From the IMG/VR virus record IMGVR_UViG_3300048804_000006, positions 1 through 63,741 of that record: a stretch of 63,741 bases of DNA. One strand, 5' to 3'. The notes under the pieces were generated by a model that searched no databases, was not told the DNA's origin, and saw only the letters and a program-made list of their open reading frames with translations. A program made the position numbers and the translations under genes. This document shows positions 1 through 63,741 of the stretch, one piece after another. Numbering within the stretch: position 1 is the first letter of the stretch; each line of letters begins with the position of its first letter. Source of the DNA: a virus.

Positions 1-127
1 ACTCACCTACTACCCTATCAAGGGAATCTCCACGTAGTCCAGATAGGCGAAGTTCTTCCTTCAGGGCAGTGATCTGCTCATTTAATATATCAAAGGCTTT
101 TGCACCCTCATTGAATCGTTGAACGGC
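1..127. repeat. terminal direct repeat, left copy
   Basis: These 127 bases are identical to 63615-63741. The length equals a common maximum k-mer of short-read assemblers, so it is most simply the overlap left when a circular assembly graph is cut open, not a biological terminal repeat. A coiled-coil gene reads continuously through it when the ends are joined. Confidence 0.95.
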
Positions 128-373
128 TTCATACTTCCATTCTCGGAGAATAACATTTTCAAGTTTCAGTTCAGCGATCTGCTCCTGCTGCTCAACCACC
201 TTCTCGATGGCGATTTTCAGTTCGGCAAACAGCTTGTCGGTGTTGTCCAATATTGCCTTCTTCTCCTGCTCGTGGTCGGCTTCGGATTTTTGCCAATCGT
301 GTAGTAAATCATAAACCATATCGCCGCTTGTTCCACGTTTGTCTATATAAGTTTCCCAATCAGCTATTTTCAT
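1..373 (-). CDS. coiled-coil protein, N-terminal part (gene spans the circular junction)
   Basis: ATG at 373 follows a strong GGAGGAG ribosome binding site. The frame stays open to base 1 and continues in phase at 63614, giving one protein of 351 residues ending at 62932. The N-terminal part starts MKIADWETYIDKRG and becomes a long charged heptad-rich coiled coil (many E, K and Q). Function is not recognised. It is last in a leftward series of small genes and its stop codon overlaps the start of a 36-residue zinc-ribbon gene on the other side of the junction. Confidence 0.9.
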   Translation of the reverse strand, partial: MKIADWETYIDKRGTSGDMVYDLLHDWQKSEADHEQEKKAILDNTDKLFAELKIAIEKVVEQQEQIAELKLENVILREWKYEAVQRFNEGAKAFDILNEQITALKEELRLSGLRGDSLDRVVGE

Positions 374-593
374 CTTCTCCTCCTTTCAGTTTAAATAAGG
401 TCACGGCTTTCAGGTCGCTCAGTTGGTTAGCGTCTTAGCTATTATCCTGCAACTGCCCTCAATGAGTCGTGACCAATTTTCAAAGAAAGCGGGGGTTGCT
501 TTAGAATCGTCGCTCTCTGGGCTACCGAGTACCTTGATCCATTGCCGCCAGGGGCTTATCCAAGCAGCGTTCCCTCCTGAAGGCCCGTCGTGT
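374..593. other. stretch with no confident gene
   Basis: About 220 bases between two well-marked small genes. A minus-strand frame (419-628) is open but overlaps the 28-residue membrane peptide upstream and has no convincing start, so it is not called a gene. Bases 399-405 and 468-474 are complementary (GGTCACG/CGTGACC) and span exactly 76 nt, and GCTCAGTTGGTTAGCG at 416-431 looks like a tRNA D-arm, but no anticodon or T-arm can be folded. Confidence 0.4.
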
Positions 594-680
594 TTAATAC
601 AAAGTGTTATACAGCACCCACCATCCAACAGCGATTAGAACTACAACAATGAGAGCTACGGCAGTAGTAAACTTATCCAT
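594..680 (-). CDS. 28-residue single-span membrane peptide
   Basis: ATG at 680 has a textbook GGGAGG site 6 nt upstream. The peptide is one hydrophobic helix (ALIVVVLIAVGWWVLY) with a short charged N-terminus, so it should sit in the inner membrane. It is third in a run of three small membrane proteins (918-1193, 694-918, 594-680). Function unknown; a holin or antiholin accessory, or a superinfection protein, is possible but unsupported. Confidence 0.65.
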   Translation of the reverse strand: MDKFTTAVALIVVVLIAVGWWVLYNTLY

Positions 681-693
681 CACTTAACCTCCC

Positions 694-918
694 TTAATGT
701 CCATGAACTCTTGATGATTTGTATTGAGAAAATATGGTAGCCGGATTAACAATATCTTGGATGCTTACTTTCGCGTAGTGAGTGCCGGTCCAGAATCCGA
801 CAGCAAAAATTGCCAAGGAAATTATGATCAATACAAAGGCATCCACCACCACTCCCCAGCTGAATCGGCCATCACACTCACCTTTGCGACGATATTTGGG
901 ACTCCGGCAGTCGATCAT
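694..918 (-). CDS. small membrane protein, 74 residues
   Basis: The start is ATG at 918, overlapping the TGA of the previous gene (TGATG) behind an AGGGGGAAG site, so translation is probably coupled; longer readings to 1032 only translate the upstream gene out of frame. Residues about 20-45 form one strongly hydrophobic helix ending in a Gly/Trp-rich stretch, followed by a soluble tail of about 30 residues. No family recognised. Confidence 0.7.
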   Translation of the reverse strand: MIDCRSPKYRRKGECDGRFSWGVVVDAFVLIIISLAIFAVGFWTGTHYAKVSIQDIVNPATIFSQYKSSRVHGH

Positions 919-1193
919 CACTTCCCCCTGTAGGTTTCCAATGCCTTCTTGGTTCCGATCTCGAACGCCGCGCCGATGCCTGACATGATCCCGATGATGA
1001 TGGCCGGGAAGATCATCCAGACTCCATGCCATGCCTCCAATAGAACATCCACCCCGGTCGCGTTGATCTGTTGATGGAGAGTTTTCTTCTTCGCTTGGTG
1101 ACCGTAGAGTTTTCGCGTGACTACCTTCTTGATCGCCTCAACCTTCGGGGATTCCTGCGCTACGGATTTCAGTGCCAATTTCGGTTCGTTCAT
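918..1193 (-). CDS. small protein with C-terminal membrane helix, 91 residues
   Basis: The N-terminal half is Lys-rich and soluble; residues about 56-78 (WMIFPAIIIGIMSGIGAAFE) are a Gly-rich membrane helix. ATG at 1193 follows an AAAGGAGG site. It is coupled to the next membrane protein by a TGATG overlap. Not recognised; the layout (basic soluble region plus one helix) would suit a membrane anchor or a class III-like holin, but endolysin and a better holin lie at 30.5-31.2 kb. Confidence 0.75.
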   Translation of the reverse strand: MNEPKLALKSVAQESPKVEAIKKVVTRKLYGHQAKKKTLHQQINATGVDVLLEAWHGVWMIFPAIIIGIMSGIGAAFEIGTKKALETYRGK

Positions 1194-1228
1194 TTTGTGC
1201 CTCCTTTGTCTATAGGTTGCGAATACTG

Positions 1229-1426
1229 TTAAATAATTCCTTCATGCGTCTTGCGGGCGATCCCTTTCCCCATCATCCATTTAGACGCTTGCCGTTTCGT
1301 GGCAGGGATTCCTTTTTCCTTTTTTCCAGACTTGTTAAAAAACTCCGCATCAGCGCACCCCTTGAGAAAAGCTGCATGTCCGTCTTTCAGAAACTTTGCT
1401 ACCTTATTTTCGTTGATTGCTCGCAT
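1229..1426 (-). CDS. hypothetical basic protein, 65 residues
   Basis: Starts at ATG 1426 behind GGAGGAGGTATC, an excellent ribosome binding site. The protein is Lys-rich (KKEKG, KRQASKW) with no membrane segment. It is the first gene downstream of the promoter at 1476-1504, so it heads a short leftward unit with the three membrane proteins. No homology recognised. Confidence 0.75.
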   Translation of the reverse strand: MRAINENKVAKFLKDGHAAFLKGCADAEFFNKSGKKEKGIPATKRQASKWMMGKGIARKTHEGII

Positions 1427-1475
1427 GATACCTCCTCCTCTTTATGGGTTAGTGTGACTGTTACTGTTGATTAAG

Positions 1476-1504
1476 ATAGTATATTATATTAGATTAAATG
1501 TCAA
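1476..1504 (-). promoter_or_regulatory. sigma-70 promoter P1 with operator-like spacer
   Basis: Leftward TTGACA (1504-1499), 17-bp spacer, TACTAT (1481-1476). Upstream reads AAAATAGTTC, matching the dispersed promoter family of this genome. The spacer TTTAATCTAATATAATA resembles the palindrome seen at 47.22 and 52.38 kb. It lies just past the stop of the ERCC4 nuclease gene and would drive 1229-1426 onward. Confidence 0.75.
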
Positions 1505-1513
1505 GAACTATTT

Positions 1514-2026
1514 TCATAATGAGTGTTTCCAGTTGAAATACTTAATGAATCTATCTACCATCCACCGCGTAATATGCTCCCGATCCCCGATGTAAACGTG
1601 GACTTTGTGTTTAACGCTGAACGATGCAAGGGCTTGCCGGATTGATTCGGGGGACGCTGCGGAATGGATGTAAGGCCGCGCGACGTCACTTTCCCGAGCC
1701 TCAATAATCAATCCCGCCCATTCGAGTTGGGATAGCTTCTGCATTTTGATCTTGGTGGCTGCGTGGTCGGAGGTGCAGTATGGGATGAGGTCTGAGATCT
1801 GCTTCCTCTCAACTGCGATCTTGTCAGTGAACCCGAGGAGGCTGTAATCACCCACCGATAACCCCTTGGAGCAAACAGTCAACCCCTTCGGCAATCGCGT
1901 AAACAGGGGGGATTGCTCGCGCGTATCCTGGCAAATCACGAATCCTTCCGGGAACTTGAACGGCTTGGGAGTGTAATTGGTGATGGCCTTCCCGATTGAT
2001 TGAGCCGTGCGGGGAGTGGATCTCAC
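1514..2026 (-). CDS. ERCC4-domain (XPF/Mus81-type) nuclease
   Basis: A 170-residue protein carrying the XPF/Mus81 nuclease signature in order: QDTREQSPL near residue 33, VGDYSL near 58, then VERKQISDL near 70 (the ERKxxxD motif that binds metal). Family members cut branched DNA such as flaps and forks; phage versions are thought to act in recombination or replication restart. Start is GTG at 2026, overlapping the preceding stop by 4 bases (GTGA). It sits downstream of an SMC-like ATPase and RecB-like nuclease, fitting a recombination role. Confidence 0.88.
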   Translation of the reverse strand: MRSTPRTAQSIGKAITNYTPKPFKFPEGFVICQDTREQSPLFTRLPKGLTVCSKGLSVGDYSLLGFTDKIAVERKQISDLIPYCTSDHAATKIKMQKLSQLEWAGLIIEARESDVARPYIHSAASPESIRQALASFSVKHKVHVYIGDREHITRWMVDRFIKYFNWKHSL

Positions 2027-2208
2027 CTGTCACCTCTCGCCGCCAATTCTGCCCCAACAAGCGCAATCGCCAATTCTGCGACACCGTTGAATCTCACAAT
2101 GAGATCACGGATAGCGTCGGCTATCTTATTGACTGCCGCAGCCTTCTCCGGATCAAGCGCATTAACGGCATCCCTTATTTCCTGTAAAACCTTTTCCTCT
2201 TCATTCAT
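2023..2208 (-). CDS. hypothetical helical protein, 61 residues
   Basis: ATG at 2208 with AGGAGGGG 5 nt upstream. The protein is short, acidic and alanine-rich, predicted to be two helices, with no Cys or membrane segment. It ends inside the ERCC4 nuclease start codon, so the two are translationally coupled. It may be a small partner of the nuclease; this is inferred from coupling only. Confidence 0.75.
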   Translation of the reverse strand: MNEEEKVLQEIRDAVNALDPEKAAAVNKIADAIRDLIVRFNGVAELAIALVGAELAARGDR

Positions 2209-2209
2209 C

Positions 2210-2383
2210 TCACCCCTCCTGAGTCGCTAATTTACATTCTTCTTCAATCCGCTTATTGTATTCATCCAGCAGCCGGTCCCGGTAGAGTTGATCCGCCTGG
2301 GTCCAGTTGGAGTAATTGAGTGCGTTGAGTTCGGATAGGAGCATTGTTTTAGACATCGATTCGATTCCGGGTTCTAATTTCAT
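2210..2383 (-). CDS. hypothetical protein, 58 residues
   Basis: I place the start at ATG 2383, three bases after the stop of the ATPase gene, with GAGG as the binding site; a longer reading to 2401 overlaps the ATPase. Sequence is charged with alternating Tyr/Leu helices (QLYRDRLLDEYNKRIEEE). One base separates it from the next gene. No family recognised. Confidence 0.65.
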   Translation of the reverse strand: MKLEPGIESMSKTMLLSELNALNYSNWTQADQLYRDRLLDEYNKRIEEECKLATQEG

Positions 2384-2384
2384 T

Positions 2385-3743
2385 TCACCAAGCCTCATCA
2401 ATTTGGGGTTTAACGTCTGCCTTCGACTTAGCCGAAGCCTTTACCTTCTCAACCGGGACTCCGTCAAGAAATTCGATAGCCCCTTCCTGGATGTAGATCC
2501 CAATCTGGCCCGTAGAATTGTACTGATCTAGATCGGCAACCCTTTCGATGAACAGCATGTACTCCTTATCCTTCACCAATTTCTGCAAGAGAGCCATGTT
2601 CTTCGGTCCCAACAAGCTACCATCGCGAATCAAAATAACCTTGACTGTCGGATTGAGTGCCATCGAAATCGCCACCCCGATCATCAATTTGGCACCATCA
2701 GAACACTGGTCAAGGGGGATGTCATTGTAGAGAATCCCTGAATCGTCGATAGACAGGCCGGGGATGGGCATGGCTGCCTCCTGGATGAGTTTGAGACGGT
2801 CGGTACGGATCTCGTCTACTTGCGCATCGGCATCGGCATAGGCGGCATCCTTGAGAGCCTTTTCCCTTAATTCATCCTTGACCTGCCGATTGTGCCGGAT
2901 CTTGGAGTTCTTGGATTCGATGGACTGAATCTCGGAATTGATCGCGTCGATGTCCTCGGGCATTGATAGGGCCAGATCATCCTTTTCAGCCTTGTAGCGA
3001 TCCCGCTGTTCAGTGATCGTTTCTTCCAGTTCAGCAATCTGTTTCTTTAATTTCTCAACCATCTCCTTGTTGCCAATCGCGGCCCCTTTGAGGCTTTCAT
3101 TCTTGTTGATGCGATTGATGCGGTCTTGATTGTACGCGATGGCCTTTTGAAGCCTGGCCGTCAGATCCCCAACCTTGATCTCCTCGGTCTCCTCCACATC
3201 ATCGTAAACCACCCGATCCTTACACTTGGCCTCTGCTACTTTCAACTCCCGGCCAATCTCGGTGCGCTTATCAAACGCAACCTTCTCCTTCGCATCCCAC
3301 TCATCCGGGTCGATGCCTATAAGAGTGAGTAGAGTTTTTCGCTGCTTCTTGGACTCCTCATTGATGAATTTCAAAGGATCGAATGAGATTGAGCCAATAA
3401 GTTTGTCCAAGAATGACCGGGGAGTCTCGCCAGCGGTGACAGATTCGGGTTCGATTTTCACATAGGCTTTCTTATCGGTGAAGCTCCTCGTGATTACAAA
3501 TGGAGGGATTCTAAGGGACTTGTCACCGTCTAACTTTACAACGATCTCCCCTTTCTTACTGCCCTTTTTCAGGGGGATCTCGGGGAGTACGCGATCACCG
3601 CCAAATGCCATCACGATAGAATTAAGCAAAGTTGACTTGCCCGCCTCATTTTCCCCCTGAATTACAACTACTTCCGACTTTGGCTGGATAAATGCCGCAG
3701 TCACTTTCATGATGTTTGATACGGAAAGACTAATAATCTTCAT
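2385..3743 (-). CDS. SMC/RecF-like ATPase (AAA domain, coiled coil)
   Basis: 452 residues with an N-terminal Walker A GENEAGKST (about 29-37), a central coiled coil (about 200-320), then an ABC-like C-terminal half: QCSDGAKL replaces the usual LSGGE signature and VKVILIRDG is a degenerate Walker B with Arg-Asp where most relatives have Asp-Glu. Such RecF/Rad50-like phage ATPases bind DNA ends or nucleases. The RecB-like nuclease at 3955-4689 and ERCC4 nuclease flank it, so it may form a Rad50/SbcC-style machine. Loss of the Walker B Glu would slow hydrolysis; that is inference. Confidence 0.82.
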   Translation of the reverse strand: MKIISLSVSNIMKVTAAFIQPKSEVVVIQGENEAGKSTLLNSIVMAFGGDRVLPEIPLKKGSKKGEIVVKLDGDKSLRIPPFVITRSFTDKKAYVKIEPESVTAGETPRSFLDKLIGSISFDPLKFINEESKKQRKTLLTLIGIDPDEWDAKEKVAFDKRTEIGRELKVAEAKCKDRVVYDDVEETEEIKVGDLTARLQKAIAYNQDRINRINKNESLKGAAIGNKEMVEKLKKQIAELEETITEQRDRYKAEKDDLALSMPEDIDAINSEIQSIESKNSKIRHNRQVKDELREKALKDAAYADADAQVDEIRTDRLKLIQEAAMPIPGLSIDDSGILYNDIPLDQCSDGAKLMIGVAISMALNPTVKVILIRDGSLLGPKNMALLQKLVKDKEYMLFIERVADLDQYNSTGQIGIYIQEGAIEFLDGVPVEKVKASAKSKADVKPQIDEAW

Positions 3744-3767
3744 AACTTACCTCTTTCTATGGTTGAA

Positions 3768-3953
3768 TTATTTCTTCATCTCTTCCAGGACACTCTCGAA
3801 CCGTTGCAACCAATCATCCATAAACCGTCTTTGCCTTTCAAACACACTATCAAAACTACTTGCGGCCTGACTCATTTCCGAAGCAGCGCATGCCATTTGA
3901 TGCCCCGCCGACCTTACATCGTCCGCTCCGATTAGATGGATGTATTCACTCAT
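3768..3953 (-). CDS. hypothetical helical protein, 61 residues
   Basis: ATG at 3953 behind GGAGGAATGAA. A short helical protein (SEMSQAASSFDSVFERQRRF) without Cys clusters or membrane segments. It sits between the RecB-like nuclease and the SMC-like ATPase with only 1 and 24 bases of spacing, so it is in the same operon. Not recognised; a linker or regulator of the pair is conceivable. Confidence 0.7.
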   Translation of the reverse strand: MSEYIHLIGADDVRSAGHQMACAASEMSQAASSFDSVFERQRRFMDDWLQRFESVLEEMKK

Positions 3954-3954
3954 T

Positions 3955-4689
3955 TCATTCCTCCAATCCCGAGTTACTTACCTTGCCCATCCCCAACACT
4001 CCCATCACCTTGTCGAGAGCCGCACACTCCTTACAGCCCTCGCGGGCGGCTGGGGGGGATTGTAATTCATAGAGTTCCCGCGTCACATTGAGTGCCTTCC
4101 TAACCACTCCCCGATCCCTTGTAACCGGCACCACGACCGCGCTGAACTCCATCAGGAATCCGTGATCCGTATTATTGACAACCGCGTAAGATTGATCGGT
4201 GCAAGGCTCCATGTAAACAAGGAATAACTTAACTGGAGGCCGACCGTCCTTTTCTGCCAGCACCGAATAGACATTTTCCTGGACCTCATAGAGCGGAAAT
4301 AGCTTGTCTTGCGAGTCGGTATGCTTTGCGGTCTTGTAATCAGGAACAATCTTGGACCCATCCCGACAAACTAGAATGTCATCCTGTGCGCCAGATAGTG
4401 TGATGTTGGATTTCTCGTCGTAGAAAGTATTCTTAGACCAATGAGGAACCTTGTCGTAACCGATAACATCTCCCATTTTTTGCAACCAATTAGGTTTCGG
4501 ATTAATGCAGTCGATGATGTGATGTACGCACAGTTTGGTATACGCATCAATCGAACTGAATATGCCCGGAAATGACTGCCACGGGAGCTTGAAATTCGTC
4601 TTTAGTTTGATCCAATAACACCTCGGGCAGAAATCCTCCAATGCGGTTTGGCCGAGGTTTTTGGCGGAAATGCGAATAGGTTCGTTCAT
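3955..4689 (-). CDS. PD-(D/E)XK nuclease, Cas4/RecB-like
   Basis: Start chosen at ATG 4689 (GAGGAGAGACA in front); 244 residues. The core shows GAQDDILV then VPDYKTAK, the D...DxK arrangement of PD-(D/E)XK exonucleases. Two cysteines near the N-terminus (FCPRCYW) and two near the C-terminus (CKECAALD) match the four Fe-S ligands of Cas4/AddB-type enzymes. It probably resects dsDNA ends for recombination, together with the SMC-like ATPase, SSB-like protein and Sak4-like ATPase nearby. A second nuclease of the same superfamily lies at 8859-9995. Confidence 0.85.
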   Translation of the reverse strand: MNEPIRISAKNLGQTALEDFCPRCYWIKLKTNFKLPWQSFPGIFSSIDAYTKLCVHHIIDCINPKPNWLQKMGDVIGYDKVPHWSKNTFYDEKSNITLSGAQDDILVCRDGSKIVPDYKTAKHTDSQDKLFPLYEVQENVYSVLAEKDGRPPVKLFLVYMEPCTDQSYAVVNNTDHGFLMEFSAVVVPVTRDRGVVRKALNVTRELYELQSPPAAREGCKECAALDKVMGVLGMGKVSNSGLEE

Positions 4690-4916
4690 TGTCTCTCCTC
4701 TTTCCATTCGATAATATAATTTATTTGTCCCATTTTACAACTTCCATCCGGCAGCATCGTTACAAGTCCAATCCTTGTAAACCAAAACCGATAGCATGTC
4801 CGGGGCAAGAATGGATTCCGAACCCGATTTTCTAAAGTATATTCAATCGTGCCATCGAATAGTTTCAGCCAGATTATTTTTCGTCGGAATATCCATGCTA
4901 TCAAATGGGTAAACAT
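4686..4916 (-). CDS. hypothetical basic protein, 76 residues
   Basis: ATG at 4916 lies two bases beyond the ParB-like stop; AAGGTGG inside the end of that gene may serve as binding site. Rich in Trp, Arg and Ile, beginning MFTHLIAWIFRRKIIW, so it may associate with membranes or nucleic acid. Its end overlaps the nuclease start by 4 bases. No homolog recognised. Confidence 0.6.
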   Translation of the reverse strand: MFTHLIAWIFRRKIIWLKLFDGTIEYTLENRVRNPFLPRTCYRFWFTRIGLVTMLPDGSCKMGQINYIIEWKEERQ

Positions 4917-4918
4917 AA

Positions 4919-5746
4919 TTAGAAATCCACCTTTCCCATCTGCTCCTCGATCTCCCCCAACAACTCTCCCGTAGATGCGATCAGATCATCTAGTTCATTC
5001 TTCCTCCGCGAGATCGGCAGCTCGTAGATGGCGTTGAGGAGCTTGTAGCACTTGGGGCCTTCGACAGCCCATTTCACAGCCTTGGTCTTAACCCGCTCCA
5101 GATCGCCTTGTGTGGCCTTTTTCTTCCCGGCCTTGGCGGATGTCTCAATCGCGGATTCCAATTCAGCCACGGCCTTATCAGCCCCCTTTTCCTTGACCAA
5201 TTTGGTAGCGAGGGTCGCGCTGACTTGCCCACTATTCACCATGTCGATAATCGCATCGGGAGAATCGTGGAGGGTGATGAGGTTGCGGACTGTTGATACG
5301 CTCCAACCTGTCTTCTTGGCGATGTCTTCGGGGGACCACAGGAAGGCGAGTAGGCGTTTGACTGCTTTGGCCCGTTCCATTGCGGATAGGGGGAGGCCGG
5401 AGTTTGATGTCAAAATGTCCAGCGTGATCTCCTCGGGCCGTTTCTTTCCAGCCGCTAAACACGCTATGCCTTTGATCAGTGCGCCTTCATCCATTGCCAA
5501 CACATGCGCTCGCCTTCTGCACCAACCGGCCATTACAGCGATTTTGTCTCCCTCCTGAGTGATTGTAATCGGAGGAAACGCCTCGTTACCGTTAGCGATG
5601 ATCGCATCCGCCATGCCACGGATGTATTCGATGGTTGATGGTGCTTGCATGTCGCGGGTGTTGTAGTCCCCGGACTCGATGAGGTCGTGCGGGTCGAAGA
5701 TTAAGATTGATGCGCCTCGGGATAAAGCTTGGTCGCGTAATGCCAT
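4919..5746 (-). CDS. ParB-like DNA-binding protein
   Basis: 275 residues with a ParB/Srx fold N-terminal domain (IEYIRGMADAI; AGWCRRRAHVLA equals the GERRxRA box) followed by a KorB/ParB helix-turn-helix (SPEDIAKKTGWSVSTVRNLI, about 135-155) and a charged C-terminal region. Phage ParB-like proteins bind specific sites or act as nucleases or CTPases. No ParA partner is seen, so partition is unlikely; a replication or transcription role is more plausible. It sits between the recombination genes. Confidence 0.88.
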   Translation of the reverse strand: MALRDQALSRGASILIFDPHDLIESGDYNTRDMQAPSTIEYIRGMADAIIANGNEAFPPITITQEGDKIAVMAGWCRRRAHVLAMDEGALIKGIACLAAGKKRPEEITLDILTSNSGLPLSAMERAKAVKRLLAFLWSPEDIAKKTGWSVSTVRNLITLHDSPDAIIDMVNSGQVSATLATKLVKEKGADKAVAELESAIETSAKAGKKKATQGDLERVKTKAVKWAVEGPKCYKLLNAIYELPISRRKNELDDLIASTGELLGEIEEQMGKVDF

Positions 5747-5751
5747 TGTGA

Positions 5752-5994
5752 TTACCTGCCTTTCTGTTTTACGATTTCAAAGGTGTCCACTTCAAGGGTT
5801 TCGATATCATCAGAAACATCCATCAAGTCCAGATAGTCCTGAACCTGTTCACACGCTGATTCAGCGCAGCAATCACCGAGAGCATAGTCGAGCCGGTCAA
5901 ACTCTCCTTGAGTCATTGAAACAGTTTGATTGTAATTGACTTTCGCACTTCCCCGGATTAAAACTTGAACTATTTTGTCTTTCTTGCTCGCCAT
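5752..5994 (-). CDS. hypothetical acidic protein, 80 residues
   Basis: ATG at 5994 after AAAGGAGTCC. A basic N-terminus (MASKKDK) is followed by an acidic body with GDCCAESACEQVQDY, three cysteines that do not form an obvious zinc knuckle. It is five bases upstream of the ParB-like gene and so belongs to its operon. Not recognised. Confidence 0.72.
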   Translation of the reverse strand: MASKKDKIVQVLIRGSAKVNYNQTVSMTQGEFDRLDYALGDCCAESACEQVQDYLDLMDVSDDIETLEVDTFEIVKQKGR

Positions 5995-6117
5995 TACAGG
6001 ACTCCTTTCTGTGGGTTAAAAAGTGGACAGGGCAGGTTTGGTTGGGTAACTCTGAATCCTGCTTATTAATCGCCTCATCCTTTCAGACCTGTCCAAATTG
6101 TCAATGGTTACAGTTGG

Positions 6118-6693
6118 TTAGAAATCCTCATCTGCCTCAGCCGGAGCCGCTTTTGCCGCTTCCTTCTTCCCGGCCTTGTGAGCCTTCTCCGGATACAGAT
6201 CCACTTCCAACTTCTCAATCGAATCCGACATCTTCCCGAACCCGACCAGATTTGCATACGGATTATCCGGATCATTCTTGTTGGGATTGTGCTTGACCTT
6301 CCCGCGCATCAACTGACCAGGTAGCTTACCCTTCAACTTCTCGATCACCTTGGTATCGAAAATGCTGACATCGCCAGGGAATGCCTTCTGGAACGCCGGG
6401 AACATCCCTGTGGCTCCGAGGAAGTCGGTCACAATCTGCTCACCGCGCTTGTTCTCCGCGCAGATCTGATCCAGATGAACCCCATTCGCATCGTCTTCGG
6501 GATCGTCGATCACGAGGGTAAACTTCCACAACTTGTCACCCTGCTTGTTGACGGCAACAGTTTCCTCCTGTGAATCCTTGGCCTTCTTTTTGAGGAAGTC
6601 GATCCCCTCGTCGATCTTGAAAATATGCCATCCTTCCGGCGCACGTTCAAATCCACTCTCGATTGTACCACGTTCTCTCGCTTGTAATCTCAT
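6118..6693 (-). CDS. putative ssDNA-binding protein (SSB-like acidic tail)
   Basis: 191 residues. The middle is beta-rich (WKFTLVIDDPEDDANG, LPGQLMRGKVKHNP), followed by a Lys/Ala linker and an acidic tip ending EADEDF, which mimics the C-terminal tip that SSB proteins use to dock partners. In many phages a protein of this size next to a Sak4-like ATPase and RecB-like nuclease serves as the recombination ssDNA-binding protein; resemblance to DUF669 is from memory. Basic tail K/A repeats fit nucleic-acid binding. Confidence 0.6.
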   Translation of the reverse strand: MRLQARERGTIESGFERAPEGWHIFKIDEGIDFLKKKAKDSQEETVAVNKQGDKLWKFTLVIDDPEDDANGVHLDQICAENKRGEQIVTDFLGATGMFPAFQKAFPGDVSIFDTKVIEKLKGKLPGQLMRGKVKHNPNKNDPDNPYANLVGFGKMSDSIEKLEVDLYPEKAHKAGKKEAAKAAPAEADEDF

Positions 6694-6742
6694 TGTGCCT
6701 CCTTGTTTGGTTTAAGATTTAACTACCCATTAAACACTGGAT

Positions 6743-6922
6743 CTAAAACGCTGACAATACAGACTCTTCCCACCATGCCTTTACAGCCCGACCATCCGCA
6801 GACTTGTAATGCAGATAGTATGAATTCTCCGAATTGAGATATTCGGCGCGACCCTTGACTGTTCCAACCTCGTCGCTGGCATCAATCTTCACCATCTGTG
6901 ACAATGCAAACTTGAAATTCAT
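6743..6922 (-). CDS. small beta-rich (KOW/SH3-like) phage protein, 59 residues
   Basis: ATG at 6922 lies 5 nt past a perfect AAAGGAGGT site. The protein reads like a single SH3-like barrel: DEVGTVKGRAEYLNSE, then YYLHYKSADGRAVKAWWEES. Similar short proteins with the GTVxGRAEY and GRAVxAWW patterns are common in phages, function unknown. It sits between the SSB-like gene and 6938-7231, filling what would otherwise be a gap. Confidence 0.8.
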   Translation of the reverse strand: MNFKFALSQMVKIDASDEVGTVKGRAEYLNSENSYYLHYKSADGRAVKAWWEESVLSAF

Positions 6923-6937
6923 TTGACCTCCTTTCGT

Positions 6938-7231
6938 TTAACTACCCTTCAACTGCCCCTTCATCGACTTCATGGTATACATATTCGATCTGATATCCTT
7001 CAAAACCCTTGTGTAATCCCGGATGCCTACTTTTTCATTTGCCCAGAACATCTTAATTTCGCTTTCAATAGCCTCCGGGTCCCCTTGGACATCCCACGCA
7101 ACCCTTGATCCTTGGCTGCCTGTTGCCTCCATCTTGATGTATGGTATGGCTAAGTAGTTCTTCATCACCAAGTAGGCAACAATCATCGCGTCCTCGATTA
7201 CTGTTGTGTCCTTTCGCATTACCTCATCCAC
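6938..7231 (-). CDS. hypothetical protein, 97 residues
   Basis: GTG at 7231 follows AGGAGG by five bases; an internal ATG four codons later is an alternative. The sequence has mixed helix and strand (AYLVMKNYLAIPYIKMEA; VAWDVQGDPEAIESEI) and ends basic. No motif is recognised. It lies in the recombination operon between a Cys-rich protein and the SH3-like protein. Confidence 0.7.
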   Translation of the reverse strand: MDEVMRKDTTVIEDAMIVAYLVMKNYLAIPYIKMEATGSQGSRVAWDVQGDPEAIESEIKMFWANEKVGIRDYTRVLKDIRSNMYTMKSMKGQLKGS

Positions 7232-7248
7232 CTATGCCTCCTTCTGAG

Positions 7249-7647
7249 TTATTTTTGGATCTGAGCCTGATCACCCCCCTTCCCCTTTCCTTTTTCGCTA
7301 TAATAAAATCCACATTTGCCGTCGATATTTACATCTTCACATAACAAATGTTCCATTTCTCCGGTTACAAAATTAATCTCATCGGCAGCCATACAGATTG
7401 ATTCGGGATGTGGTTCATATAATGCTCCGCATGGTTTGCAGATAAACACACAGTCTTTACAGTATGCTATCATTCCGACTTCCTCTTTCACTTTTTGACA
7501 CTTCTGCCCAAATTTTACTCCTTCCAGGAAAGAAAGGAATAAGGGAAAATCATCATGTGCCTTGAGATATTCCGACCACATGTCCCAAGTTTCTTCATTC
7601 ACATTCTTATCAAGCCACTCATAGAAATGTTCTCTCATTGTATCCAT
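7249..7647 (-). CDS. Cys-rich (zinc-binding) protein, 132 residues
   Basis: ATG at 7647 behind GGGAGGATAATT. The N-terminal half is helical and acidic; the second half carries CKDCVFICKPCGALY, then isolated Cys residues (ICMAAD, LLCEDV, KCGFYY), enough for one or two zinc sites. It ends in a Lys/Gly tail. Neighbours are recombination genes, but no catalytic motif is visible. Confidence 0.72.
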   Translation of the reverse strand: MDTMREHFYEWLDKNVNEETWDMWSEYLKAHDDFPLFLSFLEGVKFGQKCQKVKEEVGMIAYCKDCVFICKPCGALYEPHPESICMAADEINFVTGEMEHLLCEDVNIDGKCGFYYSEKGKGKGGDQAQIQK

Positions 7648-7712
7648 AATTATCCTCCCTTTGATGTATTTTTACTGCTGTGCCTGATCACCCCCCTTCT
7701 GAACATCACAAT

Positions 7713-7985
7713 CTAAATTGGCTGCTCTTTAAAACTCGGAAGATCCTGACCGCCAGGGATAATGGCAAAATCAGGAACATCCATCACCGGGACTTCCGAT
7801 ATTGCTACCAACCTCTTCGTGTCAAACCACCGGCTTTCCGGAATTTCTCCGTCCTTGTTGGTAGGCCGAGACACAACAGCTTGGACGCACCCATAAAGAT
7901 CAAAAGAAATTGATGTGACCACGCCCTCCAACCCCGAAACAACGTCCTTCACCTTGAACCCCAACAACTTCAAATGCTCCTGCAT
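7713..7985 (-). CDS. small beta-rich phage protein, 90 residues
   Basis: I start it at ATG 7985 after AGGAGGAAGGG; a longer frame reaches into the upstream ATPase gene. It opens LGFKVKDVVSGLEGVVTSIS, an SH3/Tudor-like barrel pattern typical of small phage proteins (GxxVxDxVTGxxGVVTS), followed by a loop-rich tail. Function unknown. It directly follows the Sak4-like ATPase. Confidence 0.75.
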   Translation of the reverse strand: MQEHLKLLGFKVKDVVSGLEGVVTSISFDLYGCVQAVVSRPTNKDGEIPESRWFDTKRLVAISEVPVMDVPDFAIIPGGQDLPSFKEQPI

Positions 7986-8014
7986 AACCCTTCCTCCTTT
8001 TCCTGCAATTATTA

Positions 8015-8845
8015 TTATTTGAAGATCCCGTTGGCCTCCTCGAATATCTTCTTGACATGAAACCGTCTCCGCACAATCCCTTTCGGCGGGTAAGGACCAG
8101 TCCACCCGGCCAGATACGCATCCGACCGATCAAACGATGCAAGGGGAGCATGATAGCGCCACAGAACCTCCATCGGAGCATCGTAGGCAGGCTGAGGAGT
8201 CTCATTGCCGTCTACATCGGTATGGTCCGGACTCTCCAACATTGCTATGAAATCGAAGTACCCCGGCATGATGTTGCCGAATTTCTGGCCTGCGAACGCT
8301 GGCCCGTAACCCACAGTCCGGTTGTATTTGGGACGTTCCTCGGTTCGTGCGGTGCAGATTACATCGAACCCGGCCATTGTAAGATTCTGGAGGCCGTTCA
8401 TCAACCGGAGCATATTGTCAGCAATGGCTCCAAAACTTTCCTTACTGAGCTTCACAGACATTGTGAGTTCTTTTACAATCGCATCCCGCTCCGCATCAGT
8501 CTTGGCAGCATAGTCTTGGTCAAGGATCTCGTATGACAACTGAGCCGCCATCAGGTGAGTCAAAGAGTCAAGCACAATTGTTTTCGCCCCCTCAAATCGC
8601 TTCAGGTCGAACACGGTGTCGATGCAGTCCCCGAAAGATTCATAAACCCCAATCTTGAGCTTGAGATCGGGACGATTGATTGCCTTGAAAGTAGTCTTTA
8701 CCTTGCGTTTCTCAGCGGTTAAATACACTACGGGATCGCTACAAGTTTGCAGAATTGTACAGGTTTTGCCTACCTTGGGCGGACCGTAAACCAACAGAAA
8801 GTTGCCTTGGGATTCCTCGATTGTTTTATAGTTCACCAACTGCAT
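8015..8845 (-). CDS. Sak4-like RecA-fold ATPase (phage recombination)
   Basis: 276 residues with Walker A GPPKVGKT (about 20-27), a Walker B at KTIVLDSL (about 87-94) and a sensor region with ICTARTEE. This is the AAA_24/Sak4 pattern, single-strand annealing ATPases related to the RecA core and often paired with an SSB-like protein. Start ATG 8845 behind AAAGGAGAATTATT. It lies directly after the second RecB-like nuclease, so the unit 9995-6118 looks like nuclease, annealing ATPase and SSB. Confidence 0.87.
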   Translation of the reverse strand: MQLVNYKTIEESQGNFLLVYGPPKVGKTCTILQTCSDPVVYLTAEKRKVKTTFKAINRPDLKLKIGVYESFGDCIDTVFDLKRFEGAKTIVLDSLTHLMAAQLSYEILDQDYAAKTDAERDAIVKELTMSVKLSKESFGAIADNMLRLMNGLQNLTMAGFDVICTARTEERPKYNRTVGYGPAFAGQKFGNIMPGYFDFIAMLESPDHTDVDGNETPQPAYDAPMEVLWRYHAPLASFDRSDAYLAGWTGPYPPKGIVRRRFHVKKIFEEANGIFK

Positions 8846-8858
8846 AATAATTCTCCTT

Positions 8859-9995
8859 TCACTTTCCTCGAATTTTATAGATCGTTTCCGAAATATTATT
8901 GCTCTTGCAAATTGTCCTCATCTCGCATGGATGCCCGTACATGTTTCCGCATCTGGTGAAATCCTTATAGAATATCCCCGACCAGCGTGCGGATTGTATA
9001 TCAATCACTACTTGCTTGTAACGCTCCATAGCCGCATCAAGTCGGAATTCACCCTTGTGAAATTTGACTCCGTACATCCGTTTTTGATTATTCCACCCTA
9101 TGAACGTGCGCGAGGGAGTAGACAATATGTTATCGTACACCCTCTGCATTAACTCCTCCGGCGACTCCTCTTTCTTCTTGAGTTCCTTTTGCAAGGGGAA
9201 TTGGATGACCTCCATAATTACATATTCCAGATTCGGATCAGCCAAGAAATATGTGCTGCACTGTGAATCGACAAAAAATGGGTCGAGATAATAAGAGGGA
9301 GAGCTACTCAGCTTGTCCTCGCAAAAATGGTCAGGGTACTTGCGGTCGTAGAATCCGTTGACTTTAAGCGGAAACGTCCAGCTCCGGTCATCCTGAGCCT
9401 GGTCCTCGCGGACGGCCCACAAGTTTACTGCCTCCTTACCAATAGATATGCTGGGGATAAAGCTCGTCGGCGGGAGGGTAATGTTATAATTCAGATTCAC
9501 CTCGGCTTGCAACTCGTAACCCGGCTCGACTACGATTTCCAATTCCTTGTAGGCTTTGAATAACGCTCGCACCTTGGCAACCGTCCGGGCATCGATCTCG
9601 TAATGGTTGATGACATCCCACGGAGAGTTAAATGTTACCCCGTCCCGGTCGTGGATTGATTTCGCTCCGAGGTGGAATTGTTTCGTGCAATCCCACAGTT
9701 TCCCGGCCTTGAGGGGAGTCGATAAATGATTGGGCCGGACCTCAACACCGATGATCTTCTTGAGCATGTAGAGGTAATGGCAGGTTAAGAAATCGGATAC
9801 GCTGGAATGGGATAGTGGGATTGCACGGGTGATGTCTGCTACGCAACGGTAAGTATCGGAACGTTTGCAAAACCCGCACTCACCGGGAATTTGCTCCATC
9901 GCATCGTTCTCGGCGTATTGGTAGAAATCACACTCGCGATTGTCGAAGGATGGACGAAATTGGGAGCATTTGGAAGAATCTAAAGTATTACGCAC
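8859..9995 (-). CDS. PD-(D/E)XK nuclease, RecB/Cas4-like
   Basis: 378 residues. It shows the RecB-family opening LSHSSVSDFLTCHYLYML (about 61-78), an active-site block GFYDRKYPDHFCEDK (Asp then E-D-K) and a C-terminal Cys cluster CGNMYGHPCEMRTIC; with the Cys at LTCHYL these would be four Fe-S ligands. Start GTG 9995 after AAAGGA. It is the first gene behind promoter P2 and heads the recombination operon. It likely resects DNA ends for the Sak4-like ATPase. Confidence 0.85.
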   Translation of the reverse strand: MRNTLDSSKCSQFRPSFDNRECDFYQYAENDAMEQIPGECGFCKRSDTYRCVADITRAIPLSHSSVSDFLTCHYLYMLKKIIGVEVRPNHLSTPLKAGKLWDCTKQFHLGAKSIHDRDGVTFNSPWDVINHYEIDARTVAKVRALFKAYKELEIVVEPGYELQAEVNLNYNITLPPTSFIPSISIGKEAVNLWAVREDQAQDDRSWTFPLKVNGFYDRKYPDHFCEDKLSSSPSYYLDPFFVDSQCSTYFLADPNLEYVIMEVIQFPLQKELKKKEESPEELMQRVYDNILSTPSRTFIGWNNQKRMYGVKFHKGEFRLDAAMERYKQVVIDIQSARWSGIFYKDFTRCGNMYGHPCEMRTICKSNNISETIYKIRGK

Positions 9996-10068
9996 AGTTA
10001 TGATTCCTTTCGTCGGTTCTATGGTTACATTTTAAATCTCATGTCCGTGTTATTCTCTGTTGGTGGGC

Positions 10069-10097
10069 ATCCTAAACGAGAATTAATGTATTGTCAA
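10069..10097 (-). promoter_or_regulatory. sigma-70 promoter P2
   Basis: TTGACA (10097-10092), 17-bp spacer, TAGGAT (10074-10069), preceded by AAAATAATAC as in the other family members. It lies in the 150-bp gap between the metallopeptidase-like gene and the RecB-like nuclease and is placed to drive the recombination operon. The rest of the gap shows only AT-rich DNA. Confidence 0.75.
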
Positions 10098-10146
10098 GTA
10101 TTATTTTATATTATTTTTAATCAACGATCCATCTACTTGATTTGAT

Positions 10147-10491
10147 TTAACCTTCCAGTGCCTTCACTATCTCACCCACCGGGTAGCCGGTCTGCCGACT
10201 GATCGACGGCGCGAAATCGTCTAAAATATAACCGTGCTTGCTATTGCTCCAAGGAGGATATTCCATCTGTTTTCGGTAACCTTCTAATTCAGTTTTCAGG
10301 ACATAACTCTTGCTAAGCAAAAGCAAGAATGGCCGCAACGGATTACGCCAGAACTGGGCGACATGGACCTTCTCGTGCTCAAGCTGGCCAACATCCCCTT
10401 CGCATGAAGGTCTCATATGAATCCACCAGCAGCGAGTCTCGGCCTCAACCTCACCGGGAATGTTCTCAGTATATTTGAGAGTGTAGATCAT
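10147..10491 (-). CDS. putative zinc metallopeptidase (HExxH), 114 residues
   Basis: Contains LEHEKVHVAQF (HExxH) about residues 37-47 and a likely third ligand in TELEGYRKQ (about 68-76), the gluzincin layout in miniature. It ends the leftward tail operon, after a tail assembly-like protein, and its start overlaps that gene by 4 bases. Possible jobs are virion peptidoglycan access or processing of a tail protein; a degenerate, non-catalytic domain is also possible. There is no signal peptide. Confidence 0.6.
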   Translation of the reverse strand: MIYTLKYTENIPGEVEAETRCWWIHMRPSCEGDVGQLEHEKVHVAQFWRNPLRPFLLLLSKSYVLKTELEGYRKQMEYPPWSNSKHGYILDDFAPSISRQTGYPVGEIVKALEG

Positions 10492-10889
10492 AGCTTCCCC
10501 CTCACCGTCGCCGCTTCTGCATTCAAGGTAGCAAGGCTTTCTTCTTTGCCTTCCTTGTTAAGCCACTTCGGCGCGTCGGTCTTCGCAGCGATGTACTCCC
10601 GGATCGAGCGGATGGATTTGATGTCAATCTCCCGGAGTTCGGCTTTTGTCTGCGATTCCTGCCTTGCTGTTTCCTCTGCTGCGAGGATGTTGGCTTTCTC
10701 CGGATCAACGACCAGCTTCCCGTCAACCACGGAGAGAAATCTCCCGTTGGCTTCAATAGCAGGGAGCATTAACTGAACAAGCAAAAAATCCTCGTAATCC
10801 GGGGCGTCTTTAGCGACAACCCTCTCGCCGCCTTCAAAATATTCAATCACCTGATAATCCGTTTCTGTGCTGTATCGCTTGGCATACAT
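10488..10889 (-). CDS. tail fibre-associated/assembly-like protein, 133 residues
   Basis: The N-terminal half is beta-rich (YQVIEYFEGGERVVAKDAPDY) and the C-terminal half a Lys/Glu coiled coil (REIDIKSIRSIREYI, then LNAEAATVRGKL). Phage proteins with the IDxxSIRxxR...L..LxxEAxxLRxxL ending are usually found beside tail fibres as assembly helpers or chaperones. Start ATG 10889, AAGGAGG upstream. Its location directly after receptor-binding candidates supports that. Confidence 0.6.
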   Translation of the reverse strand: MYAKRYSTETDYQVIEYFEGGERVVAKDAPDYEDFLLVQLMLPAIEANGRFLSVVDGKLVVDPEKANILAAEETARQESQTKAELREIDIKSIRSIREYIAAKTDAPKWLNKEGKEESLATLNAEAATVRGKL

Positions 10890-10901
10890 AAAACCTCCTT
10901 C

Positions 10902-11501
10902 TTAAAAGATCATGATTTGGGGTGCTGATGGCAGCGTGTAGGTTATAGTTAATTTAGGACGGTTCCCTGTTGTTGCATGGGCAGACCCGGCAAACTGGAC
11001 GTAATAATCTACCGTTTCCACATTGCCAATACCTCTAAGATACAGTATTTTTGACGTATTTGCTTGAGCATACTGCACAAGGGCCGTTATGGTAATATTA
11101 AGCCAGTTATTTATCGCAGGGATGGCACCGCTGGTAACCGCATCGGTAGCGGTAATATCATTTGTGGTGTTTGCAGCTCCAGCGGTTGACCATGCCGAGG
11201 CACTCTTATAGCTATTCCACGTAACTTCAGACATGACCATATCAGCACGAACTACACGATTAATAATAACACTTGTAGGGGCTGGGACACTTTTTTCTAA
11301 TACATAGAGACTTAGTACCGCAGAAGTAATAACCGCCCCGGCAGGAAGAGCACTGAAATCAAATAACCCAACTGGTCGTTCCGTTCCGCCGCCAGTAGTA
11401 TTGCCCACATCACAAGCGGTGGAGGTATTATAGTTGGTATCTGCTGCCGCTGACCGCAAACGACTCATATTTGTTGCGGTTTGGATTGTTAAGACTGCCA
11501 T
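10902..11501 (-). CDS. putative adhesin/tail fibre with DNRLRE-like carbohydrate-binding domain
   Basis: 199 residues, Thr/Ala/Ser-rich, with the pattern AVITSAVLSLYVLEK, VTWNSYKSASAW, W..ITALVQYA and LYLRG that marks DNRLRE/CBM96-type beta-sandwich domains. These bind polysaccharide, so this is a candidate receptor-binding or virion surface protein. ATG 11501 overlaps no gene and is 13 bases downstream of the fibre-like gene. Confidence 0.65.
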   Translation of the reverse strand: MAVLTIQTATNMSRLRSAAADTNYNTSTACDVGNTTGGGTERPVGLFDFSALPAGAVITSAVLSLYVLEKSVPAPTSVIINRVVRADMVMSEVTWNSYKSASAWSTAGAANTTNDITATDAVTSGAIPAINNWLNITITALVQYAQANTSKILYLRGIGNVETVDYYVQFAGSAHATTGNRPKLTITYTLPSAPQIMIF

Positions 11502-11514
11502 ATTTTTCTCCCTT

Positions 11515-12600
11515 TTAAGGTGTCACAAAAATCATAATAACTGTCAGATCCGAAGCATCCCCCGTTGAACCCTTGACACTTGTAACCTCAAGCAATTCAC
11601 CGGGATTGATGTCATACGCCGCCACAGCGATATTTACCGCAGTCGGATACCAAGTCGTGTTTGCTGCGATCAATTCACCACCCGCGGTCGTGTTGACCTC
11701 GGCTGCGTTGATTCTCACACTGGCCTGCCCATGCGTTGCGCCTGAATCATGGACATTTGAATAGACGCTGAAATGGACAAGGTATGACAGCGGCAAAGTC
11801 CAGACCAGGTTTGACTTAAGATCGCTGGTAATCAGGGCCGTGTTGCTTGCGTCCTCATAAGTTCCGGGGATAATCACCACCACCTGCCGGACTGTCCCGC
11901 CACCGTAATACAAGGCCGTCACGTCACCACCAAGGGGCGCGCCGCGAACGGTTAGAAGATCCGAGGCAATCGCGGAGACTTGCCCGAAATAAGTCGTTCC
12001 ACCGATGACGTATTGCAGTCCCATTCCAACCTTAATCGGGGCCGTCAGATCCGTGGTCATGGTCAACGTGGAGGTCGAGGCAGGAGTGGCTGTGAAGGTG
12101 CCGGTGGTTTTAGTCCAATGGTCGGCGCGGTGAGCCGTTATCTGCTTGCCGTTCAGGTCCAGGTCCCCGCCGAGCTGGGGGGTGGTGTCTTCGACGAGGT
12201 TGGACATCATACCACCGCCTGGAGCTGATTGCGAGATTGTCCATGCTGTTTTTGTTCCGCTACCAATAATATTTACAACATTCATCACGAGAGTTGTCCC
12301 GCCGTAACTCGTAATGGTTCCGTACATTGCATTCGTTGACGGTGCGGCAGTATCGGCAATGACCAGCCACATTCCCGGCTGAAAACTCTTCCCGGCCGTC
12401 ACGGTGAAGGTTTTCGCTCCGGTCCCGATTGCGTTGCTGCTGGTGCTGGTATCGGTGGTAGCATTCAACGTTAGAGCCGCCGCTTGAGCATTGGCCTCGG
12501 AGACAAACACTGGAAGGGCAGCTAAAAAAGCATCTCCTTCATCAGAGAATGTACTTGGTCGCGATCTGCTCGGCGGGGTGGGTAAGGGTGTGATAGCCAT
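11515..12600 (-). CDS. tail fibre protein
   Basis: 361 residues. The start (TPLPTPPSRSRPSTFSDEGD) is a very common N-terminus of phage tail fibre proteins, followed by SEANAQAA. The middle contains EDTTPQLGGDLDLNGKQI, another fibre hallmark, then beta-rich Gly/Thr segments and a C-terminal jelly-roll-like head. It should form a trimeric fibre with the N-terminus docked on the tail tip and the C-terminus touching the host. Confidence 0.75.
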   Translation of the reverse strand: MAITPLPTPPSRSRPSTFSDEGDAFLAALPVFVSEANAQAAALTLNATTDTSTSSNAIGTGAKTFTVTAGKSFQPGMWLVIADTAAPSTNAMYGTITSYGGTTLVMNVVNIIGSGTKTAWTISQSAPGGGMMSNLVEDTTPQLGGDLDLNGKQITAHRADHWTKTTGTFTATPASTSTLTMTTDLTAPIKVGMGLQYVIGGTTYFGQVSAIASDLLTVRGAPLGGDVTALYYGGGTVRQVVVIIPGTYEDASNTALITSDLKSNLVWTLPLSYLVHFSVYSNVHDSGATHGQASVRINAAEVNTTAGGELIAANTTWYPTAVNIAVAAYDINPGELLEVTSVKGSTGDASDLTVIMIFVTP

Positions 12601-12611
12601 GATATTTCCTC

Positions 12612-13820
12612 CTATGTTAAGCCTTCGATTTGTATCGAAACTGTTGATCCTGTCGGATACGCCAATACAATATCAAAATCCTTAAAGAATCCGTAAACCA
12701 TTGTTAACCCAAAAGATTGCGATGCTATCCAAAGTAATGGTATTGCCCGATATTGAATCAACAATCTCAGTAATTCGTCTATATTTGTATTTGGAACCCA
12801 CAAGTCAACTGTCATCCGTTTTGAGAATGCTCGTTCCAGCACTGTGTAATTTCCAAACGGATCGGTTGTCTTGGTGCTATAATCAACAAGTCCAACAGAT
12901 ATCCCGAATTTTGATACCCCAATATATGCCTGCGTTCCCGGAATTATACAACCTACCGCTGCAACTCCATTCGGTCGCACAATAGTTATTTCAACTGTCT
13001 GATTCAAGTAAGGTGGAATATCAAGATGCGTGAAGTCTGGCCGGTTGGCGATCTCGGTGAAGAAGTATGTGTAAAGGTCGGTTACTACCGAGGTAAACAT
13101 CGTAGACCCAGTAGACAACAAATCCGTCATTTCATCATAGACAACTGTCGATCCGTCAATCATCGTGACAAATACAGCAGTCGCATTGAGATTCAAGAAA
13201 GCAATTGCATTAAACACGGAGGCGAGAGTTAGTTTGTAATAGATTCCTCTTGAGCCAACCACAGCATTTCCAGCAGCACTTGCAACTACCGCCTCATGGT
13301 TTATCATATGGCCGGTTAAAATCATGCCTGCACCATCTACACTTGATATTAAGAATGGATGGTTGTTATTTGCAGATGCCGCGACCCATCCATCCCAGAC
13401 AATCACATCGCCAGCAACAAATCCATCAGTTGTAAAGCTACCAGATGAACGAGTAAATGTACCCGCTCCGCTTGCCCCGGTTGAGGCTGCGGTGACAGTA
13501 ATTATTTGCCCTGTCCCGATATATGCCAATTGAATTTGCGATCCGACAACTATATCAAACGCCTTCCATCGGTTCGTGGAAGATAATTCAAGCCACTTTG
13601 GAACGGCAGCCAGAACATCGATTTCAGGAGAATTCCCACCAGTAAGATTTGCGACAAGAAGTTCATAAACCTTATGAATGCCAGTCGTAACAACCCGCAC
13701 AGTTTGGCCTATAGTGTACGGAGTGCCTACTGCCCATGCTCCCGCTGTGCCATCTGTTTCAATGACATTGGTTGCGGTAAGCATCGCATCTGTAACAGAA
13801 ATTGGACGGATGATATCCAT
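12612..13820 (-). CDS. tail tip / distal tail protein
   Basis: 402 residues immediately after the tape measure gene (one-base overlap), the position of distal tail or tip proteins in siphophages. Residues about 25-95 carry YTIGQTVRVVTTGIHKVYELL...WLELSSTNRWKAFD, a carbohydrate-binding-like W/Y pattern. The remainder is beta-rich and Gly/Thr-rich. Specific role (tip, baseplate hub, or fibre base) cannot be fixed from sequence. Confidence 0.6.
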   Translation of the reverse strand: MDIIRPISVTDAMLTATNVIETDGTAGAWAVGTPYTIGQTVRVVTTGIHKVYELLVANLTGGNSPEIDVLAAVPKWLELSSTNRWKAFDIVVGSQIQLAYIGTGQIITVTAASTGASGAGTFTRSSGSFTTDGFVAGDVIVWDGWVAASANNNHPFLISSVDGAGMILTGHMINHEAVVASAAGNAVVGSRGIYYKLTLASVFNAIAFLNLNATAVFVTMIDGSTVVYDEMTDLLSTGSTMFTSVVTDLYTYFFTEIANRPDFTHLDIPPYLNQTVEITIVRPNGVAAVGCIIPGTQAYIGVSKFGISVGLVDYSTKTTDPFGNYTVLERAFSKRMTVDLWVPNTNIDELLRLLIQYRAIPLLWIASQSFGLTMVYGFFKDFDIVLAYPTGSTVSIQIEGLT

Positions 13821-16800
13821 TATACAAGTACCCTCTCAGCAGGTTGACCGTCCACATCCCACCGGTCAAGTATTTTAGCCGTTTTAAGCGTGTTTTTAGC
13901 ATTAGCGACATTCCCTGCTTTTATTTCTTCTCTTAATGCTCGGAGTTCTTCAATTAGGATTACATTGTTGCCAGTAGACTGAACCCCTAATTTACCACCA
14001 ATTCTGATGAGTGGCATGACAGCTTCCGGTCCAGCCTCTCCCATCAATCCTGTGCCATTTGCCATCGGGAACATTGTTGGACGATTATAAATTCCACCAT
14101 TGCTGAATGGGATGACATTTCCACCTGAGAAAGCATAACCCATTGCGGCAGTAAGGTTAGGTGGACCGACAGTACCAAAAAAGTCATTCCAAGGTCCATA
14201 TTTTCCATAACCACTCCAATCATCTATTGGAGGAATAATGGCAGGCGGTTCAAGAGGAGGTGGTAATATCGGAGCAATCGGAGGAATCGCAACAATCGGT
14301 GATACATAATTAATGATGGAATTCATCGCAATATTGACTGCGCTAATGAAAGAACCTATTGCCGACTGCAATGTCACAAACGCGCCTGGCAAGGTCACAA
14401 GAGCACTGGTGGGGGTATTGAGTGAATCTAAATATCCAATCAATCCACCCACGCCTGCTGTTACAGGGGACCAATTGATAGAACCAATATAATCTCCCCA
14501 CGTTACGCCTGGTACAAAAGCATCCCACGAAATTCCCGATATATAAGTTGTCCAATCCATTCCTGGTACAAAAGCATCCCACCCCATTGTTTCTACAAAA
14601 TCTGTCCATGCAACAGAATTTATAAATGATGGCCATGAAAGAGATTCCATGAAATCATTCCACGAAAGGGAAGTCATAAAGTCTTTCCAAGCCAACGTAG
14701 TCATAAATTTGTCCCAGGCAAGAGAACCGACAAATGAATCCCACGATACTGAATTAATAAATGTTGACCATGACAACGAACCAACAAAATCGTTCCACCC
14801 AAATGAACCAACAAAATCATTCCAAGCAAGAGAACCGACAAATGAATCCCACGCCATCGAGCCAACAAACACATCCCATGAAAGAGAATTGACAAAATTG
14901 GACCAATCAACGGTCGATATAAACAGGTCCCACGCGACTGGATCAATTTGTTCTGACCAATCAAATAATGACAAACTGCTAACTACATCATCTAACGTTC
15001 CCATTAACCCATCAGGACCAAAAGTGTAGATTAAATCATCTGCTGTTCCAAGTAACCCATCAGGCCCAAAAGCTATATAAAGGTCGTCTGCGGTTCCTTG
15101 TAGTCCATCTGGTCCAAATGATAGAACGACCCTATCTGCTGCTCCTCCCATCTCAGCAACAGATGCCGCCACATCATCAGCAGTTCCCATCAATCCGTCA
15201 GGTCCAAACTTCATAATTACATCATCAATAGTACCAAGCAATCCATCTAGACCAAAAGATATATATAAATCGTCTGCTGTTCCCTTCAACCCATCCTTCC
15301 CGAAAGAAAGATAAAGATTATTTGCCGCTGCTGTTACATTTCCCAAACCATCTATTATTGGAGTGAAATCTGTTAATAGAAAATGTTGCCAACCAAGTGC
15401 ATTTTCTGCATTGGCTAGATTTCCCATCCACCCTTCAATCAAGACTAGGTTCGCGCTTACTCCCTTTTGGAGTTCCTGTTTTATCAGAGTAAGCGTACTC
15501 AACATTCCTTCAAAAAGATGTGCCTGATACTCGGCGTATCCCTGCATTGAATTGCTTACCTTTTCAGCTTCGGTCAATGCTAGAAGTATTTTCCCTTTCT
15601 CTCTGTTGAAATCTGCCAATGACTTACTTGTTGTCATACTCTCTGTAAGATATGATTGTGCCAACCCAGGAAGGGCAGCAAGCGCAGTCTTATCTCCGGT
15701 CATTGCCTTGGCGTAAGTGGCATTAAATCTCGTTTTTTCTGCATCTTGTGTCCCAATCCCTCTGATGGAAAGGATAGCATCATGTAATGATGCACTTATG
15801 CTTTTGTATTCATTGGCAAGAGAACGTGCCTCGGAAGCCGCTGAGGATATCGCAGATTCATATGCTCCCAAAGCATCGGTTGCTCCTGATATTGTCAAAT
15901 TAAGAGCATCTTCAAGGGCTGAAATAAATGTATCCATTGCCGGAGATAGTTTCATCAATGCCACATAGGTTTCTTGTCCACCCTTTGTGGTTATATCAAG
16001 AGCTTCAACTATCTGTCGGAACTGTTCTCGCGTTTGAGGGAGAGCATCATAACCTAACTCCTTCATTGCATCGGTTAAAGTGCCTTGTAATTTTACTTGC
16101 TTCTCCGCATCGGTGAAGAACTTGTCGTAGTAAGTTGAAGCCGCTTCTGTGAGTTTGTCCAAACCACCCGCTATTTCTATCAGGGATTCGCTCAGAGCTA
16201 CTGCTTCCATTGCCGTGCCTGAGAATGCCTTGTTAGTCATATCGAGGGCGCTGAGGACGGATTCCTTATCAACGACAAGTCGGATAGCCGTTTGAAGGAG
16301 ACCCTCGCCGACCTGCTGGTATTGGGAAATTAGGGTACCGAAAAGAGTCTTGACAGCCTCATCGCCAGCCTTGGATATAAATTCCGATACGGCCTTTTGA
16401 ATTCCTTCAGCATCAAGTCCCTGAAGATTTAATTTCGCATCTGCAAAGATATAATTTAGTGCTGCATTTGTGTCCGTCCCGAACCCCTTTGCAAGTTCTC
16501 CAAAAGTCTTTGTAAGGTTTGTATAAATACCTTCTGGCCCACTAAAAAGACGTGTTAATTCTTCATCTATCGCTCCCAAAACCGTACTATGTTCATCATG
16601 GCCTGCCCCGCCAAAAACACTCCATGAGGTTTCTTTTATAATATCGGTATATGATTGTACTGCCTTTCCTCCATTGGTAATTGATAATCCAGAAGCTGTG
16701 GAAGAAACTGTCGTACTGCCAAATAATTTCTGATCGATCCAAGCAAAAATCTTATCTGCAAATAGAGATCCCTTGGCGGCAATAGAACTCAGGATAGGAG

Positions 16801-19800
16801 ATAACTGGTTATAATCTGTGCTTGCCCCAACACCTGAAAACGATCCGTATCCGCGTACAATTCCGCCTACCAACCCTGTGATATTCGCATTCAAATCCTT
16901 CATCTGATTGTAGATCCCGGTGAGTTTTGTGTTTTCCATCGAGTAGGTGTCTTGCAACAGTTCCCAGGATTTGGTAATGGATTCACTACCCTGATTGTTC
17001 GCGCCGCCGAGGACTGTGGTATTGGAACCGTATGCTGCCGATGGAGCCGATACGGACCCACCGCCACCCAATGACATCCCTGTTGATGCCAACAACCCAC
17101 CCATTGCCGCCACCATTGCCGCGATACGAGCAAAGGCCGTGTAGGGGTCACCAAGACCTTGATTCGCAATGGCGGCAACAGCGTTAGCGACTGCCACTGC
17201 CTGTTGCAAAACAATCATTGCCTTAGCTGCATCCTGCATTCGGTTATATTCAGCAGAATTCTTATCATACATAGAACCGATAGCAGTAAAGGCATAGGAC
17301 ATGTCCCCAAGAGCCTTGGAAACTTGCTCGGACTTATCCGTAAACATTTTTTGGTCTAATGCGCCAATCTGTTGCTTTGCTTTCGCATTAGCTATTTCTT
17401 CGTTATAGAGTGTTTTATTTAATTTGCGTTCCGCCTCGATTTGATTCAGTTTTTTCTTGTAATATGTATCGGAATATCCAGTAATCTGAGAATAGAAATC
17501 AGCGATACGGGCTGCGTCCTTTGCCAATTCTTCGGCTATTTGCTGGCCGGTAATTCCTTCAATTTTTGCCTTGTCGAGTTCTGCCTGCGCGGGGGAAATC
17601 TTCCCGGCCAACACTTGCAAATCTATGAGTTCCTTTTCTGCCTTAGCCTTCGCAGCAATACGATTCATTGCCCGTTGGTGATCGGATAAGGCTAAATCTT
17701 CATTGGCTGACATCATCTTTTGGTATTGCTCAAACGAATGTTGCTCAGCCTTATCTTTTGCTTCTATCCTCGTTACCGATGCTGTTGTCAATTTCATCCC
17801 AAGAGCAATCTCTTTTTCCATTGCGGAGGTTGCGTCGGTTGTAGACTTTTTAGTGATTTGAGCAGCAACCTCAGCATCGTCATTTTGAAACTTAATCCAT
17901 GATTTGTTATAGTCCCTCCATAGTTTTTCAAGTTCTGCTTTTCTTTTGGATTCACCGTCAACGTATTTATTTATCGATCCTACCTGAGCGTTGTACCATT
18001 CATTTAATGCGATCTTCTTTTGGTCTATGACCTCTTTCGTTGCCTCAAGATCACCCTCGCCGCTCAGTTTCTGCATCCTCAGCCAGTGGTCGGATTTGGC
18101 AATGGCATCGTCATAGTATTCTTTATTTAAAGCGGTTGCCTCAGTTAAAGCATTGCGACGGATCGTGGATTCCTTTTCAGTATCGGGCTTCGTGGGGTTC
18201 GTTTGATATTTAACTTTCTCATCATTGATTGCTTTGTAATAATAAAGTATCTGGCCCATCTCGGTTGTGACGGACACTGCCCCTTTGGTGCCTGCATCTG
18301 TTGATTTGAACCCCTGCCCACGCATTGCCAAATCCTGCAATGCTTTATCGGAGGCCAACATCCTCTTGCCATAATCAAGATAGGACTCAGCCGCAGCTTC
18401 AAACTTCTTCTTGCTACTCTCAATCCCCAATGCCGCACCCGGACCAGCCAAAAACATCTGCGCCCCGGCCATCCCCTTACCTGCTACATCGAGAGCGATT
18501 CCCAACCGATACATCTCAGCAATGATAGTTGTAATTCCAGTTTTGATTGTTTCAATCCCTTCCAAGAAGGCCGGATTCCAAATAATCGTCTTGGTAGCTT
18601 CATCAAGAGTTACAATCTGTTTTGTCCATTCTATCATTTGATATTTAAGGGATTCAAATAGTGGATCGAAAGCCTTACCGAAAAATTGGCCGATGATATC
18701 TTTCATATTGCTTGTTAAGCCAGCCCATGTGTTCTGAGCCTCGATCCCGGCAATTTTGTAAGCATCGAGTTTCGCCATCAGGAAATCAAATAATCCCTGA
18801 GCATTACTTTTGTACATAGCGATGTCTTCATTTCTTAATCCCAACACTGTAGCGATTCGGCTGTTACGAGGGTTGATTGATCCCGTGAGTAAGGATCGCG
18901 TTTCCTCCCCCATCTGATCCATAGGCAACCCAATCGCACCCGCTGCCTGTACCATCGCAAGCGTGAAATCCTTTACCTGCTTGACATTAAATCCTCTCGC
19001 CAAGGCAACAGGAAGTGTTTGTTGGTACGCAACAATTAACTGGTCGAGGGTAGCAATAGTCTGTAAATTAGCGTATTGCAATTCCTGAATCAAATCTTTC
19101 GACATTATCTGTGCTTTCGCAAGGGCCGCCGACCCCTCTAAGACTTTGCCGGTTGTTTGGTCGATAAACTTTCCGCCTGTCATAAACGATGCAGCGATTC
19201 CGAGAGTGGCGGTTTCAATGGTTGAGAGGTATGTAATCGCCATTTTAATCGGAGTAATGACTGCTTGTAAAACTTGAGAAAGAATGTAATAGGCTGCATA
19301 GAATCTTAGGACAGCGCGAGTCATAGATGCCATCGACATCTCATGCTTTCCAACCATCTCATCGCTAAGAGCTTTTAATTGAGCATTCTTTGCTGCCTCC
19401 AAGCGAACCAACTCAGTTGAATTTCCCACAGCCTGCGACTTCAACTGGCTATAGGAATTCATTATGTGCTGTTTCTGGGATTCTATTGCTTGATCGGATC
19501 GAGTTCCAAGGGTTCTCCACATCTGCTCTTGAGAATCCTGGTAATTTTTGTCCACTTGCATTTTCTGAGCGGTAAGTGTCCGTATCCCCGAATATTGTTT
19601 AGCGTTGAGAGCCTCGATCTTCTTGTGCAGCATCGCCTCAGCATTGGCACGTTCATTCGCGGATACGGTAGCGTCTTCGGTAATTGTCCTGTAGAATTTA
19701 GTGATTGCAGTTTTCTGGTCCTGATAGCTCTGGTCAGTGCGGACTCCGAGTTCTTTAAATGCCTTCTCGATTTTAATAGTAGCGGTATTCGCAGCCTCAA

Positions 19801-19900
19801 CCGTCTCGTCAAGTTTCTTATCATATTTGGAACGGTCGAGATCGATCTCGGTTATTAGTTGAGCAAACTTAGTCCCACCGCGTTCGTCAGCCATTCTCAA
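13820..19900 (-). CDS. tail tape measure protein
   Basis: 2,026 residues, sized for a long flexible tail. N-terminal 190 residues are coiled coil; about 195-250 is hydrophobic (AVLRFYAAYYILSQVL) and membrane-like; then GLPMDQMGEETRSLLTG typical of tape measures. The middle is Lys/Glu coiled coil plus a Gly/Ser-rich stretch. Residues about 1527-1642 hold six 16-residue FGPDGLxGTADD repeats and 1657-1810 seventeen 9-residue Trp repeats. The end (GLMGEAGPEAVMPLIR) is the standard C-terminal tag. It sets tail length and is ejected before DNA. Start ATG 19900 overlaps the previous gene by 14 bases. Confidence 0.93.
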   Translation of the reverse strand: MRMADERGGTKFAQLITEIDLDRSKYDKKLDETVEAANTATIKIEKAFKELGVRTDQSYQDQKTAITKFYRTITEDATVSANERANAEAMLHKKIEALNAKQYSGIRTLTAQKMQVDKNYQDSQEQMWRTLGTRSDQAIESQKQHIMNSYSQLKSQAVGNSTELVRLEAAKNAQLKALSDEMVGKHEMSMASMTRAVLRFYAAYYILSQVLQAVITPIKMAITYLSTIETATLGIAASFMTGGKFIDQTTGKVLEGSAALAKAQIMSKDLIQELQYANLQTIATLDQLIVAYQQTLPVALARGFNVKQVKDFTLAMVQAAGAIGLPMDQMGEETRSLLTGSINPRNSRIATVLGLRNEDIAMYKSNAQGLFDFLMAKLDAYKIAGIEAQNTWAGLTSNMKDIIGQFFGKAFDPLFESLKYQMIEWTKQIVTLDEATKTIIWNPAFLEGIETIKTGITTIIAEMYRLGIALDVAGKGMAGAQMFLAGPGAALGIESSKKKFEAAAESYLDYGKRMLASDKALQDLAMRGQGFKSTDAGTKGAVSVTTEMGQILYYYKAINDEKVKYQTNPTKPDTEKESTIRRNALTEATALNKEYYDDAIAKSDHWLRMQKLSGEGDLEATKEVIDQKKIALNEWYNAQVGSINKYVDGESKRKAELEKLWRDYNKSWIKFQNDDAEVAAQITKKSTTDATSAMEKEIALGMKLTTASVTRIEAKDKAEQHSFEQYQKMMSANEDLALSDHQRAMNRIAAKAKAEKELIDLQVLAGKISPAQAELDKAKIEGITGQQIAEELAKDAARIADFYSQITGYSDTYYKKKLNQIEAERKLNKTLYNEEIANAKAKQQIGALDQKMFTDKSEQVSKALGDMSYAFTAIGSMYDKNSAEYNRMQDAAKAMIVLQQAVAVANAVAAIANQGLGDPYTAFARIAAMVAAMGGLLASTGMSLGGGGSVSAPSAAYGSNTTVLGGANNQGSESITKSWELLQDTYSMENTKLTGIYNQMKDLNANITGLVGGIVRGYGSFSGVGASTDYNQLSPILSSIAAKGSLFADKIFAWIDQKLFGSTTVSSTASGLSITNGGKAVQSYTDIIKETSWSVFGGAGHDEHSTVLGAIDEELTRLFSGPEGIYTNLTKTFGELAKGFGTDTNAALNYIFADAKLNLQGLDAEGIQKAVSEFISKAGDEAVKTLFGTLISQYQQVGEGLLQTAIRLVVDKESVLSALDMTNKAFSGTAMEAVALSESLIEIAGGLDKLTEAASTYYDKFFTDAEKQVKLQGTLTDAMKELGYDALPQTREQFRQIVEALDITTKGGQETYVALMKLSPAMDTFISALEDALNLTISGATDALGAYESAISSAASEARSLANEYKSISASLHDAILSIRGIGTQDAEKTRFNATYAKAMTGDKTALAALPGLAQSYLTESMTTSKSLADFNREKGKILLALTEAEKVSNSMQGYAEYQAHLFEGMLSTLTLIKQELQKGVSANLVLIEGWMGNLANAENALGWQHFLLTDFTPIIDGLGNVTAAANNLYLSFGKDGLKGTADDLYISFGLDGLLGTIDDVIMKFGPDGLMGTADDVAASVAEMGGAADRVVLSFGPDGLQGTADDLYIAFGPDGLLGTADDLIYTFGPDGLMGTLDDVVSSLSLFDWSEQIDPVAWDLFISTVDWSNFVNSLSWDVFVGSMAWDSFVGSLAWNDFVGSFGWNDFVGSLSWSTFINSVSWDSFVGSLAWDKFMTTLAWKDFMTSLSWNDFMESLSWPSFINSVAWTDFVETMGWDAFVPGMDWTTYISGISWDAFVPGVTWGDYIGSINWSPVTAGVGGLIGYLDSLNTPTSALVTLPGAFVTLQSAIGSFISAVNIAMNSIINYVSPIVAIPPIAPILPPPLEPPAIIPPIDDWSGYGKYGPWNDFFGTVGPPNLTAAMGYAFSGGNVIPFSNGGIYNRPTMFPMANGTGLMGEAGPEAVMPLIRIGGKLGVQSTGNNVILIEELRALREEIKAGNVANAKNTLKTAKILDRWDVDGQPAERVLV
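14471..14932 (-). repeat. seventeen 9-residue Trp repeats in the tape measure gene
   Basis: In the protein, Trp recurs exactly every nine residues from 14930-14932 to 14471-14473, giving units such as WNDFVGSFG, WDSFVGSLA and WDKFMTTLA. Position 4 is always Phe/Tyr or close to it, position 5 Val/Ile/Met and position 7 Ser or Thr in most units. DNA copies have diverged, so the array is old. Confidence 0.9.
14975..15320 (-). repeat. six DGLxGTxDD repeats in the tape measure gene
   Basis: Six units of 16 residues with the core FG(P/K/L)DGLxGTxDD, e.g. FGPDGLMGTADDVAAS; one spacer of 14 residues (VAEMGGAADR and following) separates the third and fourth. The Asp/Gly spacing resembles calcium-binding loops seen in secreted bacterial proteins. 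Confidence 0.88.
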
Positions 19901-20318
19901 TCACCGATTTCATAAGAGGTCTCGCGGATGCCAAGGCAGGACGGTAGAATTTCTTTCCGCGCTTGGGATCGGTTGCGTATTCGTAGATTGCGGAATAGTA
20001 TGCCTTGGAATTGCCGCAAATTATCCACACGTTGCGATGGGCGGAGTCTTTCTTGGTGACAACCCGGACAGATCGGAGAAGTTCGCCTGCGTCTCGGGCC
20101 GTCCACCACTTGCCTGCGTAACCGGCACCAGGAACATATTTCCCATTAACATATCCGCCCTTGTAGGGTGGCCGAGAGTAATTGGGATTCTTGATTTGAG
20201 CTTGCAAGTTGGATCGGATCTTAGAGGCAAGGATTTCTCCGGCAGCAGTAATCCTCCGCATGGCCTCATCCATCACCACTTTATCTGCAATCTCCCGGTA
20301 GATATAAACTTTCGGCAT
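19887..20318 (-). CDS. HK97 gp10-like head-tail/tail completion protein
   Basis: 143 residues of the HK97 gp10 kind: an amphipathic start, basic middle with SRPPYKGGYVNG, the AYYSAIYEYAT stretch and PALASARPLM near the end. The family forms part of the neck or tail completion ring. It lies between the tail chaperone frame and the tape measure, later than in most siphophages, where it precedes the tail tube gene. Start ATG 20318 directly abuts the previous stop. Confidence 0.7.
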   Translation of the reverse strand: MPKVYIYREIADKVVMDEAMRRITAAGEILASKIRSNLQAQIKNPNYSRPPYKGGYVNGKYVPGAGYAGKWWTARDAGELLRSVRVVTKKDSAHRNVWIICGNSKAYYSAIYEYATDPKRGKKFYRPALASARPLMKSVIENG

Positions 20319-20585
20319 CTACTTACTCTCCTCGCGCACCAGATCAATCCACCAGTTAGCCAGCTTGCACACTTTATTGAAGCACTTTAACTTATCTTTG
20401 ATCTTCAGTAACCTCATCGCCTCGTGAATCGCAAGGTGGTTGATTGCTACCGGCCCACCCTCGGTCATAATGTACTGATCACGAACCATGAAAAAGATCT
20501 TGAGTGCCTCTTTGTTATCTTCAACCGGATCCACCCGGCAGGTCTCACATGGAGGCAATTCAGGTGGATTCCGGTTTTCGTACAT
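20319..20585 (-). CDS. tail assembly chaperone, T-part reached by -1 frameshift
   Basis: 88 residues from ATG 20585, but the frame is open upstream to the A AAT TTA site at 20642-20648, and the -1 continuation reads IEAAEWIKDYSHNCGGCQQ before this ATG. Together with 20621-21094 it would give a 258-residue G-T fusion, like lambda gpG-GT. The part has two CxxC pairs (CGGC, CETC) and a helix LNHLAIHEAM-type pattern (AINHLAIHEAMRLL) shared with small phage tail proteins. The internal ATG has only a weak binding site. Confidence 0.75.
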   Translation of the reverse strand: MYENRNPPELPPCETCRVDPVEDNKEALKIFFMVRDQYIMTEGGPVAINHLAIHEAMRLLKIKDKLKCFNKVCKLANWWIDLVREESK

Positions 20586-20597
20586 CTGTTGACATCC

Positions 20598-20648
20598 GCC
20601 GCAGTTATGGGAGTAGTCCTTTATCCATTCTGCGGCTTCGATAAATTT
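20598..20648 (-). promoter_or_regulatory. programmed -1 frameshift signal (slippery heptamer and stem)
   Basis: The zero frame reads ACA AAT TTA, so the heptamer A AAT TTA (20648-20642) fits X XXY YYZ. Five bases later GCCGCAG (20636-20630) pairs with CTGCGGC (20604-20598), a perfect 7-bp stem with a 25-base loop. The -1 frame is open from the slip to the T-part. Heptamer, spacer and stem match known stimulators of frameshifting in tail chaperone genes. Confidence 0.85.
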
Positions 20649-21094
20649 GTGGCTGCGACCTCCGCTTCCTTAACTCCCGAGGATGCGAGGAGTTGTTGGC
20701 ACCGGGCGAAGAACCGGTCGAATACGGGGACTTTCATCAATGCCAGCTTACTCTCGCGGGTGCAAGGAATCATTTTCTGAGTCTTGGCATCCTTGAACCC
20801 CTCGATCCCGGTGATGGCGAAATCGAATGCGTCATCGCGTTCACTACGAGCCTCTTCGACTGAGAGTTCGGTATAGAATGAGATGCGTTCCATCTGCCGA
20901 GTCTTGGGATTCATCACGTGCTCAGTCTGCCGCTTGCGTTTGGCGATGCGTTCCTCAAAAAACGGTGTCATGGATCGGATCTGAACCTTAGCATCGGTAA
21001 CGGGATCATCGAATACGGGTTCGCCGGTTAAGGGGTCAATATGGGAGTTCTGGAATGAGAACCACTCGCCTTCTTGCTCAAGTTTGAACAGCAT
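20621..21094 (-). CDS. tail assembly chaperone, G-part
   Basis: 157 residues between the tail tube gene and the tape measure gene, the usual place of gpG-like chaperones that wrap the tape measure before tube polymerisation. Sequence is charged and helical (EERIAKRKRQ, VEEARSERDDAF). The last six residues (SKPQNG) lie beyond the frameshift site, so ribosomes either stop here or slip to add the T-part. Start ATG 21094; binding site weak (GAAGAG). Confidence 0.82.
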   Translation of the reverse strand: MLFKLEQEGEWFSFQNSHIDPLTGEPVFDDPVTDAKVQIRSMTPFFEERIAKRKRQTEHVMNPKTRQMERISFYTELSVEEARSERDDAFDFAITGIEGFKDAKTQKMIPCTRESKLALMKVPVFDRFFARCQQLLASSGVKEAEVAATNLSKPQNG

Positions 21095-21133
21095 GACTCT
21101 TCACTCTTCTCTTTCTGGCCGATGGCCGTTAAG

Positions 21134-21163
21134 GGGAGACCCTGCGGAATTACAGAGTCTCCC
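21134..21163 (-). other. intercistronic hairpin after the tail tube gene
   Basis: GGGAGAC and GTCTCCC form a perfect 7-bp stem with a 16-base loop in the 95-base gap between the tail tube gene and the chaperone gene. There is no U-tract, so it is more likely a processing or mRNA-protecting hairpin than a terminator. No convincing gene lies in the gap. Confidence 0.6.
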
Positions 21164-21188
21164 ATGTTAATTACCCCTTGACCGACCG

Positions 21189-21620
21189 CTAGGTGCCGGT
21201 GCCAATCTGCTCCATCGCCTGCGAACTGACTTGGCCGGAGAAGGACATCGTGCCGAAGTTGTTCCGGGGAAGGGTAACCGCATTCGCCTTCGTGACGATG
21301 ATGTATCCACCGGAAGCTACCCGCCAGAACGTCGAGGTGTTGGCGTAGAGGTAGAGATTGGTAAGATGCGTTCCCGCCTGACAGACTGCCGAAAGGGCCA
21401 ACTGACCCGTGGAATCGGAGGGATCGTAGTTACCATTGAACTCAATCGTTCCCGCCTCACCCAATTCCGCGACCTCGTAGACCTTGGTCCCCGTATCGCC
21501 AAACGCCGTGGGAGCCGAGGTAACGGGAAGACTGAACCCGCTCATTGACCACGACACCATATTGGCAACCGTGACCGTTCCGTATTGTACGCGACCATTA
21601 ACGCCAGAAATTTTGCCCAT
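21189..21620 (-). CDS. major tail tube protein
   Basis: 143 residues, low in charge, beta-rich, with GEAGTIEFNGNYDPSDSTGQ and a C-terminal LPRNNFGTMSFSGQVS, the pattern of phage tail tube proteins. It polymerises into the tail tube around the tape measure. ATG 21620 follows AAGGAGGATCAGATA. It is flanked upstream by an intrinsic terminator-like hairpin and downstream by an intercistronic hairpin, suggesting separate control of this abundant product. Confidence 0.8.
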   Translation of the reverse strand: MGKISGVNGRVQYGTVTVANMVSWSMSGFSLPVTSAPTAFGDTGTKVYEVAELGEAGTIEFNGNYDPSDSTGQLALSAVCQAGTHLTNLYLYANTSTFWRVASGGYIIVTKANAVTLPRNNFGTMSFSGQVSSQAMEQIGTGT

Positions 21621-21652
21621 TATCTGATCCTCCTTGTTGTTTCAAGGGCAAT

Positions 21653-21698
21653 AAAAAAGCCCGAGAAATTGAATTGTTATTTTCAATTCCAGCGGGCT
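21653..21698 (-). terminator. intrinsic terminator or attenuator before the tail tube gene
   Basis: On the leftward RNA, AGCCCG (21698-21693) pairs with CGGGCT (21663-21658), with a nested GAATTG/CAATTC helix, and is followed by TTTTTT. It would end transcripts of the glycosyltransferase cassette. No promoter is visible in the 33 bases before the tube gene, so it may act as an attenuator that is partly read through. Confidence 0.75.
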
Positions 21699-21717
21699 GT
21701 TGCGCGGCTGACTAATC

Positions 21718-21745
21718 AAGCTATGCGTCTTGCAAGGGATAGCTT
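21718..21745 (-). other. small hairpin, unknown role
   Basis: AAGCTAT and ATAGCTT form a perfect 7-bp stem with a 14-base loop between the 31-residue peptide gene and the terminator. Together with the terminator, this gives about 110 bases of structured RNA with no gene. Confidence 0.5.
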
Positions 21746-21765
21746 GAAGACTATGCGATTTCACC

Positions 21766-21861
21766 TTACTTCTTTTCTATTAAATCTTCAAGTAATTTTA
21801 TCAACATTTTCGCGCAACGAATAATTATTTGACAGATTTGTTTACTGTCTTCACTTAACAT
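21766..21861 (-). CDS. 31-residue amphipathic peptide
   Basis: ATG 21861 overlaps the end of the glycosyltransferase gene by seven bases and follows AGAAAGGA. The product is one amphipathic helix (CQIIIRCAKMLIKLLEDL) ending in KK, with two cysteines. Such tiny helical peptides recur in phages; function unknown. It is the last gene before the terminator at 21653-21698. Confidence 0.55.
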   Translation of the reverse strand: MLSEDSKQICQIIIRCAKMLIKLLEDLIEKK

Positions 21862-23882
21862 TGTGCAGTCCTTTCTGGACCCGCTGACGTTTCAAATCTC
21901 ACTTCACCATCAGGAGGAAGTCCTAACGCGGTTGAATCGACTCGGATTGCTTTATATTTGTCGTAGAGACGTTTGTAATTATCGACAAATAAATCATCCG
22001 GTTCCCAGGTGAATGGGCGAAGGCAATGATGGCTACACCATGCATCGATTATGTATGCGCCAAGGCCACGTTCCCACGCCTGGAGAACGATCAAGGTTCC
22101 ATAGAGATCAAATCCCTCAAAGCTCTCATCGAATCGGAATCCGGTTTTGAGATTAACAATTATCACCGCCTCATCAAAACAACACGCTGGATGCGGGAAA
22201 CGGTGAATGTCGGAAGTATTGAAATGAAGCGGGATGCGGGTATCGTGGAATTTCCCGCACATCCGGCCTGTCATGTCCTTGCCGATCACCCCGGCACACA
22301 TCCAGTTTTTGGGGAGTTTGGCTAACTGGGAGATGACTTGATCCGGCCACGCACGCAAGAAGTACATGTCTTGATGGACGAGAACAGCTACATCGGCCCC
22401 GGTCCCCTCGATGATGTCGAGGAGTTTATTGAGTCCCTTGGTGGCCGATTCGGGCCGGAGGACGGTATGGCAGGGATAGGTTGGATCGATTTGGGATTGT
22501 TTGAGGCACATGTCGAGCCGCACGAGATCGTTTACCATCACCCCGAAAGCCAATCCGCCATCCATTTGCTTCCACCGTTCCGGCTCGTAGAAATTGAACA
22601 AGGCGAATAGTTTTGGCTCATAGCGGATCGGGTATGCGGTTTTGAGATATTCAGCTACAAGTCCGTCAGCCACAGCAGGAACGGATTCGTCAAAGTTGAG
22701 AGTCTTTAGCACCAACCCCTTCATGAAAATCTGTTCACCGCCTATGCACCCGACTTTCACATTGCCGGGACAGGAGAGTAGGGTTGTGGGAGGGTATCGT
22801 TTCTCGGCAGGCAATCCAGGAGGAACCCGATAGCCGCGTTTCATAGAAATAATTATTATCGGATCGTCCATGTTGCGGATTGCATCAAAGACGCCCTGCT
22901 CGTACATGTCGTCGTCGGAAACAGTAACGTAGTAATCATCATCAATGATTCTGCCAGATTGGATAAAGTCGTTGATGAGGGTGGATTGGTTGAACTCATC
23001 GCTTGATGACACCATAGGCTGAATCCAGTCTGTAATTATCTCAACCGGATCTTCCTTTGATAGAGTCAGCGGGTGAAGGATTACATTCATCGGCCCATAG
23101 GCTTTGATGAGTTTATCCCAAAGGTATCGGCGGGAGTAGGGCATGATTAAGTGGATCTTCCGTTTGGCCCCCGAACAGTTTGTATCAATCTCATCAATCA
23201 ACCAAAAATCCCGCTCACCAGTTACAGTGTCGGATCGTCCCTTTTCCACTTTCTCTTTCCACTCTTCGAGGCTCCGGGTGTAGTAATGGTCGATCCACAT
23301 CGTATGGTAGGTTGGGGTGGTGAATGGGCCGTCAATGGGGATTTTGTCCACATTCACACATTGACCGTTGAGATATGAAAACACATGAGGATTCCCGGAA
23401 CTGCCGATTGTCCGCAAGGGATCGATGATGGATTTTATGTGACGCTCATAGGGATGGCCGGTTGTGTGTTGGGTGAACTTCTGACGTTGCGGAATCGGAG
23501 TTTTCTTTTTCAAGCCAGATGAGCCGAACACTCGCCACGTGAGGCCGATTGCAGGATAGTCAGCATAGGCTTCGAGAGATTTCTTGATGTCGTTGTTTTC
23601 GCAAATGATGAACTCATCCTCGTCAATGAAGGCTACCCGGTCGCAAGTAGGCAATGAACCTTTCTTCACATCAGCAAGGCAGGCTTCATAGGCCGCAATT
23701 TGCCTCGCACTGCCGGAGATTGTTTGGATAATTACATCATCGCCCAAGTTGGTAAGCGGGATAGCACTGTCATTGTCATAAATGAAAAACCAATCCACTC
23801 CGAGAGCACGGTGATGCTCCAACCATTCGGTAAGATAAGGTGCGTAGACATCCTTCATTATGGCGCAGATCCCGACCCTCAT
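21855..23882 (-). CDS. multidomain glycosyltransferase (GT92-like plus GT-A domains)
   Basis: 675 residues. About 1-225 resembles GT92 enzymes (AIMKDVYAPYLTEWLEHH; DRVAFIDEDEFI carries the DxD-like metal site). About 250-450 is a second GT-A-like region with YYVTVSDDDMY. About 465-665 is a third (DVAVLVHQDMYFL, FDLYGTLIVLQAW). Such enzymes attach sugars to proteins or polymers. It is inserted in the tail gene block with a methyltransferase, so it may decorate the virion or modify the host surface. Overlaps the previous stop by 4 bases. Confidence 0.78.
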   Translation of the reverse strand: MRVGICAIMKDVYAPYLTEWLEHHRALGVDWFFIYDNDSAIPLTNLGDDVIIQTISGSARQIAAYEACLADVKKGSLPTCDRVAFIDEDEFIICENNDIKKSLEAYADYPAIGLTWRVFGSSGLKKKTPIPQRQKFTQHTTGHPYERHIKSIIDPLRTIGSSGNPHVFSYLNGQCVNVDKIPIDGPFTTPTYHTMWIDHYYTRSLEEWKEKVEKGRSDTVTGERDFWLIDEIDTNCSGAKRKIHLIMPYSRRYLWDKLIKAYGPMNVILHPLTLSKEDPVEIITDWIQPMVSSSDEFNQSTLINDFIQSGRIIDDDYYVTVSDDDMYEQGVFDAIRNMDDPIIIISMKRGYRVPPGLPAEKRYPPTTLLSCPGNVKVGCIGGEQIFMKGLVLKTLNFDESVPAVADGLVAEYLKTAYPIRYEPKLFALFNFYEPERWKQMDGGLAFGVMVNDLVRLDMCLKQSQIDPTYPCHTVLRPESATKGLNKLLDIIEGTGADVAVLVHQDMYFLRAWPDQVISQLAKLPKNWMCAGVIGKDMTGRMCGKFHDTRIPLHFNTSDIHRFPHPACCFDEAVIIVNLKTGFRFDESFEGFDLYGTLIVLQAWERGLGAYIIDAWCSHHCLRPFTWEPDDLFVDNYKRLYDKYKAIRVDSTALGLPPDGEVRFETSAGPERTAQC

Positions 23883-24586
23883 TCAGCCGCCTTCCTTTCT
23901 TTCCCGGTTGATTTAATGGGTTCCTTGTCGTGAATGATTCCAATTCCATGTGTCTTACAATTTGAGGGATCGTCGAGAAACTCCACCATTACTTTGTCTC
24001 TATTCCCCTTGAGTCGTTCCCAATATTTCCCCACATCCGGCCAACCCGGATCTTGTAAATCATGGAACCCGCAGATCTTCGCGTGTTGGCCGAGGTTCTG
24101 CCAATCCTGCTGAACCCACGGCTGGACATGATCCCCGTCGATGAAAACATAATCGAACTTCTCACCCTTGATGTCCTCGCTGGTGATGGATTTGAGGGTG
24201 ATCCAGATTTCCTTGTCGATGACTTCCTTGATGTCGGCATCGAGATATTGGGTGGGGTCAACCCCAAGGCATTTAATGGAAGGGTTGAATCGGCGTAGGT
24301 ATTCGGATGAGAAAAGTAGGTTCGCGCCGTGGTAAACTCCGATTTCACAGTAGGAATTAATCTTAAACTGGCTAAGGTAAACAAGGGCTTTGGCGATTTG
24401 GCCAGGAGTTTGAGCAATTCCCCGGTTGTCAGGATTGATGAATCTCATCTCCGGGCCGATTGTTCGTGGCCCCCATGCGACAATTCCAAACGCTCGGACT
24501 AAGTTTGCTACGATCTCCGCATCCTTGAGGGAGTCTAATGGGAGTTGCCGAAGTAAACCTTGAACCGCGATAAAGTTTGTCCTCAT
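23879..24586 (-). CDS. class I SAM-dependent methyltransferase (Methyltransf_24-like)
   Basis: 235 residues with the SAM-binding motif SYCEIGVYHGANLLFS (about 79-94) and FDYVFIDGDHVQPWV, the DxDH block of TylF/CmcI-like O-methyltransferases that often cap sugars. It is coupled (ATGA) to the glycosyltransferase, suggesting methylation of the transferred glycan. Start ATG 24586 after AAGGAATTG. The pair interrupts the canonical order tail terminator to tail tube. Confidence 0.78.
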   Translation of the reverse strand: MRTNFIAVQGLLRQLPLDSLKDAEIVANLVRAFGIVAWGPRTIGPEMRFINPDNRGIAQTPGQIAKALVYLSQFKINSYCEIGVYHGANLLFSSEYLRRFNPSIKCLGVDPTQYLDADIKEVIDKEIWITLKSITSEDIKGEKFDYVFIDGDHVQPWVQQDWQNLGQHAKICGFHDLQDPGWPDVGKYWERLKGNRDKVMVEFLDDPSNCKTHGIGIIHDKEPIKSTGKERKAAE

Positions 24587-24604
24587 TACACAATTCCTTT
24601 CTTG

Positions 24605-25021
24605 TTAAGTTACTTGAAGTGTTATTGAATAGTCTACACACCAATGCTTGACTTTCTGGGTGCCTGCCGTTGTGATAATCTCCTCATTGAATGTGACCAA
24701 CCGCTCGCGTTTCATGATAACCATTGTGTTGGAGGTAACGGTTAATTTCACATCGTCAAATAGTGCCTTGAGATCCCGGTACATGGTAGTGATTTCAGTC
24801 GCACCGTTGGATTCGGAGAATAGGGAAAACTGGATTGAGACTTCCTCTCCAAGTTTGCTGAATGCGTTATCGGGGATGTCAACCACAATTAGGAATATGC
24901 AATCCGGGAATTGCCGGTCGTCGGGGGCCTGGTCAAGATACACGCGGCCGCCTACGTCATTGTAGAAGGTGGATGGGCCGGTGGTTATGCGAGTCATGAT
25001 TGATGTTAATAAGTTTTCCAT
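24605..25021 (-). CDS. tail terminator / tail completion protein
   Basis: 138 residues, mixed alpha-beta, located after the head-tail adaptor and before the tail block, the position of gpU/DUF3168-like terminators that cap the tail tube. Start ATG 25021 overlaps the TAG of the HNH gene (TAGATG). It begins MENLLTSIMTRITTG and ends VDYSITLQVT, both usual for this family. Confidence 0.65.
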   Translation of the reverse strand: MENLLTSIMTRITTGPSTFYNDVGGRVYLDQAPDDRQFPDCIFLIVVDIPDNAFSKLGEEVSIQFSLFSESNGATEITTMYRDLKALFDDVKLTVTSNTMVIMKRERLVTFNEEIITTAGTQKVKHWCVDYSITLQVT

Positions 25022-25720
25022 CTATGCGGACTCCTTGCATTTAAACTCTGTCCAGACTCCTACATCAACAGAGGACCCAATTCTTTTTAAATATTCAAAA
25101 AACTCCTCAAGAGATCTTGCATGTTTTCTAATATTGCAAAATCGGCAACACGGTGCAATGTTATCAATATTATCCGATCCACCTTTTGATAGTGGGATTA
25201 TATGATCTTCCGATACAGTTCTTTTTGTGAGTGATTTTCCGCAATATGAACATTTCCATTCCTTTGATTCACATAAAGAATAAAACTCAACTTTTGTATG
25301 CCTTCCTTCTGCATTATGTTTTAATGCTCTCCTGTGATTCTCGCTCATTCTTTTTAATTCTGGGTGTTCTTTTTGGTATTTCAAATTCTTATCTTTACAT
25401 TCTGGATGTTCTTGCCTATATTTACGTGCCTGGTCAAGACAATATTCTCTATTTTCGTTGTACCATTTTTTAAATCTATTATTCAAATCTTCCGCCCTTT
25501 CGGGACATTCAGCACGAATACGTTTCCAATATTCATTATTTGCTTTCCTCGTTTCCTCGACGTGGTCTTTCTTGAATTTTTTTGTCCGACTATTCGTAAC
25601 CTTCCTTTTACATTCCACACATCTCTTACGGTATGTGGTTGTTTCTTTTATAATTATTCCACAATCAATACAGATGACTGTTGCCTTTCCTAAGATTTTT
25701 ACTCCTTTTATGCGGGGCAT
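25022..25720 (-). CDS. HNH homing endonuclease carrying a duplicated adaptor 3' end
   Basis: 232 residues: N-terminal zinc ribbon (CIDCGIIIKE, RCVECKRK), a Lys/Glu-rich linker with EHPE repeats, then a classic HNH core (WKCSYCGKS, SEDHIIPLSKGGSDN, NIAPCCRFCNIRK). It is AT-richer than its neighbours, as expected of a mobile gene. Its last 20 residues (VDVGVWTEFKCKESA) match the end of the head-tail adaptor just upstream (IDVNFKHEFLELKCKETA), so the gene probably inserted near the adaptor's 3' end and kept the displaced tail. Confidence 0.88.
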   Translation of the reverse strand: MPRIKGVKILGKATVICIDCGIIIKETTTYRKRCVECKRKVTNSRTKKFKKDHVEETRKANNEYWKRIRAECPERAEDLNNRFKKWYNENREYCLDQARKYRQEHPECKDKNLKYQKEHPELKRMSENHRRALKHNAEGRHTKVEFYSLCESKEWKCSYCGKSLTKRTVSEDHIIPLSKGGSDNIDNIAPCCRFCNIRKHARSLEEFFEYLKRIGSSVDVGVWTEFKCKESA

Positions 25721-25734
25721 TTCGTTTCGCCTTT

Positions 25735-26058
25735 CTATGCCGTTTCTTTACATTTTAATTCTAGAAATTCATGCTTAAAGTTTACATCAATAGGCGGTCC
25801 AATGATAGCAAAATAACGACTTCCGTAACGGACCCGCCATGCCGCCTTCACATCGGTACGGTAACGAATAGTGATATTGTGGATCGCCGTGCCAGTAGTC
25901 GCCATTGCCTGAATTGCCTCATCGGATCGGAGGGTCGTCATCTTGGCCCACACAGTTGCAATGGTGACGAAGGTGGTGGTAAAACCGCCCATGCCATCGG
26001 CTACTCGGGATGAACGCTGGAGTTCGACTTGATGATTTAATTCACCAACTCTCGGCAT
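25735..26058 (-). CDS. head-tail adaptor (SPP1 gp16-like head closure)
   Basis: 107 residues starting at ATG 26058, overlapping the connector's TAA (TAATG) behind GGGAGGAG. The pattern LNHQVELQRSSRVADGMGGF...WAKM, then RYFAIIGPPID...LELKCKE is that of phage head-tail joining proteins that close the neck. The 3' end is probably supplied by the downstream HNH element, since the HNH gene carries a second version of it. Confidence 0.8.
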   Translation of the reverse strand: MPRVGELNHQVELQRSSRVADGMGGFTTTFVTIATVWAKMTTLRSDEAIQAMATTGTAIHNITIRYRTDVKAAWRVRYGSRYFAIIGPPIDVNFKHEFLELKCKETA

Positions 26059-27062
26059 TACAACTCCTCCCATAAGATTGAATTGAATAGGAGATTTTGG
26101 ACGGTTTTATTGATTTCATATTTCTGTCCAGAATTAACCAAATCCTGTTTCGATCTATTCGCCCACAAGTCGGTTGCAATCATCAGCATCGCGGATTTAA
26201 GTTTCGATGGGATTGCTGCTGCCGTTGCCCACCCGCACACGAATCGTACAGTGATCGGATTGGAAGGGTATAAGGTGCCGCTTGGCCATGAAGTTGAAAA
26301 CGGGAGTACAATCCGCCCACACTTCTCACCATTTGTCTCAACCAGATAATCAATCCCCGCGACGAGAGTGGTTTCATCCCCATCATCATCCCTCCATTTG
26401 ACCGAGAACACAAACTGGAGGTTTCCATAGGGGAGTTTGAAATAGTTCTTCTTGGGCCAATCTCGTAAACAATAGTCCCATGTCTGGGTGATGAGTGCGC
26501 GACGGAGTTGATCCTCCACGATCTCGCGGGAGGTTTGGATAATTGAGGTAAGCAGGGTATCCTCAGCGGTAGTCGCAGCGTTAGTGAGAATCGATGTACC
26601 AAACTCACAGGCAGCCAGTAAAACTTTCGACACGGTGCGGATGTAGGATTTGGTACCGGTATATTGCTTCTTGTAATCTGCGTTGTCATTAGTCGTCTCA
26701 ACTTTTGTAAATGCACCCCCAGTCCAATCCACCCATGTGGCATTGTCGTCGGACTCCTGGATCTTGGTATCGTTGGTTCCGGTTGCCTGGTTGGTACCGG
26801 ATGATAGGATAACCTCTGCAATCTTGCCTGCCACCAACACTCCAATCCCAACATGGGTTGTGTAATTATTGGCGATGGCGTGTGATCCGAATCCGAGCGA
26901 TTGAGTCAACCCCAAACCATCATCGAATGAATTGGAGTCGAGTCGCAATTGCAACTTCAATTCCGCGAGGGTGATTGGTTCGGTTGCCGGAGCGGTAACG
27001 AGGTATGTCCCGCCGCCACTACCCAATCCGCTTACTGGAGTGCCTGTTCCTGATCCGCTCAC
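26058..27062 (-). CDS. gp6-like head-tail connector with inserted beta domain
   Basis: I start it at GTG 27062 (GGAGG six bases upstream, 4-base overlap with the previous gene), 334 residues. The family frame is split: EPITLAELKLQLRLD at about 29-43 and EDTLLTSIIQTSREIVEDQL at about 165-185, then CLRDWP...PYGNLQ and VRFVCGW. Between them lie about 110 residues like a phage surface beta-sandwich (WTGGAFTKVETTNDNADYKK, YTGTKSYIRTVSKV). The connector ring sits under the portal; the insert probably projects outwards. Confidence 0.75.
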   Translation of the reverse strand: MSGSGTGTPVSGLGSGGGTYLVTAPATEPITLAELKLQLRLDSNSFDDGLGLTQSLGFGSHAIANNYTTHVGIGVLVAGKIAEVILSSGTNQATGTNDTKIQESDDNATWVDWTGGAFTKVETTNDNADYKKQYTGTKSYIRTVSKVLLAACEFGTSILTNAATTAEDTLLTSIIQTSREIVEDQLRRALITQTWDYCLRDWPKKNYFKLPYGNLQFVFSVKWRDDDGDETTLVAGIDYLVETNGEKCGRIVLPFSTSWPSGTLYPSNPITVRFVCGWATAAAIPSKLKSAMLMIATDLWANRSKQDLVNSGQKYEINKTVQNLLFNSILWEEL

Positions 27063-27901
27063 GATAAAACCTCCGAATCTGGGTTGGTGAAATTGTAACC
27101 TGCATGGGTCCGCCAAACATAAACCGTTGTTCCGGAATCCCCTGGCGCAAAATAGAAGGTTACGATGCCTACTGAATTTGTTACACCGCTACGAAGAACA
27201 TTTGTTCCCGCCGAATCACTGGTGATTATCACCGTTGCATCCGGGATCGCCGCTGCTGTCACGCTATCGGTCAAGGTGTAGGTCCAGATCAGAGCCCCGG
27301 CGCCGTTGATCGTGTCCGTCTTGAGCTTGATCGCGTCCACAACCGTATCAACCGTGGCAAGGTTCGCCGCCGTCGCCAGCGCCGCATCACTGATCGCCGT
27401 ATCGCAGGCCGCATTGACATCCGCATCGGTCGGGAGCGCCGCGATTGCGTTGGGGATGGTGGTCCCTACTGCCGTGATGATCGTGCCGATTTCGGTGTCG
27501 AGGTATCCGGCAACCGTCGCAAGATCAACCGCCAGCGCCGCGTTATCCGTTCCCCTCATGTTCGAGGCTGCCGGAGTCGCCGCGTTCAAGGATGCCTTCA
27601 TCGTCGCCGTGAAATCCGATTCCGTATAGAGCGCCCCCGGCACCCCAATCACCGCGATGTTCGCCGTGACACTGGAGGGGCAAATCACGATCATGTTCCC
27701 ATTGGTCTCCGCGTCGGTCAGGTCAAAGGCATAGTACCCGCCCTCCAACTCTGTCGGGTTCGTATCGTCAACAGGGTTCGCCGCCCCGCCGTCAAGCCTC
27801 AGATTCGCCGTGATGTTCAGGGCGTCGCCCGTTTTCGGCAACCCGGTTGTGGTATCGAAGGCGAAGACAACCCATTTTTGACCAGCGGTATTTTTAATCA
27901 T
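27059..27901 (-). CDS. virion structural protein with C-terminal Ig-like domain
   Basis: 280 residues. The first 90 are beta-rich (FAFDTTTGLPKTGDALNIT); the middle is Ala/Asp/Thr coiled coil (TDADVNAACDTAISDAALA); the last 80 look like a carboxypeptidase-regulatory/Ig-like fold (TVIITSDSAGTNVLRSGVTN, VYVWRTHAGYNF). Such proteins decorate heads or tails of environmental phages. It is placed before the connector gene, coupled by a GTGA overlap. Confidence 0.6.
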   Translation of the reverse strand: MIKNTAGQKWVVFAFDTTTGLPKTGDALNITANLRLDGGAANPVDDTNPTELEGGYYAFDLTDAETNGNMIVICPSSVTANIAVIGVPGALYTESDFTATMKASLNAATPAASNMRGTDNAALAVDLATVAGYLDTEIGTIITAVGTTIPNAIAALPTDADVNAACDTAISDAALATAANLATVDTVVDAIKLKTDTINGAGALIWTYTLTDSVTAAAIPDATVIITSDSAGTNVLRSGVTNSVGIVTFYFAPGDSGTTVYVWRTHAGYNFTNPDSEVLS

Positions 27902-27908
27902 TTCATCC

Positions 27909-28715
27909 TCACGCCGCCATCAATCGGCGGTAGTAATGGTCAAAGTTTCGGTTCTGCTGGTTATATTCCCACGCGCTCGCGGGACTGTCGTAAATTGCCC
28001 AGGGGAAAAAATATAAGTAATTTATTTCCTGAGCGGAGAGGGCGCGGTTGTAGATGGAGACGGAGGAGATAAGGGAAGCCGATACGTTTCCGACTGCTCT
28101 TCCTCCAATTATTAAAGGATTGGCATTGCTTACGGTTTTTCCGGCTGTCATATCAGCATTGGTGCCGATACTTTTGCCATCGACATATCCGGTTATCCTA
28201 TTAGCCACGCACACCATAAAAAGATGATGCAGCAAACTGTCCGCGATATTTACCGCCCCCATGACTCTCGAATAGGTCCCGTTGACGCTATCCGCCCGAA
28301 TCAGGAAATCGGCTACGTTTAGGTCGTTTATATCAATATCCCATGCACCTGTTGTTGTCGTCCGCGGCCATGCCCCTATGATCGCCTTGTTTGCCCCACT
28401 TGCTGCAATAGCTACCCATAAGCCAATGCTGAAATTAGGAACAAACGGCATTGTGGGATTGTTTGGCACCGTCACATAATCATTACTCCCATCAAACGCC
28501 AGCGCCGCACCATGAGGACCGGGAACCCATCCGGAGGTGGGGGACATGGGGGCCATGCCGATCATGCGTCCGTCGTTCATACCCACCGAGTCATGCACAA
28601 GGTCGCCCATGCCCTCTGAAAAATTCCACATGGAAACCAAGCCCTGAGCAAGCGAATGCTGGCGATTGATCGGAACTCCAAAAATAGGTTTGATGGGGCT
28701 AAGCCATTCACTCAT
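27909..28715 (-). CDS. LamG/concanavalin-like adhesin
   Basis: 268 residues with a LamG fold: GLVSMWNFSEGMGDLVHDS, GAALAFDGSNDYVTVP, FSIGLWV and a C-terminal SVSIYNRALSAQEINYLY, a phrase that recurs in phage LamG proteins. These bind sugars, so this is a candidate capsid or neck adhesin. Start ATG 28715 overlaps the previous stop by 4 bases. Position between head and tail genes suggests a virion surface site. Confidence 0.75.
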   Translation of the reverse strand: MSEWLSPIKPIFGVPINRQHSLAQGLVSMWNFSEGMGDLVHDSVGMNDGRMIGMAPMSPTSGWVPGPHGAALAFDGSNDYVTVPNNPTMPFVPNFSIGLWVAIAASGANKAIIGAWPRTTTTGAWDIDINDLNVADFLIRADSVNGTYSRVMGAVNIADSLLHHLFMVCVANRITGYVDGKSIGTNADMTAGKTVSNANPLIIGGRAVGNVSASLISSVSIYNRALSAQEINYLYFFPWAIYDSPASAWEYNQQNRNFDHYYRRLMAA

Positions 28716-29362
28716 GAGTCAGCACCTACCGCAGTTTGATAACAAATTTCACAGTTCGCAATCGTCGCGTCCAGGATGAAGATTTTCTTATTGATGTAGT
28801 TCAAGTGTCCTGCCACGGGATTATCCACCGCGATCACCTTTTGACCGCTTGCCGCCTGAGATTTCACGTCCAATTTGAATGCCGTTTTCCCGGCGCACAT
28901 CACGAAGGAAAACAGTTTCGTCCACTCATTCACCGTGGCTTCATTCCGGACCGACACCAAAAACTCAGTGCCAAGGTGGGCCGTTGTGCCGACGATAGCG
29001 CATTGAAGATGAAGCATGGCGGAGCGGACCAAGGAAAGATCGGCCTCAACGGGGATCGCCGCCGCAGCTCCAAGGGCGATGGATGTCCAGTCCAGCAGTT
29101 CGATGTTCTGATATTTCGAGAGGGCCGTGAGTCCGGTCAGCCCGGTCATGCGGATCTTGGCCATGATCGTTGATCCCGTCGCGCCGTAATTGTTGTTTAC
29201 GATCACCCGAAGGCCGAAAACCTTCTCCGCGTCGATGGGGATCGCTACCGTTTCAACCGCCTCCCCCGCTGAGCCCGCGGCGTTGATGGAGTACAAATCC
29301 GCCGTATTTTCGTGAGTGAATTGCAAATTGTCTAAGACTTCAATGGTGTCTATAGCTGCCAT
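28712..29362 (-). CDS. virion-associated protein, 216 residues
   Basis: Ala/Thr/Val-rich, low-charge and beta-rich, with no named motif; it resembles the many unassigned structural proteins in environmental siphophages. Abuts the 87-residue gene upstream and overlaps the LamG gene downstream by 4 bases, so it is co-translated with adhesin-like neighbours. A role in virion decoration is inferred from context. Confidence 0.5.
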   Translation of the reverse strand: MAAIDTIEVLDNLQFTHENTADLYSINAAGSAGEAVETVAIPIDAEKVFGLRVIVNNNYGATGSTIMAKIRMTGLTGLTALSKYQNIELLDWTSIALGAAAAIPVEADLSLVRSAMLHLQCAIVGTTAHLGTEFLVSVRNEATVNEWTKLFSFVMCAGKTAFKLDVKSQAASGQKVIAVDNPVAGHLNYINKKIFILDATIANCEICYQTAVGADS

Positions 29363-29626
29363 TTATTTCACCGCCTCAGTTGCTTTCGGATCTTCCCGGT
29401 TGAGCTTCGCCAGGCACGTCGAAATAAAATTCTTTTCCGCGGCCTTCTTTGTCTGCCATCCGTCACGAGCCTTCACGGCGGCTGTGATGAATTCTGCAAT
29501 TCCTTTTTCATCCGGTCGGCAACGGACAGTCACGGAAACCGATTCATCGCCTTCCGTCCATACCCCCGTGACCGTATGCTGTCCGGTCGTGTCCGCGTCG
29601 TCTGCTATGGTGATCGACCAGCTCAT
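29363..29626 (-). CDS. small virion-associated protein, 87 residues
   Basis: Starts SWSITIADDADTTGQHTVTG, a pattern that I associate with short phage proteins next to LamG and other adhesin genes, and ends with a helix (AEKNFISTCLAKLNREDPK). Start ATG 29626 overlaps the stop of the 29-residue basic peptide (ATGA). Function unknown. Confidence 0.55.
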   Translation of the reverse strand: MSWSITIADDADTTGQHTVTGVWTEGDESVSVTVRCRPDEKGIAEFITAAVKARDGWQTKKAAEKNFISTCLAKLNREDPKATEAVK

Positions 29627-29712
29627 TTTCTACCCCTTTTATTCTTCTTCTTTCTCTTGGCACGCTTAACCTTAATCGCTTCTTCCTTCTGCTTCGCTAT
29701 GCCGGTTTTCAT
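29623..29712 (-). CDS. 29-residue Lys/Arg-rich peptide
   Basis: ATG 29712 behind GAGGTTATA; stop overlaps the next start (ATGA). More than half of the residues are Lys or Arg (KVKRAKRKKKNKRGRK), so the product should bind nucleic acid or membranes, or simply be a linker gene. Good start signal and exact coupling make it likely to be translated. Confidence 0.55.
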   Translation of the reverse strand: MKTGIAKQKEEAIKVKRAKRKKKNKRGRK

Positions 29713-29719
29713 TATAACC

Positions 29720-30145
29720 TCATAATAGTAAGATTGCAAGTCCCGCGAGAACCCCGCCGATGCCCACGCCGGTTAGGTATTTGGTCATGTTCTGCGTGAA
29801 TGTTGGAGTCGCTGCTTTCACCTGGGCCTCACACGCCTTGTCTTTCATGTCGGACATTTTCGTGTTCATCTCACTCATGTTCTTATAGACCACTATTTGA
29901 TCCTCGTATAACTTGATCGTCCCCCGGAGAATGTCCACCTGAGTCTGGAGTTCGGCATTCCCACCCGCCTGAGTCGATAATTGAGCCTCAGCGATCTTTG
30001 CTTGCTCTAAGGCCACAACCATAGCCCCTGCCGTCTTGTCATCAAAACAGACCCCCTGGGCGAAGCTATTTAGCGGGAATAGGAGGATAGCCAAGAGCAG
30101 TAAAGCGATCCCGTATTTCTTTATTCGTTGTAGGCGTGGGGACAT
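29720..30145 (-). CDS. secreted coiled-coil protein with C-terminal membrane helix (spanin-like)
   Basis: Start set at ATG 30145 (GGAGAAGGAGA in front), inside the end of the preceding gene; 141 residues. N-terminal signal peptide (GIALLLLAILLFPLNSFAQG), a periplasmic coiled coil (about 45-110) and a terminal hydrophobic helix (GIGGVLAGLAILLL). The overlap with a membrane-anchored coiled-coil gene recalls Rz/Rz1, but a lipobox is not clear (VC follows AQG). It might be the outer partner of a spanin pair. Confidence 0.6.
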   Translation of the reverse strand: MSPRLQRIKKYGIALLLLAILLFPLNSFAQGVCFDDKTAGAMVVALEQAKIAEAQLSTQAGGNAELQTQVDILRGTIKLYEDQIVVYKNMSEMNTKMSDMKDKACEAQVKAATPTFTQNMTKYLTGVGIGGVLAGLAILLL

Positions 30146-30521
30146 TCTCCTTCTCCTTCTGAAGTGCGATGTATCGGTTTGCCATAGCAGTGTATTTGTC
30201 ATAGGACACCGTGAGTCTGGATTGATAGTCCCGGATCGTGGCTTCTTTCCCTGCGATCTGAGCCGCGTATTGCTTCTCAAGTTCCACCTTCATCTCGTTG
30301 ATGGTCTGCTGCGGAGTAATGGGAAGTTTGGGTTTAGGCCAAAAGATAAAAGCAAGGATGGTAATCGCGACGAGAACAATCACCCCTGTTATCAATTTGG
30401 CTTTCCAGTCCCATTGCAAGGGGAGCTTGGCTTTGACAATGATAGCCTCAGCCTTGATTTGATCGTCAGCCTTCTGTACCGCTCTACTTACCATATCCTC
30501 AGCATTCTGCAACGTACCCAT
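30066..30521 (-). CDS. membrane-anchored coiled-coil protein (i-spanin-like)
   Basis: 151 residues: basic cytoplasmic start, one membrane helix (GVIVLVAITILAFIFW, about 46-61), a coiled coil (MKVELEKQYAAQIAGKEATI, about 76-110) and a Pro-rich end (YPPIPAK). This is the i-spanin layout. It lies between holin and the overlapping signal-peptide gene, inside the lysis region, so a role in disrupting the outer membrane is plausible, hence a Gram-negative host. Confidence 0.6.
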   Translation of the reverse strand: MGTLQNAEDMVSRAVQKADDQIKAEAIIVKAKLPLQWDWKAKLITGVIVLVAITILAFIFWPKPKLPITPQQTINEMKVELEKQYAAQIAGKEATIRDYQSRLTVSYDKYTAMANRYIALQKEKENVPTPTTNKEIRDRFTALGYPPIPAK

Positions 30522-30530
30522 AACGCCTCC

Positions 30531-30809
30531 TCATTTCGTATCTCCCGTCACCGTCTTTGATGCTGTCTCAATAGTCGTTGTCGTGTTCGGCGGTTGCTTC
30601 CCCATAGCCTCTGCAAACATCCCTATCGCCTTACCTCCTATCACCAGACCTGCAAAAGTGTAGACGCCTGCGGGAATGTCCGCCATCATTCTTGTGTAAA
30701 TGCTCACGAACATCCATGTGTAAAGGACTGTAAGTACCGTAACAATGCTGAGGAACCTACCGGAGGATTCAGGTGCGTTCTTGTCGAGAAGTTTGTCGAA
30801 GAAGGTCAT
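30531..30809 (-). CDS. putative holin, two membrane helices
   Basis: 92 residues with helices at about 22-42 (LSIVTVLTVLYTWMFVSIYT) and 48-68 (GVYTFAGLVIGGKAIGMF), short charged ends and a Thr-rich tail. It is four bases downstream of the endolysin gene, which is the usual arrangement. Holins permeabilise the inner membrane to release endolysin. Start ATG 30809. Confidence 0.7.
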   Translation of the reverse strand: MTFFDKLLDKNAPESSGRFLSIVTVLTVLYTWMFVSIYTRMMADIPAGVYTFAGLVIGGKAIGMFAEAMGKQPPNTTTTIETASKTVTGDTK

Positions 30810-30813
30810 CGCA

Positions 30814-31245
30814 TCACCCTACAAAAAGATAAATCCTATGTTGGTCTTTTCCTAATGGGGCGATATCCGCATGAACCCAAGTAACAGATTTTTCCATTCT
30901 CCGAATCAATTCCAGATGGGGATCATCTTGATGCATCTTGATCTCAGTCCGCGCTTCCTCAGCGGTCATCCCCAAGACATCAAAATCAAACGCCATTCCA
31001 CGCTTGTGGTATGACCCTATAGCCCCTATCGTACATGACGGCCCTCTGTATCCCCTGAATTGGAATGGACCGCCCCAGAGCCAGTTATTGATGGTTATAG
31101 AGACATTAAAATAAGTCCTGATCCCGTGGAGCATGTCGATTGCATTCTGGGGAAAGAAATTCCAGCACCCTTCCCCGTAATCCGCAAAGGACCGCGAGTC
31201 GACCAACTCTTCGAGTCTGAATTTGAAACCTTCCGGGAGAATCAT
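30814..31245 (-). CDS. endolysin, M15-type D,D-/L,D-peptidase
   Basis: 143 residues with the M15 zinc motif SYHKRGMAFDFDV (HxxxxxxD) and WVHADI near the end, the third ligand. Family members hydrolyse peptide cross-links in peptidoglycan. There is no signal peptide, so it needs the holin next door. Start ATG 31245 directly precedes nothing but a single-base gap from the small Gly-rich membrane gene. Confidence 0.85.
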   Translation of the reverse strand: MILPEGFKFRLEELVDSRSFADYGEGCWNFFPQNAIDMLHGIRTYFNVSITINNWLWGGPFQFRGYRGPSCTIGAIGSYHKRGMAFDFDVLGMTAEEARTEIKMHQDDPHLELIRRMEKSVTWVHADIAPLGKDQHRIYLFVG

Positions 31246-31246
31246 C

Positions 31247-31438
31247 TCACAACCTCAGCAGCAAAATCAAAATAATGATGAAGATAATCCCGCCACCGCC
31301 GTGATAGTACCCGTTCCAACCGTGGAATCCGTAGTACCCGCCACCAAAGAACCCGAATAGAAGCAGGATCAAAAGAACGACGACCAGCGTACTGAGCCCT
31401 TTAATGCTGAATAGCTTGCATTCTGTTGGATCTTTCAT
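31247..31438 (-). CDS. Gly/Tyr-rich small membrane protein, 63 residues
   Basis: Start at ATG 31438 behind GAGGAGGAAGTC. Two hydrophobic helices (VVVLLILLLFGFFGGGYY and IIFIIILILLLRL) flank a Gly/His/Tyr-rich turn. Such two-span, Gly-rich peptides are frequent beside lysis genes. A pinholin-like or lysis-regulator role is possible. Confidence 0.6.
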   Translation of the reverse strand: MKDPTECKLFSIKGLSTLVVVLLILLLFGFFGGGYYGFHGWNGYYHGGGGIIFIIILILLLRL

Positions 31439-31491
31439 GACTTCCTCCTCTATCCTTGTAGTTTCTTTTCCAGTTCTTCTGTCTTCGCCGC

Positions 31492-31740
31492 CTACCCTTT
31501 CTGATACTCCATCCACTCACAATAGAAACCACCGTCTGGCTTTGGCTCCATGTCTTGAATTAGGGGCACGGATGTACGATTGTTGGCACTTCCGTTCGAG
31601 TCAAACACAGCAAGGTTAACACACCTGTCGTCCCAAACATGGCAGATGATTGCTGCGAGTTTCTTGCCTGGCTCATATGCGAAAGGCTCCGTTTTTTGCG
31701 GTGTATACAAAACTACCCTTCCGACTGTCGGTTTAATCAT
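31492..31740 (-). CDS. conserved small phage protein, 82 residues
   Basis: Begins MIKPTVGRVVLYTPQ and contains LAAIICHVWDDRCVNLAVFD, a pattern I know from many phage proteins near lysis or tail genes; function is unknown. A single small beta-rich domain is likely. Start ATG 31740 with GGAGGAAGTC upstream. It overlaps no neighbour in frame. Confidence 0.75.
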   Translation of the reverse strand: MIKPTVGRVVLYTPQKTEPFAYEPGKKLAAIICHVWDDRCVNLAVFDSNGSANNRTSVPLIQDMEPKPDGGFYCEWMEYQKG

Positions 31741-31749
31741 GACTTCCTC

Positions 31750-32400
31750 CTATTTCTTTAAGACCCCGTCTTTACCAGGATCACCCTTGTCGCCTTTCGG
31801 TCCCTTGTCACCTTTTCCAAATAAACTGACTCCACCCCTGTCGCCTTTTTCCCCTTTGTATCCTTGAACGCCTTGAATCCCGGGATACCCTCTTGCGCCT
31901 CTGCCGACGTCAGCATTCGCTATTACTTCAAACTGTTCGCTTTCTGCGGATACGATTACGGTTCTCAGTGGATTCACCTTATACGCCACACTCCACCACA
32001 GATTATAAATCCCCGGTTCTGCCATTTTTGGAATCGGGATAGGAACTACATCGTTATCTTTCCCTATGGGTGCCGTGGTTATGGACTCCCGGAGGTCGTG
32101 CTTATAGGTGTTCACGAGTTTTCGCGTCAAGACACCGTGAATTTGCATCTTCTTCTCATAAGATATTTTGTAGATAAGATCATCACCAGCCTTTACCTGC
32201 TTGCCGGGATTCATAATCTTGATCGCACCCTTATCGGTAAGTGGAGTAATGGTCAGCGGGACATAAGGCCACCAAAGCCAGTAACCGACCACTCCTGTAT
32301 AGGCAACCAGAACGGCAAGGAATACGTCAAACGCAATCGTCTTAACTATTTCCAGCAATGAACTTCCCGGAATCTTCCGTCTTTCAATGCACCTTGTCAT
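31750..32400 (-). CDS. membrane protein with collagen-like tail
   Basis: 216 residues: one N-terminal membrane helix (FDVFLAVLVAYTGVVGYWLWW, about 25-45), a beta-rich extracellular-like domain (about 60-160), then a Gly-X-Y collagen-like end (GARGYPGIQGVQGYKGEKGD; GDKGPKGDKGDPGKDG). Collagen repeats form trimeric stalks in phage adhesins and here may project from a membrane or virion. The anchor makes a virion role less obvious. Overlaps the previous gene by 4 bases. Confidence 0.65.
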   Translation of the reverse strand: MTRCIERRKIPGSSLLEIVKTIAFDVFLAVLVAYTGVVGYWLWWPYVPLTITPLTDKGAIKIMNPGKQVKAGDDLIYKISYEKKMQIHGVLTRKLVNTYKHDLRESITTAPIGKDNDVVPIPIPKMAEPGIYNLWWSVAYKVNPLRTVIVSAESEQFEVIANADVGRGARGYPGIQGVQGYKGEKGDRGGVSLFGKGDKGPKGDKGDPGKDGVLKK

Positions 32401-32624
32401 TTGTACACCGCCTCTCCTGCTGTTCCAACAGTAGCGTGTCGATGAAGCAGTTTATCAACACCTTCATGGGTCAACCGACATATCTCCACATCGGCCTTAT
32501 CTTTTAAGTCAGCCTTAACACTTGCAATATCTGTTTTGATCCCACCTATCCACATCTTGATAAAGAACCCAAGCAGTACGAGGAGGATCGTATTTACCCC
32601 CAAAAGTAGTTGCCAGTTATCCAT
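32397..32624 (-). CDS. small membrane protein with coiled coil, 75 residues
   Basis: Start ATG 32624 after GGGAGGTAAGGGC. One membrane helix (LLLGVNTILLVLLGFFIKMW) is followed by a heptad-rich tail (TDIASVKADLKDKADVEICR). This resembles XhlA/hemolysin-type lysis accessory proteins. The last base triplet overlaps the collagen-like gene start. Confidence 0.6.
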   Translation of the reverse strand: MDNWQLLLGVNTILLVLLGFFIKMWIGGIKTDIASVKADLKDKADVEICRLTHEGVDKLLHRHATVGTAGEAVYK

Positions 32625-32650
32625 GCCCTTACCTCCCTGTTCATATTGGC

Positions 32651-32938
32651 TCACTCAACTCTATCCTTATCCGGGTTCGCAAACTCCGGGTTCTCGATGT
32701 TCAGTAAGTGCTGGATTTCATGGGCTGCGACCAGTTTGTCCATCACAATCTTCCCATCAATCATCTTCCCGCTGATCCGCATTTCAAACGTCGGCGGTCT
32801 GCCCGGTATCGTTTCCCACTTTGCGCTCCATCCAGTTTCCTTCTCTGCGCTGTAAATGGTCACGCTCAGATTTGGGATCAGCACCGTCTTGCTGAATGAC
32901 GGATTGATAAGGTAATTTATCTTGTCGGTGAGGGTCAT
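32651..32938 (-). CDS. small zincin-like protein (HEIQH), 95 residues
   Basis: The C-terminal third has KLVAAHEIQHLLN, the HExxH zinc-binding motif; no clear third ligand follows. The N-terminal part is beta-rich. It overlaps the preceding membrane gene by 155 bases in another frame. A peptidase of very short length or a degenerate fold are both possible. Together with 10147-10491 it is one of two HExxH mini-proteins in the genome. Confidence 0.5.
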   Translation of the reverse strand: MTLTDKINYLINPSFSKTVLIPNLSVTIYSAEKETGWSAKWETIPGRPPTFEMRISGKMIDGKIVMDKLVAAHEIQHLLNIENPEFANPDKDRVE

Positions 32939-33014
32939 TTAATCGCCTGCAATACCAATAGATAAATAGTGAGATTAGTCCTGCTGCTCCGATCGCTACT
33001 GCTATTGGTTCCAT
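32784..33014 (-). CDS. overlapping gene: small N-terminal membrane protein, 76 residues
   Basis: ATG 33014 has AAAGGTG six bases upstream, a better start signal than the gene that overlaps it. Residues 5-22 (AVAIGAAGLISLFIYWYC) form one membrane helix; the rest is highly charged. 155 bases are shared with the zincin-like frame, a degree of overlap seen in Rz/Rz1-like pairs. If only one of the two is real, this has the better start but the other the better motif. Confidence 0.5.
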   Translation of the reverse strand: MEPIAVAIGAAGLISLFIYWYCRRLNDPHRQDKLPYQSVIQQDGADPKSERDHLQRREGNWMERKVGNDTGQTADV

Positions 33015-33024
33015 TTAGTCACCT

Positions 33025-34122
33025 TTAAGCAATCACCACTCCAAATGAACCAACGACAGTCCACTTTCCATTCGTGTAAAGCAGTGTCACGGCCTGTCCT
33101 AATGCCGCCATTGTGATGGTTGTGAATCCTGCTCCACCGCCATCAGGAGTAATGACATCCGTTTGTCCGCCGGATGTAAGCGTTTTAAGGACGATATATT
33201 TTACCTGCCCCTCTACTCCTGCCGCGAGAGTTAGGACAGTCCCTACTCCATTGGTCACGACATGAGTTATCGCCGTTTGGACGCTAATAGCCCCCGCAGA
33301 TGAGACAATATCAGGTGTGCCGCTGTGGACGAATTTGGTCACAGATTTAAGTGCTCCTGTTCCCGCTGGAGTAATAACAACATCAAGATTATCTCCGCCT
33401 GTTCCCGCCGTTTCTGCCGTGACATTTACCGAGGCTCCCTGTACGCCGGTGAAGGTCAGGCGTTCGTAGTTGGAAGCGTCGGTATTAAGAATGGAAACGG
33501 ATGCTGCGGTTTTAACGTCAAGTGGCTTTTGAGGTAAAATGGTCCCGATGCCGACGTTGTTTACAAAGTAAGTCACTCCCGCCGCATTCACCCACCCAGA
33601 TACTGCTCCCGTAGAGGTCAGAAACACTGCTTGAGGCAACTGGACGCTCGTCGGCGTCTGTGCTGCAAGCGTACCCGTGCTGTCCACCGTACAGGTCAAG
33701 CTGGTAAGCCATGCAGTGATATACATTGTCACTGGGCCAGTAGGATGAATGACTGTAGTGCCGACGATGGAATCTGTCGTTGAGGTTCGCCAGCCTGCAA
33801 GAGTCGCATCAGCCTGATTTGAGAAAGTCAGGGTGGTGGTGCTTCTGGCAATCGTACCAAGGAATCCTGAATTGACTATCGCCGGACCCTTGGAGATGGA
33901 AGGGGAGGCGTAGACTGGGGCGGGGGTTTTGTCGCCGATTGTACCGGGCGCAGAAAGGTCAACACTACTGGCCTTCACTGCCCAATTCGTACCATCATAG
34001 CAAACATAAGTTAATTTAGTGTTGGTCTCATATAACTCCGAGCCAACGGAAACGCCTGTCGGTTTTGCATCGGTTGATAGACCAATAAATCTCTGGATTG
34101 TGGTAACGAGAATTGCGGCCAT
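33025..34122 (-). CDS. virion fibre-like protein, 365 residues
   Basis: N-terminal 50 residues (IGLSTDAKPTGVSVGSELYE, TYVCYDGTNW) form a small beta domain shared with the 50-residue protein upstream; the rest is Thr/Val/Gly-rich beta repeats, with NVGIGTILPQKPLDV-like features of phage fibre shafts. Probably a head fibre or neck appendage as it follows decoration-like genes. Start ATG 34122 behind GGAGGGCC. Confidence 0.6.
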   Translation of the reverse strand: MAAILVTTIQRFIGLSTDAKPTGVSVGSELYETNTKLTYVCYDGTNWAVKASSVDLSAPGTIGDKTPAPVYASPSISKGPAIVNSGFLGTIARSTTTLTFSNQADATLAGWRTSTTDSIVGTTVIHPTGPVTMYITAWLTSLTCTVDSTGTLAAQTPTSVQLPQAVFLTSTGAVSGWVNAAGVTYFVNNVGIGTILPQKPLDVKTAASVSILNTDASNYERLTFTGVQGASVNVTAETAGTGGDNLDVVITPAGTGALKSVTKFVHSGTPDIVSSAGAISVQTAITHVVTNGVGTVLTLAAGVEGQVKYIVLKTLTSGGQTDVITPDGGGAGFTTITMAALGQAVTLLYTNGKWTVVGSFGVVIA

Positions 34123-34136
34123 TGCGAGGCCCTCCT

Positions 34137-34289
34137 TTATTTAATGGACCATGCCGATCCGTTATAGACGTAGGTTAGTTTTGTATCATATTCATAAAAT
34201 TCTGACCCGGTAGGCGCGTCAGTAGTTGGTTTGACATCGCCTGACAATCCGACATATCGTTTGATTATTCCGATCAATGTAACAGCCAT
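34137..34289 (-). CDS. 50-residue paralog of the fibre N-terminal domain
   Basis: ATG 34289 after GAGGATAGTGTG. The whole protein aligns with the first 50 residues of 33025-34122: IIKRYVGLSGDVKPT against TIQRFIGLSTDAKPT, and TKLTYVYNGSAW against TKLTYVCYDGTNW. It is a free-standing copy of that domain in tandem and may compete for, or share, its docking site. Confidence 0.78.
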   Translation of the reverse strand: MAVTLIGIIKRYVGLSGDVKPTTDAPTGSEFYEYDTKLTYVYNGSAWSIK

Positions 34290-34310
34290 CACACTATCCT
34301 CATGTTAAGG

Positions 34311-34342
34311 CCGGGGAGGGCCAGTCGCGCACCCTCCACCGG
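34311..34342 (-). other. intercistronic hairpin
   Basis: CCGG(T)GGAGGG pairs with CCCTCC(C)CGG around an 11-base loop between a decoration-like gene and the 50-residue gene. No U-tract follows. It is one of several strong stems located right after highly expressed virion genes. Confidence 0.6.
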
Positions 34343-34354
34343 GAATGGGGTTAA

Positions 34355-34891
34355 TTAAAGCAGAGCCTCCACGTAGGCACCCGCATCAATGGGAGCGTAC
34401 AGGAGTCCGAATCGCAGAGTCCCGGCAGTTGCATCGGCAACCGAAGACAGGAACCCGATCTTTCCAAGGCTATCGACACCTAAAACTGTCGGAGCCATTC
34501 CGAGAATCATGGTGATATTCCCGAGGGCAAAGTAGGAAATGCCGGGAGCTGCGGTAACTGCCACAGCCTGCCCAACGGTAATTCCGTCAAAGCTGATCCG
34601 GCGACCGTAAGCGAAGGTATCCATGCTGGTACAAACCGTGGAGATGGCGGCCACGGCAACGGATGGGGTGTTCTGGATGTAGTTGAAAACAGCCTGGCAA
34701 GCCCCGGCGATGGTTGTTCCAACTTCAGCCCACAGGCCAAGAACTTTGATCCGGTTGACAACCTTGAAGGGATATGTTTGCGCCTTTGTTCCCCAAACGG
34801 TGTAGGAAATATCTGCCGTCTCAACAAACAATCCATTGTTAAGATCGCCGACCACTCCAATTGTTGAAGCACTGTAATTTCTTGAAGACAT
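34355..34891 (-). CDS. putative capsid decoration protein, 178 residues
   Basis: Low-charge, beta-rich, Ala/Val/Gly-rich protein encoded downstream of the major capsid gene, without named motifs. Size and position fit a head decoration or stabiliser protein. Start ATG 34891 after AATAGGAGGATTCA. It is separated from its neighbour by a strong hairpin, as are other virion genes here. Confidence 0.5.
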   Translation of the reverse strand: MSSRNYSASTIGVVGDLNNGLFVETADISYTVWGTKAQTYPFKVVNRIKVLGLWAEVGTTIAGACQAVFNYIQNTPSVAVAAISTVCTSMDTFAYGRRISFDGITVGQAVAVTAAPGISYFALGNITMILGMAPTVLGVDSLGKIGFLSSVADATAGTLRFGLLYAPIDAGAYVEALL

Positions 34892-34900
34892 TGAATCCTC

Positions 34901-35074
34901 CTATTTCCCCTTTTTCACAGGGGCTTCGGCTTTGACTGGCTCCGGTGCCGGTTCATGGTTAATTTCGGGTTTTGCAACTTTAGCCTTGGGGATCGCTGCA
35001 ATCGCCAACGTAATCTCCTCCTTGGCAATCTGACGGGCGACTTCCATCACCCACGCCATTTCATCTCGTAACAT
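34901..35074 (-). CDS. 57-residue Lys/Ala/Pro-rich protein
   Basis: ATG 35074 follows GAGAGGAGGTAAA. The first 30 residues form an amphipathic helix (AWVMEVARQIAKEEITLAI); the rest is a Pro/Lys/Glu-rich disordered tail (EPAPEPVKAEAPVKKGK). Excellent start signal between two virion genes. Possibly a small scaffold or head-associated protein; no family recognised. Confidence 0.7.
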   Translation of the reverse strand: MLRDEMAWVMEVARQIAKEEITLAIAAIPKAKVAKPEINHEPAPEPVKAEAPVKKGK

Positions 35075-35091
35075 TTTACCTCCTCTCCGAA

Positions 35092-35121
35092 CGGGATGGC
35101 CCTTGCTTACAGGCCACCCCG
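35092..35121 (-). other. intercistronic hairpin
   Basis: CGGGGTGGCC pairs with GGCCATCCCG (one G-U pair) across a 10-base loop in the gap after 35133-35627. No U-tract, so a transcript-protecting or processing role is more likely than termination. Confidence 0.6.
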
Positions 35122-35132
35122 AACAGATTGAT

Positions 35133-35627
35133 TTAGATCACCGCCTGCGCTGTCACATTGGCATCCTGGAACCGCCCACCGCTGAGAATCGCGATTGCGG
35201 AACCAACCGACGCAACACCCGGATCAGCAATGCACAGCCTGAATCCGATGTGGTTGGCGAGCAGCATAGCCGCCTTGACTTCAATCACATAGAACACCGG
35301 GGTGCCGGTTGCAACCGGGATGAGGCCAGCCGCAGCCGTGGTCGTCCAAGTCCGCGCACCATGGACATCACCGTTCGCGAGGATCAGCGAGGTCTCATAG
35401 CGGTAGTACGGGAACATGATCTGAGTGGCAACGGAAGGGGTAACATCCAGGCAGGATTCGACAGTAACTACCGCCGCTGCAATAGGAGACCCAAAAGCGA
35501 TTACGATCAATGCCTGATCGAAATTCTGCATCAAACACACGACAGGACTTTTAGCCGCCGCCAGATCGTTAATGTCTTTCGGCGTATACAGGTTTACGAG
35601 ATGGACATCTTCTAATTTTACTTTCAT
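35133..35627 (-). CDS. putative head protein, 164 residues
   Basis: First gene after the capsid gene; hydrophobic and beta-rich with AVVTVESCLDVTPS and GARTWTTTAAAG, but no known motif. Its size and position suit a decoration or head-stabilising protein. ATG 35627 has AAAAGGAGATC upstream, and strong hairpins lie on both sides of it. Confidence 0.55.
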   Translation of the reverse strand: MKVKLEDVHLVNLYTPKDINDLAAAKSPVVCLMQNFDQALIVIAFGSPIAAAVVTVESCLDVTPSVATQIMFPYYRYETSLILANGDVHGARTWTTTAAAGLIPVATGTPVFYVIEVKAAMLLANHIGFRLCIADPGVASVGSAIAILSGGRFQDANVTAQAVI

Positions 35628-35649
35628 GATGATCTCCTTTTCTTGTTAT

Positions 35650-35668
35650 GGGGGAGATCACCTCCCCC
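35650..35668 (-). other. intercistronic hairpin after the capsid gene
   Basis: GGGGGAG and CTCCCCC make a perfect 7-bp stem with a 5-base loop directly downstream of the capsid stop, no U-tract. Likely to protect or process the abundant capsid mRNA, or to slow polymerase. Confidence 0.65.
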
Positions 35669-35700
35669 GTTTAAGTTGACCGTTTACAATTTACCGCTTA

Positions 35701-37011
35701 CTACCGAGACGCGAGGACCACGAAATCCGACTGAGTTGCAGCAGCGGTCCCCTTGTAGGGAGTTAAAGCTGTTGCACGAACAGGTTGGCCGTCGACGCGC
35801 AGAACGAACCGGAAAACTTGCTCATCATAGATGAATCTCACGTGGATCGACACATCGGACTGGACCCCACCCTTCTGGGCCAGAATGTACCCACCGAAGT
35901 TGGCAAGGATGATATCACCCACATCGCCAAGAGCACTCGCCTGTTCAATCGGGATGACCGGGCGACCCAAAAGCGATCCATAGGGTGCGCCACTGATTCC
36001 ACCGGGCGGCATGTAGATCAACTGCCCACCCAAGCCTACAGCAAGGCTCATCTGATACATCTGCGGGAGGCACATCTGGTTGACGTACCAAGCGGAATTG
36101 AGATAACTTCCGGCAAATATGCGAGCCGACATGTTGATGACATTCTGCGCAACGATGGTATCCGCAGCCTGCCCACCCTCTTTGGCAACCGTGACCAAGC
36201 AACCGGAATTGAGAATGCCCAGAGGCTGTCCCGCACCCGTCCCACGAAGGATTGAATCGTCCACAACGAACGCGAACTCAGCGGGAAACGCTGCACGAAT
36301 GAAACCTTCGAGAGCTGCCGCATCTGCCAGAAGTTCGTCGGTCGCGTAACACAGGCCGATTAACTTATGGAGATTGAGTTCGATCTTGCGGAACTTCGGT
36401 TTCGACTTGGTTTTCTCGTCGGCTTCGTCGGCCCAGTAAGCCTGAATCCCACCCTGTCTGGAGCCGGTTGCGCGGGAGGTCTCGTCAACACCATTGATCT
36501 TGATGGAGTTGGCGTTTGCGCTGATCGGCTGAGGACGGCACCTGGGGGCCAAAATCGCCTGAGACACGAGATCTTTCAGGAGGTCGTTGACAAAATCCTG
36601 CTGCACAAGGAATCCGCCATCGGACTGTACGGTTTCGTTGAGGCCGGATGCCGCTGCATTGAACAGTCTGGGGTCTGCCGAGCCACCCGGACGCGCTGCG
36701 TTAACTACCGCAACCATCTGAGCGCCGAGGGAGCCGAATTTCTCCTTGTCGGTGCGAACAGCGGGTTTATCGACATGACTCTGAACTGTCTTGGCCGGTT
36801 CGGAAGCGGTAAGCCCTGCCGCAACTCGTTCTTGGCGCTCAGAGGTATTCACGGATGCTTTGATGTTTTCGACCTCATCCAGCATCTCGTTTTTCAGGGA
36901 GACTTCACTGGCAATGAGTTCACGGTTTTCTGCCGTGGCTTTCGCATCGATATCCGCAACCTTCTTCATGAGATTGGCGATATCCTGCTTGTACTGACTG
37001 ATTGTTTTCAT
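35701..37011 (-). CDS. major capsid protein, HK97 fold (with scaffold-like N-terminus)
   Basis: 436 residues from ATG 37011 (AGGAGGATCTATA upstream); a longer frame into the protease gene is not used. Residues 1-95 form the coiled-coil delta/scaffold domain cut by the prohead protease; the rest is the HK97 fold with LNETVQSDGGFLVQQDFVNDL, the E-loop region GGIQAYWADEADEKTKSKP, GTGAGQPLGILN and GRPVIPIEQASALGDVGD. It builds the icosahedral head. Confidence 0.93.
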   Translation of the reverse strand: MKTISQYKQDIANLMKKVADIDAKATAENRELIASEVSLKNEMLDEVENIKASVNTSERQERVAAGLTASEPAKTVQSHVDKPAVRTDKEKFGSLGAQMVAVVNAARPGGSADPRLFNAAASGLNETVQSDGGFLVQQDFVNDLLKDLVSQAILAPRCRPQPISANANSIKINGVDETSRATGSRQGGIQAYWADEADEKTKSKPKFRKIELNLHKLIGLCYATDELLADAAALEGFIRAAFPAEFAFVVDDSILRGTGAGQPLGILNSGCLVTVAKEGGQAADTIVAQNVINMSARIFAGSYLNSAWYVNQMCLPQMYQMSLAVGLGGQLIYMPPGGISGAPYGSLLGRPVIPIEQASALGDVGDIILANFGGYILAQKGGVQSDVSIHVRFIYDEQVFRFVLRVDGQPVRATALTPYKGTAAATQSDFVVLASR

Positions 37012-37036
37012 TATAGATCCTCCTGTTGAATAATTG

Positions 37037-37981
37037 TTATTTTGATGGAGCGGCAACTTCCGCCCTACATAGCAATTCCGAGACGCGATCACGTTTTGCC
37101 TGTTCAACTACCACCGGAGCCGCGACATCACGCTTTGGCTCGACCGGAGCTACCGGCTCGACAATGGGAGTTACGAGCGGATTGGATATAGGAGGATCGG
37201 CATCACGCTTCTCATCCTGATAACCTTTCGCTATGATCGTCTTGGCCTGCTTATCGCTGAACCCTGCATCACGTAGGGCCTTTTCCGCTGATCGTTTGAG
37301 TTTGGATGCCGACTGGTTACGATGGCTGAGAGAGTCGGGGACTTTCGCGTAGATTGAGAGGTCGTAGGAACCCTCGACTGGCTGGCCGTCATAGATCCGG
37401 TCGATCATCCCGCAATCCAATGCTTCCTGAGCAGTCATCCAGGTTTCTGCCTCCATCATAGGCAGCATCTCTTCCTTTTTCATGCCGGTTTTCTTGGCAT
37501 AGTCGTTGGCTATGGAGTCGTTGATTTTGGAATGTAACGCCATCTCCTTCTGCATATCATCACAGAGTTCCTGAAGGTCGTCCTCATTGAAGTAACCGAG
37601 GATGTCAATCATCGACATCGCCTTATGAATCATAATGAATCCGCCATCAACCATCTCGATCTCATTGGCACCCATCATCATGAACGAGGCTGCGGAGGCG
37701 GATAGCCCGTCTACGTGCGCGATTACGTTGGCCTTGTGCTGCTCAATGCAGGTTTTCATTGCCCGAGCCGCGAAGATATCGCCACCGGATGAGTCGATTC
37801 GGAGATGGATTGTATCGGCAGTGATTGCATTGAACTCCTTGATCCACTCTTGGTGGTCGATCCCGAACCAGCCGCCGATGTCGCCGTAAAGGTAGATAGT
37901 CGCCTCGGTGGGGGACTTGTCAGTGATGGATTCGCGTTTATTCGACCGTGATCGCACGGAAGTCTTATGGGTTATCAACAT
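37037..37981 (-). CDS. prohead protease, ClpP/S14-like
   Basis: 314 residues from ATG 37981 (AAGGAGGCCCCA in front). Motifs: LRIDSSGGDIFAARAM (about 67-82), catalytic Ser in GLSASAASFMMM (about 95-106), His in GGFIMIHKAM (about 118-127) and Asp near IDRIYDG. It cuts scaffold and capsid N-termini during head maturation. A Pro/Val-rich C-terminal tail (about 260-314) may be the scaffold-like part. It follows the tiny Cys-rich peptide gene by 11 bases. Confidence 0.92.
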   Translation of the reverse strand: MLITHKTSVRSRSNKRESITDKSPTEATIYLYGDIGGWFGIDHQEWIKEFNAITADTIHLRIDSSGGDIFAARAMKTCIEQHKANVIAHVDGLSASAASFMMMGANEIEMVDGGFIMIHKAMSMIDILGYFNEDDLQELCDDMQKEMALHSKINDSIANDYAKKTGMKKEEMLPMMEAETWMTAQEALDCGMIDRIYDGQPVEGSYDLSIYAKVPDSLSHRNQSASKLKRSAEKALRDAGFSDKQAKTIIAKGYQDEKRDADPPISNPLVTPIVEPVAPVEPKRDVAAPVVVEQAKRDRVSELLCRAEVAAPSK

Positions 37982-37992
37982 TGGGGCCTCCT

Positions 37993-38115
37993 TTATCGGC
38001 AAGAGTGACAAGATGAACATTGCCTACAAATCTTACCTTTGCTGTTTATTATGTCCAAGGGAAAAGTCATTTTAGCCATCTTCTCTATTTTCGGCTTCTC
38101 ATATTTTTTGTTCAT
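37993..38115 (-). CDS. 40-residue peptide with CxxCxxCxxC end (RiPP-precursor-like)
   Basis: ATG 38115 overlaps the stop of the preceding Cys-rich gene (ATGA); stop TAA runs into the AGGAGG site of the protease gene. The peptide has a Lys/Glu-rich, leader-like start (MNKKYEKPKIEKM), a hydrophobic turn (FPLDIINSKGK) and a tip CRQCSSCHSCR with four Cys at three-residue steps. The YxKPxIE start and Cys tip look like precursors of radical-SAM-modified peptides, from memory. No maturase is recognised; a metal-binding peptide is the main alternative. Confidence 0.7.
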   Translation of the reverse strand: MNKKYEKPKIEKMAKMTFPLDIINSKGKICRQCSSCHSCR

Positions 38116-38336
38116 TTGGCTTTTCCCAAACACCTTCCATCCGCGTCAAGATGAACATCCATGCAACCGCATTGATAAACACCGGGAATTGGACTAACAT
38201 TGAATTTGCACTCTCCATTGTCACAAGTCAGGCCGACCTTCCGTAATTTGCAACCGTTGACTGTCCACCAGTTGCATTCCTTGGCTTCGCAAAAGTATCG
38301 ACCATTGCATTTTCTGAACACGCCCGACCGTTTCAC
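38112..38336 (-). CDS. Cys-rich small protein, 74 residues
   Basis: ATG 38336 overlaps the portal/methyltransferase stop by 4 bases. Nine cysteines are spread as KCNGRYFCEAKECNWW, GCKLRK, TCDNGECKF and YQCGCMDVHL, with DGRCLGKAK near the end, a pattern fit for zinc or disulfide-rich folding. Coupled on both sides, between the portal and the RiPP-like peptide. Not recognised. Confidence 0.75.
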   Translation of the reverse strand: MKRSGVFRKCNGRYFCEAKECNWWTVNGCKLRKVGLTCDNGECKFNVSPIPGVYQCGCMDVHLDADGRCLGKAK

Positions 38337-40222
38337 TTTTCCACCTTGGCAACAATGATTAAATGTCTTTCCGCAGCCTCATCAAACTCCTCTTCGGGAT
38401 GGGTGTAAATGTCCAAGATAGAGAAATTGTTTTTCTTCATCAAATTGACAAACTCGTTTACGGTAACAAACGATTCTTTCGACCCATCGATTCTTTCCAC
38501 ATCTGAATAAACATAAAGAGTCATCATCCCTTTCTTCTTGAGAACTCGGTCAATTTCAGGGATGCTCTTATTCATGTTGGTAGAATGCAAAACACTTAAC
38601 GAGAACACAGAATCAAAGGAATTGTCGGAGAATTTTAACGACTCCGCACTCCCGACTTGGAAATCTATCTCAACACCAGCGTCTTTTGCGTTTTGCTTGG
38701 CTATCTCTATCGCTTCAGGAACGATGTCGATTGCGGTTACTTTGAGTCCTGCCAAAGCGAACAGGATTGAATCGCGACCGTTACCGCAACCAATTTCCAA
38801 GATGGATTTCTTACTCTTCACTAACAATTCCTGAGCGAAACTCTGAGCCAATTGAGATGATTGCATAGATTCCGTCCAATGAGCGTCACCCTCTTCGTAA
38901 ATCTTTTTCCACGGAACCTTTTCCTTTTTCTGATTTACTATATTCGCAGGCTTGGCCTCTTTCGGAGCTGTCGGATTAGAGGTTACGGTTGGTTTCGATT
39001 GATTTTTCATCCACTCATCTATTTTACTGAGCGGGATCATATTGTTAACTGCTATAAATGGCTCGTCGGCGTATGCGTCGGGGAATGGATCGAAGTTTTC
39101 CTTCCGGCGTATGTCGTTGATGGTCATCCCGCCGATCCCAGACATTGTTTTATAGTAAGCGGCGCGATCCGCATTGTTGCCACGGAGTAAGCCATCGAAG
39201 TTATGGCGGAAATAAAGGAATTGCTTGAATCGCTCGTTGTCGGAGAGTAATTGGAGATCGAGATTCTGTTCAAAGTTGATTGCAACCGGCAATAAAGAAT
39301 CTACAACATACGAAATTTGTTCATTTTCTATGTTGTTGTTGGTGGAGCTTTGCATCGCTTTCAGTTTGTGGACCGGGAGATTGAACCATCTCGCGATCTC
39401 CGGGATTTGGAACTCGCGGGACTCTAAAAATTGTGCGTCCTCAGGCGGGATGCCGATTTTCTCTAACTTCATCCCCTCTTGGAGCAATAAAACTCGGTGA
39501 GCATTGGATAACCCTTCGTATTCCTCAGCAAACGCCTCCCTGAACGCCTTCGGATCTTTCATTGTGCCGGGATGAGATACAGCAACTCCCGGATGCGAGC
39601 CTTGGCCGAAGAATAGCGATCCAAAGGTCTCCATCGCCATCCCGAGGCCGATTGATTTCCGAGCCATCGCGATTACAGAGTAGCCTTGGAAGCCGTCGAA
39701 TCCGAGTCCGGGGATATGGAGGATCTTGTCACGGGTGAAGGTGTAAGTTTGGGTGTCTACGGTGATTTTATAAACGAGTTGGCCGTCTTCCATTGTAGGT
39801 GTCACACGATTAGGGGATATCGGCCAGAGTTGAGTAATTTCCCCGTAGCCGTTGCGGACCTTCTCAGCATAACAGTTCCCCCATGTCATTAAGTGAGCGA
39901 TCATAGTTGACCGGCCTACGCTGGCAGTCATGATGGGATTGAATGCGGAATGGAGGACGTGGAATAGTCGCCGGTCGCGGACTTCAACTGTTTTCTTGTT
40001 GGCGCTTTGGAGGAGATGGAGCGGTAAAGTTGATAGCGAACCGGAGTAGAGGTTGATTGCATTCCAGACAGCTGAGTAGGTGAGGGCAGATGACTCGTTA
40101 ACATTGGAGCCGGAGATATCCTGCGAGCCAGCGAGATTCCATAGAGAAGGCTGCCAGCTTTTCTCATCGCTGAGGGATAAATTAATGAATGGGAGTCTCG
40201 GCAACCGTCCAACAATCGACAT
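38333..40222 (-). CDS. HK97-type portal protein fused to an SAM methyltransferase
   Basis: 629 residues. About 1-405 is an HK97-like portal (YSAVWNAINLYSGSLSTLP near 50; LEKIGIPPEDAQFLESREF; EIARWFNLPVHKL); about 405-440 a Pro/Lys linker; about 440-629 a class I methyltransferase (SILEIGCGNGRDSILFALAG, then VTAIDIV, FDSVFSLSVLH). The reading frame is continuous. Portals are dodecamers at one head vertex, so each head would carry twelve methyltransferase domains. Substrate unknown; a capture of a neighbouring enzyme gene is likely. Start ATG 40222 has a poor binding site. Confidence 0.9.
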   Translation of the reverse strand: MSIVGRLPRLPFINLSLSDEKSWQPSLWNLAGSQDISGSNVNESSALTYSAVWNAINLYSGSLSTLPLHLLQSANKKTVEVRDRRLFHVLHSAFNPIMTASVGRSTMIAHLMTWGNCYAEKVRNGYGEITQLWPISPNRVTPTMEDGQLVYKITVDTQTYTFTRDKILHIPGLGFDGFQGYSVIAMARKSIGLGMAMETFGSLFFGQGSHPGVAVSHPGTMKDPKAFREAFAEEYEGLSNAHRVLLLQEGMKLEKIGIPPEDAQFLESREFQIPEIARWFNLPVHKLKAMQSSTNNNIENEQISYVVDSLLPVAINFEQNLDLQLLSDNERFKQFLYFRHNFDGLLRGNNADRAAYYKTMSGIGGMTINDIRRKENFDPFPDAYADEPFIAVNNMIPLSKIDEWMKNQSKPTVTSNPTAPKEAKPANIVNQKKEKVPWKKIYEEGDAHWTESMQSSQLAQSFAQELLVKSKKSILEIGCGNGRDSILFALAGLKVTAIDIVPEAIEIAKQNAKDAGVEIDFQVGSAESLKFSDNSFDSVFSLSVLHSTNMNKSIPEIDRVLKKKGMMTLYVYSDVERIDGSKESFVTVNEFVNLMKKNNFSILDIYTHPEEEFDEAAERHLIIVAKVEK

Positions 40223-40278
40223 TAATTAACGCATTGCCTTCACACTTTCCCGAGGTGTTGATGCCTGTGGTTATCTTT

Positions 40279-40327
40279 GGGGGAAGCTGGCAGGGATTCC
40301 AGTTTTCAGGCCGTCGCCTTATCCCCC
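40279..40327 (-). other. leader hairpin upstream of the portal gene
   Basis: GGGGGA (40327-40322) pairs with TCCCCC (40284-40279); a nested CTGG/CCAG helix sits in the loop. It lies in the 110-base gap between the small membrane gene and the portal, whose ribosome binding site is weak, so it may affect portal translation. Nothing else was seen in the gap. Confidence 0.55.
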
Positions 40328-40332
40328 TAGGT

Positions 40333-40533
40333 TTATTTGCTCTTCATCGCCAACGCAATGAGAATTAACAGAAACCCTCCGACCGAGAATCCGACCCACG
40401 GGGCCAAAAGCCATAATCCGTAGCCGGTTAATGCCAAGCCGCTGAAAAGAAAAAAATCCCGTATGTCGAATGAATTGCTAATCGACGAAGCGAGAGATCC
40501 AAAGGCTTGGGAGAGTTTGTTTATAATTCCCAT
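40333..40533 (-). CDS. small membrane protein with two helices, 66 residues
   Basis: Two hydrophobic helices (FLFSGLALTGYGLWLLAPW and GFSVGGFLLILIALAM), separated by a short turn and preceded by an amphipathic 25-residue stretch. It sits upstream of the portal gene, downstream of promoter P3. Function unknown; similar two-span peptides are often found next to portal genes. Confidence 0.7.
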   Translation of the reverse strand: MGIINKLSQAFGSLASSISNSFDIRDFFLFSGLALTGYGLWLLAPWVGFSVGGFLLILIALAMKSK

Positions 40534-40610
40534 CGGTTAGTGTCGCATAATCAAATAGTCCTGTGAGTTTTATGGGCGGGTAGAACAATCGTTCCACCCC
40601 GTTTGGTAGA

Positions 40611-40639
40611 GAAATAAACTAAAATTGTGGGATTGTCAA
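40611..40639 (-). promoter_or_regulatory. sigma-70 promoter P3
   Basis: TTGACA (40639-40634), 17-bp spacer, TATTTC (40616-40611), preceded by AAAATAATTC. It is placed to drive the small membrane protein, portal and head genes. This is the weakest -10 of the family. Confidence 0.6.
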
Positions 40640-40673
40640 GAATTATTTTTGGTATGTAGGCGGGATTGTTGGA

Positions 40674-40708
40674 TTTAATATAGTAGATTAAATTAGAATA
40701 AATCCCCC
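40674..40708. promoter_or_regulatory. operator-like AT-rich inverted repeat
   Basis: GGATTTAATATAGTAG on one side and TTAGAATAAATCC on the other share GGATTTA/TAAATCC ends. It includes TAGATTAAATTAG, matching the palindrome near promoters P1, P4 and P5. It overlaps the end of the PAPS-reductase-like gene and precedes P3. Confidence 0.45.
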
Positions 40709-41661
40709 TGTGATGAAATTTCTTTACGATAACTCACCCCGATGTAATCCATCACCTTGCTTAATCCTAAGTCATTTATACAATATTCATAAATCTTTGG
40801 ATGGGTTCGCTCCATTCTTTGAAACCGATTCTCGCCCTTTTCAAGATGAACGCCAAACATGCAGAACATGCAACCAGTCCGTTGCTCGCCGGTTGTGAAT
40901 AATTTTCCATCCGGCCCCTCTTTAATCTCTCCGTAAATTGATGAGTATGGGAGATCGAATTGCTTAATGTATTGCAAAATGTCTTGATGGAGCCAAAACG
41001 CAATTGGCTGCGACAATGGATGTTTCGATTCAAACGACTGGCACCCATTTTTGAGATATTGCCTCTCCCTTAACAGGCTTTCATCAGCCATTGTCCCCGA
41101 CATCCCCTTCCTGCCAGTCTGCTTTTCGTATTGATGAAATGGACGCTTCTTCATTACATCACAACACTTCTCTGATATTTTGAATGGAGCCTCAGCCAAT
41201 CTTATATATTTCTTAGGTATTTTCTGAGAAGGGCAGTAGACTCCACTTTGATTCATTCCGGTAAGCCTTAAATTCACTGTCTTTTTATTTTGATCCCCCG
41301 ATCTCTGCAAATCATTTATAAACCTACTTACATTTTTACTCACCACTGGATAGCCGTATTTTGCCAAAACCTCCTTGAACCCGATCTTCGGCTTCATCCA
41401 TTCCACATTATCCCAAGTCTTTACAAAGCTCCTGATCTCTGGATATTCCAATCCGGTATCGGCAAAAACTGCCGGAATTTCTGGATATAGACTTCGGGCA
41501 ATAGCCAAAAGAACCGTGCTGTCAAGGCCGCCCGAGAAAGACACATAAATCTCTCCACCCCAATAATTGTACCAAGCTGTAATTCGATGCTCGGTATATT
41601 TTATTTTCAATTCAAGGGGCAATCCCTGCCTTTGGCGAAGCTGCCACATTTCAACTTTCAT
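40693..41661 (-). CDS. PAPS reductase-like / DndC-like N-type ATP pyrophosphatase
   Basis: 322 residues. VSFSGGLDSTVLLAIA (about 36-51) is the PP-loop that binds and adenylates substrates with ATP. A later RTGCMFCMFG has a CxxC pair, and KCCDVMKKRPFHQY may add further Cys, so an Fe-S or thiolate site is plausible. The family reduces PAPS, activates sulfur in Dnd systems, or acts on nucleic acid. It lies between the large terminase and the portal, as in several phages. Overlaps the terminase stop by one base. Confidence 0.85.
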   Translation of the reverse strand: MKVEMWQLRQRQGLPLELKIKYTEHRITAWYNYWGGEIYVSFSGGLDSTVLLAIARSLYPEIPAVFADTGLEYPEIRSFVKTWDNVEWMKPKIGFKEVLAKYGYPVVSKNVSRFINDLQRSGDQNKKTVNLRLTGMNQSGVYCPSQKIPKKYIRLAEAPFKISEKCCDVMKKRPFHQYEKQTGRKGMSGTMADESLLRERQYLKNGCQSFESKHPLSQPIAFWLHQDILQYIKQFDLPYSSIYGEIKEGPDGKLFTTGEQRTGCMFCMFGVHLEKGENRFQRMERTHPKIYEYCINDLGLSKVMDYIGVSYRKEISSQGDLF

Positions 41662-43502
41662 TACAATTCCCCTCTCAATTTCTTCCTCATGTCCTCTTTA
41701 CTTAACCCATCATAAACACTTCCAGTCTCTACCGCTTTCATCGCTCGTGAAACTGCCATTATCAGGGCAACCACCGCATCTATTTTGAACTCGTTTTTCT
41801 CCTTGGTAGGGTAGTAATATTTCACCGGCCCCGAGTTACGGCCCTGTTTCCTTACGGTATTCCCCATCATCCAAGTCATCACCGGGTCGCCATCAAACCA
41901 GAGAGTTTGCGAATAAATGCGGCCTTCGGTTTCCTTCATCGGCTCGGACATTAATTGCGGACCTTGGGTGATCTCCACGCACCGGCTGACTTCATCGCCA
42001 TCAACGGTATGAGATCCAAGCCATTCGGAGACGTTGCTGATTAAGTAATTCGCCTCACGGGGGTCGAATGCCAATTCGATAATCGGGTGGTCGATATTGA
42101 TCCCCTTGAGGTCGTTCTCAATGTATAAAAAATCCGTCCTCGCGCCGGGAGTCTCGGTAATATAACCCTCCTTGACCCATTTGATGTAGTGGTCATTACC
42201 AGCGAGCTGGATAGTTTCCTCGGGGAGGTAGTATTTACCGAATACGATAAAGTCCTTTTGGATGATCTCGCGTTCGACTTCCTCCTTGGTCTCGGGATCG
42301 ATGAGTAGACGGGTTATGGTGCGTTCCTTGCCTTCAAATAGGAGTACAAGAGCACAGATGTCGATCTTGGAGGCCAAGTCGAGCGCGGCGTAACAGGGCT
42401 GGCCCTTGAAATCGGATAGCTTGAGGGATGGATTGGAACACGCCGCCCACTTTGTCATGTTCATCCAAGCTTGACCCGCATTCACCCATCGGTTTAAATG
42501 TTTAGTAAGATTGATGTTTTGCTTGGATACGTCTGTCAATGTCTCGGTGAATTTCCGCTTGAGATAATCTTCTTCGATAGATACCATGTAATTAGGGTTG
42601 GCCTTTTCCCAAGTCCTAAAGTCATCAATCTTATCTTCATCGTCAATCCCGTACATCAAAGCGAAGAACGAGTCGTCTTGAATGGTCCCGTCAAGGATCT
42701 TACAGGCTCGTAAGTATAAATCGTAACAAGGAACTGAGGTGTCAGTGCCTGCGGTAGTCACAACGAGAAGTAATGGTTGCTCTCTTGCGCCCATCCCCGT
42801 CGAGAAGGTATCGAATTGACTTGAGTTTTTCGACTCATGGAACTCATCCACTATGGCATAATGAGGACTCGCCCCATCGCCGGGAACGCCAACCACAAGT
42901 TCAAACCGGGACATGTCGGATAGGCGATAAATAGAGGTTGGATTTTTTGGAGTCCCCGACAGGGACATTTTAAAGCGTTCGCAGAAAGCAGGGTTGTTTT
43001 TGGCCATCATCCAAGCTGGCCTGAACACTTCGAGGGCCTGTTTTTCCGTATTTGCACCCGAATAAACCTCGCTACCCATCTCATCATCAGCTACAAGCCC
43101 ATAAAGTCCCGAGATCGCGCCCACGATGCTTTTGCCATTCTTCCTGGGGATGAGTAACAGGGCCAACGAGAACCGTCTTTTGTTGTTCTTTTTCTTAACC
43201 CAGCCCCAAATAGCACACTCGAAAAACACTTGATGAGGCTCAAGTTTTAACTTCTTCCCGGCCCATTTACCCTTGACATGAACCATCTTTTCGGAGAATG
43301 AACATCGCCGGTTGGCTAATTGTGAGTCGTATCGGTAGAGATAATCAGAGGATTTAGACTTTTCGAGGTCGTCAAGGTGTCTTTTACACGCTAATTTGAT
43401 ATTCCGGCAGGAGAGGATCTTCTCGCTGAGAATGTCTTGGCAATATTCGAGAGCGATTTGTGAATAATTCTTCTCAACAGGCTTAGAAGTTTTCAAACTC
43501 AT
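41661..43502 (-). CDS. terL: terminase large subunit (HK97/Terminase_1-like)
   Basis: 613 residues. Walker A-like IPRKNGKSIVGA (about 117-128) and Walker B HYAIVDEFHESK (about 218-229) form the packaging motor; AALDLASKIDICALVLLF and LAFDPREANYLI hold the acidic residues of the nuclease. It cuts and pumps the genome into proheads. It overlaps the small subunit by 20 bases and precedes the PAPS-reductase-like gene. Confidence 0.95.
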   Translation of the reverse strand: MSLKTSKPVEKNYSQIALEYCQDILSEKILSCRNIKLACKRHLDDLEKSKSSDYLYRYDSQLANRRCSFSEKMVHVKGKWAGKKLKLEPHQVFFECAIWGWVKKKNNKRRFSLALLLIPRKNGKSIVGAISGLYGLVADDEMGSEVYSGANTEKQALEVFRPAWMMAKNNPAFCERFKMSLSGTPKNPTSIYRLSDMSRFELVVGVPGDGASPHYAIVDEFHESKNSSQFDTFSTGMGAREQPLLLVVTTAGTDTSVPCYDLYLRACKILDGTIQDDSFFALMYGIDDEDKIDDFRTWEKANPNYMVSIEEDYLKRKFTETLTDVSKQNINLTKHLNRWVNAGQAWMNMTKWAACSNPSLKLSDFKGQPCYAALDLASKIDICALVLLFEGKERTITRLLIDPETKEEVEREIIQKDFIVFGKYYLPEETIQLAGNDHYIKWVKEGYITETPGARTDFLYIENDLKGINIDHPIIELAFDPREANYLISNVSEWLGSHTVDGDEVSRCVEITQGPQLMSEPMKETEGRIYSQTLWFDGDPVMTWMMGNTVRKQGRNSGPVKYYYPTKEKNEFKIDAVVALIMAVSRAMKAVETGSVYDGLSKEDMRKKLRGEL

Positions 43503-43986
43503 TCCTCTCCTTCCCCTTATCCGCCTTAGCCTTCACCCTACCCAAACTACTCGGAGTCAACCCGAATTCAAGCAACAGGGTGTGTAAATGCCGGATCGCA
43601 TCGGATCGCTGCTTGGACTCGGGCCGGGGGTAGGAGCCAATACAGAACTCCACTCCCTCGCGGTTCACACCGTATTTGTCAAAACTCGACCCGTTGATGT
43701 CGATAAACTTGGTAAGCCTTTGGACTTCCTCAAGTCGTGACGCGAGAATCGAGATCCCCTCCGTATGGGTCATTGAGGCCACCGTTATCTCCCCTATCCG
43801 CTTGACCATGAGCTTGAAGATCCGCTTGGCATCCGGATTCAGCCACCGCGGGGGGATGGGGAGTTTGCCGGATGGGACTGGAATAGCCTTCTGCCGGTGA
43901 GGGCGAAATGTCCCCTTGGCCTGCTTCTCAATCATCGGGATTACCTTAGCCCCGCAGCCTGCTCTCGCACCGCCTTTACCCATCAC
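43483..43986 (-). CDS. terS: terminase small subunit, P27 family
   Basis: 167 residues, basic start (AKGTFRPHRQKAIP), then PIPPRWLNPDAKRIFKLMVKR (the P27 signature) and a helix-rich C-terminal half (LHTLLLEFGLTPSSLGRVKAK), which is the P27-specific end. It recognises the packaging site and loads the large subunit. Start ATG 43986 shares one base with the stop of the gene upstream; the ATG is preceded by GAGGAGGGATAGTG. Confidence 0.88.
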   Translation of the reverse strand: MMGKGGARAGCGAKVIPMIEKQAKGTFRPHRQKAIPVPSGKLPIPPRWLNPDAKRIFKLMVKRIGEITVASMTHTEGISILASRLEEVQRLTKFIDINGSSFDKYGVNREGVEFCIGSYPRPESKQRSDAIRHLHTLLLEFGLTPSSLGRVKAKADKGKERNEFENF

Positions 43987-44159
43987 TATCCCTCCTCTTC
44001 ATTGGCATAGGGGTCTTTATCGAGTCCCATGCACCGCCAACAGGTACATTTCGGAGGCTGTTTTGCGACAACCCATGCCGCGCTTGCGATAGTTTCGGCA
44101 TTGCATCCACCTTCCTGCATTACCGATCCTTCACTCACCCACCACTTTTCAAATGTCAC
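43986..44159 (-). CDS. hypothetical Cys-containing protein, about 57 residues
   Basis: I choose GTG 44159, giving MTFEKWWVSEGSV, a start typical of short phage proteins; ATG 44171 or 44183 would add a few residues. The C-terminal half has KCTCWRCMGLDKDPYA, a likely zinc knuckle. Overlaps the YopX-like gene by 11 bases. It abuts the small terminase gene. Confidence 0.6.
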   Translation of the reverse strand: MTFEKWWVSEGSVMQEGGCNAETIASAAWVVAKQPPKCTCWRCMGLDKDPYANEEEG

Positions 44160-44541
44160 CTGTTCCCCCATCTCCTTTCTCATTGATTAATAATTCTGGA
44201 TTTTCATATACATTCCCAATGATTTGGAAACAATCTGCTCCTATTGCAGATACCAAATCTCCTTTTCCGGTTCCATAATTCAAGCACCAACAGCCCATTC
44301 CCCAAAAAACAGATGCTTTCACCTCTCCGGTTTGATCATGATAGCATATAATATCCCCCTCGTAAATCTCCTTGGAATTTTTATCACACAAACCGGTAAA
44401 CATCCCAAAAGTATGCCAATCCACCAATTCCTTCAAACCGGGATAATCCATAAGATCGAAAATATTAAATTTCTGCCAAACAGAAAGTCCCTCCACTTCT
44501 CCCGCCTTATTAATTCTTGCCCTGAATTTAATCTCCCGCAT
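44149..44541 (-). CDS. YopX-like protein
   Basis: 130 residues, starting MREIKFRARINKAGEVEGL and containing FTGLCDKNSKEIYEGDIICY and GNVYENPELL, the YopX (PF09643) signature. These small beta-barrel proteins are very common in phages and have no firm function. Start ATG 44541 overlaps the zinc-ribbon gene stop and has GGGGGTGGCGTG upstream. Confidence 0.88.
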   Translation of the reverse strand: MREIKFRARINKAGEVEGLSVWQKFNIFDLMDYPGLKELVDWHTFGMFTGLCDKNSKEIYEGDIICYHDQTGEVKASVFWGMGCWCLNYGTGKGDLVSAIGADCFQIIGNVYENPELLINEKGDGGTGDI

Positions 44542-44786
44542 CACGCCACCCCCAACACTTTCCGACACTCCAAGCACACCAGCACCGGCTGCTGCGCGGT
44601 CAACTCCTGACCGGTCGGACTCACCAAAGCGCTCACGGTATAGAGTTTAATCGCCGGGGTGAATAGCTCCGACCCGCATTCACACAACTTCGGAGTCGCG
44701 TTCTTCAGATCAACCTGGATCTGCTGCCCCGGCTGGAGTTGCTTGAATTGAACTCCCCTGTCACGCATTCGGATCGCCTCGCCCAT
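44541..44786 (-). CDS. zinc-ribbon protein, 81 residues
   Basis: Two Cys pairs (LCECGSELF and LVCLECRKVLGVA) about 30 residues apart form a zinc ribbon; FKQLQPGQQIQVDLK precedes it. Sequences with this layout occur next to YopX and HNH genes in many phages. Start ATG 44786, AGGAGAGGGTAATC upstream. Confidence 0.72.
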   Translation of the reverse strand: MGEAIRMRDRGVQFKQLQPGQQIQVDLKNATPKLCECGSELFTPAIKLYTVSALVSPTGQELTAQQPVLVCLECRKVLGVA

Positions 44787-44788
44787 GA

Positions 44789-44953
44789 TTACCCTCTCCT
44801 TTCTGTGATAATGTCAAACGCCTTGGCCTTCACCCTTTGGATCTCATTGTTTAGCTCATCAATTCGGTGGCACATGGAAACATTACACTCTGCCTGAATC
44901 TTGAGCATCCGCCGCTGAGTCTTGATTGTCTCTCGCTTGGACATTTTCTTCAT
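44789..44953 (-). CDS. hypothetical helical protein, 54 residues
   Basis: Start ATG 44953 after AAAGGAGCTATTA (a longer frame to 44998 lacks a site). Basic first half (MKKMSKRETIKTQRRMLK) then a coiled-coil-like half (NNEIQRVKAKAFD). No motif is recognised. Confidence 0.6.
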   Translation of the reverse strand: MKKMSKRETIKTQRRMLKIQAECNVSMCHRIDELNNEIQRVKAKAFDIITERRG

Positions 44954-44994
44954 TAATAGCTCCTTTCTAAAGTAACCGCATTGATAATTCTTCC

Positions 44995-45573
44995 TCAACT
45001 CTCCCTATCCGCTGCTGCATGATTATGTTCATACACCCTCTCAATAAAAGCCATAAACTCTGATTGACTCATTATATTCTTAGCCGTATTGCAATATTTA
45101 CAACAGGCCACCATATTCCCTTTTGTATATCCTCCCTTACTATCAATTCTGTCAATCCCATTATATCTAACAATAGTATCGCTTGTTTTATTTCCACAAC
45201 TATTCCTATCTGTTGCGAAATTAGAACTCTCAGTTCCGCAATAAAAACACAAACCTTGTGACATGCGAATAAATTCTTCCAATGATATGTCTGACAGGAT
45301 GCCCCATTTTTTACTTCTTTTTATTATTGTTGACTGATAAAGCTGTTTCCACACCGCCAATGTCCGATCTTTTACTTTATTGGGAGGCGTAAGCCTATTA
45401 CACCCACAACTTTTACTTTTTCCGCTTCGTATGCTTTCTCCGGTTGTCACATGGGATTTGCCACAATCACAAATGCACTCCCATTTTATCTGTCTCGTGG
45501 CTCCCCTCTCATTAAGCCTTTTCAACACCATTAACTTTCCAAATCTTTTACCTGCAATATTTATTACTTCCAT
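44995..45573 (-). CDS. HNH homing endonuclease with AP2-like N-terminal domain
   Basis: 192 residues. N-terminal GKRFGKLMVLKRL then WECICDCGKSHV and KSKSCGCNRL are the pattern of DNA-binding modules found before HNH cores in phage homing endonucleases. The HNH core has CFYCGTESS, NGIDRIDSKGGYTKGN and CKYCNTAKN. AT-rich compared with the terminase genes. It sits between the DNA methylase and the 54-residue gene. Start ATG 45573 after GGGGAG. Confidence 0.87.
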   Translation of the reverse strand: MEVINIAGKRFGKLMVLKRLNERGATRQIKWECICDCGKSHVTTGESIRSGKSKSCGCNRLTPPNKVKDRTLAVWKQLYQSTIIKRSKKWGILSDISLEEFIRMSQGLCFYCGTESSNFATDRNSCGNKTSDTIVRYNGIDRIDSKGGYTKGNMVACCKYCNTAKNIMSQSEFMAFIERVYEHNHAAADRES

Positions 45574-45611
45574 CGCTATCTCCCCTTGTTTGATATTAGT
45601 GTTAATTGAAC

Positions 45612-46406
45612 TTAATCACAATTATCAAACAAAGGCAAGATCTTTTTTTGTAAATATTCTTCGATTCGCTTCCTTCCGATTTCACAATATGTAGCATCCT
45701 TTTCAATGCAAATATATTTTCGATTAGTATTCATGGCTGCGATGGCAGTCGTAAATGATCCCGCGCAATTATCAAGCACCATGTCGCCTTCATTCGTGTA
45801 GGTGAGAATAAGGTACTCAAACAGGGCTACGGGCTTCTGGGTGGGGTGAGGATATTCTTTACCACATCTCCCAGTTGGCAATTTTATATCTATGATGGAT
45901 CGTGGGGAACGCAATCCATCTGCTTTCAATGTCGTCGGGATTTGAGCAATATTATTGCTTTCAGTTGCCTTGGATGCAGGCATAGTCCGTTCTTTGCCTT
46001 TCGGGTGACATTTTAACGAATAATCAGATCGTGATATACGGATCGGATTATAGGTAGGGTGCTTATTGTAAAATACGGCAATATTTTCATGCTCCTTAAA
46101 CGGCATATATTTAACAGTCGCAAAATTACTTCCAACTCCCTTGTTCCAAATCCATTCATACTTAAACATTTTCAGATTACTTGCTATTAGAGCCGTGGTG
46201 AACGGCTGGCTTGCCGTCAGCACTATCGCCCCGTTGTCCTTAATCAGCCGCTTGTATTGCGCCCAAAGAGGCTCAAAGGGGATGATGGTGTCCCATTTAC
46301 AGGCTGTCGTGCCGTAGGGGAGATCACAAAGGATTAAATCTATTGACTTATCCGCCAGCGTCGGCATAATAGTCAGGCAATTCCCGTGGTATAATTTATT
46401 CTCCAT
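45612..46406 (-). CDS. DNA methyltransferase, N4-cytosine/N6-adenine class
   Basis: 264 residues from ATG 46406. Catalytic motif IV is CDLPYGT (variant of DPPY) near residue 32; motif I near the C-terminus is LDNCAGSFTTAIAA. The order (IV first) is that of beta-class enzymes, and HPTQKPVALFEYLI precedes motif I. The last 45 residues match those of the second methylase at 52412-53236. It probably methylates phage DNA against host restriction. Confidence 0.85.
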   Translation of the reverse strand: MENKLYHGNCLTIMPTLADKSIDLILCDLPYGTTACKWDTIIPFEPLWAQYKRLIKDNGAIVLTASQPFTTALIASNLKMFKYEWIWNKGVGSNFATVKYMPFKEHENIAVFYNKHPTYNPIRISRSDYSLKCHPKGKERTMPASKATESNNIAQIPTTLKADGLRSPRSIIDIKLPTGRCGKEYPHPTQKPVALFEYLILTYTNEGDMVLDNCAGSFTTAIAAMNTNRKYICIEKDATYCEIGRKRIEEYLQKKILPLFDNCD

Positions 46407-46768
46407 TACCCCCTCTTCTTCCACCGTTCCGGGCCGTGGATTGCCTCATGGTGTTTTTGACAAATTCCAACCCAGTTGGATTGGTCCCAGAACTTTTCCC
46501 AATTCCCTGCATGCGGGATTTTATGATGAATAATGTAGGTAGGCTCAACCTTACCCTCCCGTTCACATTCAGCACATAGAGGATGATCGGATTTATAAAT
46601 TGAAATCGCGACTCGGTATCTCGTTGAGTGAATCCATTTCCGCCAAGGTTCATTTTCTCTCTCCTTCTCGTATTTCAGATCCGCCTGCTTGATATGACTC
46701 TCGCACCGACCACGGGGAACAAGTTTATTGCATCCGGGATAGGTGCATGGCTTGAGTGGGATCAGCAT
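46406..46768 (-). CDS. HNH endonuclease (packaging-associated type)
   Basis: 120 residues with HNH pattern: PLCAECEREGKV, YIIHHKIPHAGN, NWVGICQKHHEAIHG. Such a gene near terminase is common in HK97-like phages and in some is needed for cos cleavage with terminase. Position in this genome (2.6 kb upstream of the small terminase) fits that. Start ATG 46768; coupled to the methylase by a one-base overlap. Confidence 0.85.
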   Translation of the reverse strand: MLIPLKPCTYPGCNKLVPRGRCESHIKQADLKYEKERENEPWRKWIHSTRYRVAISIYKSDHPLCAECEREGKVEPTYIIHHKIPHAGNWEKFWDQSNWVGICQKHHEAIHGPERWKKRG

Positions 46769-46863
46769 TTACCACCCCTAAAAAACTGCCATGTTGAGAG
46801 AATCGAAGGCGTCCCCTCTTCCTGTCTACTATGGCTGCCCCGCATTAAGCGGTGCCTCGTCAT
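46762..46863 (-). CDS. uncertain 33-residue peptide
   Basis: ATG 46863 has GGGAGATACTGT upstream and the stop overlaps the start of the HNH gene (ATGCTGA). Arg/Ser-rich, no motif. It fills the 120-base gap after 46889-47188, but composition is not clearly that of a coding sequence. Confidence 0.35.
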   Translation of the reverse strand: MTRHRLMRGSHSRQEEGTPSILSTWQFFRGGKC

Positions 46864-46888
46864 ACAGTATCTCCCAACACGGCATGTA

Positions 46889-47188
46889 TTAACATTCCAG
46901 CCACGTCCACCCCACGACATCCTCAACCGGCCCATGCCAACCCTCCAACTCCGAATCCCACTCCATCCACATCGTCGCGCCACTCAACCGATCCACATCC
47001 CACCGGCACATCAACACTCTCGAATTAATCAACTCCTGTGGATCATCCTCGTAATCATTACCGGGGCAACAGAAAACGAGAGCAATCCGGCCCCGCGAGT
47101 CAGCGTCAGGATCGAAGTGCTCATTCCAGTCGATAGATTTGAGGCACTTTGCAAGCAGTTTCCGGTGGCGTGTATTTTCGAGTGGCAT
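46889..47188 (-). CDS. hypothetical acidic protein, 99 residues
   Basis: Start ATG 47188 (AAAGGATTGATT in front), the first gene behind promoter P4. Acidic with CCPGNDYEDDPQELI and several Trp (MWMEWDSELEGWHG). No domain recognised. As first product of this leftward unit it may be made early. Confidence 0.7.
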   Translation of the reverse strand: MPLENTRHRKLLAKCLKSIDWNEHFDPDADSRGRIALVFCCPGNDYEDDPQELINSRVLMCRWDVDRLSGATMWMEWDSELEGWHGPVEDVVGWTWLEC

Positions 47189-47212
47189 AATCAATCCTTT
47201 CAAGTCGAGCAC

Positions 47213-47241
47213 ATATTAAATCTAATTTAATATATTGTCAA
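47213..47241 (-). promoter_or_regulatory. sigma-70 promoter P4 with palindromic operator
   Basis: TTGACA (47241-47236), 17-bp spacer, TAATAT (47218-47213): five or more matches in each box. ATATTAAAT-TAG-ATTTAATAT, a perfect 9-bp inverted repeat, fills the spacer and -10 region. It drives the leftward genes from 47188. It faces away from the plus-strand block, so the gap is a divergent control region. Confidence 0.85.
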
Positions 47242-47459
47242 GAAAAATCTTATAGAACAAGCGTTCCATAAAACTCTCTGAAATTGGCGTCGCACGAGTT
47301 TAAGAACCCACCCGGTTAAGTTGGCGTCACTATTGAAGATTTGCCCTCCCCCCTCTATCTTATTAATATCGTTATGTTATTGCAATGCACGGCAGCTCTC
47401 CACTACCCATGTGTATCTTCTGCCCTTTAATGTGTTATATTTATTGTATAGATATGTGG

Positions 47460-47487
47460 TTGTTTCTATTCTGTTTTCTGCTATTAT
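47460..47487 (+). promoter_or_regulatory. candidate rightward promoter
   Basis: TTGTTT (47460-47465), 16-bp spacer, TATTAT (47482-47487). The -35 is poor, but the -10 and AT-rich surroundings are good. It would drive the rightward block 255 bases downstream. Other AT-rich -10 candidates nearby cannot be excluded. Confidence 0.35.
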
Positions 47488-47530
47488 GCTACCATATGTA
47501 TAAAAAAAACACATTGCCTCTGGTATTGTA

Positions 47531-47674
47531 TGCCTCCAATGGCCATTGAATCAGGATGCAGGATAATAATTTATATATTATATTATATGGTTATAAGAAT
47601 TAATTAATATAATAGAATAATGGCTTATAAATTGCATTCTATCTATATAAATAACCGATGCCATTGGAGGCATC
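47531..47674. other. candidate replication origin: inverted repeats around very AT-rich DNA
   Basis: TGCCTCCAATGGC (47531-47543) and GCCATTGGAGGCA (47660-47672) are exact inverted copies. The left one overlaps the palindrome CAATGGCCATTG (47537-47548), the right one the palindrome-like GATGCC/GGCATC. The roughly 95 bases between 47563 and 47655 are about 85% A/T. The element lies in a gene-free, divergently transcribed gap of 550 bases (47189-47741), with TTGGCGTC repeated at 47284 and 47321. Confidence 0.5.
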
Positions 47675-47741
47675 CACTAACAAAAGAGGAGGCACATCAT
47701 TTGTTTAACTGTTTATTTTGATTAAGAAAGGGGAATTGGAA

Positions 47742-48140
47742 ATGGAAAAGAAACTATCAGATTTTAATGACTATGAAGGGGTAGACGCGTCACTGGAAAC
47801 ATCACTGTATGAGTATGGTTTGATATGGAAAGAAATCACGCCGGAAGGGGAATTGCTACCGACACACTATCACTTTATTTACGGCGACGGATTACAGGAA
47901 ACGGAATCCATGGATATCGAATACAATTTATTTGACTGGGCTGATATTCCAATTGATTGCAATCCAGTAGATGAATGGGACTGGGTAAAGTGGTCCGACG
48001 TAGCAGAAACAAGCGGAATGAGTAAAAAGGATTTTCTCAAGATGCCATTGACCATGATTGTTTTCGATTTGATCGGTTATTATGGCCATGAAAATATATT
48101 CGGAGCGAGCTACTATCCTTTTGAGATTATAAACGAATAA
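47742..48140 (+). CDS. hypothetical acidic protein, 132 residues
   Basis: Start at ATG 47742 after AAGAAAGGGGAA; the 8-codon longer frame contains the binding site itself. Very acidic and aromatic (DWADIPIDCNPVDEWDWVKW), as expected of a DNA-mimic or antirestriction protein, but no family is recognised. First of eleven rightward genes. Confidence 0.8.
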   Translation: MEKKLSDFNDYEGVDASLETSLYEYGLIWKEITPEGELLPTHYHFIYGDGLQETESMDIEYNLFDWADIPIDCNPVDEWDWVKWSDVAETSGMSKKDFLKMPLTMIVFDLIGYYGHENIFGASYYPFEIINE

Positions 48141-48164
48141 CACTAACAAGAAAGGGGAATAACA

Positions 48165-48323
48165 ATGTCTTTTATGTCCGATTTAGCAATTGAAATTGAA
48201 AACGAGGGAATCGATCTTAATCAGATTGATATGACGGATGTGCAAGAATTCGCAGAAGAATATGAGTATAAGCACGGCCGGAATGTGAGTACGCTAGAAG
48301 CTATCAAATTGATTTATAAATAG
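48165..48323 (+). CDS. hypothetical acidic protein, 52 residues
   Basis: ATG 48165 behind AAGAAAGGGGAATAACA. Acidic helix-rich sequence (EIENEGIDLNQIDMTD, VQEFAEEYEYKHG). Short but with the same start signal as its neighbours. Function unknown. Confidence 0.75.
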   Translation: MSFMSDLAIEIENEGIDLNQIDMTDVQEFAEEYEYKHGRNVSTLEAIKLIYK

Positions 48324-48337
48324 AAAGGGAAATGATT

Positions 48338-48868
48338 ATGGAAAACACTGGAATCGACTATGGAAATGGATTGACAAATATTGACCATGAAACTGAAATC
48401 CGTTATGGCGTGATTCATCAAGGGGAAGTATTGCAGGCATGGGCGGATAGCAGTGAAGCAAAGTATCCATGTGAAGATTGCGAACGGAATGAAGATAATG
48501 AAGGATGCGATGATTGTATGGATTGCGAACCTTTGGAATCCACTTTCAATTCCGAAGGTTATAAATGCCAACAATCCGCCGATGATCCGGATATTTTCAT
48601 TCTCAAATCTCCGTTTTTTACGTATTGTCAATTCTGTTCACCATGTGCGCCTGGTGCGGGTTATTTGATGAACTGGTATAAGTTCCCGTCGTTTATGAAA
48701 GGGGAATTTATTGACGCAAGCGCACCCTATGCTTCACATGCTTATAAGGAAAACGCCGAAAACGCCGGCTATATTCGTGCCTATTGTTTCGGCTATGATT
48801 GGTATGAAAATAATAAAGCGCCGTATCCGGTTTTTTCAGTTGAAACTGGAAAACTTGTCAATCCATAA
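48338..48868 (+). CDS. Cys-rich acidic protein, 176 residues
   Basis: Start at ATG 48338; ATG 48332 is too close to the AAAGGGA site. The middle holds PCEDCERNEDNEGCDDCMDC and later FCSPCAPGAGY, likely zinc-binding. Rich in Asp, Glu, Tyr. No family recognised; proteins of this type accumulate in rightward accessory blocks of large phages. Confidence 0.8.
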   Translation: MENTGIDYGNGLTNIDHETEIRYGVIHQGEVLQAWADSSEAKYPCEDCERNEDNEGCDDCMDCEPLESTFNSEGYKCQQSADDPDIFILKSPFFTYCQFCSPCAPGAGYLMNWYKFPSFMKGEFIDASAPYASHAYKENAENAGYIRAYCFGYDWYENNKAPYPVFSVETGKLVNP

Positions 48869-48900
48869 CATAATAATCAAAATTGAAAGGGGAAAAGTAA

Positions 48901-49418
48901 TGAGAGTAGAAACGACATCACGCGAGTTATACAAATTCGAGGAACTATCCGAAGACGCACAAGACAAGGCAATTGAGAAGTTATGGGATTTAAACGTCGA
49001 TCATGACTGGTGGCAATTCACATATGAAGACGCGGAAAATATCGGATTGAAAATCACGGAATTCGATATAGACCGCGGATCATATGCAAGGGGAAATTTT
49101 GAAGATTGCGCCGGGACTACAGCCAAAAAAATCATAGCGGAGCATGGTCCGGAATGTGAAACGGTAGCCACTGCGAAAAACTATCTTCAAGAATTGCAAG
49201 CGGTTATTGAAAAGAATGCAATCGAAAATAAAGACGAAAAGTATCCCGAAGATTTTCTTGACACTAAGGATATCGACCGGGAATTTTTGCGGTCACTCCT
49301 GGAAGACTACCGGATTATGTTATCAAAGGAATACGATTATCTGACCTCGCGTGAGGCTATAATCGAATCGATTGAAGCGAATGAATATGAATTTCTTGAT
49401 AATGGGACGATGGCCTAA
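48901..49418 (+). CDS. conserved phage protein, 172 residues
   Basis: Start ATG 48901 after GAAAGGGGAAAAGTA. The start ELYKFEELSEDAQDKAIEKL followed by NVDHDWWQFTYEDAENIGLK is a signature I recall from a widespread phage family often labelled as antitoxin-like; experimental function is lacking. Acidic, helical. It is one of the larger genes of the rightward block. Confidence 0.82.
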
Positions 49419-49447
49419 CACGTAAAAATTGAAAGGGGAAAATAATC

Positions 49448-49702
49448 ATGATAGCAAGCGAATTGAAAGCAATGGTTGAAAGTAATGGCCACGAGCCCCA
49501 TTTTTTCACTCGTAAAACCATGAAGTTTTTCGGCGATACGATGAAAAATTACGGGGCGCGGGAAACGGTTGTTGACACTTACTCGGAAAAATCGGTTCCG
49601 GTATATGAACTTTATAGACGGCACGCGGTTAAACATGGTCTGAGTGACTCCGCGTTTTTCCGAAAAGACACACTGGAAAGGTGTTTTATCGAAAGGAAAT
49701 AA
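49448..49702 (+). CDS. conserved small phage protein, 84 residues
   Basis: ATG 49448 after GAAAGGGGAAAATAATC. The stretch TRKTMKFFGDTMKNYGARET is a recurrent signature in phage and plasmid proteins of unknown role. C-terminal basic tail (DTLERCFIERK). It follows the ELYKF-type protein, an arrangement also common elsewhere, from memory. Confidence 0.78.
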   Translation: MIASELKAMVESNGHEPHFFTRKTMKFFGDTMKNYGARETVVDTYSEKSVPVYELYRRHAVKHGLSDSAFFRKDTLERCFIERK

Positions 49703-49741
49703 TAACCTACAATCAAAAAACCTTGAAAGGGGAAAAGTAAA

Positions 49742-50176
49742 ATGGAAAAATTTGACTATCAGGAACAAGCGGATGATTTCATGAAGAAAACCGGCGCGAC
49801 TATGGAAACGAAATTGCTGGGAAACTTCCCTTATTTTGACGGCGACAAAGAACCGCGGGATGTATATCAGATAACAATAACGCGACAAATCGCACCAACA
49901 AAAGAGGGAAACAATTCAGCAACAAAAATTAGGTATAGTTTCCGGTTTGGTCAGTCCATTTCGGAATCGAAGAAACGGAAAGCGCCTACCTCTTATGATA
50001 TCCTGGCATGTGTGCAAAAATCCGATCCGGGAACATTTTCCGACTTTTGCGGAGATTTTGGCTATGATGAAGATAGCAGGAAAGCGGAGAAAACTTACTT
50101 CGCAGTTCAAAAGGAATGGAAAGGAATTGAATCAATTTTTGGGGATGTTATTGAGGAGTTACAAGAAATAAATTGA
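49742..50176 (+). CDS. conserved phage/plasmid protein, 144 residues
   Basis: ATG 49742 after GAAAGGGGAAAAGTAAA. Contains YFDGDKEPRDVYQITITR, SFRFGQSI and SYDILACVQKSDPGTFSDFC, all of which recur in accessory proteins of phages and plasmids (FxFGQS, PTxYDxLACLxKxDPGTFxxFC). No function known; one possibility is an anti-host factor. Confidence 0.8.
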   Translation: MEKFDYQEQADDFMKKTGATMETKLLGNFPYFDGDKEPRDVYQITITRQIAPTKEGNNSATKIRYSFRFGQSISESKKRKAPTSYDILACVQKSDPGTFSDFCGDFGYDEDSRKAEKTYFAVQKEWKGIESIFGDVIEELQEIN

Positions 50177-50186
50177 AAGGGAATAT

Positions 50187-50363
50187 ATGAAAAAACCGTG
50201 GTCAGAAATGTATGAAAAGGGATATCAGAACGCGATTTATTTCGCGTATATTCCTGATTTTAAAGATCAAAATGACATAATCGAATATTCAAGAGGTTTT
50301 CACGACGGAAAGGAAGGGGAAAAGCTATGTACGCATCATTCAACCGATTTGAAATTGAAATGA
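50187..50363 (+). CDS. 58-residue protein
   Basis: ATG 50187 behind TTGAAAGGGAATAT. The first 45 residues (SEMYEKGYQNAIYFAYIPDF, EYSRGFHDGKEGE) resemble small phage proteins with a YxxGxxxG helix pair. Its last 37 bases overlap the next gene, whose binding site lies inside it. Confidence 0.65.
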   Translation: MKKPWSEMYEKGYQNAIYFAYIPDFKDQNDIIEYSRGFHDGKEGEKLCTHHSTDLKLK

Positions 50364-50617
50364 CAAAAGAGCAGGCTCATGACGCCTCACATTCCGGATC
50401 ATGTGACAATGACGTAGCGGAATTGCTAACAAATCCGAAAGTGAAAAGACAATTGAAGAAAATCCCGGATGATTTGCTGGCAGCGGAATTGAGGGAATTC
50501 GGCGCTTGGGATGAAACGGAATTAGCGGATAGAAAAGAAAACGAGGCACGAATAATTTGGATTGCAGCGGGGAATATAACCGAAATGGAATGGGAAAAGC
50601 GAAAGGGGAAGTCATGA
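50327..50617 (+). CDS. hypothetical protein, 96 residues
   Basis: ATG 50327 after GGAAGGGGAAAAGCT. Looks like a compact helical protein (ASHSGSCDNDVAELLTNPKV; DELREF-like DLLAAELREFGAW). The C-terminus is basic and contains the binding site of the next gene. Function unknown. Confidence 0.75.
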   Translation: MYASFNRFEIEMTKEQAHDASHSGSCDNDVAELLTNPKVKRQLKKIPDDLLAAELREFGAWDETELADRKENEARIIWIAAGNITEMEWEKRKGKS

Positions 50618-50946
50618 AAAAATCAGATAGACAAGAAAACCTCATGCCGAAAGGTATCCCGAAATGGCTTCGCTGCTACGATAACGGCGGGAAGACTTTC
50701 GACCGCTACACTGTGATTTTTACGCATGCGCATAGTTTTGGGTTGAAAGGATTCACGGTAGGCGTTGGGATGTCGGAATATCCTTTTCATCCGCAGGGAT
50801 TCGGCCAACATTTCGAGTATGATCGATTCAATTACAACGGGCGAAGTGGCGGAAAACGGATCAAATTTGAAAACCTCGCAGCGGATTGCAAGCGCCTGGT
50901 GATATCGGATTATTGCGAATATTGGAACTTGAAAGCAGGTACCTAA
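50614..50946 (+). CDS. conserved small phage protein, 110 residues
   Basis: Start at ATG 50614 (GAAAGGGGAAGTC), overlapping the previous stop by 4 bases. The body (KWLRCYDNGGKTFDRYTVIF, GVGMSEYPFHPQGFGQH, SDYCEYWNL) is a pattern seen in many phage and prophage proteins; no function known. Aromatic-rich single domain. Confidence 0.8.
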   Translation: MKKSDRQENLMPKGIPKWLRCYDNGGKTFDRYTVIFTHAHSFGLKGFTVGVGMSEYPFHPQGFGQHFEYDRFNYNGRSGGKRIKFENLAADCKRLVISDYCEYWNLKAGT

Positions 50947-51032
50947 TGGAAATAATCCTGATTTTGGTCGTGATCGCCTTATGGCAGGAAAATAAACGAG
51001 GTCCATATAAAATTGAGAAAGGGGAAAGGTGA
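50946..51032 (+). CDS. 28-residue membrane-active peptide (uncertain)
   Basis: ATG 50946 overlaps the TAA of the gene before it (TAATG). A single hydrophobic hel­ix (IILILVVIALW) is followed by a basic tail that contains the next gene's AAAGGGGAAAGG site. It may mainly serve to couple translation. Confidence 0.45.
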   Translation: MEIILILVVIALWQENKRGPYKIEKGER

Positions 51033-51033
51033 T

Positions 51034-51264
51034 ATGCGAAAATTTAAAGGGAAAGTCAGATATATCACCTTGTTTCAAGAGGGGACTTGCGGCCATAAGC
51101 ATCGATTCTATGGGAAAGCGCTTGATTGCCTGGATAAGTTTGCGGATCATGGTATGGAATCGATGATAGCAGAAACAAGATATAATCCAGATTTGGCATG
51201 GATTGAAAATTGTTTGCTGAAAAATACGAGTATGCCGGAAATGATATCGGCGCTTGCAAGGTAG
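51034..51264 (+). CDS. hypothetical protein, 76 residues
   Basis: ATG 51034 after GAAAGGGGAAAGGTGAT. Mixed charged protein with one CGHKHRFYGKALDCL stretch. It is the last gene before the terminator at 51283-51312. No family recognised. Confidence 0.72.
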   Translation: MRKFKGKVRYITLFQEGTCGHKHRFYGKALDCLDKFADHGMESMIAETRYNPDLAWIENCLLKNTSMPEMISALAR

Positions 51265-51282
51265 AAAAATTATTGACACAAG

Positions 51283-51312
51283 CCCGGATGCTTTCAAAGG
51301 TCCGGGTTTTTT
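51283..51312 (+). terminator. intrinsic terminator of the rightward block
   Basis: CCCGGA (51283-51288) pairs with TCCGGG (51301-51306) around a 12-base loop and is followed by TTTTTT. It ends the only rightward operon, just before it would collide with the leftward genes at 51.7 kb. Confidence 0.9.
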
Positions 51313-51558
51313 ATTGCTTAAAATTCAAGACCTCCGCCACTATTCCCCACCATTTTGAAACCTACCATAATTCCTTGCACAATCACTCTGCAATCGATTC
51401 AAATTCAAATGGCCACTACCTATCGTCGGAAATATGATCGTTCGCTGTAGCCTCAATTTCAGGAAATGACTATTCAGGAAGTGAATTGATGGGATTAGTT
51501 TCTGAGCTGAGATTCATTTCAGTGGAGAATTGGATTTCAAATAATCGTCTAAAAAGTC

Positions 51559-51641
51559 GCATACCATGAGTTTACAATTTTGGGACATACCAAAGTTTGG
51601 CAATTTTGGGGAAATATCGCATACCGGAGTTTAGCAATTCC
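51559..51641. repeat. three imperfect direct repeats (iteron-like)
   Basis: CATACC recurs at 51560, 51586 and 51620, each followed by AGTTT and CAATT(TTGGGG) at similar distance, e.g. CATACCAAAGTTTGGCAATT. It is the only pattern I see in the gene-free 425 bases between the terminator and 51690. Iteron or regulator binding site are both possible. Confidence 0.6.
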
Positions 51642-51689
51642 TATTCAATCCGGTTTGCCTTTTCCTCGACTGATTTTTCCGAATACGTA

Positions 51690-52034
51690 TCAATGACCGT
51701 TTCCCTCACGCCATAATTCCGCCCGACGATATTTCAAATAATCCCGGAACGTGAGTTGTTCCACTTCCCGATTACCAATCATAACTCTCTTGGCCTTGCT
51801 GATTTTAATTGAAGTGGGATTGCCTCGCATACTGGCCGCTGAGGGCTGCTTGAGTTCAAGTTTTGAACAGTAGCCGAGGAGGGGTTGCTGAGTTGAGGTA
51901 CAGATGGGCATTAAAACGAGGTCTATGGATTTGGGGAATGAGGGGTCTGGACGCCTGGTTGTACCCTGAAAACAGAAGCACCCTTTGCATACCCCGGATT
52001 GGAGTTGTTCCGACATACGGTGATATTGTCCCAT
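51690..52034 (-). CDS. hypothetical protein, 114 residues
   Basis: ATG 52034 with TAGGAGGTCGGT in front. N-terminal half has QSGVCKGCFCFQ; C-terminal third is basic (KISKAKRVMIGNREVEQLTF, YLKYRRAELWREG), DNA-binding in character. Second gene behind the ribbon-helix-helix gene, so may act with it. No family recognised. Confidence 0.65.
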   Translation of the reverse strand: MGQYHRMSEQLQSGVCKGCFCFQGTTRRPDPSFPKSIDLVLMPICTSTQQPLLGYCSKLELKQPSAASMRGNPTSIKISKAKRVMIGNREVEQLTFRDYLKYRRAELWREGNGH

Positions 52035-52043
52035 ACCGACCTC

Positions 52044-52262
52044 CTATTCAACCTGTGCGGTAGCACTCATACCTGACTCGATCAAGATCCTCCCCATCGC
52101 GGCTGGCTTCTGGTTGTTCTTGTGGGCGAGCTTGAGGAGTTTCTTGTGAGTCTCGGGGGTAAGGCATACCGTCATTGTCCGGGATTTGAGCCGCTTGGTG
52201 TCGGTGAACAGTGGTCGGCCTCGCTTGGCACCGGGAGTTTTAGTTTGAGCGTGAGTTGTCAT
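52044..52262 (-). CDS. ribbon-helix-helix DNA-binding regulator, 72 residues
   Basis: After a basic, Thr/Lys-rich arm, TMTVCLTPETHKKLLKLAHK (strand then helix) and NNQKPAAMGRILIESGM form a ribbon-helix-helix of the CopG/MetJ kind. Such proteins bind palindromic operators as dimers and repress. It lies just downstream of promoter P5, which has the ATATTAAAT-TAG palindrome, so autorepression is likely. Start ATG 52262 after AGGAGACCCCTT. Confidence 0.8.
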   Translation of the reverse strand: MTTHAQTKTPGAKRGRPLFTDTKRLKSRTMTVCLTPETHKKLLKLAHKNNQKPAAMGRILIESGMSATAQVE

Positions 52263-52363
52263 AAGGGGTCTCCTAATTTAAGTGTGTGGCGGATACGGGT
52301 TGTGATGTTTCACGCATTTGCTGCATACTCATACCCGCCACGGTGTTAATGGCACACAACAAG

Positions 52364-52392
52364 TTGACTGTATAATAAACCTAATTTAATAT
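52364..52392 (+). promoter_or_regulatory. candidate rightward promoter overlapping P5
   Basis: On the plus strand, TTGACT (52364-52369), 17-bp spacer, TAATAT (52387-52392). It overlaps P5 face to face and would read antisense into the methylase gene; it may be a mere by-product of the palindrome. Confidence 0.4.
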
Positions 52393-52400
52393 GTTGTCAA
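52372..52400 (-). promoter_or_regulatory. sigma-70 promoter P5 with operator-like spacer
   Basis: TTGACA (52400-52395), 17-bp spacer, TATTAT (52377-52372). The spacer and -10 contain ATATTAAAT-TAG-GTTTATTAT, close to the perfect palindrome at P4. It drives the ribbon-helix-helix gene. Confidence 0.8.
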
Positions 52401-52411
52401 GAAAATTCTTA

Positions 52412-53236
52412 CTACATCCCCTCAGTCTGGAATAACTCCCCGATATGCTTGGCGATTCGCTGCCTGCCGATCTCGAAATAGGTTGGGTCGCGCTCGATGC
52501 AGATGTATTTATGGTTGGTGTTGATGGCGGCGATGGCGGTCGTAAACGAGCCGGCGAATGGATCGAGGATTGTGTCGCCGGGATTACTCCAAGAGAGGAT
52601 GTGATCTCGCGCAAGAGATTCAGGAAAAATCGCTGGATGTTTATGAGCAATCATATCCTCTGCCATGCTCCCCCCGGAAACCGTATAGCTCCACAAGTTT
52701 TGCAACTTGACCTGCCCTGCTATTTTCACTTCCTTGGCCGTGAACACCCCTGCCTTATTCCGGGTAACGGGTCTCATTCTAACAGTTCGCTTATCATTCC
52801 ATTTATTACGCCTATCTTCCATAAGGGGGTTAAATGTTTTTAATTGACCTCTTGAGAGAATGAAGCAATATTCAAATGCCTGATAATAGCGCATTGGGCC
52901 ACCAACGGGAGGCGGATTGTCTTTCATGTAAATCATTGTATCGTGAATATTGAACCCCACCTCTTTGAAATACAGTGCCTGCTTGAATGAGGTGCCTGTC
53001 TCGCTACCCTTGATTGTGGCATCGCCAACTATCCACACAACCACGCCACCCGGCTTAGTCACCCTGAATAATTCTTGAATAACCGGCTTCCAGATATGCT
53101 CACCCCATTCGAGAGAGTCATTATACGTCCTGAGATTGTCATAGGGAGGAGAGGTCACGGTTAAATCCACACTCCCATCCTCAATCTTCTGCATCTCAAT
53201 CAGACAATTGCCAAGAAGTCTTATGCCATATTTCAT
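52412..53236 (-). CDS. DNA methyltransferase, N4-cytosine/N6-adenine class
   Basis: 274 residues. Motif IV is VTSPPYDNL (SPPY, usual for N4-cytosine enzymes) near residue 31; motif I DPFAGSFTTAIAA lies near residue 228. The last 50 residues are almost the same as in the methylase at 45612-46406, so the two share an ancestor. It probably protects phage DNA from host restriction. Start ATG 53236 overlaps the HNH gene stop (ATGA). Confidence 0.88.
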   Translation of the reverse strand: MKYGIRLLGNCLIEMQKIEDGSVDLTVTSPPYDNLRTYNDSLEWGEHIWKPVIQELFRVTKPGGVVVWIVGDATIKGSETGTSFKQALYFKEVGFNIHDTMIYMKDNPPPVGGPMRYYQAFEYCFILSRGQLKTFNPLMEDRRNKWNDKRTVRMRPVTRNKAGVFTAKEVKIAGQVKLQNLWSYTVSGGSMAEDMIAHKHPAIFPESLARDHILSWSNPGDTILDPFAGSFTTAIAAINTNHKYICIERDPTYFEIGRQRIAKHIGELFQTEGM

Positions 53237-53691
53237 TTAATTTTCTCCATTTTGTCTCTTGCATATTTGGCTCGTTTATGGTCATTGCGACATTTACAAC
53301 AATGCCTTATGCCATTAGGAGATATATAAAGATTTGACCCACTATAAGGATGCCCATGTGGACAATGAGTTCTTGCTTTTTTTTCCAATGCTGCTGCCTT
53401 TTGCAATCTGGGTAAGCGAAGAAGTAATTCTTTTCTTAAAGTTTCACTCCGTCCATCTATTTCCATATGACATTTTCTACATAAGAATTCAATATTACTT
53501 GGCTTATTATTCCCCGTGTTGCCATCCTTATGATGCCTATCAATTCTTTTTGAGTTTTCTCCACACCGGCTGCATGATTTAGCAATCGGATATAAATTTT
53601 CAGCACGTCTCCTGCCACCTTTTACAGAAACCTTATCACCAGTCCAAGCATAATGCGATGAGCCAGCGGGGTATCTTCCTTTTCTTGCCAT
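53233..53691 (-). CDS. HNH endonuclease
   Basis: 152 residues. HNH core: CSRCGENSKRIDRHHKDGN and IEFLCRKCHMEID; then a zinc knuckle CPHGHPYSGSNLY...CCKCRNDH typical of phage HNH C-termini. Start ATG 53691 behind GAGGAGG. It has its own promoter (P6) and precedes the DNA methylase, perhaps as a homing endonuclease inserted at that locus. Confidence 0.85.
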   Translation of the reverse strand: MARKGRYPAGSSHYAWTGDKVSVKGGRRRAENLYPIAKSCSRCGENSKRIDRHHKDGNTGNNKPSNIEFLCRKCHMEIDGRSETLRKELLLRLPRLQKAAALEKKARTHCPHGHPYSGSNLYISPNGIRHCCKCRNDHKRAKYARDKMEKIK

Positions 53692-53714
53692 AGGATAACC
53701 TCCTCTTTGGAATA

Positions 53715-53743
53715 ACTATGGCATAACTTCAAGGCATTGTCAA
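53715..53743 (-). promoter_or_regulatory. sigma-70 promoter P6
   Basis: TTGACA (53743-53738), 17-bp spacer, CATAGT (53720-53715); upstream ATTATTTATC. It would drive the HNH gene and the methylase behind it. Confidence 0.6.
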
Positions 53744-53793
53744 GATAAATAATTGTAATTTTAATCCGAGTTCCGGGTTACACACAGCCGGGT

Positions 53794-53861
53794 CCGGGCG
53801 GACGGCGGAAGGCGTGGCACGGGTAGTGGCAAGGCCAACCCGCCACGCACCTTGCGCCCGG
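53794..53861. other. GC-rich 68-base imperfect hairpin
   Basis: CCGGGCG/CGCCCGG at the ends, then AAGG/CCTT, CGTGGC/GCCACG and GGGT/ACCC inside, with small bulges. Very GC-rich in an otherwise AT-rich 150-base gap, with no U-tract. It could be a structured RNA, origin or recombination hairpin. Confidence 0.65.
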
Positions 53862-53889
53862 TGACAACTGTGCATAACCCTCGTAGCTG

Positions 53890-54108
53890 TCACTCACCCC
53901 ACCTCAATCCGGTTCTAGATTCCCATTCCCGCCGAGCCAGAACCATTAACTCGATAGGGACCTTAAATGTTGCTTCAAATCGATTACCCGGCTCATGGTA
54001 GATACCGCGTTTACTAATCCATCGGATGTAACTCAAAGGCACAGCCGGATTTGACAACGACAACCCGGAGTATTGCCCGAAGGTGATGATGGTTGAGGGG
54101 TTACGCAT
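53890..54108 (-). CDS. small protein, DUF3820-like, 72 residues
   Basis: Start ATG 54108 overlaps the previous stop (TAATG). TITFGQYSGLSLSNPAVPLS followed by YIRWISKRGI matches the short 'FGxYxGxxLxxxPxxYLxW' domain seen in phage proteins and exonuclease tails (DUF3820, from memory). Function unclear. Confidence 0.65.
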   Translation of the reverse strand: MRNPSTIITFGQYSGLSLSNPAVPLSYIRWISKRGIYHEPGNRFEATFKVPIELMVLARREWESRTGLRWGE

Positions 54109-54602
54109 TACTTCCACCGGCCTTTACTATCCCTCGGGACGGATTTCATTTCATTACTCAGCCACGCTTTGCCTTTGTCGGACATTGTGGGCACACGGTC
54201 GGGGATTACTTTATGCGGATGCACTCTCATCTTATAAAGCCATATTTGGTGAGGCCATGTTGATGATCCGCAAATTGCAAGCGACTCCGGCAGCACCAGA
54301 TCCACCTTATTCAACATCCCCCGCTTAACTTCGATTGAGAAGATGGATTGGATGGCGGTGTAGTAGTTGCCGTTGTCGGAATCGTAATTGCCGATCCCGT
54401 TTGATAGCCACCGCCAGCCGACGACTACGCCTGCGCGGGTTGGGACCATTTTCTGCTTCCAAACTTTTTCGACTCGCATGGTGTTGTAAGCCTTACTGTT
54501 AATTTGTTCTTCACCGTATCCACGCTTGAGGATGAAATCGTATTTGACCGACATGCCGAAAGTGAATGTACGTTTGAATTGTGCGAGTTGTGATTTGTCC
54601 AT
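54108..54602 (-). CDS. hypothetical protein, 164 residues
   Basis: Basic and beta-rich (GVVVGWRWLSNGIGNYDSDN; WLYKMRVHPHKVIPD). No motif or membrane segment. ATG 54602 follows AAAGGAGATTAGC. It lies between the deoxyribosyltransferase-like gene and the DUF3820-like gene. Confidence 0.65.
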   Translation of the reverse strand: MDKSQLAQFKRTFTFGMSVKYDFILKRGYGEEQINSKAYNTMRVEKVWKQKMVPTRAGVVVGWRWLSNGIGNYDSDNGNYYTAIQSIFSIEVKRGMLNKVDLVLPESLAICGSSTWPHQIWLYKMRVHPHKVIPDRVPTMSDKGKAWLSNEMKSVPRDSKGRWK

Positions 54603-54603
54603 G

Positions 54604-55017
54604 CTAATCTCCTTTCGTAATAGGCGTAAAATTTGTTTGGATTAAGCGAATATTTTCCATAACTTTATCCCCTACCTTGTCATGCGTAAACCATCTAATT
54701 GTTTTATCGCGGTCCATTGCATAGGACACTTCATGAGCCGTGCTTTTGCCGATATAGCTCTGATAGTTGACTACAAATATTTCATTGCATAGATCAATCT
54801 TTCGGCGGTGTAACGCATCCATCTCAGCCGCAACACCTTCATGTTCAGCAAGATGATCAGGAGGTAATGTCCCGTCTCCCGATCTGTACCACGAGGGAAG
54901 TAAATGCAATCCTATCGCAATAGCATTTTCATCCTTCTCGATGAACCATGCACAAACAGCCATAATGTCAACAAATTTAGACGATCCGCATAAAACTACC
55001 ACTTTCGGCTTGTCCAT
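54604..55017 (-). CDS. nucleoside 2-deoxyribosyltransferase-like protein
   Basis: 137 residues, starting KVVVLCGSSKFVDIMAVCAW, the Rossmann-like opening of the family, with VAAEMDALHRRKIDLCNEI and VVNYQSYIGKSTAHEVSYAM, where Glu of STAHE is the catalytic-type residue. Phage versions (DUF4406-like) may hydrolyse modified nucleotides or NAD-like compounds. Cytosolic. One base separates it from the next gene. Confidence 0.7.
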   Translation of the reverse strand: MDKPKVVVLCGSSKFVDIMAVCAWFIEKDENAIAIGLHLLPSWYRSGDGTLPPDHLAEHEGVAAEMDALHRRKIDLCNEIFVVNYQSYIGKSTAHEVSYAMDRDKTIRWFTHDKVGDKVMENIRLIQTNFTPITKGD

Positions 55018-55019
55018 TT

Positions 55020-55865
55020 TTAGCCCTCCAAAAGTTCGTTAGGGTTCCACGAAATCTGATCCATAACTTGCAATGTCAATCGCTCCACGAAATCATAATC
55101 AAAAATCTTGTTTCCCTTTTTAATATTATCAACCATCCATAGTGGTTGTAAATTTTCAAGACTCCAACAAACTTTGAATCCAAGGCTATCAATTTCTGTA
55201 AATTCAAAAAACGATCTTGGAATGATATGATCTACCTCCCATCCATATTTTCCATAATTATCCCAAGTCATCCCCGGCTGAAACAAGAATTCAAGGTGAT
55301 CCATCAATTCTTGCAATGAAAAATTCACCATCGTGAAAACTTTCTGATTGTTTTTACTGATTCCTATTTTCTTTAAGCTGTGGTAAACATTGCTTGAAAC
55401 CATTTTATGAATTCTATTTTTTGGATCTTCATTTTCTTTCTGATGCCTAATCCTGTTTACCTCCGGACTAACCTTATATTTTTCCTTATTATTTAAATAA
55501 TATTCTTGCCCCTGTTCTCTCTTTTTCTCTATGTTTAATTGATAATAATCTTGATAGTATAATTTAAATTTAAGTTCATCCTCCTCAGTCCTGTTGAGTT
55601 TTCTCTTTGCTGCCGACACTCTGTTTGTTTCTCTTGCCTTTTCTGGATTCTCTTTTCGATATCTGGCGGATGATGCTCTACCCCTTTCAGGATGCAAGGC
55701 TTTTGTCTTGTCGGTTAATAGTACATGACACTTTTTACATCTGCGTAACGGATTCCCGCATTGATTGTTATAAAATTCAGACAACAGTTTTTCTTGATTG
55801 CAATCACTACAAACTTTAGACGTTGCCTGTTCTTTTTTTCTTTTTCGGCGTGTTGAAGTAGGCAC
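55020..55865 (-). CDS. HNH homing endonuclease carrying a duplicated helicase 3' end
   Basis: I start it at GTG 55865 (CGAGGTG in front), 281 residues; a frame to 55937 only repeats the overlapping zinc-ribbon gene out of phase. Zinc knuckle KVCSDCNQEK...RCKKCHVLL, a Tyr/Lys-rich linker (YYQDYYQL, QEYYLNNKEKY), then an HNH core with YGWEVDHIIPRSFFEF and WSLENLQPLWMVDN. The last residues (DQISWNPNELLEG) match the helicase end upstream (NQISWEPNQLLDENNS). Confidence 0.85.
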   Translation of the reverse strand: MPTSTRRKRKKEQATSKVCSDCNQEKLLSEFYNNQCGNPLRRCKKCHVLLTDKTKALHPERGRASSARYRKENPEKARETNRVSAAKRKLNRTEEDELKFKLYYQDYYQLNIEKKREQGQEYYLNNKEKYKVSPEVNRIRHQKENEDPKNRIHKMVSSNVYHSLKKIGISKNNQKVFTMVNFSLQELMDHLEFLFQPGMTWDNYGKYGWEVDHIIPRSFFEFTEIDSLGFKVCWSLENLQPLWMVDNIKKGNKIFDYDFVERLTLQVMDQISWNPNELLEG

Positions 55866-55959
55866 TCTTACACCTCGGACAAATCTTAATTTCTTCTTTT
55901 CGCGGCCACCAAGTATGACCACACCGACAACATTCAATTTTGGGTATTTGATTCTTCAT
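55816..55959 (-). CDS. 47-residue zinc-ribbon protein, apparently leaderless
   Basis: ATG 55959 lies about 8 bases beyond the -10 of promoter P7, so the mRNA probably starts at or within a base of it. CRCGHTWWPRKEEIKICPRC (two CxxC pairs) is a clean zinc ribbon; the end is Lys-rich. Its last 50 bases overlap the HNH gene in another frame, and A-runs in the overlap might allow frameshifting. A very similar gene precedes the HNH at 62.3 kb. Confidence 0.75.
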   Translation of the reverse strand: MKNQIPKIECCRCGHTWWPRKEEIKICPRCKSAYFNTPKKKKRTGNV

Positions 55960-55966
55960 GGCTATG

Positions 55967-55995
55967 TAAGTATCACCTCGTAAGTAAATTGTCAA
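55967..55995 (-). promoter_or_regulatory. sigma-70 promoter P7
   Basis: TTGACA (55995-55990), 17-bp spacer, TACTTA (55972-55967). The -35 overlaps the helicase stop codon (TCTTGACA). It drives the zinc-ribbon/HNH pair. Confidence 0.78.
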
Positions 55996-57635
55996 GAGTT
56001 ATTTTCATCAAGGAGTTGGTTTGGCTCCCAGGAAATTTGATTTCTGTAATTTTCTGACCAAAGAGATGGTTGCTTCATGTACACTTCGTTGATTTTTTCA
56101 TCCAATAAATAGATAGAACAGTAATCATTTTGAGATCTTACCCCTCTTCCCGATTGTTGTTCCAGACAACACATCATGTCGCTTTTGTACCACAAAGACC
56201 CCAAGGGACCCGACCCATAAAGCCTCGCATTGGTCACTTTATCGGCCAGATTCTTAAAAGGTGCCTTCGCGCAAACCACAAAACGGCACAAATCGTCTGA
56301 AAAATCAAGGCCGCGTTCTGCGCTCGGCGAAACCAAACAGGCATCGTCGGGAAGGTAGGATTTACCCTTATTCGCAAATCCATTTATTACGTCTTGCCTA
56401 TTTTCCGAGGTATGCATTATAAGTCGAGGAGATTGAACCCCGTCAATTATCGCCTGCCCCAGACGGTATGAAACAGTATGAATAAGTCCACGGACTCCGG
56501 GATGCCTGTCAAGGATTTTTTTTACCGCTGAGATAACTTTTGGAACCTCGGTATCCATCCGAGAGGCTGACAATGATGCCACCGGCCACAAGTAGACAGG
56601 GGCTTTCTCGGGATCGAAGGTAGACGGGACATCGTAGATCTTGCTACCCTCTACATCGTCGATGTCGATCCCGAGTTGCTTACACAGGACAGGGAGGGGT
56701 GGGTAGGTTGCACTGAGTAGAGTCCATGAGTCGGAGTGTTTGAAGATGAACTCGTTGGATAGCTCGGGAGTGATCCAGACAGGCTTGAAGATTAATTGGG
56801 CTTGACGGGAACCGACTCGCGGGATCTCCTCCATCTTCCAATCGAGATCGACTGAGGATAGGAAGGTATCGCATTGCTCGGAAATGTGAGTGAAGTGTTT
56901 GGCCTCCCGGATCTTGCGGAGTTTTTGATCGGGATCGGAGTCATCCATCGATTCGATTTCAAATGTGATCTGGTTGGCGAGGTTGGATGAACGGGACTTA
57001 GCCTCCTTACCGAATTCCTTCCATGACGACAGGCCATCGGAGGAGGTAACGGTTTTGCGGGAGGGTCCCTCAGTTAATCCGAGTCGGAATAATGAACGCT
57101 CGGTGAACACGAGAGAGACGTTTTGGATCAGGGTATCACTTAAGCTGTCACTTTCATCAATGACCGAAAACGGCGCACCAGAAAATCTCCCCGCAAATCT
57201 CATTTCTGTGAACGCATACGCGAAGTTGAGAATCTTATATTGCGCGTCGATGGCCTTCTGTTTGGCCTGCTTATATGGGCAGGCTTTCTGGCATGGGCGA
57301 GTCTCGGTCGCCAGGCACTCATCACAGTTCCGGGTGGGATCGGAAGCGCAGGGGTAATTATTGCGGCCCCACATCGATACGGCATTTCCGAAGTCATTCG
57401 TGATCTGCGTTTGTAAAAACTTACTCCCTACCCAGTATGTCAAACTGCCAGCCATTACCCCGCAGACCATCGCGATTAGGGATTTTCCTGAGCCACACGG
57501 GGCGCGGACGATCTTGAACTTCCGGGTGGAGTCCATGATGTAGGAGACTGTTTCAGCTTGGTATTTACGGAACTTCTTATCCATGAAATTGACCAGATGG
57601 GATTTCGCTTCCTCGGGCGTGTAGATTGATTTCAT
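55992..57635 (-). CDS. XPD/DinG-like Fe-S DNA helicase
   Basis: 547 residues. Walker A VRAPCGSGKSLIA (about 43-55); four Fe-S cysteines in CASDPTRNCDECLATETRPC and following CPYKQ; Walker B SVIDESDSL (about 157-165); motif VI EQQSGRGVRSQNDYCS near 500. It unwinds DNA 5'-3' and is probably the replicative or recombination helicase, as no other helicase is seen. The last residues are repeated in the HNH protein downstream, so its 3' end may be a replaced copy. Confidence 0.88.
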   Translation of the reverse strand: MKSIYTPEEAKSHLVNFMDKKFRKYQAETVSYIMDSTRKFKIVRAPCGSGKSLIAMVCGVMAGSLTYWVGSKFLQTQITNDFGNAVSMWGRNNYPCASDPTRNCDECLATETRPCQKACPYKQAKQKAIDAQYKILNFAYAFTEMRFAGRFSGAPFSVIDESDSLSDTLIQNVSLVFTERSLFRLGLTEGPSRKTVTSSDGLSSWKEFGKEAKSRSSNLANQITFEIESMDDSDPDQKLRKIREAKHFTHISEQCDTFLSSVDLDWKMEEIPRVGSRQAQLIFKPVWITPELSNEFIFKHSDSWTLLSATYPPLPVLCKQLGIDIDDVEGSKIYDVPSTFDPEKAPVYLWPVASLSASRMDTEVPKVISAVKKILDRHPGVRGLIHTVSYRLGQAIIDGVQSPRLIMHTSENRQDVINGFANKGKSYLPDDACLVSPSAERGLDFSDDLCRFVVCAKAPFKNLADKVTNARLYGSGPLGSLWYKSDMMCCLEQQSGRGVRSQNDYCSIYLLDEKINEVYMKQPSLWSENYRNQISWEPNQLLDENNS

Positions 57636-57638
57636 TGT

Positions 57639-58652
57639 CTATGGCCTTTCTGTGGCTAAAATACATCTCATGATTTCCGACGCGACCTGGGGGACGATTG
57701 AGTTCCCGAGGGCTTTGAGTCGGTTAACTCGGTCCAGTTGTCGGAGTAGCCCATCATCCATTCCACGAGAGCAGGTTCTAATCGCAGCGGAGTACCATCC
57801 CTCCTGCCACTGTTCGGAATGACTCGGCCCAATAATCCGTTCTCGGGAACATTCTCTGTGCTGGTCCCGTCCTTGTGATCCCGAGCCGTGGGGGTCGGTA
57901 TCAAATTTGCCTCCGAATATTTCGGCCTCTTTGAACTGTGAAACTTCGCCTGCATCATGTCCTGCATTGTAACCATTGAATCGGTGGGTGTCGGTAGCAT
58001 CTGAATCCGTGCCGCAAGATTCGGGGTGAAGTCCTCCCGGCTCTGCGGGGTGTACTTGTTGGCTCGGGGGGTGGGGAGTAGATTCAGTAAGTTTATCGCT
58101 TCTTCGGGGGTCGGAACTCCCGAGCGAAACCTGTCCGAACGCTCGCTCTGAACTACTCTCGGAGTTCCCAACAATCCAGACTCTATCCCTCCTGTGTGGT
58201 GCGCCAACGGCACAAGCTGGAATAACAAACGCTTGGACTGCGTAACCTTCACCTTCCAGATCAGCAAAACAATGTTCGAGAACCATGCCGTTGTCGATGC
58301 TAATAAGCCCTCCGACATTTTCGCCAATAACGAACTGGGGATGAATCTCTGATATGACTCGTAACATTTCCGGCCAGAGGAAGCGGTCATCTTCCTTGCC
58401 TCGTCGCTTCCCGGCGCAGGAGAATGGCTGGCAGGGAAATCCTCCGGTGAGAATAAATTGACCTGCGTATCTTGTTCCGTCGAACGTCTTGATGTCTTCA
58501 TGAATTGGCACTCCTGGGAAATTCTTACTTAATACCTTTTGGCAGAACTCATCCTTCTCGCAAAACTGGACGGTTTGGATTCCATTCCATCTGGCCGCGA
58601 GAGCGAATCCGCCGATACCGCTGAACAAATCTATGTGAGTTAGTTGTTCCAT
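57639..58652 (-). CDS. DNA (cytosine-5) methyltransferase
   Basis: 337 residues with the C5 signature: LFSGIGGFALAARWNG (motif I), GGFPCQPFSCAGKRRGKED (motif IV with PCQ), VIGENVGGL (ENV), GAPHRRDRVWIV (motif VIII) and RLKALGNSIVPQVA (motif X). It protects phage DNA against restriction or marks it. A 278-codon frame is open inside it in another phase. Start ATG 58652 behind GAAAGGGAAC. Confidence 0.93.
   Translation of the reverse strand: MEQLTHIDLFSGIGGFALAARWNGIQTVQFCEKDEFCQKVLSKNFPGVPIHEDIKTFDGTRYAGQFILTGGFPCQPFSCAGKRRGKEDDRFLWPEMLRVISEIHPQFVIGENVGGLISIDNGMVLEHCFADLEGEGYAVQAFVIPACAVGAPHRRDRVWIVGNSESSSERAFGQVSLGSSDPRRSDKLTESTPHPPSQQVHPAEPGGLHPESCGTDSDATDTHRFNGYNAGHDAGEVSQFKEAEIFGGKFDTDPHGSGSQGRDQHRECSRERIIGPSHSEQWQEGWYSAAIRTCSRGMDDGLLRQLDRVNRLKALGNSIVPQVASEIMRCILATERP
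57668..58501 (-). CDS. long open frame overlapping the C5 methylase gene
   Basis: 277 residues fully inside the methylase gene in the +1 frame. Protein contains repeated LPTP phrases (LLPTPRANKY, MLPTPTDSM, LIPTPTARDHKDG) and ends WMMGYSDNWTEL. I recall frequently annotated phage proteins of exactly this style overlapping dcm genes (LPTPTARD, WLMGFP.GWT), unverified. It starts at an ATG without a good binding site, so expression is uncertain. Confidence 0.4.
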   Translation of the reverse strand: MKTSRRSTEQDTQVNLFSPEDFPASHSPAPGSDEARKMTASSGRKCYESYQRFIPSSLLAKMSEGLLASTTAWFSNIVLLIWKVKVTQSKRLLFQLVPLAHHTGGIESGLLGTPRVVQSERSDRFRSGVPTPEEAINLLNLLPTPRANKYTPQSREDFTPNLAARIQMLPTPTDSMVTMQDMMQAKFHSSKRPKYSEANLIPTPTARDHKDGTSTENVPENGLLGRVIPNSGRRDGTPLRLEPALVEWMMGYSDNWTELTDSKPSGTQSSPRSRRKS

Positions 58653-58676
58653 GTTCCCTTTCTATGGATTGAAAAA

Positions 58677-58874
58677 CTACTTTACTCTCGGGTGTCGCTT
58701 ATTCCATGCTCTCCATCGGCAGGGATTGGAGCAGAATTTCTTGTTGGATCTCTGCTCCATCTCCCCACCGCATTCGAGACAGTTATTTTGGGGTATCAAT
58801 TTAGCTTGTTTTTTGTCGTCCGGGGTGCCGATGCCTGCAACGGGTGCCTTTTTTGTTTTGTGTCGCTTATTCAT
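58677..58874 (-). CDS. zinc-finger-like protein, 65 residues
   Basis: NNCLECGGEMEQRSNKKFCS followed by NPCRWRAWNKRH is a pattern of small MYND- or FPG-like zinc fingers frequent in bacteria and phages. Start ATG 58874 has only a distant AAAGG. It precedes the C5 methylase by 24 bases. Confidence 0.7.
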   Translation of the reverse strand: MNKRHKTKKAPVAGIGTPDDKKQAKLIPQNNCLECGGEMEQRSNKKFCSNPCRWRAWNKRHPRVK

Positions 58875-58910
58875 TGTTAATTAGTGTGCCTTTCGACTTT
58901 AGAATTGATT

Positions 58911-59225
58911 TTAAATCTTCTTTTCGGAGTGCAGTTTCCTCATCCGGTCGCCTGCCGCAATTTTCTGCTCCTCAGACATCACCCTGAGCGTTTTATTCCG
59001 ATTCGGATTGTAAGGCATCATGGGATGAAGGGGACAGGCTGATATCATGCAATCAATCTTGTCGTCTCCATAGCCACCCATGCACTCGTAGCAGTTGGCT
59101 TTGATCGCCTCGGTGGATGACAACCGCTCGCCACGCAGATGCCTAAGCAATTCCTTCTTGCCTTTTGCTAGCATCCAGTTCTGTTCCACATCGTCCGCAC
59201 GTTTCAAATCGTCGTTGGTTGACAT
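58911..59225 (-). CDS. hypothetical Cys-containing phage protein, 104 residues
   Basis: LRGERLSSTEAIKANCYECM followed by CMISACPLHPMMPY is a pattern of small phage proteins (AIxxxCxxC...CPLxP) with a probable zinc site. Charged helical ends. Start ATG 59225 after AAGGAGATTACGATT. Function unknown. Confidence 0.78.
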   Translation of the reverse strand: MSTNDDLKRADDVEQNWMLAKGKKELLRHLRGERLSSTEAIKANCYECMGGYGDDKIDCMISACPLHPMMPYNPNRNKTLRVMSEEQKIAAGDRMRKLHSEKKI

Positions 59226-59250
59226 AATCGTAATCTCCTTTTTTGATTTC

Positions 59251-59279
59251 AGCCTATCATAGAATTAAATCGTTTGCAA
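59251..59279 (-). promoter_or_regulatory. candidate sigma-70 promoter P10
   Basis: TTGCAA (59279-59274), 17-bp spacer, TAGGCT (59256-59251). It departs from the family consensus (no TTGACA) but is well spaced, lying between the HTH gene and 58911-59225. Confidence 0.45.
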
Positions 59280-59573
59280 GCGGTTTCTTAATTTATTTTG
59301 TGTGCGCCATTTTTGAATGCTTGAAACCGAACACCCCATCAATCTCGCAATCTCAACCACCCTGAACCCTCTTTCCAGCATTACCTCAATCCGCCCCTTA
59401 TCCACCCCATTTTTCGTCGGCCTTTTACCCACCCCTGTCAGCCTCATCCAACTCCTGATCGTCGGCTCCGTGACCTGGTAACTTTCAGCCAACTCGGGGA
59501 CGGTGAGCTTATTGCCCGAGGTGAGGACGTGGTGGCGGAAATTGGTCGGCATGGTATTGGTGCGGGTCATCAT
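59265..59573 (-). CDS. double helix-turn-helix protein, 102 residues
   Basis: Two HTH motifs: KLTVPELAESYQVTEPTIRSW (about 22-42) and RVVEIARLMGCSVSSIQKW (about 71-89), each typical of Mor/transposase-like DNA binders. Possibly a regulator of early genes. Start ATG 59573 behind AAGGGGACT. Confidence 0.82.
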   Translation of the reverse strand: MMTRTNTMPTNFRHHVLTSGNKLTVPELAESYQVTEPTIRSWMRLTGVGKRPTKNGVDKGRIEVMLERGFRVVEIARLMGCSVSSIQKWRTQNKLRNRLQTI

Positions 59574-59581
59574 AGTCCCCT

Positions 59582-59716
59582 TCAGTAAGTAACCGTTGCA
59601 GTCAGAACAGCAGCCGCTCCCCAGTAAATCGCACGGCGCACATCACCATCGACCCCATAGACAACCGCAGCGAGGATGTCGAGGACGATTAAAATTGTGG
59701 GGAACAGTTTGGTCAT
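59582..59716 (-). CDS. small membrane protein, 44 residues
   Basis: ATG 59716 overlaps the end of the preceding gene; the sequence FPTILIVLDILAAVVYGV then AIYWGAAAVLTATVTY forms two hydrophobic helices. Very similar tiny proteins are widespread in phages (LFPTxLIxLxxxAAxVYxxxGDxRxAxYWxAAAxLTxxVT). Function unknown. Confidence 0.8.
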   Translation of the reverse strand: MTKLFPTILIVLDILAAVVYGVDGDVRRAIYWGAAAVLTATVTY

Positions 59717-59717
59717 T

Positions 59718-60092
59718 TCAATTCATCCCCTTCTTGCATTTCTCACACTCACCTTTGGCCCCAGCCTCTAACTCCCGGATAGCCTCATCCCAGTTAACCG
59801 CGAAACCGTTGTATTCGATCCCCAAAAACCCGTCCAGCCACGAGGGATCGATCATGTCACCATCACGTTGACCGATGAGGGGGCGGATGAAATCGTCAAA
59901 CACAACCTGTTTCTCAACTAAAGGTGGGGCGGGAAGTCCTGAATCTACCATGATGGCCTCCGGGTACGGCCTGATCACCGCCAAGCAGATTATATCCTGC
60001 CGGGTGATTTCCATTTCATCGGGATCGTAGAAAACCGCTTGCATGGGGATTGCTACCGACTGGATCTGGTGGATCTGATACTCGTTACTCAT
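59718..60092 (-). CDS. hypothetical acidic protein, 124 residues
   Basis: Mixed acidic protein (FYDPDEMEITRQDIICLAVI, FLGIEYNGFAVNWDEAI) ending ECEKCKKGMN, with a CxxC near the C-terminus. Start ATG 60092 after AAAGGAGAATCAAA. Upstream neighbour is the GIY-YIG nuclease. Not recognised. Confidence 0.7.
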   Translation of the reverse strand: MSNEYQIHQIQSVAIPMQAVFYDPDEMEITRQDIICLAVIRPYPEAIMVDSGLPAPPLVEKQVVFDDFIRPLIGQRDGDMIDPSWLDGFLGIEYNGFAVNWDEAIRELEAGAKGECEKCKKGMN

Positions 60093-60166
60093 TTTGATTC
60101 TCCTTTCAGGTTAAACTTCATTTCAAACTCCGATCAAGGTGGAAAGGTTAGGGGGGGGCTACCCGC

Positions 60167-60688
60167 CTAAGTAATTAATGCGTTTACGGATCGAAATTTT
60201 CCATCCCCCGAGGGATAATCAGTGTTATAATTTTCGACAAATTCTGAGGTCTCTGCCATCCGACTTTCGACACTTTTTATCCGCTCCCAAAAGGCGTAAG
60301 AATTATTAATTGCCGAATTAGCCTTGAACTCATTCCATTTATCTTTGCCACCCGGAACAAAGTTTCCATTTATATCGAAATATTTATTTGGGTCTATTCT
60401 TATTTGACATTCCCTGCTGAAGGTTTTCATTTTTCTGATGTTTGGCTTTCTACATTTTATGTTGTGCTTTGGATTTTCAATTTGGATTGCTGTCGACTCA
60501 GCTTCCAATGCTTTCCTGCGAGAAGGGAATTCTTCTATCGTAACGTAAGTGATTTCTCTTGCCCACACTGACCGATCATAATGCTGCTTTAAGCGGTGAA
60601 TCGCGGAAAGAGAAATCCCAACATAAAGTAGATTCTTCTCCTTGTCGAAATGTCGGTAAAGGAAGCATTCATTTTCCGTGGGATTCAC
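60167..60688 (-). CDS. GIY-YIG nuclease-domain protein
   Basis: 173 residues. N-terminal FLYRHFDKEKNLLYVGISLSA is the GIY-YIG core (LYR...LYVG), with RLKQH and the Glu in EAESTAI as catalytic-type residues. The C-terminal 90 residues are charged and unknown. Such proteins are free-standing homing nucleases or repair enzymes. GTG 60688 after AGGAGG; the period-8 repeat array lies directly upstream. Confidence 0.85.
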   Translation of the reverse strand: MNPTENECFLYRHFDKEKNLLYVGISLSAIHRLKQHYDRSVWAREITYVTIEEFPSRRKALEAESTAIQIENPKHNIKCRKPNIRKMKTFSRECQIRIDPNKYFDINGNFVPGGKDKWNEFKANSAINNSYAFWERIKSVESRMAETSEFVENYNTDYPSGDGKFRSVNALIT

Positions 60689-60744
60689 TTCAAACCTCCT
60701 ATAAAGATATGTATACAGTTGTAAGGCGAGCCATTTTTTTTCTT

Positions 60745-60856
60745 AACCTCGCAACCGTACCACCACCTAACCTTATAACTTGACAACCTAATAACCTTAC
60801 AACCTGATAACCTAACAACCACGCAACCTCACAACCGGACAACCTCGCAACCACTT
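60745..60856. repeat. fourteen tandem 8-bp units (AACCTNAY-like)
   Basis: From 60745 to 60856 every eighth position starts AACC (12 of 14 units, the third reads CACCACCT and the fifth AACTTGAC), e.g. AACCTAAT, AACCTTAC, AACCTGAT, AACCTCAC. Period eight is not coding. It fills most of the 170-base gap before the GIY-YIG gene. Confidence 0.9.
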
Positions 60857-60859
60857 TCG

Positions 60860-61465
60860 CTACAAGTTCCTAATCTTTCTCTCTTTTTCTATCTCAAACA
60901 CGAACGAGTTGGCATTCTTGGGTTGGAAGAATTTCGCCTCTAAGTATTCCTTAACCCCCTCGTCTGGATAATCAGCCTCGGCAATTTTGATTAAATTGAC
61001 CATTTGGTCCTCTGCCCACGCTTCATTGTGACCGGCGATATTTTTCTTTCCAACCTCTTTTAACCGCTCAATCCGATCTTCGACCATTTCGATATGAGCT
61101 AAAATTGCGAGCTGTTTATCGACATAAGCAAGCTCCAAATAGGTGGCATCGGCCTTGAATTTTATCTGCCCTTTTCGCCTCACAAGGATCTCATAATCGA
61201 TCTGGATTCCTTTGCGGAGAGCATCACGGAGAACGTCAGAAACGGTCTGAAAATAGATGGAGGATTCGTTGATCATCTCCGCTAAGCGGAGCTCCTTTGC
61301 TTCAATAGTTATTGACCTATTTGAGGTCTGCCCACCCTTGGGGATCTTCCCGGTAAAGAACATTCTGTCGATGTAATCCTGCCAAGGGATGTCGGTAAAT
61401 ACGGCACAGAAATCTTTCGTATCCGGCATCGTTCCCTTCCCGTCCGCTTGTGGCTTTCTTCTCAT
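60860..61465 (-). CDS. ribbon-helix-helix-like protein, 201 residues
   Basis: Residues about 49-95 (NRSITIEAKELRLAEMINES followed by FQTVSDVLRDALRKGIQ) look like a ribbon-helix-helix arm and helices; the rest is helical and charged (HIEMVEDRIERLKEVGKK). A DNA-binding regulator or structural DNA protein is plausible. Start ATG 61465 overlaps the upstream stop (ATGA) with AAGGAG. Period-8 array lies just downstream. Confidence 0.6.
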   Translation of the reverse strand: MRRKPQADGKGTMPDTKDFCAVFTDIPWQDYIDRMFFTGKIPKGGQTSNRSITIEAKELRLAEMINESSIYFQTVSDVLRDALRKGIQIDYEILVRRKGQIKFKADATYLELAYVDKQLAILAHIEMVEDRIERLKEVGKKNIAGHNEAWAEDQMVNLIKIAEADYPDEGVKEYLEAKFFQPKNANSFVFEIEKERKIRNL

Positions 61466-61578
61466 CTCATCTCCTTCGCAGAACGCAAAAAGCCACCATA
61501 GGATGCGATGGTAAAGGATAGGCCCCTACCTCCCATGATGGCTAATTGCGTCTGCTTTTTAATGGATTTTGTGTTCAT
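61462..61578 (-). CDS. 38-residue peptide
   Basis: ATG 61578 behind AAGGAATAGGTA, downstream of promoter P8, and coupled to 60860-61465 by ATGA. Basic start, Gly-rich middle (MGGRGLSFTIASYGGF), basic end. The RNA here can fold (ACCAT/ATGGT before a TTTTT run), so it may be a leader peptide. No family. Confidence 0.5.
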   Translation of the reverse strand: MNTKSIKKQTQLAIMGGRGLSFTIASYGGFLRSAKEMR

Positions 61579-61608
61579 TACCTATTCCTTGTTTACCATC
61601 GCAGCCCC

Positions 61609-61637
61609 ACCCTACGCCAACGCAATCCAAAAGTCAA
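61609..61637 (-). promoter_or_regulatory. sigma-70 promoter P8
   Basis: TTGACT (61637-61632), 17-bp spacer, TAGGGT (61614-61609), preceded by AAATAATTC, lying just after the HNH stop. It drives the 38-residue peptide and ribbon-helix-helix-like gene. Confidence 0.68.
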
Positions 61638-61640
61638 GAA

Positions 61641-62261
61641 TTATTTGATTAAATTGCGAGAAATCTTCTCTCTTTTTGATTTATAATATTTATTTTGGCA
61701 ACTCCGATGATAAGCGTGATGTTGGACTAAGATAACATCGGAAATTGGAGAATAGTTTTTACAATAACTACATTTTCGCCATGATGCATGACCACAAGCC
61801 TCATATGCTCTCATTCGCTGATGGAGAAGTTGGTGATAACTATTATCTTGGCAAATTACAAGATTTGAATTTTCGTTACTTGCTTTTTGTTTATTAGAAT
61901 GATGGATTACCACTCCATTGGGAAGCTGTTTACCTAAAACACGTTCTGCAATTAAAACATGTTCATAAACATATCCCTTGCAAGATCTTGGATGTTCTGG
62001 ATTCATTACAAGCATATATCCACTTTTATCTAATCTTGTTCCACCCTTCCATCTATTAGTGTCGCTACCGAATTTATTCTTTCGGGAATGGCCGGGAAGC
62101 CATGAAGGATATTCGCCCTTCCATATTCCGCTTTTAGGATAATTTCTTTTATATATATTTGTTTTTTCTCCACACCTGCAATGACACAATCCATTAGTTA
62201 TTTCGTTTTCTTTTTTCTCTGTCAAAGTAATAGGATTTGCATTTTGGGCATCTCCTGACAT
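61641..62261 (-). CDS. HNH homing endonuclease
   Basis: The core is certain: GLCHCRCGEKTN, GYMLVMNPEHPRSCKGYVYE, GVVIHHSNKQKASNENSNL, then a zinc knuckle KCSYCKN...CQNKYYK. The start is not: ATG 62261 is used here, TTG 62189 and upstream codons are alternatives, because the 5' part overlaps the zinc-ribbon gene out of phase. AT-rich and free-standing between two promoters. Same overall type as the HNH genes at 25.0 and 55.0 kb. Confidence 0.8.
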   Translation of the reverse strand: MSGDAQNANPITLTEKKENEITNGLCHCRCGEKTNIYKRNYPKSGIWKGEYPSWLPGHSRKNKFGSDTNRWKGGTRLDKSGYMLVMNPEHPRSCKGYVYEHVLIAERVLGKQLPNGVVIHHSNKQKASNENSNLVICQDNSYHQLLHQRMRAYEACGHASWRKCSYCKNYSPISDVILVQHHAYHRSCQNKYYKSKREKISRNLIK

Positions 62262-62328
62262 CGGGAATTCTTGGGAGCCATTCATAATCACACCTCTTGC
62301 ATTTGATTTTTTTGACATCTGTTTTCAT
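62194..62328 (-). CDS. 44-residue zinc-ribbon protein, apparently leaderless
   Basis: ATG 62328 begins 8 bases after the -10 of P9, so no leader is expected. CKRCDYEWLPRIPDVRRCPKC is a zinc ribbon like that of the 47-residue gene at 55.9 kb (same CxxC spacing, W.PR in the middle and a Lys/Arg end). Overlaps the HNH gene in another frame. Confidence 0.75.
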   Translation of the reverse strand: MKTDVKKIKCKRCDYEWLPRIPDVRRCPKCKSYYFDREKRKRNN

Positions 62329-62335
62329 GGCTAAC

Positions 62336-62364
62336 AATGTACCCCCTTAAAGTAAGTTTGTCAA
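62336..62364 (-). promoter_or_regulatory. sigma-70 promoter P9
   Basis: TTGACA (62364-62359), 17-bp spacer, TACATT (62341-62336), behind the 63-residue gene's stop. It drives the zinc-ribbon/HNH pair with an expected start at the zinc-ribbon ATG. Confidence 0.8.
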
Positions 62365-62367
62365 GCG

Positions 62368-62559
62368 TTATCTTCCCCCTCTTGCAAAATAATTCTTCTG
62401 TTCATCACTCGGCCCATCGTCTTCAATGTAACCCGGATGCCTCCTGACCCGCTTGAATTGATGCTGCTTGATTACTCTTACCACATTTACATTACACTCC
62501 GGGCATAGGCATTTGTGGGAGAATAAATCGGAACATTGGGGGCATTGGTATTCAAGCAT
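62368..62559 (-). CDS. zinc-ribbon protein, 63 residues
   Basis: YQCPQCSDLFSHKCLCPECN gives two or three CxxC-type pairs, followed by a basic region and disordered end. Start ATG 62559 overlaps the stop of the 31-residue gene (AATGCTTGA). Function unknown. Confidence 0.72.
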   Translation of the reverse strand: MLEYQCPQCSDLFSHKCLCPECNVNVVRVIKQHQFKRVRRHPGYIEDDGPSDEQKNYFARGGR

Positions 62560-62647
62560 TAGGGGACTCCTTCTCTAACCATTCCACCGCAGTCTTGACC
62601 AAGAGGCCGGTGGTGTCGAGGACGCAGTTAATCGGAATCAACGTCAT
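62552..62647 (-). CDS. 31-residue peptide
   Basis: ATG 62647 with GGAGAT close by; its stop overlaps the next start. One amphipathic helix (LDTTGLLVKTAVEWLEKE) follows a short hydrophobic start (MTLIPINCV). Coupling argues for translation; no function is known. Confidence 0.5.
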   Translation of the reverse strand: MTLIPINCVLDTTGLLVKTAVEWLEKESPNA

Positions 62648-62663
62648 ATCTCCAACCAGCGGA

Positions 62664-62828
62664 TCAGCAGGAGGGTGCGATAATCTTATTTAATTCCGTA
62701 TTCGTTGCTTCTTTTATCTCAGCACAGTATTTGCAGGCAAGCAGAATTGGAGATACTTTACTATTGTAAATAGTCCATTCGTGCTTGCATAGTTCAGCGA
62801 AGCGGCGGTTAAGCTCTTGGTTAGTCAT
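62664..62828 (-). CDS. small Cys-containing protein, 54 residues
   Basis: Start at ATG 62828, overlapping the zinc-ribbon stop (ATGA), with AAGGAGGCTTC. LACKYCAEIKEA is a CxxC knuckle; a HEWTIYNS stretch precedes it. Similar small proteins occur in many phages. Function unknown. Confidence 0.65.
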   Translation of the reverse strand: MTNQELNRRFAELCKHEWTIYNSKVSPILLACKYCAEIKEATNTELNKIIAPSC

Positions 62829-62935
62829 GAAGCCTCCTTCCATTCTGTTCCGCAAATATGGCACCTGTGCCAAAAACCGAAGCACCAGTTAATAAATGGA
62901 GATGTTCCACACTTAGGACACTTCACGTCACTCAT
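62825..62935 (-). CDS. 36-residue zinc-ribbon peptide
   Basis: ATG 62935 overlaps the stop of the coiled-coil gene (ATGA) behind GAGGAGGG. CPKCGTSPFINWCFGFWHRC and HICGTEW place two CxxC pairs; this is a common phage zinc-ribbon form (KCPxCGxxP...CxxCG). Coupled at both ends. Confidence 0.75.
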   Translation of the reverse strand: MSDVKCPKCGTSPFINWCFGFWHRCHICGTEWKEAS

Positions 62936-63741
62936 TTTCCCTCCTCCTCTTGCTTGAGGCAAGCTTTAATCGTCCAGTCCTGTAAAAATAGTTGCTTGTC
63001 CGCTTCTCTTGACCATTCCCAGAACTCTTTGTACCTCTCAATCTTCTCCGCTTGCCGGGTGTTGTCGCCGGTAAGATTCTCAATTGTTTGCTCTCGCGCC
63101 GATTCATAGCCATGAGTAGAATCGTGATACATTTTCAAGCTATCTCTCTCGGCCTTCAACATGGCGATCTGTTCACGCTGTTCATGCATCGTATCTCGCA
63201 AATCACACAAGGGACAGAATATCCCGACTCCCTCTCCACCATCCACTAACTCGGCGTTGCAGACAGTTCCGTCGCCTATGTCATTGTTACAACGGGAACT
63301 TTTCAGTACGGCGATCTGCTTGTCTCGTGCATCTCTTACTTTGGCAAGTTGCTTAATATGTTCATCCTTCTCCTTCATCGCCTGCTCGTGATCGGCCTTC
63401 AACATGGCGATCTGTTCATCCTTTTTATCCACCATGTGCGCAAATTCTCTATTGAACTGAACATGGTCATATTGTGATTTCTCTCGGAGTTCCTTCGTTG
63501 CCCGCTCGTGGGTTACGATTTGTCTATCCCTTTCTTCGCAGTTTGACTGCCATGCCCGGGAGGATTTTCGGTATTTCTCGCTCTCGGCTTCCATCACCAG
63601 TTCCTTTTCCACGCACTCACCTACTACCCTATCAAGGGAATCTCCACGTAGTCCAGATAGGCGAAGTTCTTCCTTCAGGGCAGTGATCTGCTCATTTAAT
63701 ATATCAAAGGCTTTTGCACCCTCATTGAATCGTTGAACGGC
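62932..63741 (-). CDS. coiled-coil protein, C-terminal part (gene spans the circular junction)
   Basis: C-terminal 226 residues of the 351-residue protein that begins at 373 (63615-63741 repeats the left end). Mostly Lys/Glu heptads (QIAMLKADHEQAMKEKDEHI), with CNNDIGDGTVCNAEL...FCPLCDLRD, a four-Cys zinc site, in the middle. An internal GTG at 63612 is not the start. Function unknown. Confidence 0.9.
   Translation of the reverse strand, partial: AVQRFNEGAKAFDILNEQITALKEELRLSGLRGDSLDRVVGECVEKELVMEAESEKYRKSSRAWQSNCEERDRQIVTHERATKELREKSQYDHVQFNREFAHMVDKKDEQIAMLKADHEQAMKEKDEHIKQLAKVRDARDKQIAVLKSSRCNNDIGDGTVCNAELVDGGEGVGIFCPLCDLRDTMHEQREQIAMLKAERDSLKMYHDSTHGYESAREQTIENLTGDNTRQAEKIERYKEFWEWSREADKQLFLQDWTIKACLKQEEEGK
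63615..63741. repeat. terminal direct repeat, right copy
   Basis: Identical to 1-127 (see there). Once removed, the circle is 63,614 bp. Confidence 0.95.

What the first reader, a model, noticed from the sequence alone, without database searches (positions are those of the whole stretch)
38333..40222. Portal protein fused to an SAM methyltransferase
One uninterrupted frame encodes a complete HK97-type portal (about 405 residues) and a class I methyltransferase (motif ILEIGCGNGRDS). A dodecameric portal would place twelve methyltransferase domains at the DNA entry vertex. It could modify the first DNA in, a host factor, or the small Cys-rich peptides encoded right after it. Fusion is seen; the role is inference.
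Basis: partly seen in the sequence, partly recalled or inferred. Interest (0 to 1): 0.85.

Follow-up and report, generated by a model that had tools for sequence, protein, structure and literature searches.

The report
Mobile methyltransferase fused to phage portals
A phage's DNA-entry ring protein carries an extra methyl-transferring enzyme on its inner end, and the same enzyme, always followed by the same small cysteine-rich protein, has been joined again and again to head proteins of unrelated phages, which suggests a previously undescribed enzyme that phages carry inside their particles.

Summary
In detail: one uninterrupted 629-codon frame, on the minus strand (38333-40222), encodes a complete HK97-type portal (Pfam E 2e-95), a disordered linker and a class I SAM methyltransferase (E 3e-23). 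It is not an assembly accident. In IMG/VR I found 41 further distinct copies of this methyltransferase. Every copy whose contig continues downstream (42 of 42 loci in the unsaturated scan) is followed, usually with a 1-4 base overlap, by a homologue of the 74-residue Cys-rich protein at 38112-38336 (CRP). The methyltransferase is the C-terminal domain of portals of several unrelated families (PF04860, PF06074, PF06381, phrog_10963; 28 of 42 cassettes) and once of a prohead-protease-like protein; elsewhere it is a separate gene, mostly in the head or neck region. Methyltransferase and portal trees disagree, so the pair moves between phages. Portal-effector fusions and MuF toxins are known in principle; this enzyme-plus-CRP pair was not found described. 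Best explanation: a virion-carried methyltransferase module anchored at the inner mouth of the portal, probably delivered or acting at genome entry. Substrate unknown; it lacks the DNA-amino-MTase motif of P1 DarB. Position inside the capsid and delivery are inferred, not shown.

The parts
38333..40222 (-). 629-aa portal-methyltransferase fusion protein (P0001)
   Evidence: open frame; Pfam/NCBIfam domains; structure model
39008..40222 (-). portal part, residues 1-405, HK97 type
   Evidence: PF04860 E 2e-95; Foldseek best match HK97 portal 8cez E 4e-26; aligns end to end with methyltransferase-free portals L011-L021, L139
38915..39007 (-). linker, residues 406-436: old portal tail (homologous to L139 ...SNTAPKEVVS-stop) running into the methyltransferase
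   Evidence: pLDDT under 50 at 414-433; no start codon within 12 codons of the domain edge
38333..38914 (-). class I SAM methyltransferase domain, residues 437-629, of a phage-specific family (W..Y..PHWA, LEIGCGNGRDSI, SVLHST, EFDExGEKH)
   Evidence: PF08241 E 2.8e-23; family alignment of 32; GC 42% against 49% in the portal
38112..38336 (-). Cys-rich protein CRP (P0002, 74 aa, GTG start overlapping the fusion's stop by 4 bases); 7 invariant Cys plus one invariant His in the family
   Evidence: present after the methyltransferase in 42 of 42 loci
37037..38020 (-). head maturation protease (Clp/S14 type), next gene of the head module
   Evidence: PF00574 E 7e-20, phrog_94 E 8e-48
41661..43502 (-). 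terminase large subunit, upstream
   Evidence: phrog_9 E 2e-140
35701..37029 (-). HK97-fold major capsid protein
   Evidence: PF05065 E 3e-46

Best explanation
A mobile two-gene module (a methyltransferase, MT, plus the Cys-rich protein, CRP) that phages mount on the head. SHOWN: the MT is the C-terminal domain of portals from several families, is linked to the window's portal by a tail predicted to be flexible, is always followed by CRP, usually by a start/stop overlap, and has been transferred between phages. INFERRED: because a portal's C-terminus forms the crown on the inside of the head, the MT domains sit inside the capsid around the inner mouth of the DNA channel, with the co-translated CRP (probably a zinc- or other metal-binding protein) bound to them. 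From there they are most likely delivered with the DNA, possibly after release from the portal by the head protease, and methylate a host factor or metabolite in the first minutes of infection (early effector or counter-defence), as MuF-borne enzymes and P1 Dar proteins are thought to do.
For: Recurrent fusion to the C-terminus of head proteins: 28 of 42 distinct cassettes on portals of PF04860, PF06074, PF06381 or phrog_10963 type, 1 on a prohead-protease-like protein, 9 as separate genes mostly in the head/neck region, 2 on unknown proteins, 2 cut by contig ends. CRP follows in 42/42 loci, most with -4 or -1 overlaps. MT and CRP under purifying selection (dN/dS about 0.04-0.34 in close pairs). 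MT tree against partner type needs 10 changes, and the window's MT is sister to MTs on portals of other clades (MT 64% identical where portals are 32%). The window's nearest complete portal relative L139 ends at the linker and lacks the MT. Precedents: portal- and MuF-fused effector domains (PMC5512222), MuF toxins next to portal genes (PMC5576092), P22 ejection proteins clustered at the portal crown (PMC4992974), P1 Dar proteins co-ejected (PMC12810830). An ADP-ribosyltransferase gene lies directly before the MT in L333 (PF03496 E 6e-6).
Against: No virion proteomics; no proof that the fusion is incorporated, cleaved or ejected. Twelve covalently bound domains could not leave through the channel unless cut off. 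MT substrate unknown; CRP gave no confident fold (pLDDT 49). Nine cassettes are not fused, so fusion is not obligatory. Several of the host phages are only known as fragments.
Confidence: 0.5

Rival explanations
1. The MT works in place during head assembly or packaging: it methylates CRP or a head/portal protein, and the modified CRP is the functional product (structural or metal-binding head component). It is never delivered.
For: CRP is the only invariant neighbour and is translationally coupled; a permanently attached enzyme fits an in-place role; the recognised fusion partners are all assembly proteins.
Against: Portal relatives of the window with otherwise the same head module lack both genes at this site, so the head does not need them; no conserved substrate site known.
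Confidence: 0.25
2. Passive cargo gene ('moron') such as a thiol or metalloid methyltransferase with a metal-binding partner; it landed in the moron hot spot next to the portal and became fused by loss of the portal stop codon, with no role in the virion.
For: The sites beside the portal carry changing moron genes in relatives; a Met at the domain edge of many fused copies looks like an old start codon; NCBIfam's best MT neighbours include metal(loid) methyltransferase selenoproteins, far under cut-off.
Against: Repeated in-frame fusion to different portal families and a protease is unlikely to be passive, and no fusions to non-head proteins were recognised; the C-terminal direction is constant; the window has no internal start for a free MT.
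Confidence: 0.15
3. The MT modifies the phage DNA as it enters or leaves through the portal, protecting it from restriction, as proposed for P1 DarB.
For: Position at the DNA channel; DarB is a virion MTase (PMC5512222).
Against: No (D/N/S)PP(Y/F/W) motif at the catalytic site (the two hits in 32 look like the DPPHW of the N-terminal HW motif in the alignment), no PCQ, no recognised target-recognition domain, no helicase; the window has a separate N6/N4 DNA methylase at 45612-46424.
Confidence: 0.07
4. The MT is made as a free protein by internal initiation, or the fusion is a sequencing or assembly artefact.
For: Many fused copies have ATG at the MT edge.
Against: Those ATGs lack a Shine-Dalgarno sequence in all fused copies but one (L336), and the window has no start codon there; the same architecture in independent contigs rules out an artefact.
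Confidence: 0.03

Closest known systems
HK97-type portal protein (PF04860, TIGR01537; HK97 portal, PDB 8cez)
   Same: Whole portal fold, gene order terminase - portal - Clp-type protease - HK97 capsid
   Different: Extra C-terminal linker plus methyltransferase of about 190 residues; clade relatives stop at 415-445
MuF polymorphic toxins (Jamet et al. 2017, PMC5576092)
   Same: An enzyme carried as C-terminal domain by a head protein of the packaging module next to the portal
   Different: Carrier is mostly the portal itself; enzyme is one conserved methyltransferase, not a variable toxin; the follower gene is one conserved family; the paper's main text does not mention methyl transfer
Portal- and MuF-fused effector domains and polyvalent proteins (Iyer et al. 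2017, PMC5512222)
   Same: PBECR RNase and 2H domains fused to portal or MuF, predicted to be injected
   Different: Their methylases are DarB-like DNA adenine MTases with helicases; no portal-Methyltransf_11-CRP cassette in the passages read
Phage P1 DarB / Dar system
   Same: A methyltransferase carried inside the head and delivered with DNA
   Different: Separate, about 2,000-residue DNA methylase-helicase; not portal-fused; different MTase type
Methyltransf_11-type enzymes (YcgJ, Methanosarcina 6mro/8gdu)
   Same: Nearest solved folds and sequences of the MT half
   Different: Free cellular enzymes, about 20% identity in the structural alignment; not linked to a portal or to CRP

Membership tests
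HK97-type portal protein | Profile match over curated cut-off across the whole model | tested here: met
   PF04860 320 bits (cut-off 39.1), positions 1-321/321; TIGR01537 248 bits (cut-off 112)
HK97-type portal protein | Portal fold | tested here: met
   8cez E 4.2e-26, TMt 0.72
HK97-type portal protein | Dodecameric ring at one vertex | not testable with these tools
   monomer model only
Class I SAM methyltransferase | Rossmann MT profile and motif I | tested here: met
   PF08241 82.8 bits (cut-off 21.2); E-x-G-C-G-x-G conserved in the family
Class I SAM methyltransferase | Methyl transfer activity | not testable with these tools
   needs assay
DarB-like DNA adenine methylase | (D/N/S)PP(Y/F/W) catalytic motif and SF2 helicase | tested here: not met
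   motif absent at the catalytic site in 32 members, no helicase domain
MuF/portal-borne effector proteins | Enzyme as C-terminal domain of portal or MuF in the packaging module | tested here: met
   MuF only suspected by a Cys/His motif in L319, not confirmed by Pfam
MuF/portal-borne effector proteins | Packaged in the virion and delivered | not testable with these tools
   needs virion proteomics and a delivery assay
MuF polymorphic toxins | Toxin domain with cognate immunity protein | tested here: inconclusive
   CRP always follows but is strongly conserved rather than matched to varying toxins; no known toxin domain
DUF1540 (for CRP) | Score over Pfam cut-off | tested here: not met
   16 of 33 CRPs match weakly, best E 5e-4; the window's CRP 15.9 bits against 22.1

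The most novel reading that the evidence does not exclude
An undescribed class of virion-carried enzyme: a mobile methyltransferase plus metal-binding CRP pair that different phages have independently mounted on whichever protein places it at the inner mouth of the DNA channel, from where it modifies a host target at the moment of genome entry.
Probability: 0.45. Interest if true: 0.9.

Novelty: new variant of a known kind. Interest (0 to 1): 0.8.

Why it matters
It turns an isolated oddity into a family with a clear pattern: the same enzyme and partner protein repeatedly hitched to portals. If the enzyme is delivered, it is a new type of early phage effector with a covalent packaging solution; if it acts in place, it is an enzyme built into a virion's gate. 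Either way the substrate and the role of CRP become directly testable with small recombinant proteins, and portal C-termini become a place to look for unrecognised effectors.

Tried and rejected
Single-sequence searches for the fusion found nothing; a profile of methyltransferases with the fusion as first row was needed. Portal-only scans gave relatives without the MT, useful as the empty state, and other portal fusions (MuF-like, protease, coiled coil). Searches of host genomes for close MT or CRP relatives were empty; the CRP profile search works, as 29/29 positive-control phages show. CRP in phage and plasmid records: none. PDB profile search and structure model of CRP: nothing usable. Internal start for a free MT: rejected. 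DNA-methylase reading: disfavoured. Artefact: rejected by recurrence. Literature searches for portal-methyltransferase fusions found none.

Full report
What is there. The window is an IMG/VR virus record. On its minus strand lies a head module: terminase small and large subunits, a PAPS-reductase-like gene, a small membrane protein, then the 629-codon frame of the finding (38333-40222), a 74-codon Cys-rich gene (38112-38336), the Clp-type head protease and the HK97-fold capsid protein. The 629-residue product matches the complete portal profile and a class I methyltransferase profile. An AlphaFold2 model made with 51 rows has mean pLDDT 86, two well-folded parts and a disordered linker at 414-433; its portal half matches the HK97 portal and its other half Methyltransf_11-type enzymes.

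Is it an accident? The closest complete relatives of this portal (52-62% identical) all stop at 415-445 equivalent residues without a methyltransferase. The best of them, L139, from a contig binned with Candidatus Methanoperedens, ends ...SNTAPKEVVS at the place where the window reads ...SNPTAPKEAKPANIVNQKKEKVPWKK, and its protease gene starts right there. So the window carries an insertion of methyltransferase plus Cys-rich gene at the portal's stop codon. The closest portal of all, L010 (78%), runs off its contig in the linker and cannot be judged. The inserted DNA has 42% GC against 49% in the portal.

Relatives of the fusion. Ordinary searches find none in 50,697 phage records. A scan of IMG/VR with an alignment whose conserved columns lie in the methyltransferase found L229/L230 (58% over residues 14-629), L231 (39% over 1-629) and others. 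In these the same Cys-rich protein (CRP) follows, except where the contig ends first (L240). A scan with the methyltransferase family, also not saturated, added eight distinct cassettes; the only close members without CRP are cut by a contig end. A tool note says that records very near the window may be left out of these searches.

What it is fused to. Of 42 distinct cassettes including the window, 28 are C-terminal parts of a portal: 18 of PF04860/phrog_12/phrog_2662 type, 3 of PF06381, 6 of PF06074/phrog_113 (one of these, L319, is a longer protein whose portal match is just under Pfam's cut-off and which has a MuF-like Cys/His motif that Pfam does not confirm), and 1 of phrog_10963. I did not scan L327 itself; it is counted with L235 because the two are near-identical at the junction and in the MT. 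One cassette is joined to a prohead-protease-like protein (L318; PF04586 E 3e-4, phrog_80 E 2e-7), with the portal as the gene before. Two are on unrecognised longer proteins (L337, L338). Nine are separate genes, most of them beside the terminase or portal genes, one in the neck-tail region of a T4-like phage (L390-L392). Two are cut by contig ends. Portals of phrog_10963 type occur both fused (L374) and unfused (L325, L329, L346).

Movement. On the methyltransferase tree the partner labels need 10 changes. The window's methyltransferase is 67% identical to that of L316 and 64% to that of L311, but their portals are 58% and 32% identical to the window's. On the portal tree the window groups with L010 and L139, and L316 with other methyltransferase-free portals (the places of L311, L336 and L342 there rest on long branches). 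So the MT-CRP pair has been gained or exchanged more than once on this portal clade (many losses are the alternative).

Gene pair. CRP usually begins inside the end of the methyltransferase gene (overlaps of 4 or 1 bases), as in the window (GTGA). In close pairs both genes show dN/dS about 0.04-0.34. CRP has seven invariant Cys and an invariant His, enough for two metal sites; this is inference. Only a weak likeness to DUF1540 was found. Its predicted structure is not confident. CRP is absent from 595 sampled genomes around the nearest cellular hits, while the same kind of search finds it in 29 of 29 control phages.

How it probably works. Portal C-termini form the crown facing the capsid interior (PMC12810830 for P1's C-terminal crown; PMC4992974 for P22's inward C-terminal barrel). 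A flexible linker would leave the methyltransferase free around the inner mouth of the channel, where P22's ejection proteins sit. Other effector-like domains (PBECR, 2H) are known on portal and MuF proteins (PMC5512222), MuF toxins lie next to portals (PMC5576092), and MuF-portal and VIP2-MuF fusions exist in Microbacterium phages (PMC7302621). Here too an ADP-ribosyltransferase gene sits directly before the MT in L333. I therefore favour a virion-carried module that acts at entry, with an in-place role on CRP or head proteins as main rival. DNA methylation is unlikely on motif grounds. Nothing here shows incorporation, cleavage, delivery or substrate.

Novelty. Enzyme-on-portal is a known kind; this enzyme, its invariant Cys-rich partner and its repeated capture by different portal families were not found described in the papers and libraries available. 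Most subscription papers are not held, so a description elsewhere is possible.

Noticed in passing
L110:3974-6757: 927-aa portal ORF of the window's clade: two portal segments split by about 480 residues that look like an intein with homing-endonuclease motifs (by eye; not scanned).
   Followed up: partly
L309:291-4004: 1237-aa ORF with an intein (PF14890, LAGLIDADG_3), a portal and the methyltransferase in one frame.
   Followed up: partly
L391:1-1968: T4-like terminase large subunit preceded by what looks like an intein/endonuclease segment in the same frame (by eye).
   Followed up: no
L333:2493-3251: ADP-ribosyltransferase (PF03496 E 6e-6) between portal and MT-CRP, the position of MuF toxins.
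   Followed up: partly
L071/L131, L117, L118, L121, L126, L044, L193: Other C-terminal portal fusions: Clp-type protease (L071/L131) and MuF-like domains with CxxC...HPPxHxGCxC motifs; L028/L029/L114/L128 have long coiled-coil-like tails (by eye).
   Followed up: no
L139, L141 (JAHFDG010000025.1, JAHFDG010000060.1): Two contigs binned with Candidatus Methanoperedens carry close relatives of this head module; archaeal host or binning error is open.
   Followed up: no
L010:3281-4816: Portal and capsid genes on opposite strands in a 4.8 kb contig, unlike the window: inversion or chimeric contig.
   Followed up: no
window 40693-41661: PAPS-reductase-family gene between terminase and portal (phrog_424 E 7e-53), a moron also seen next to the portal in other phages.
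   Followed up: no
window 45612-46424: N6/N4 DNA methylase (PF01555 E 5e-26), a separate DNA-modifying enzyme of the same phage.
   Followed up: no
BFVD A0A6J5S9A2, A0A6J5R7M5 (found with the window protein's model): Portal-like predicted viral structures named Zeta toxin and HAD-like proteins: possibly further enzyme-on-portal fusions.
   Followed up: no
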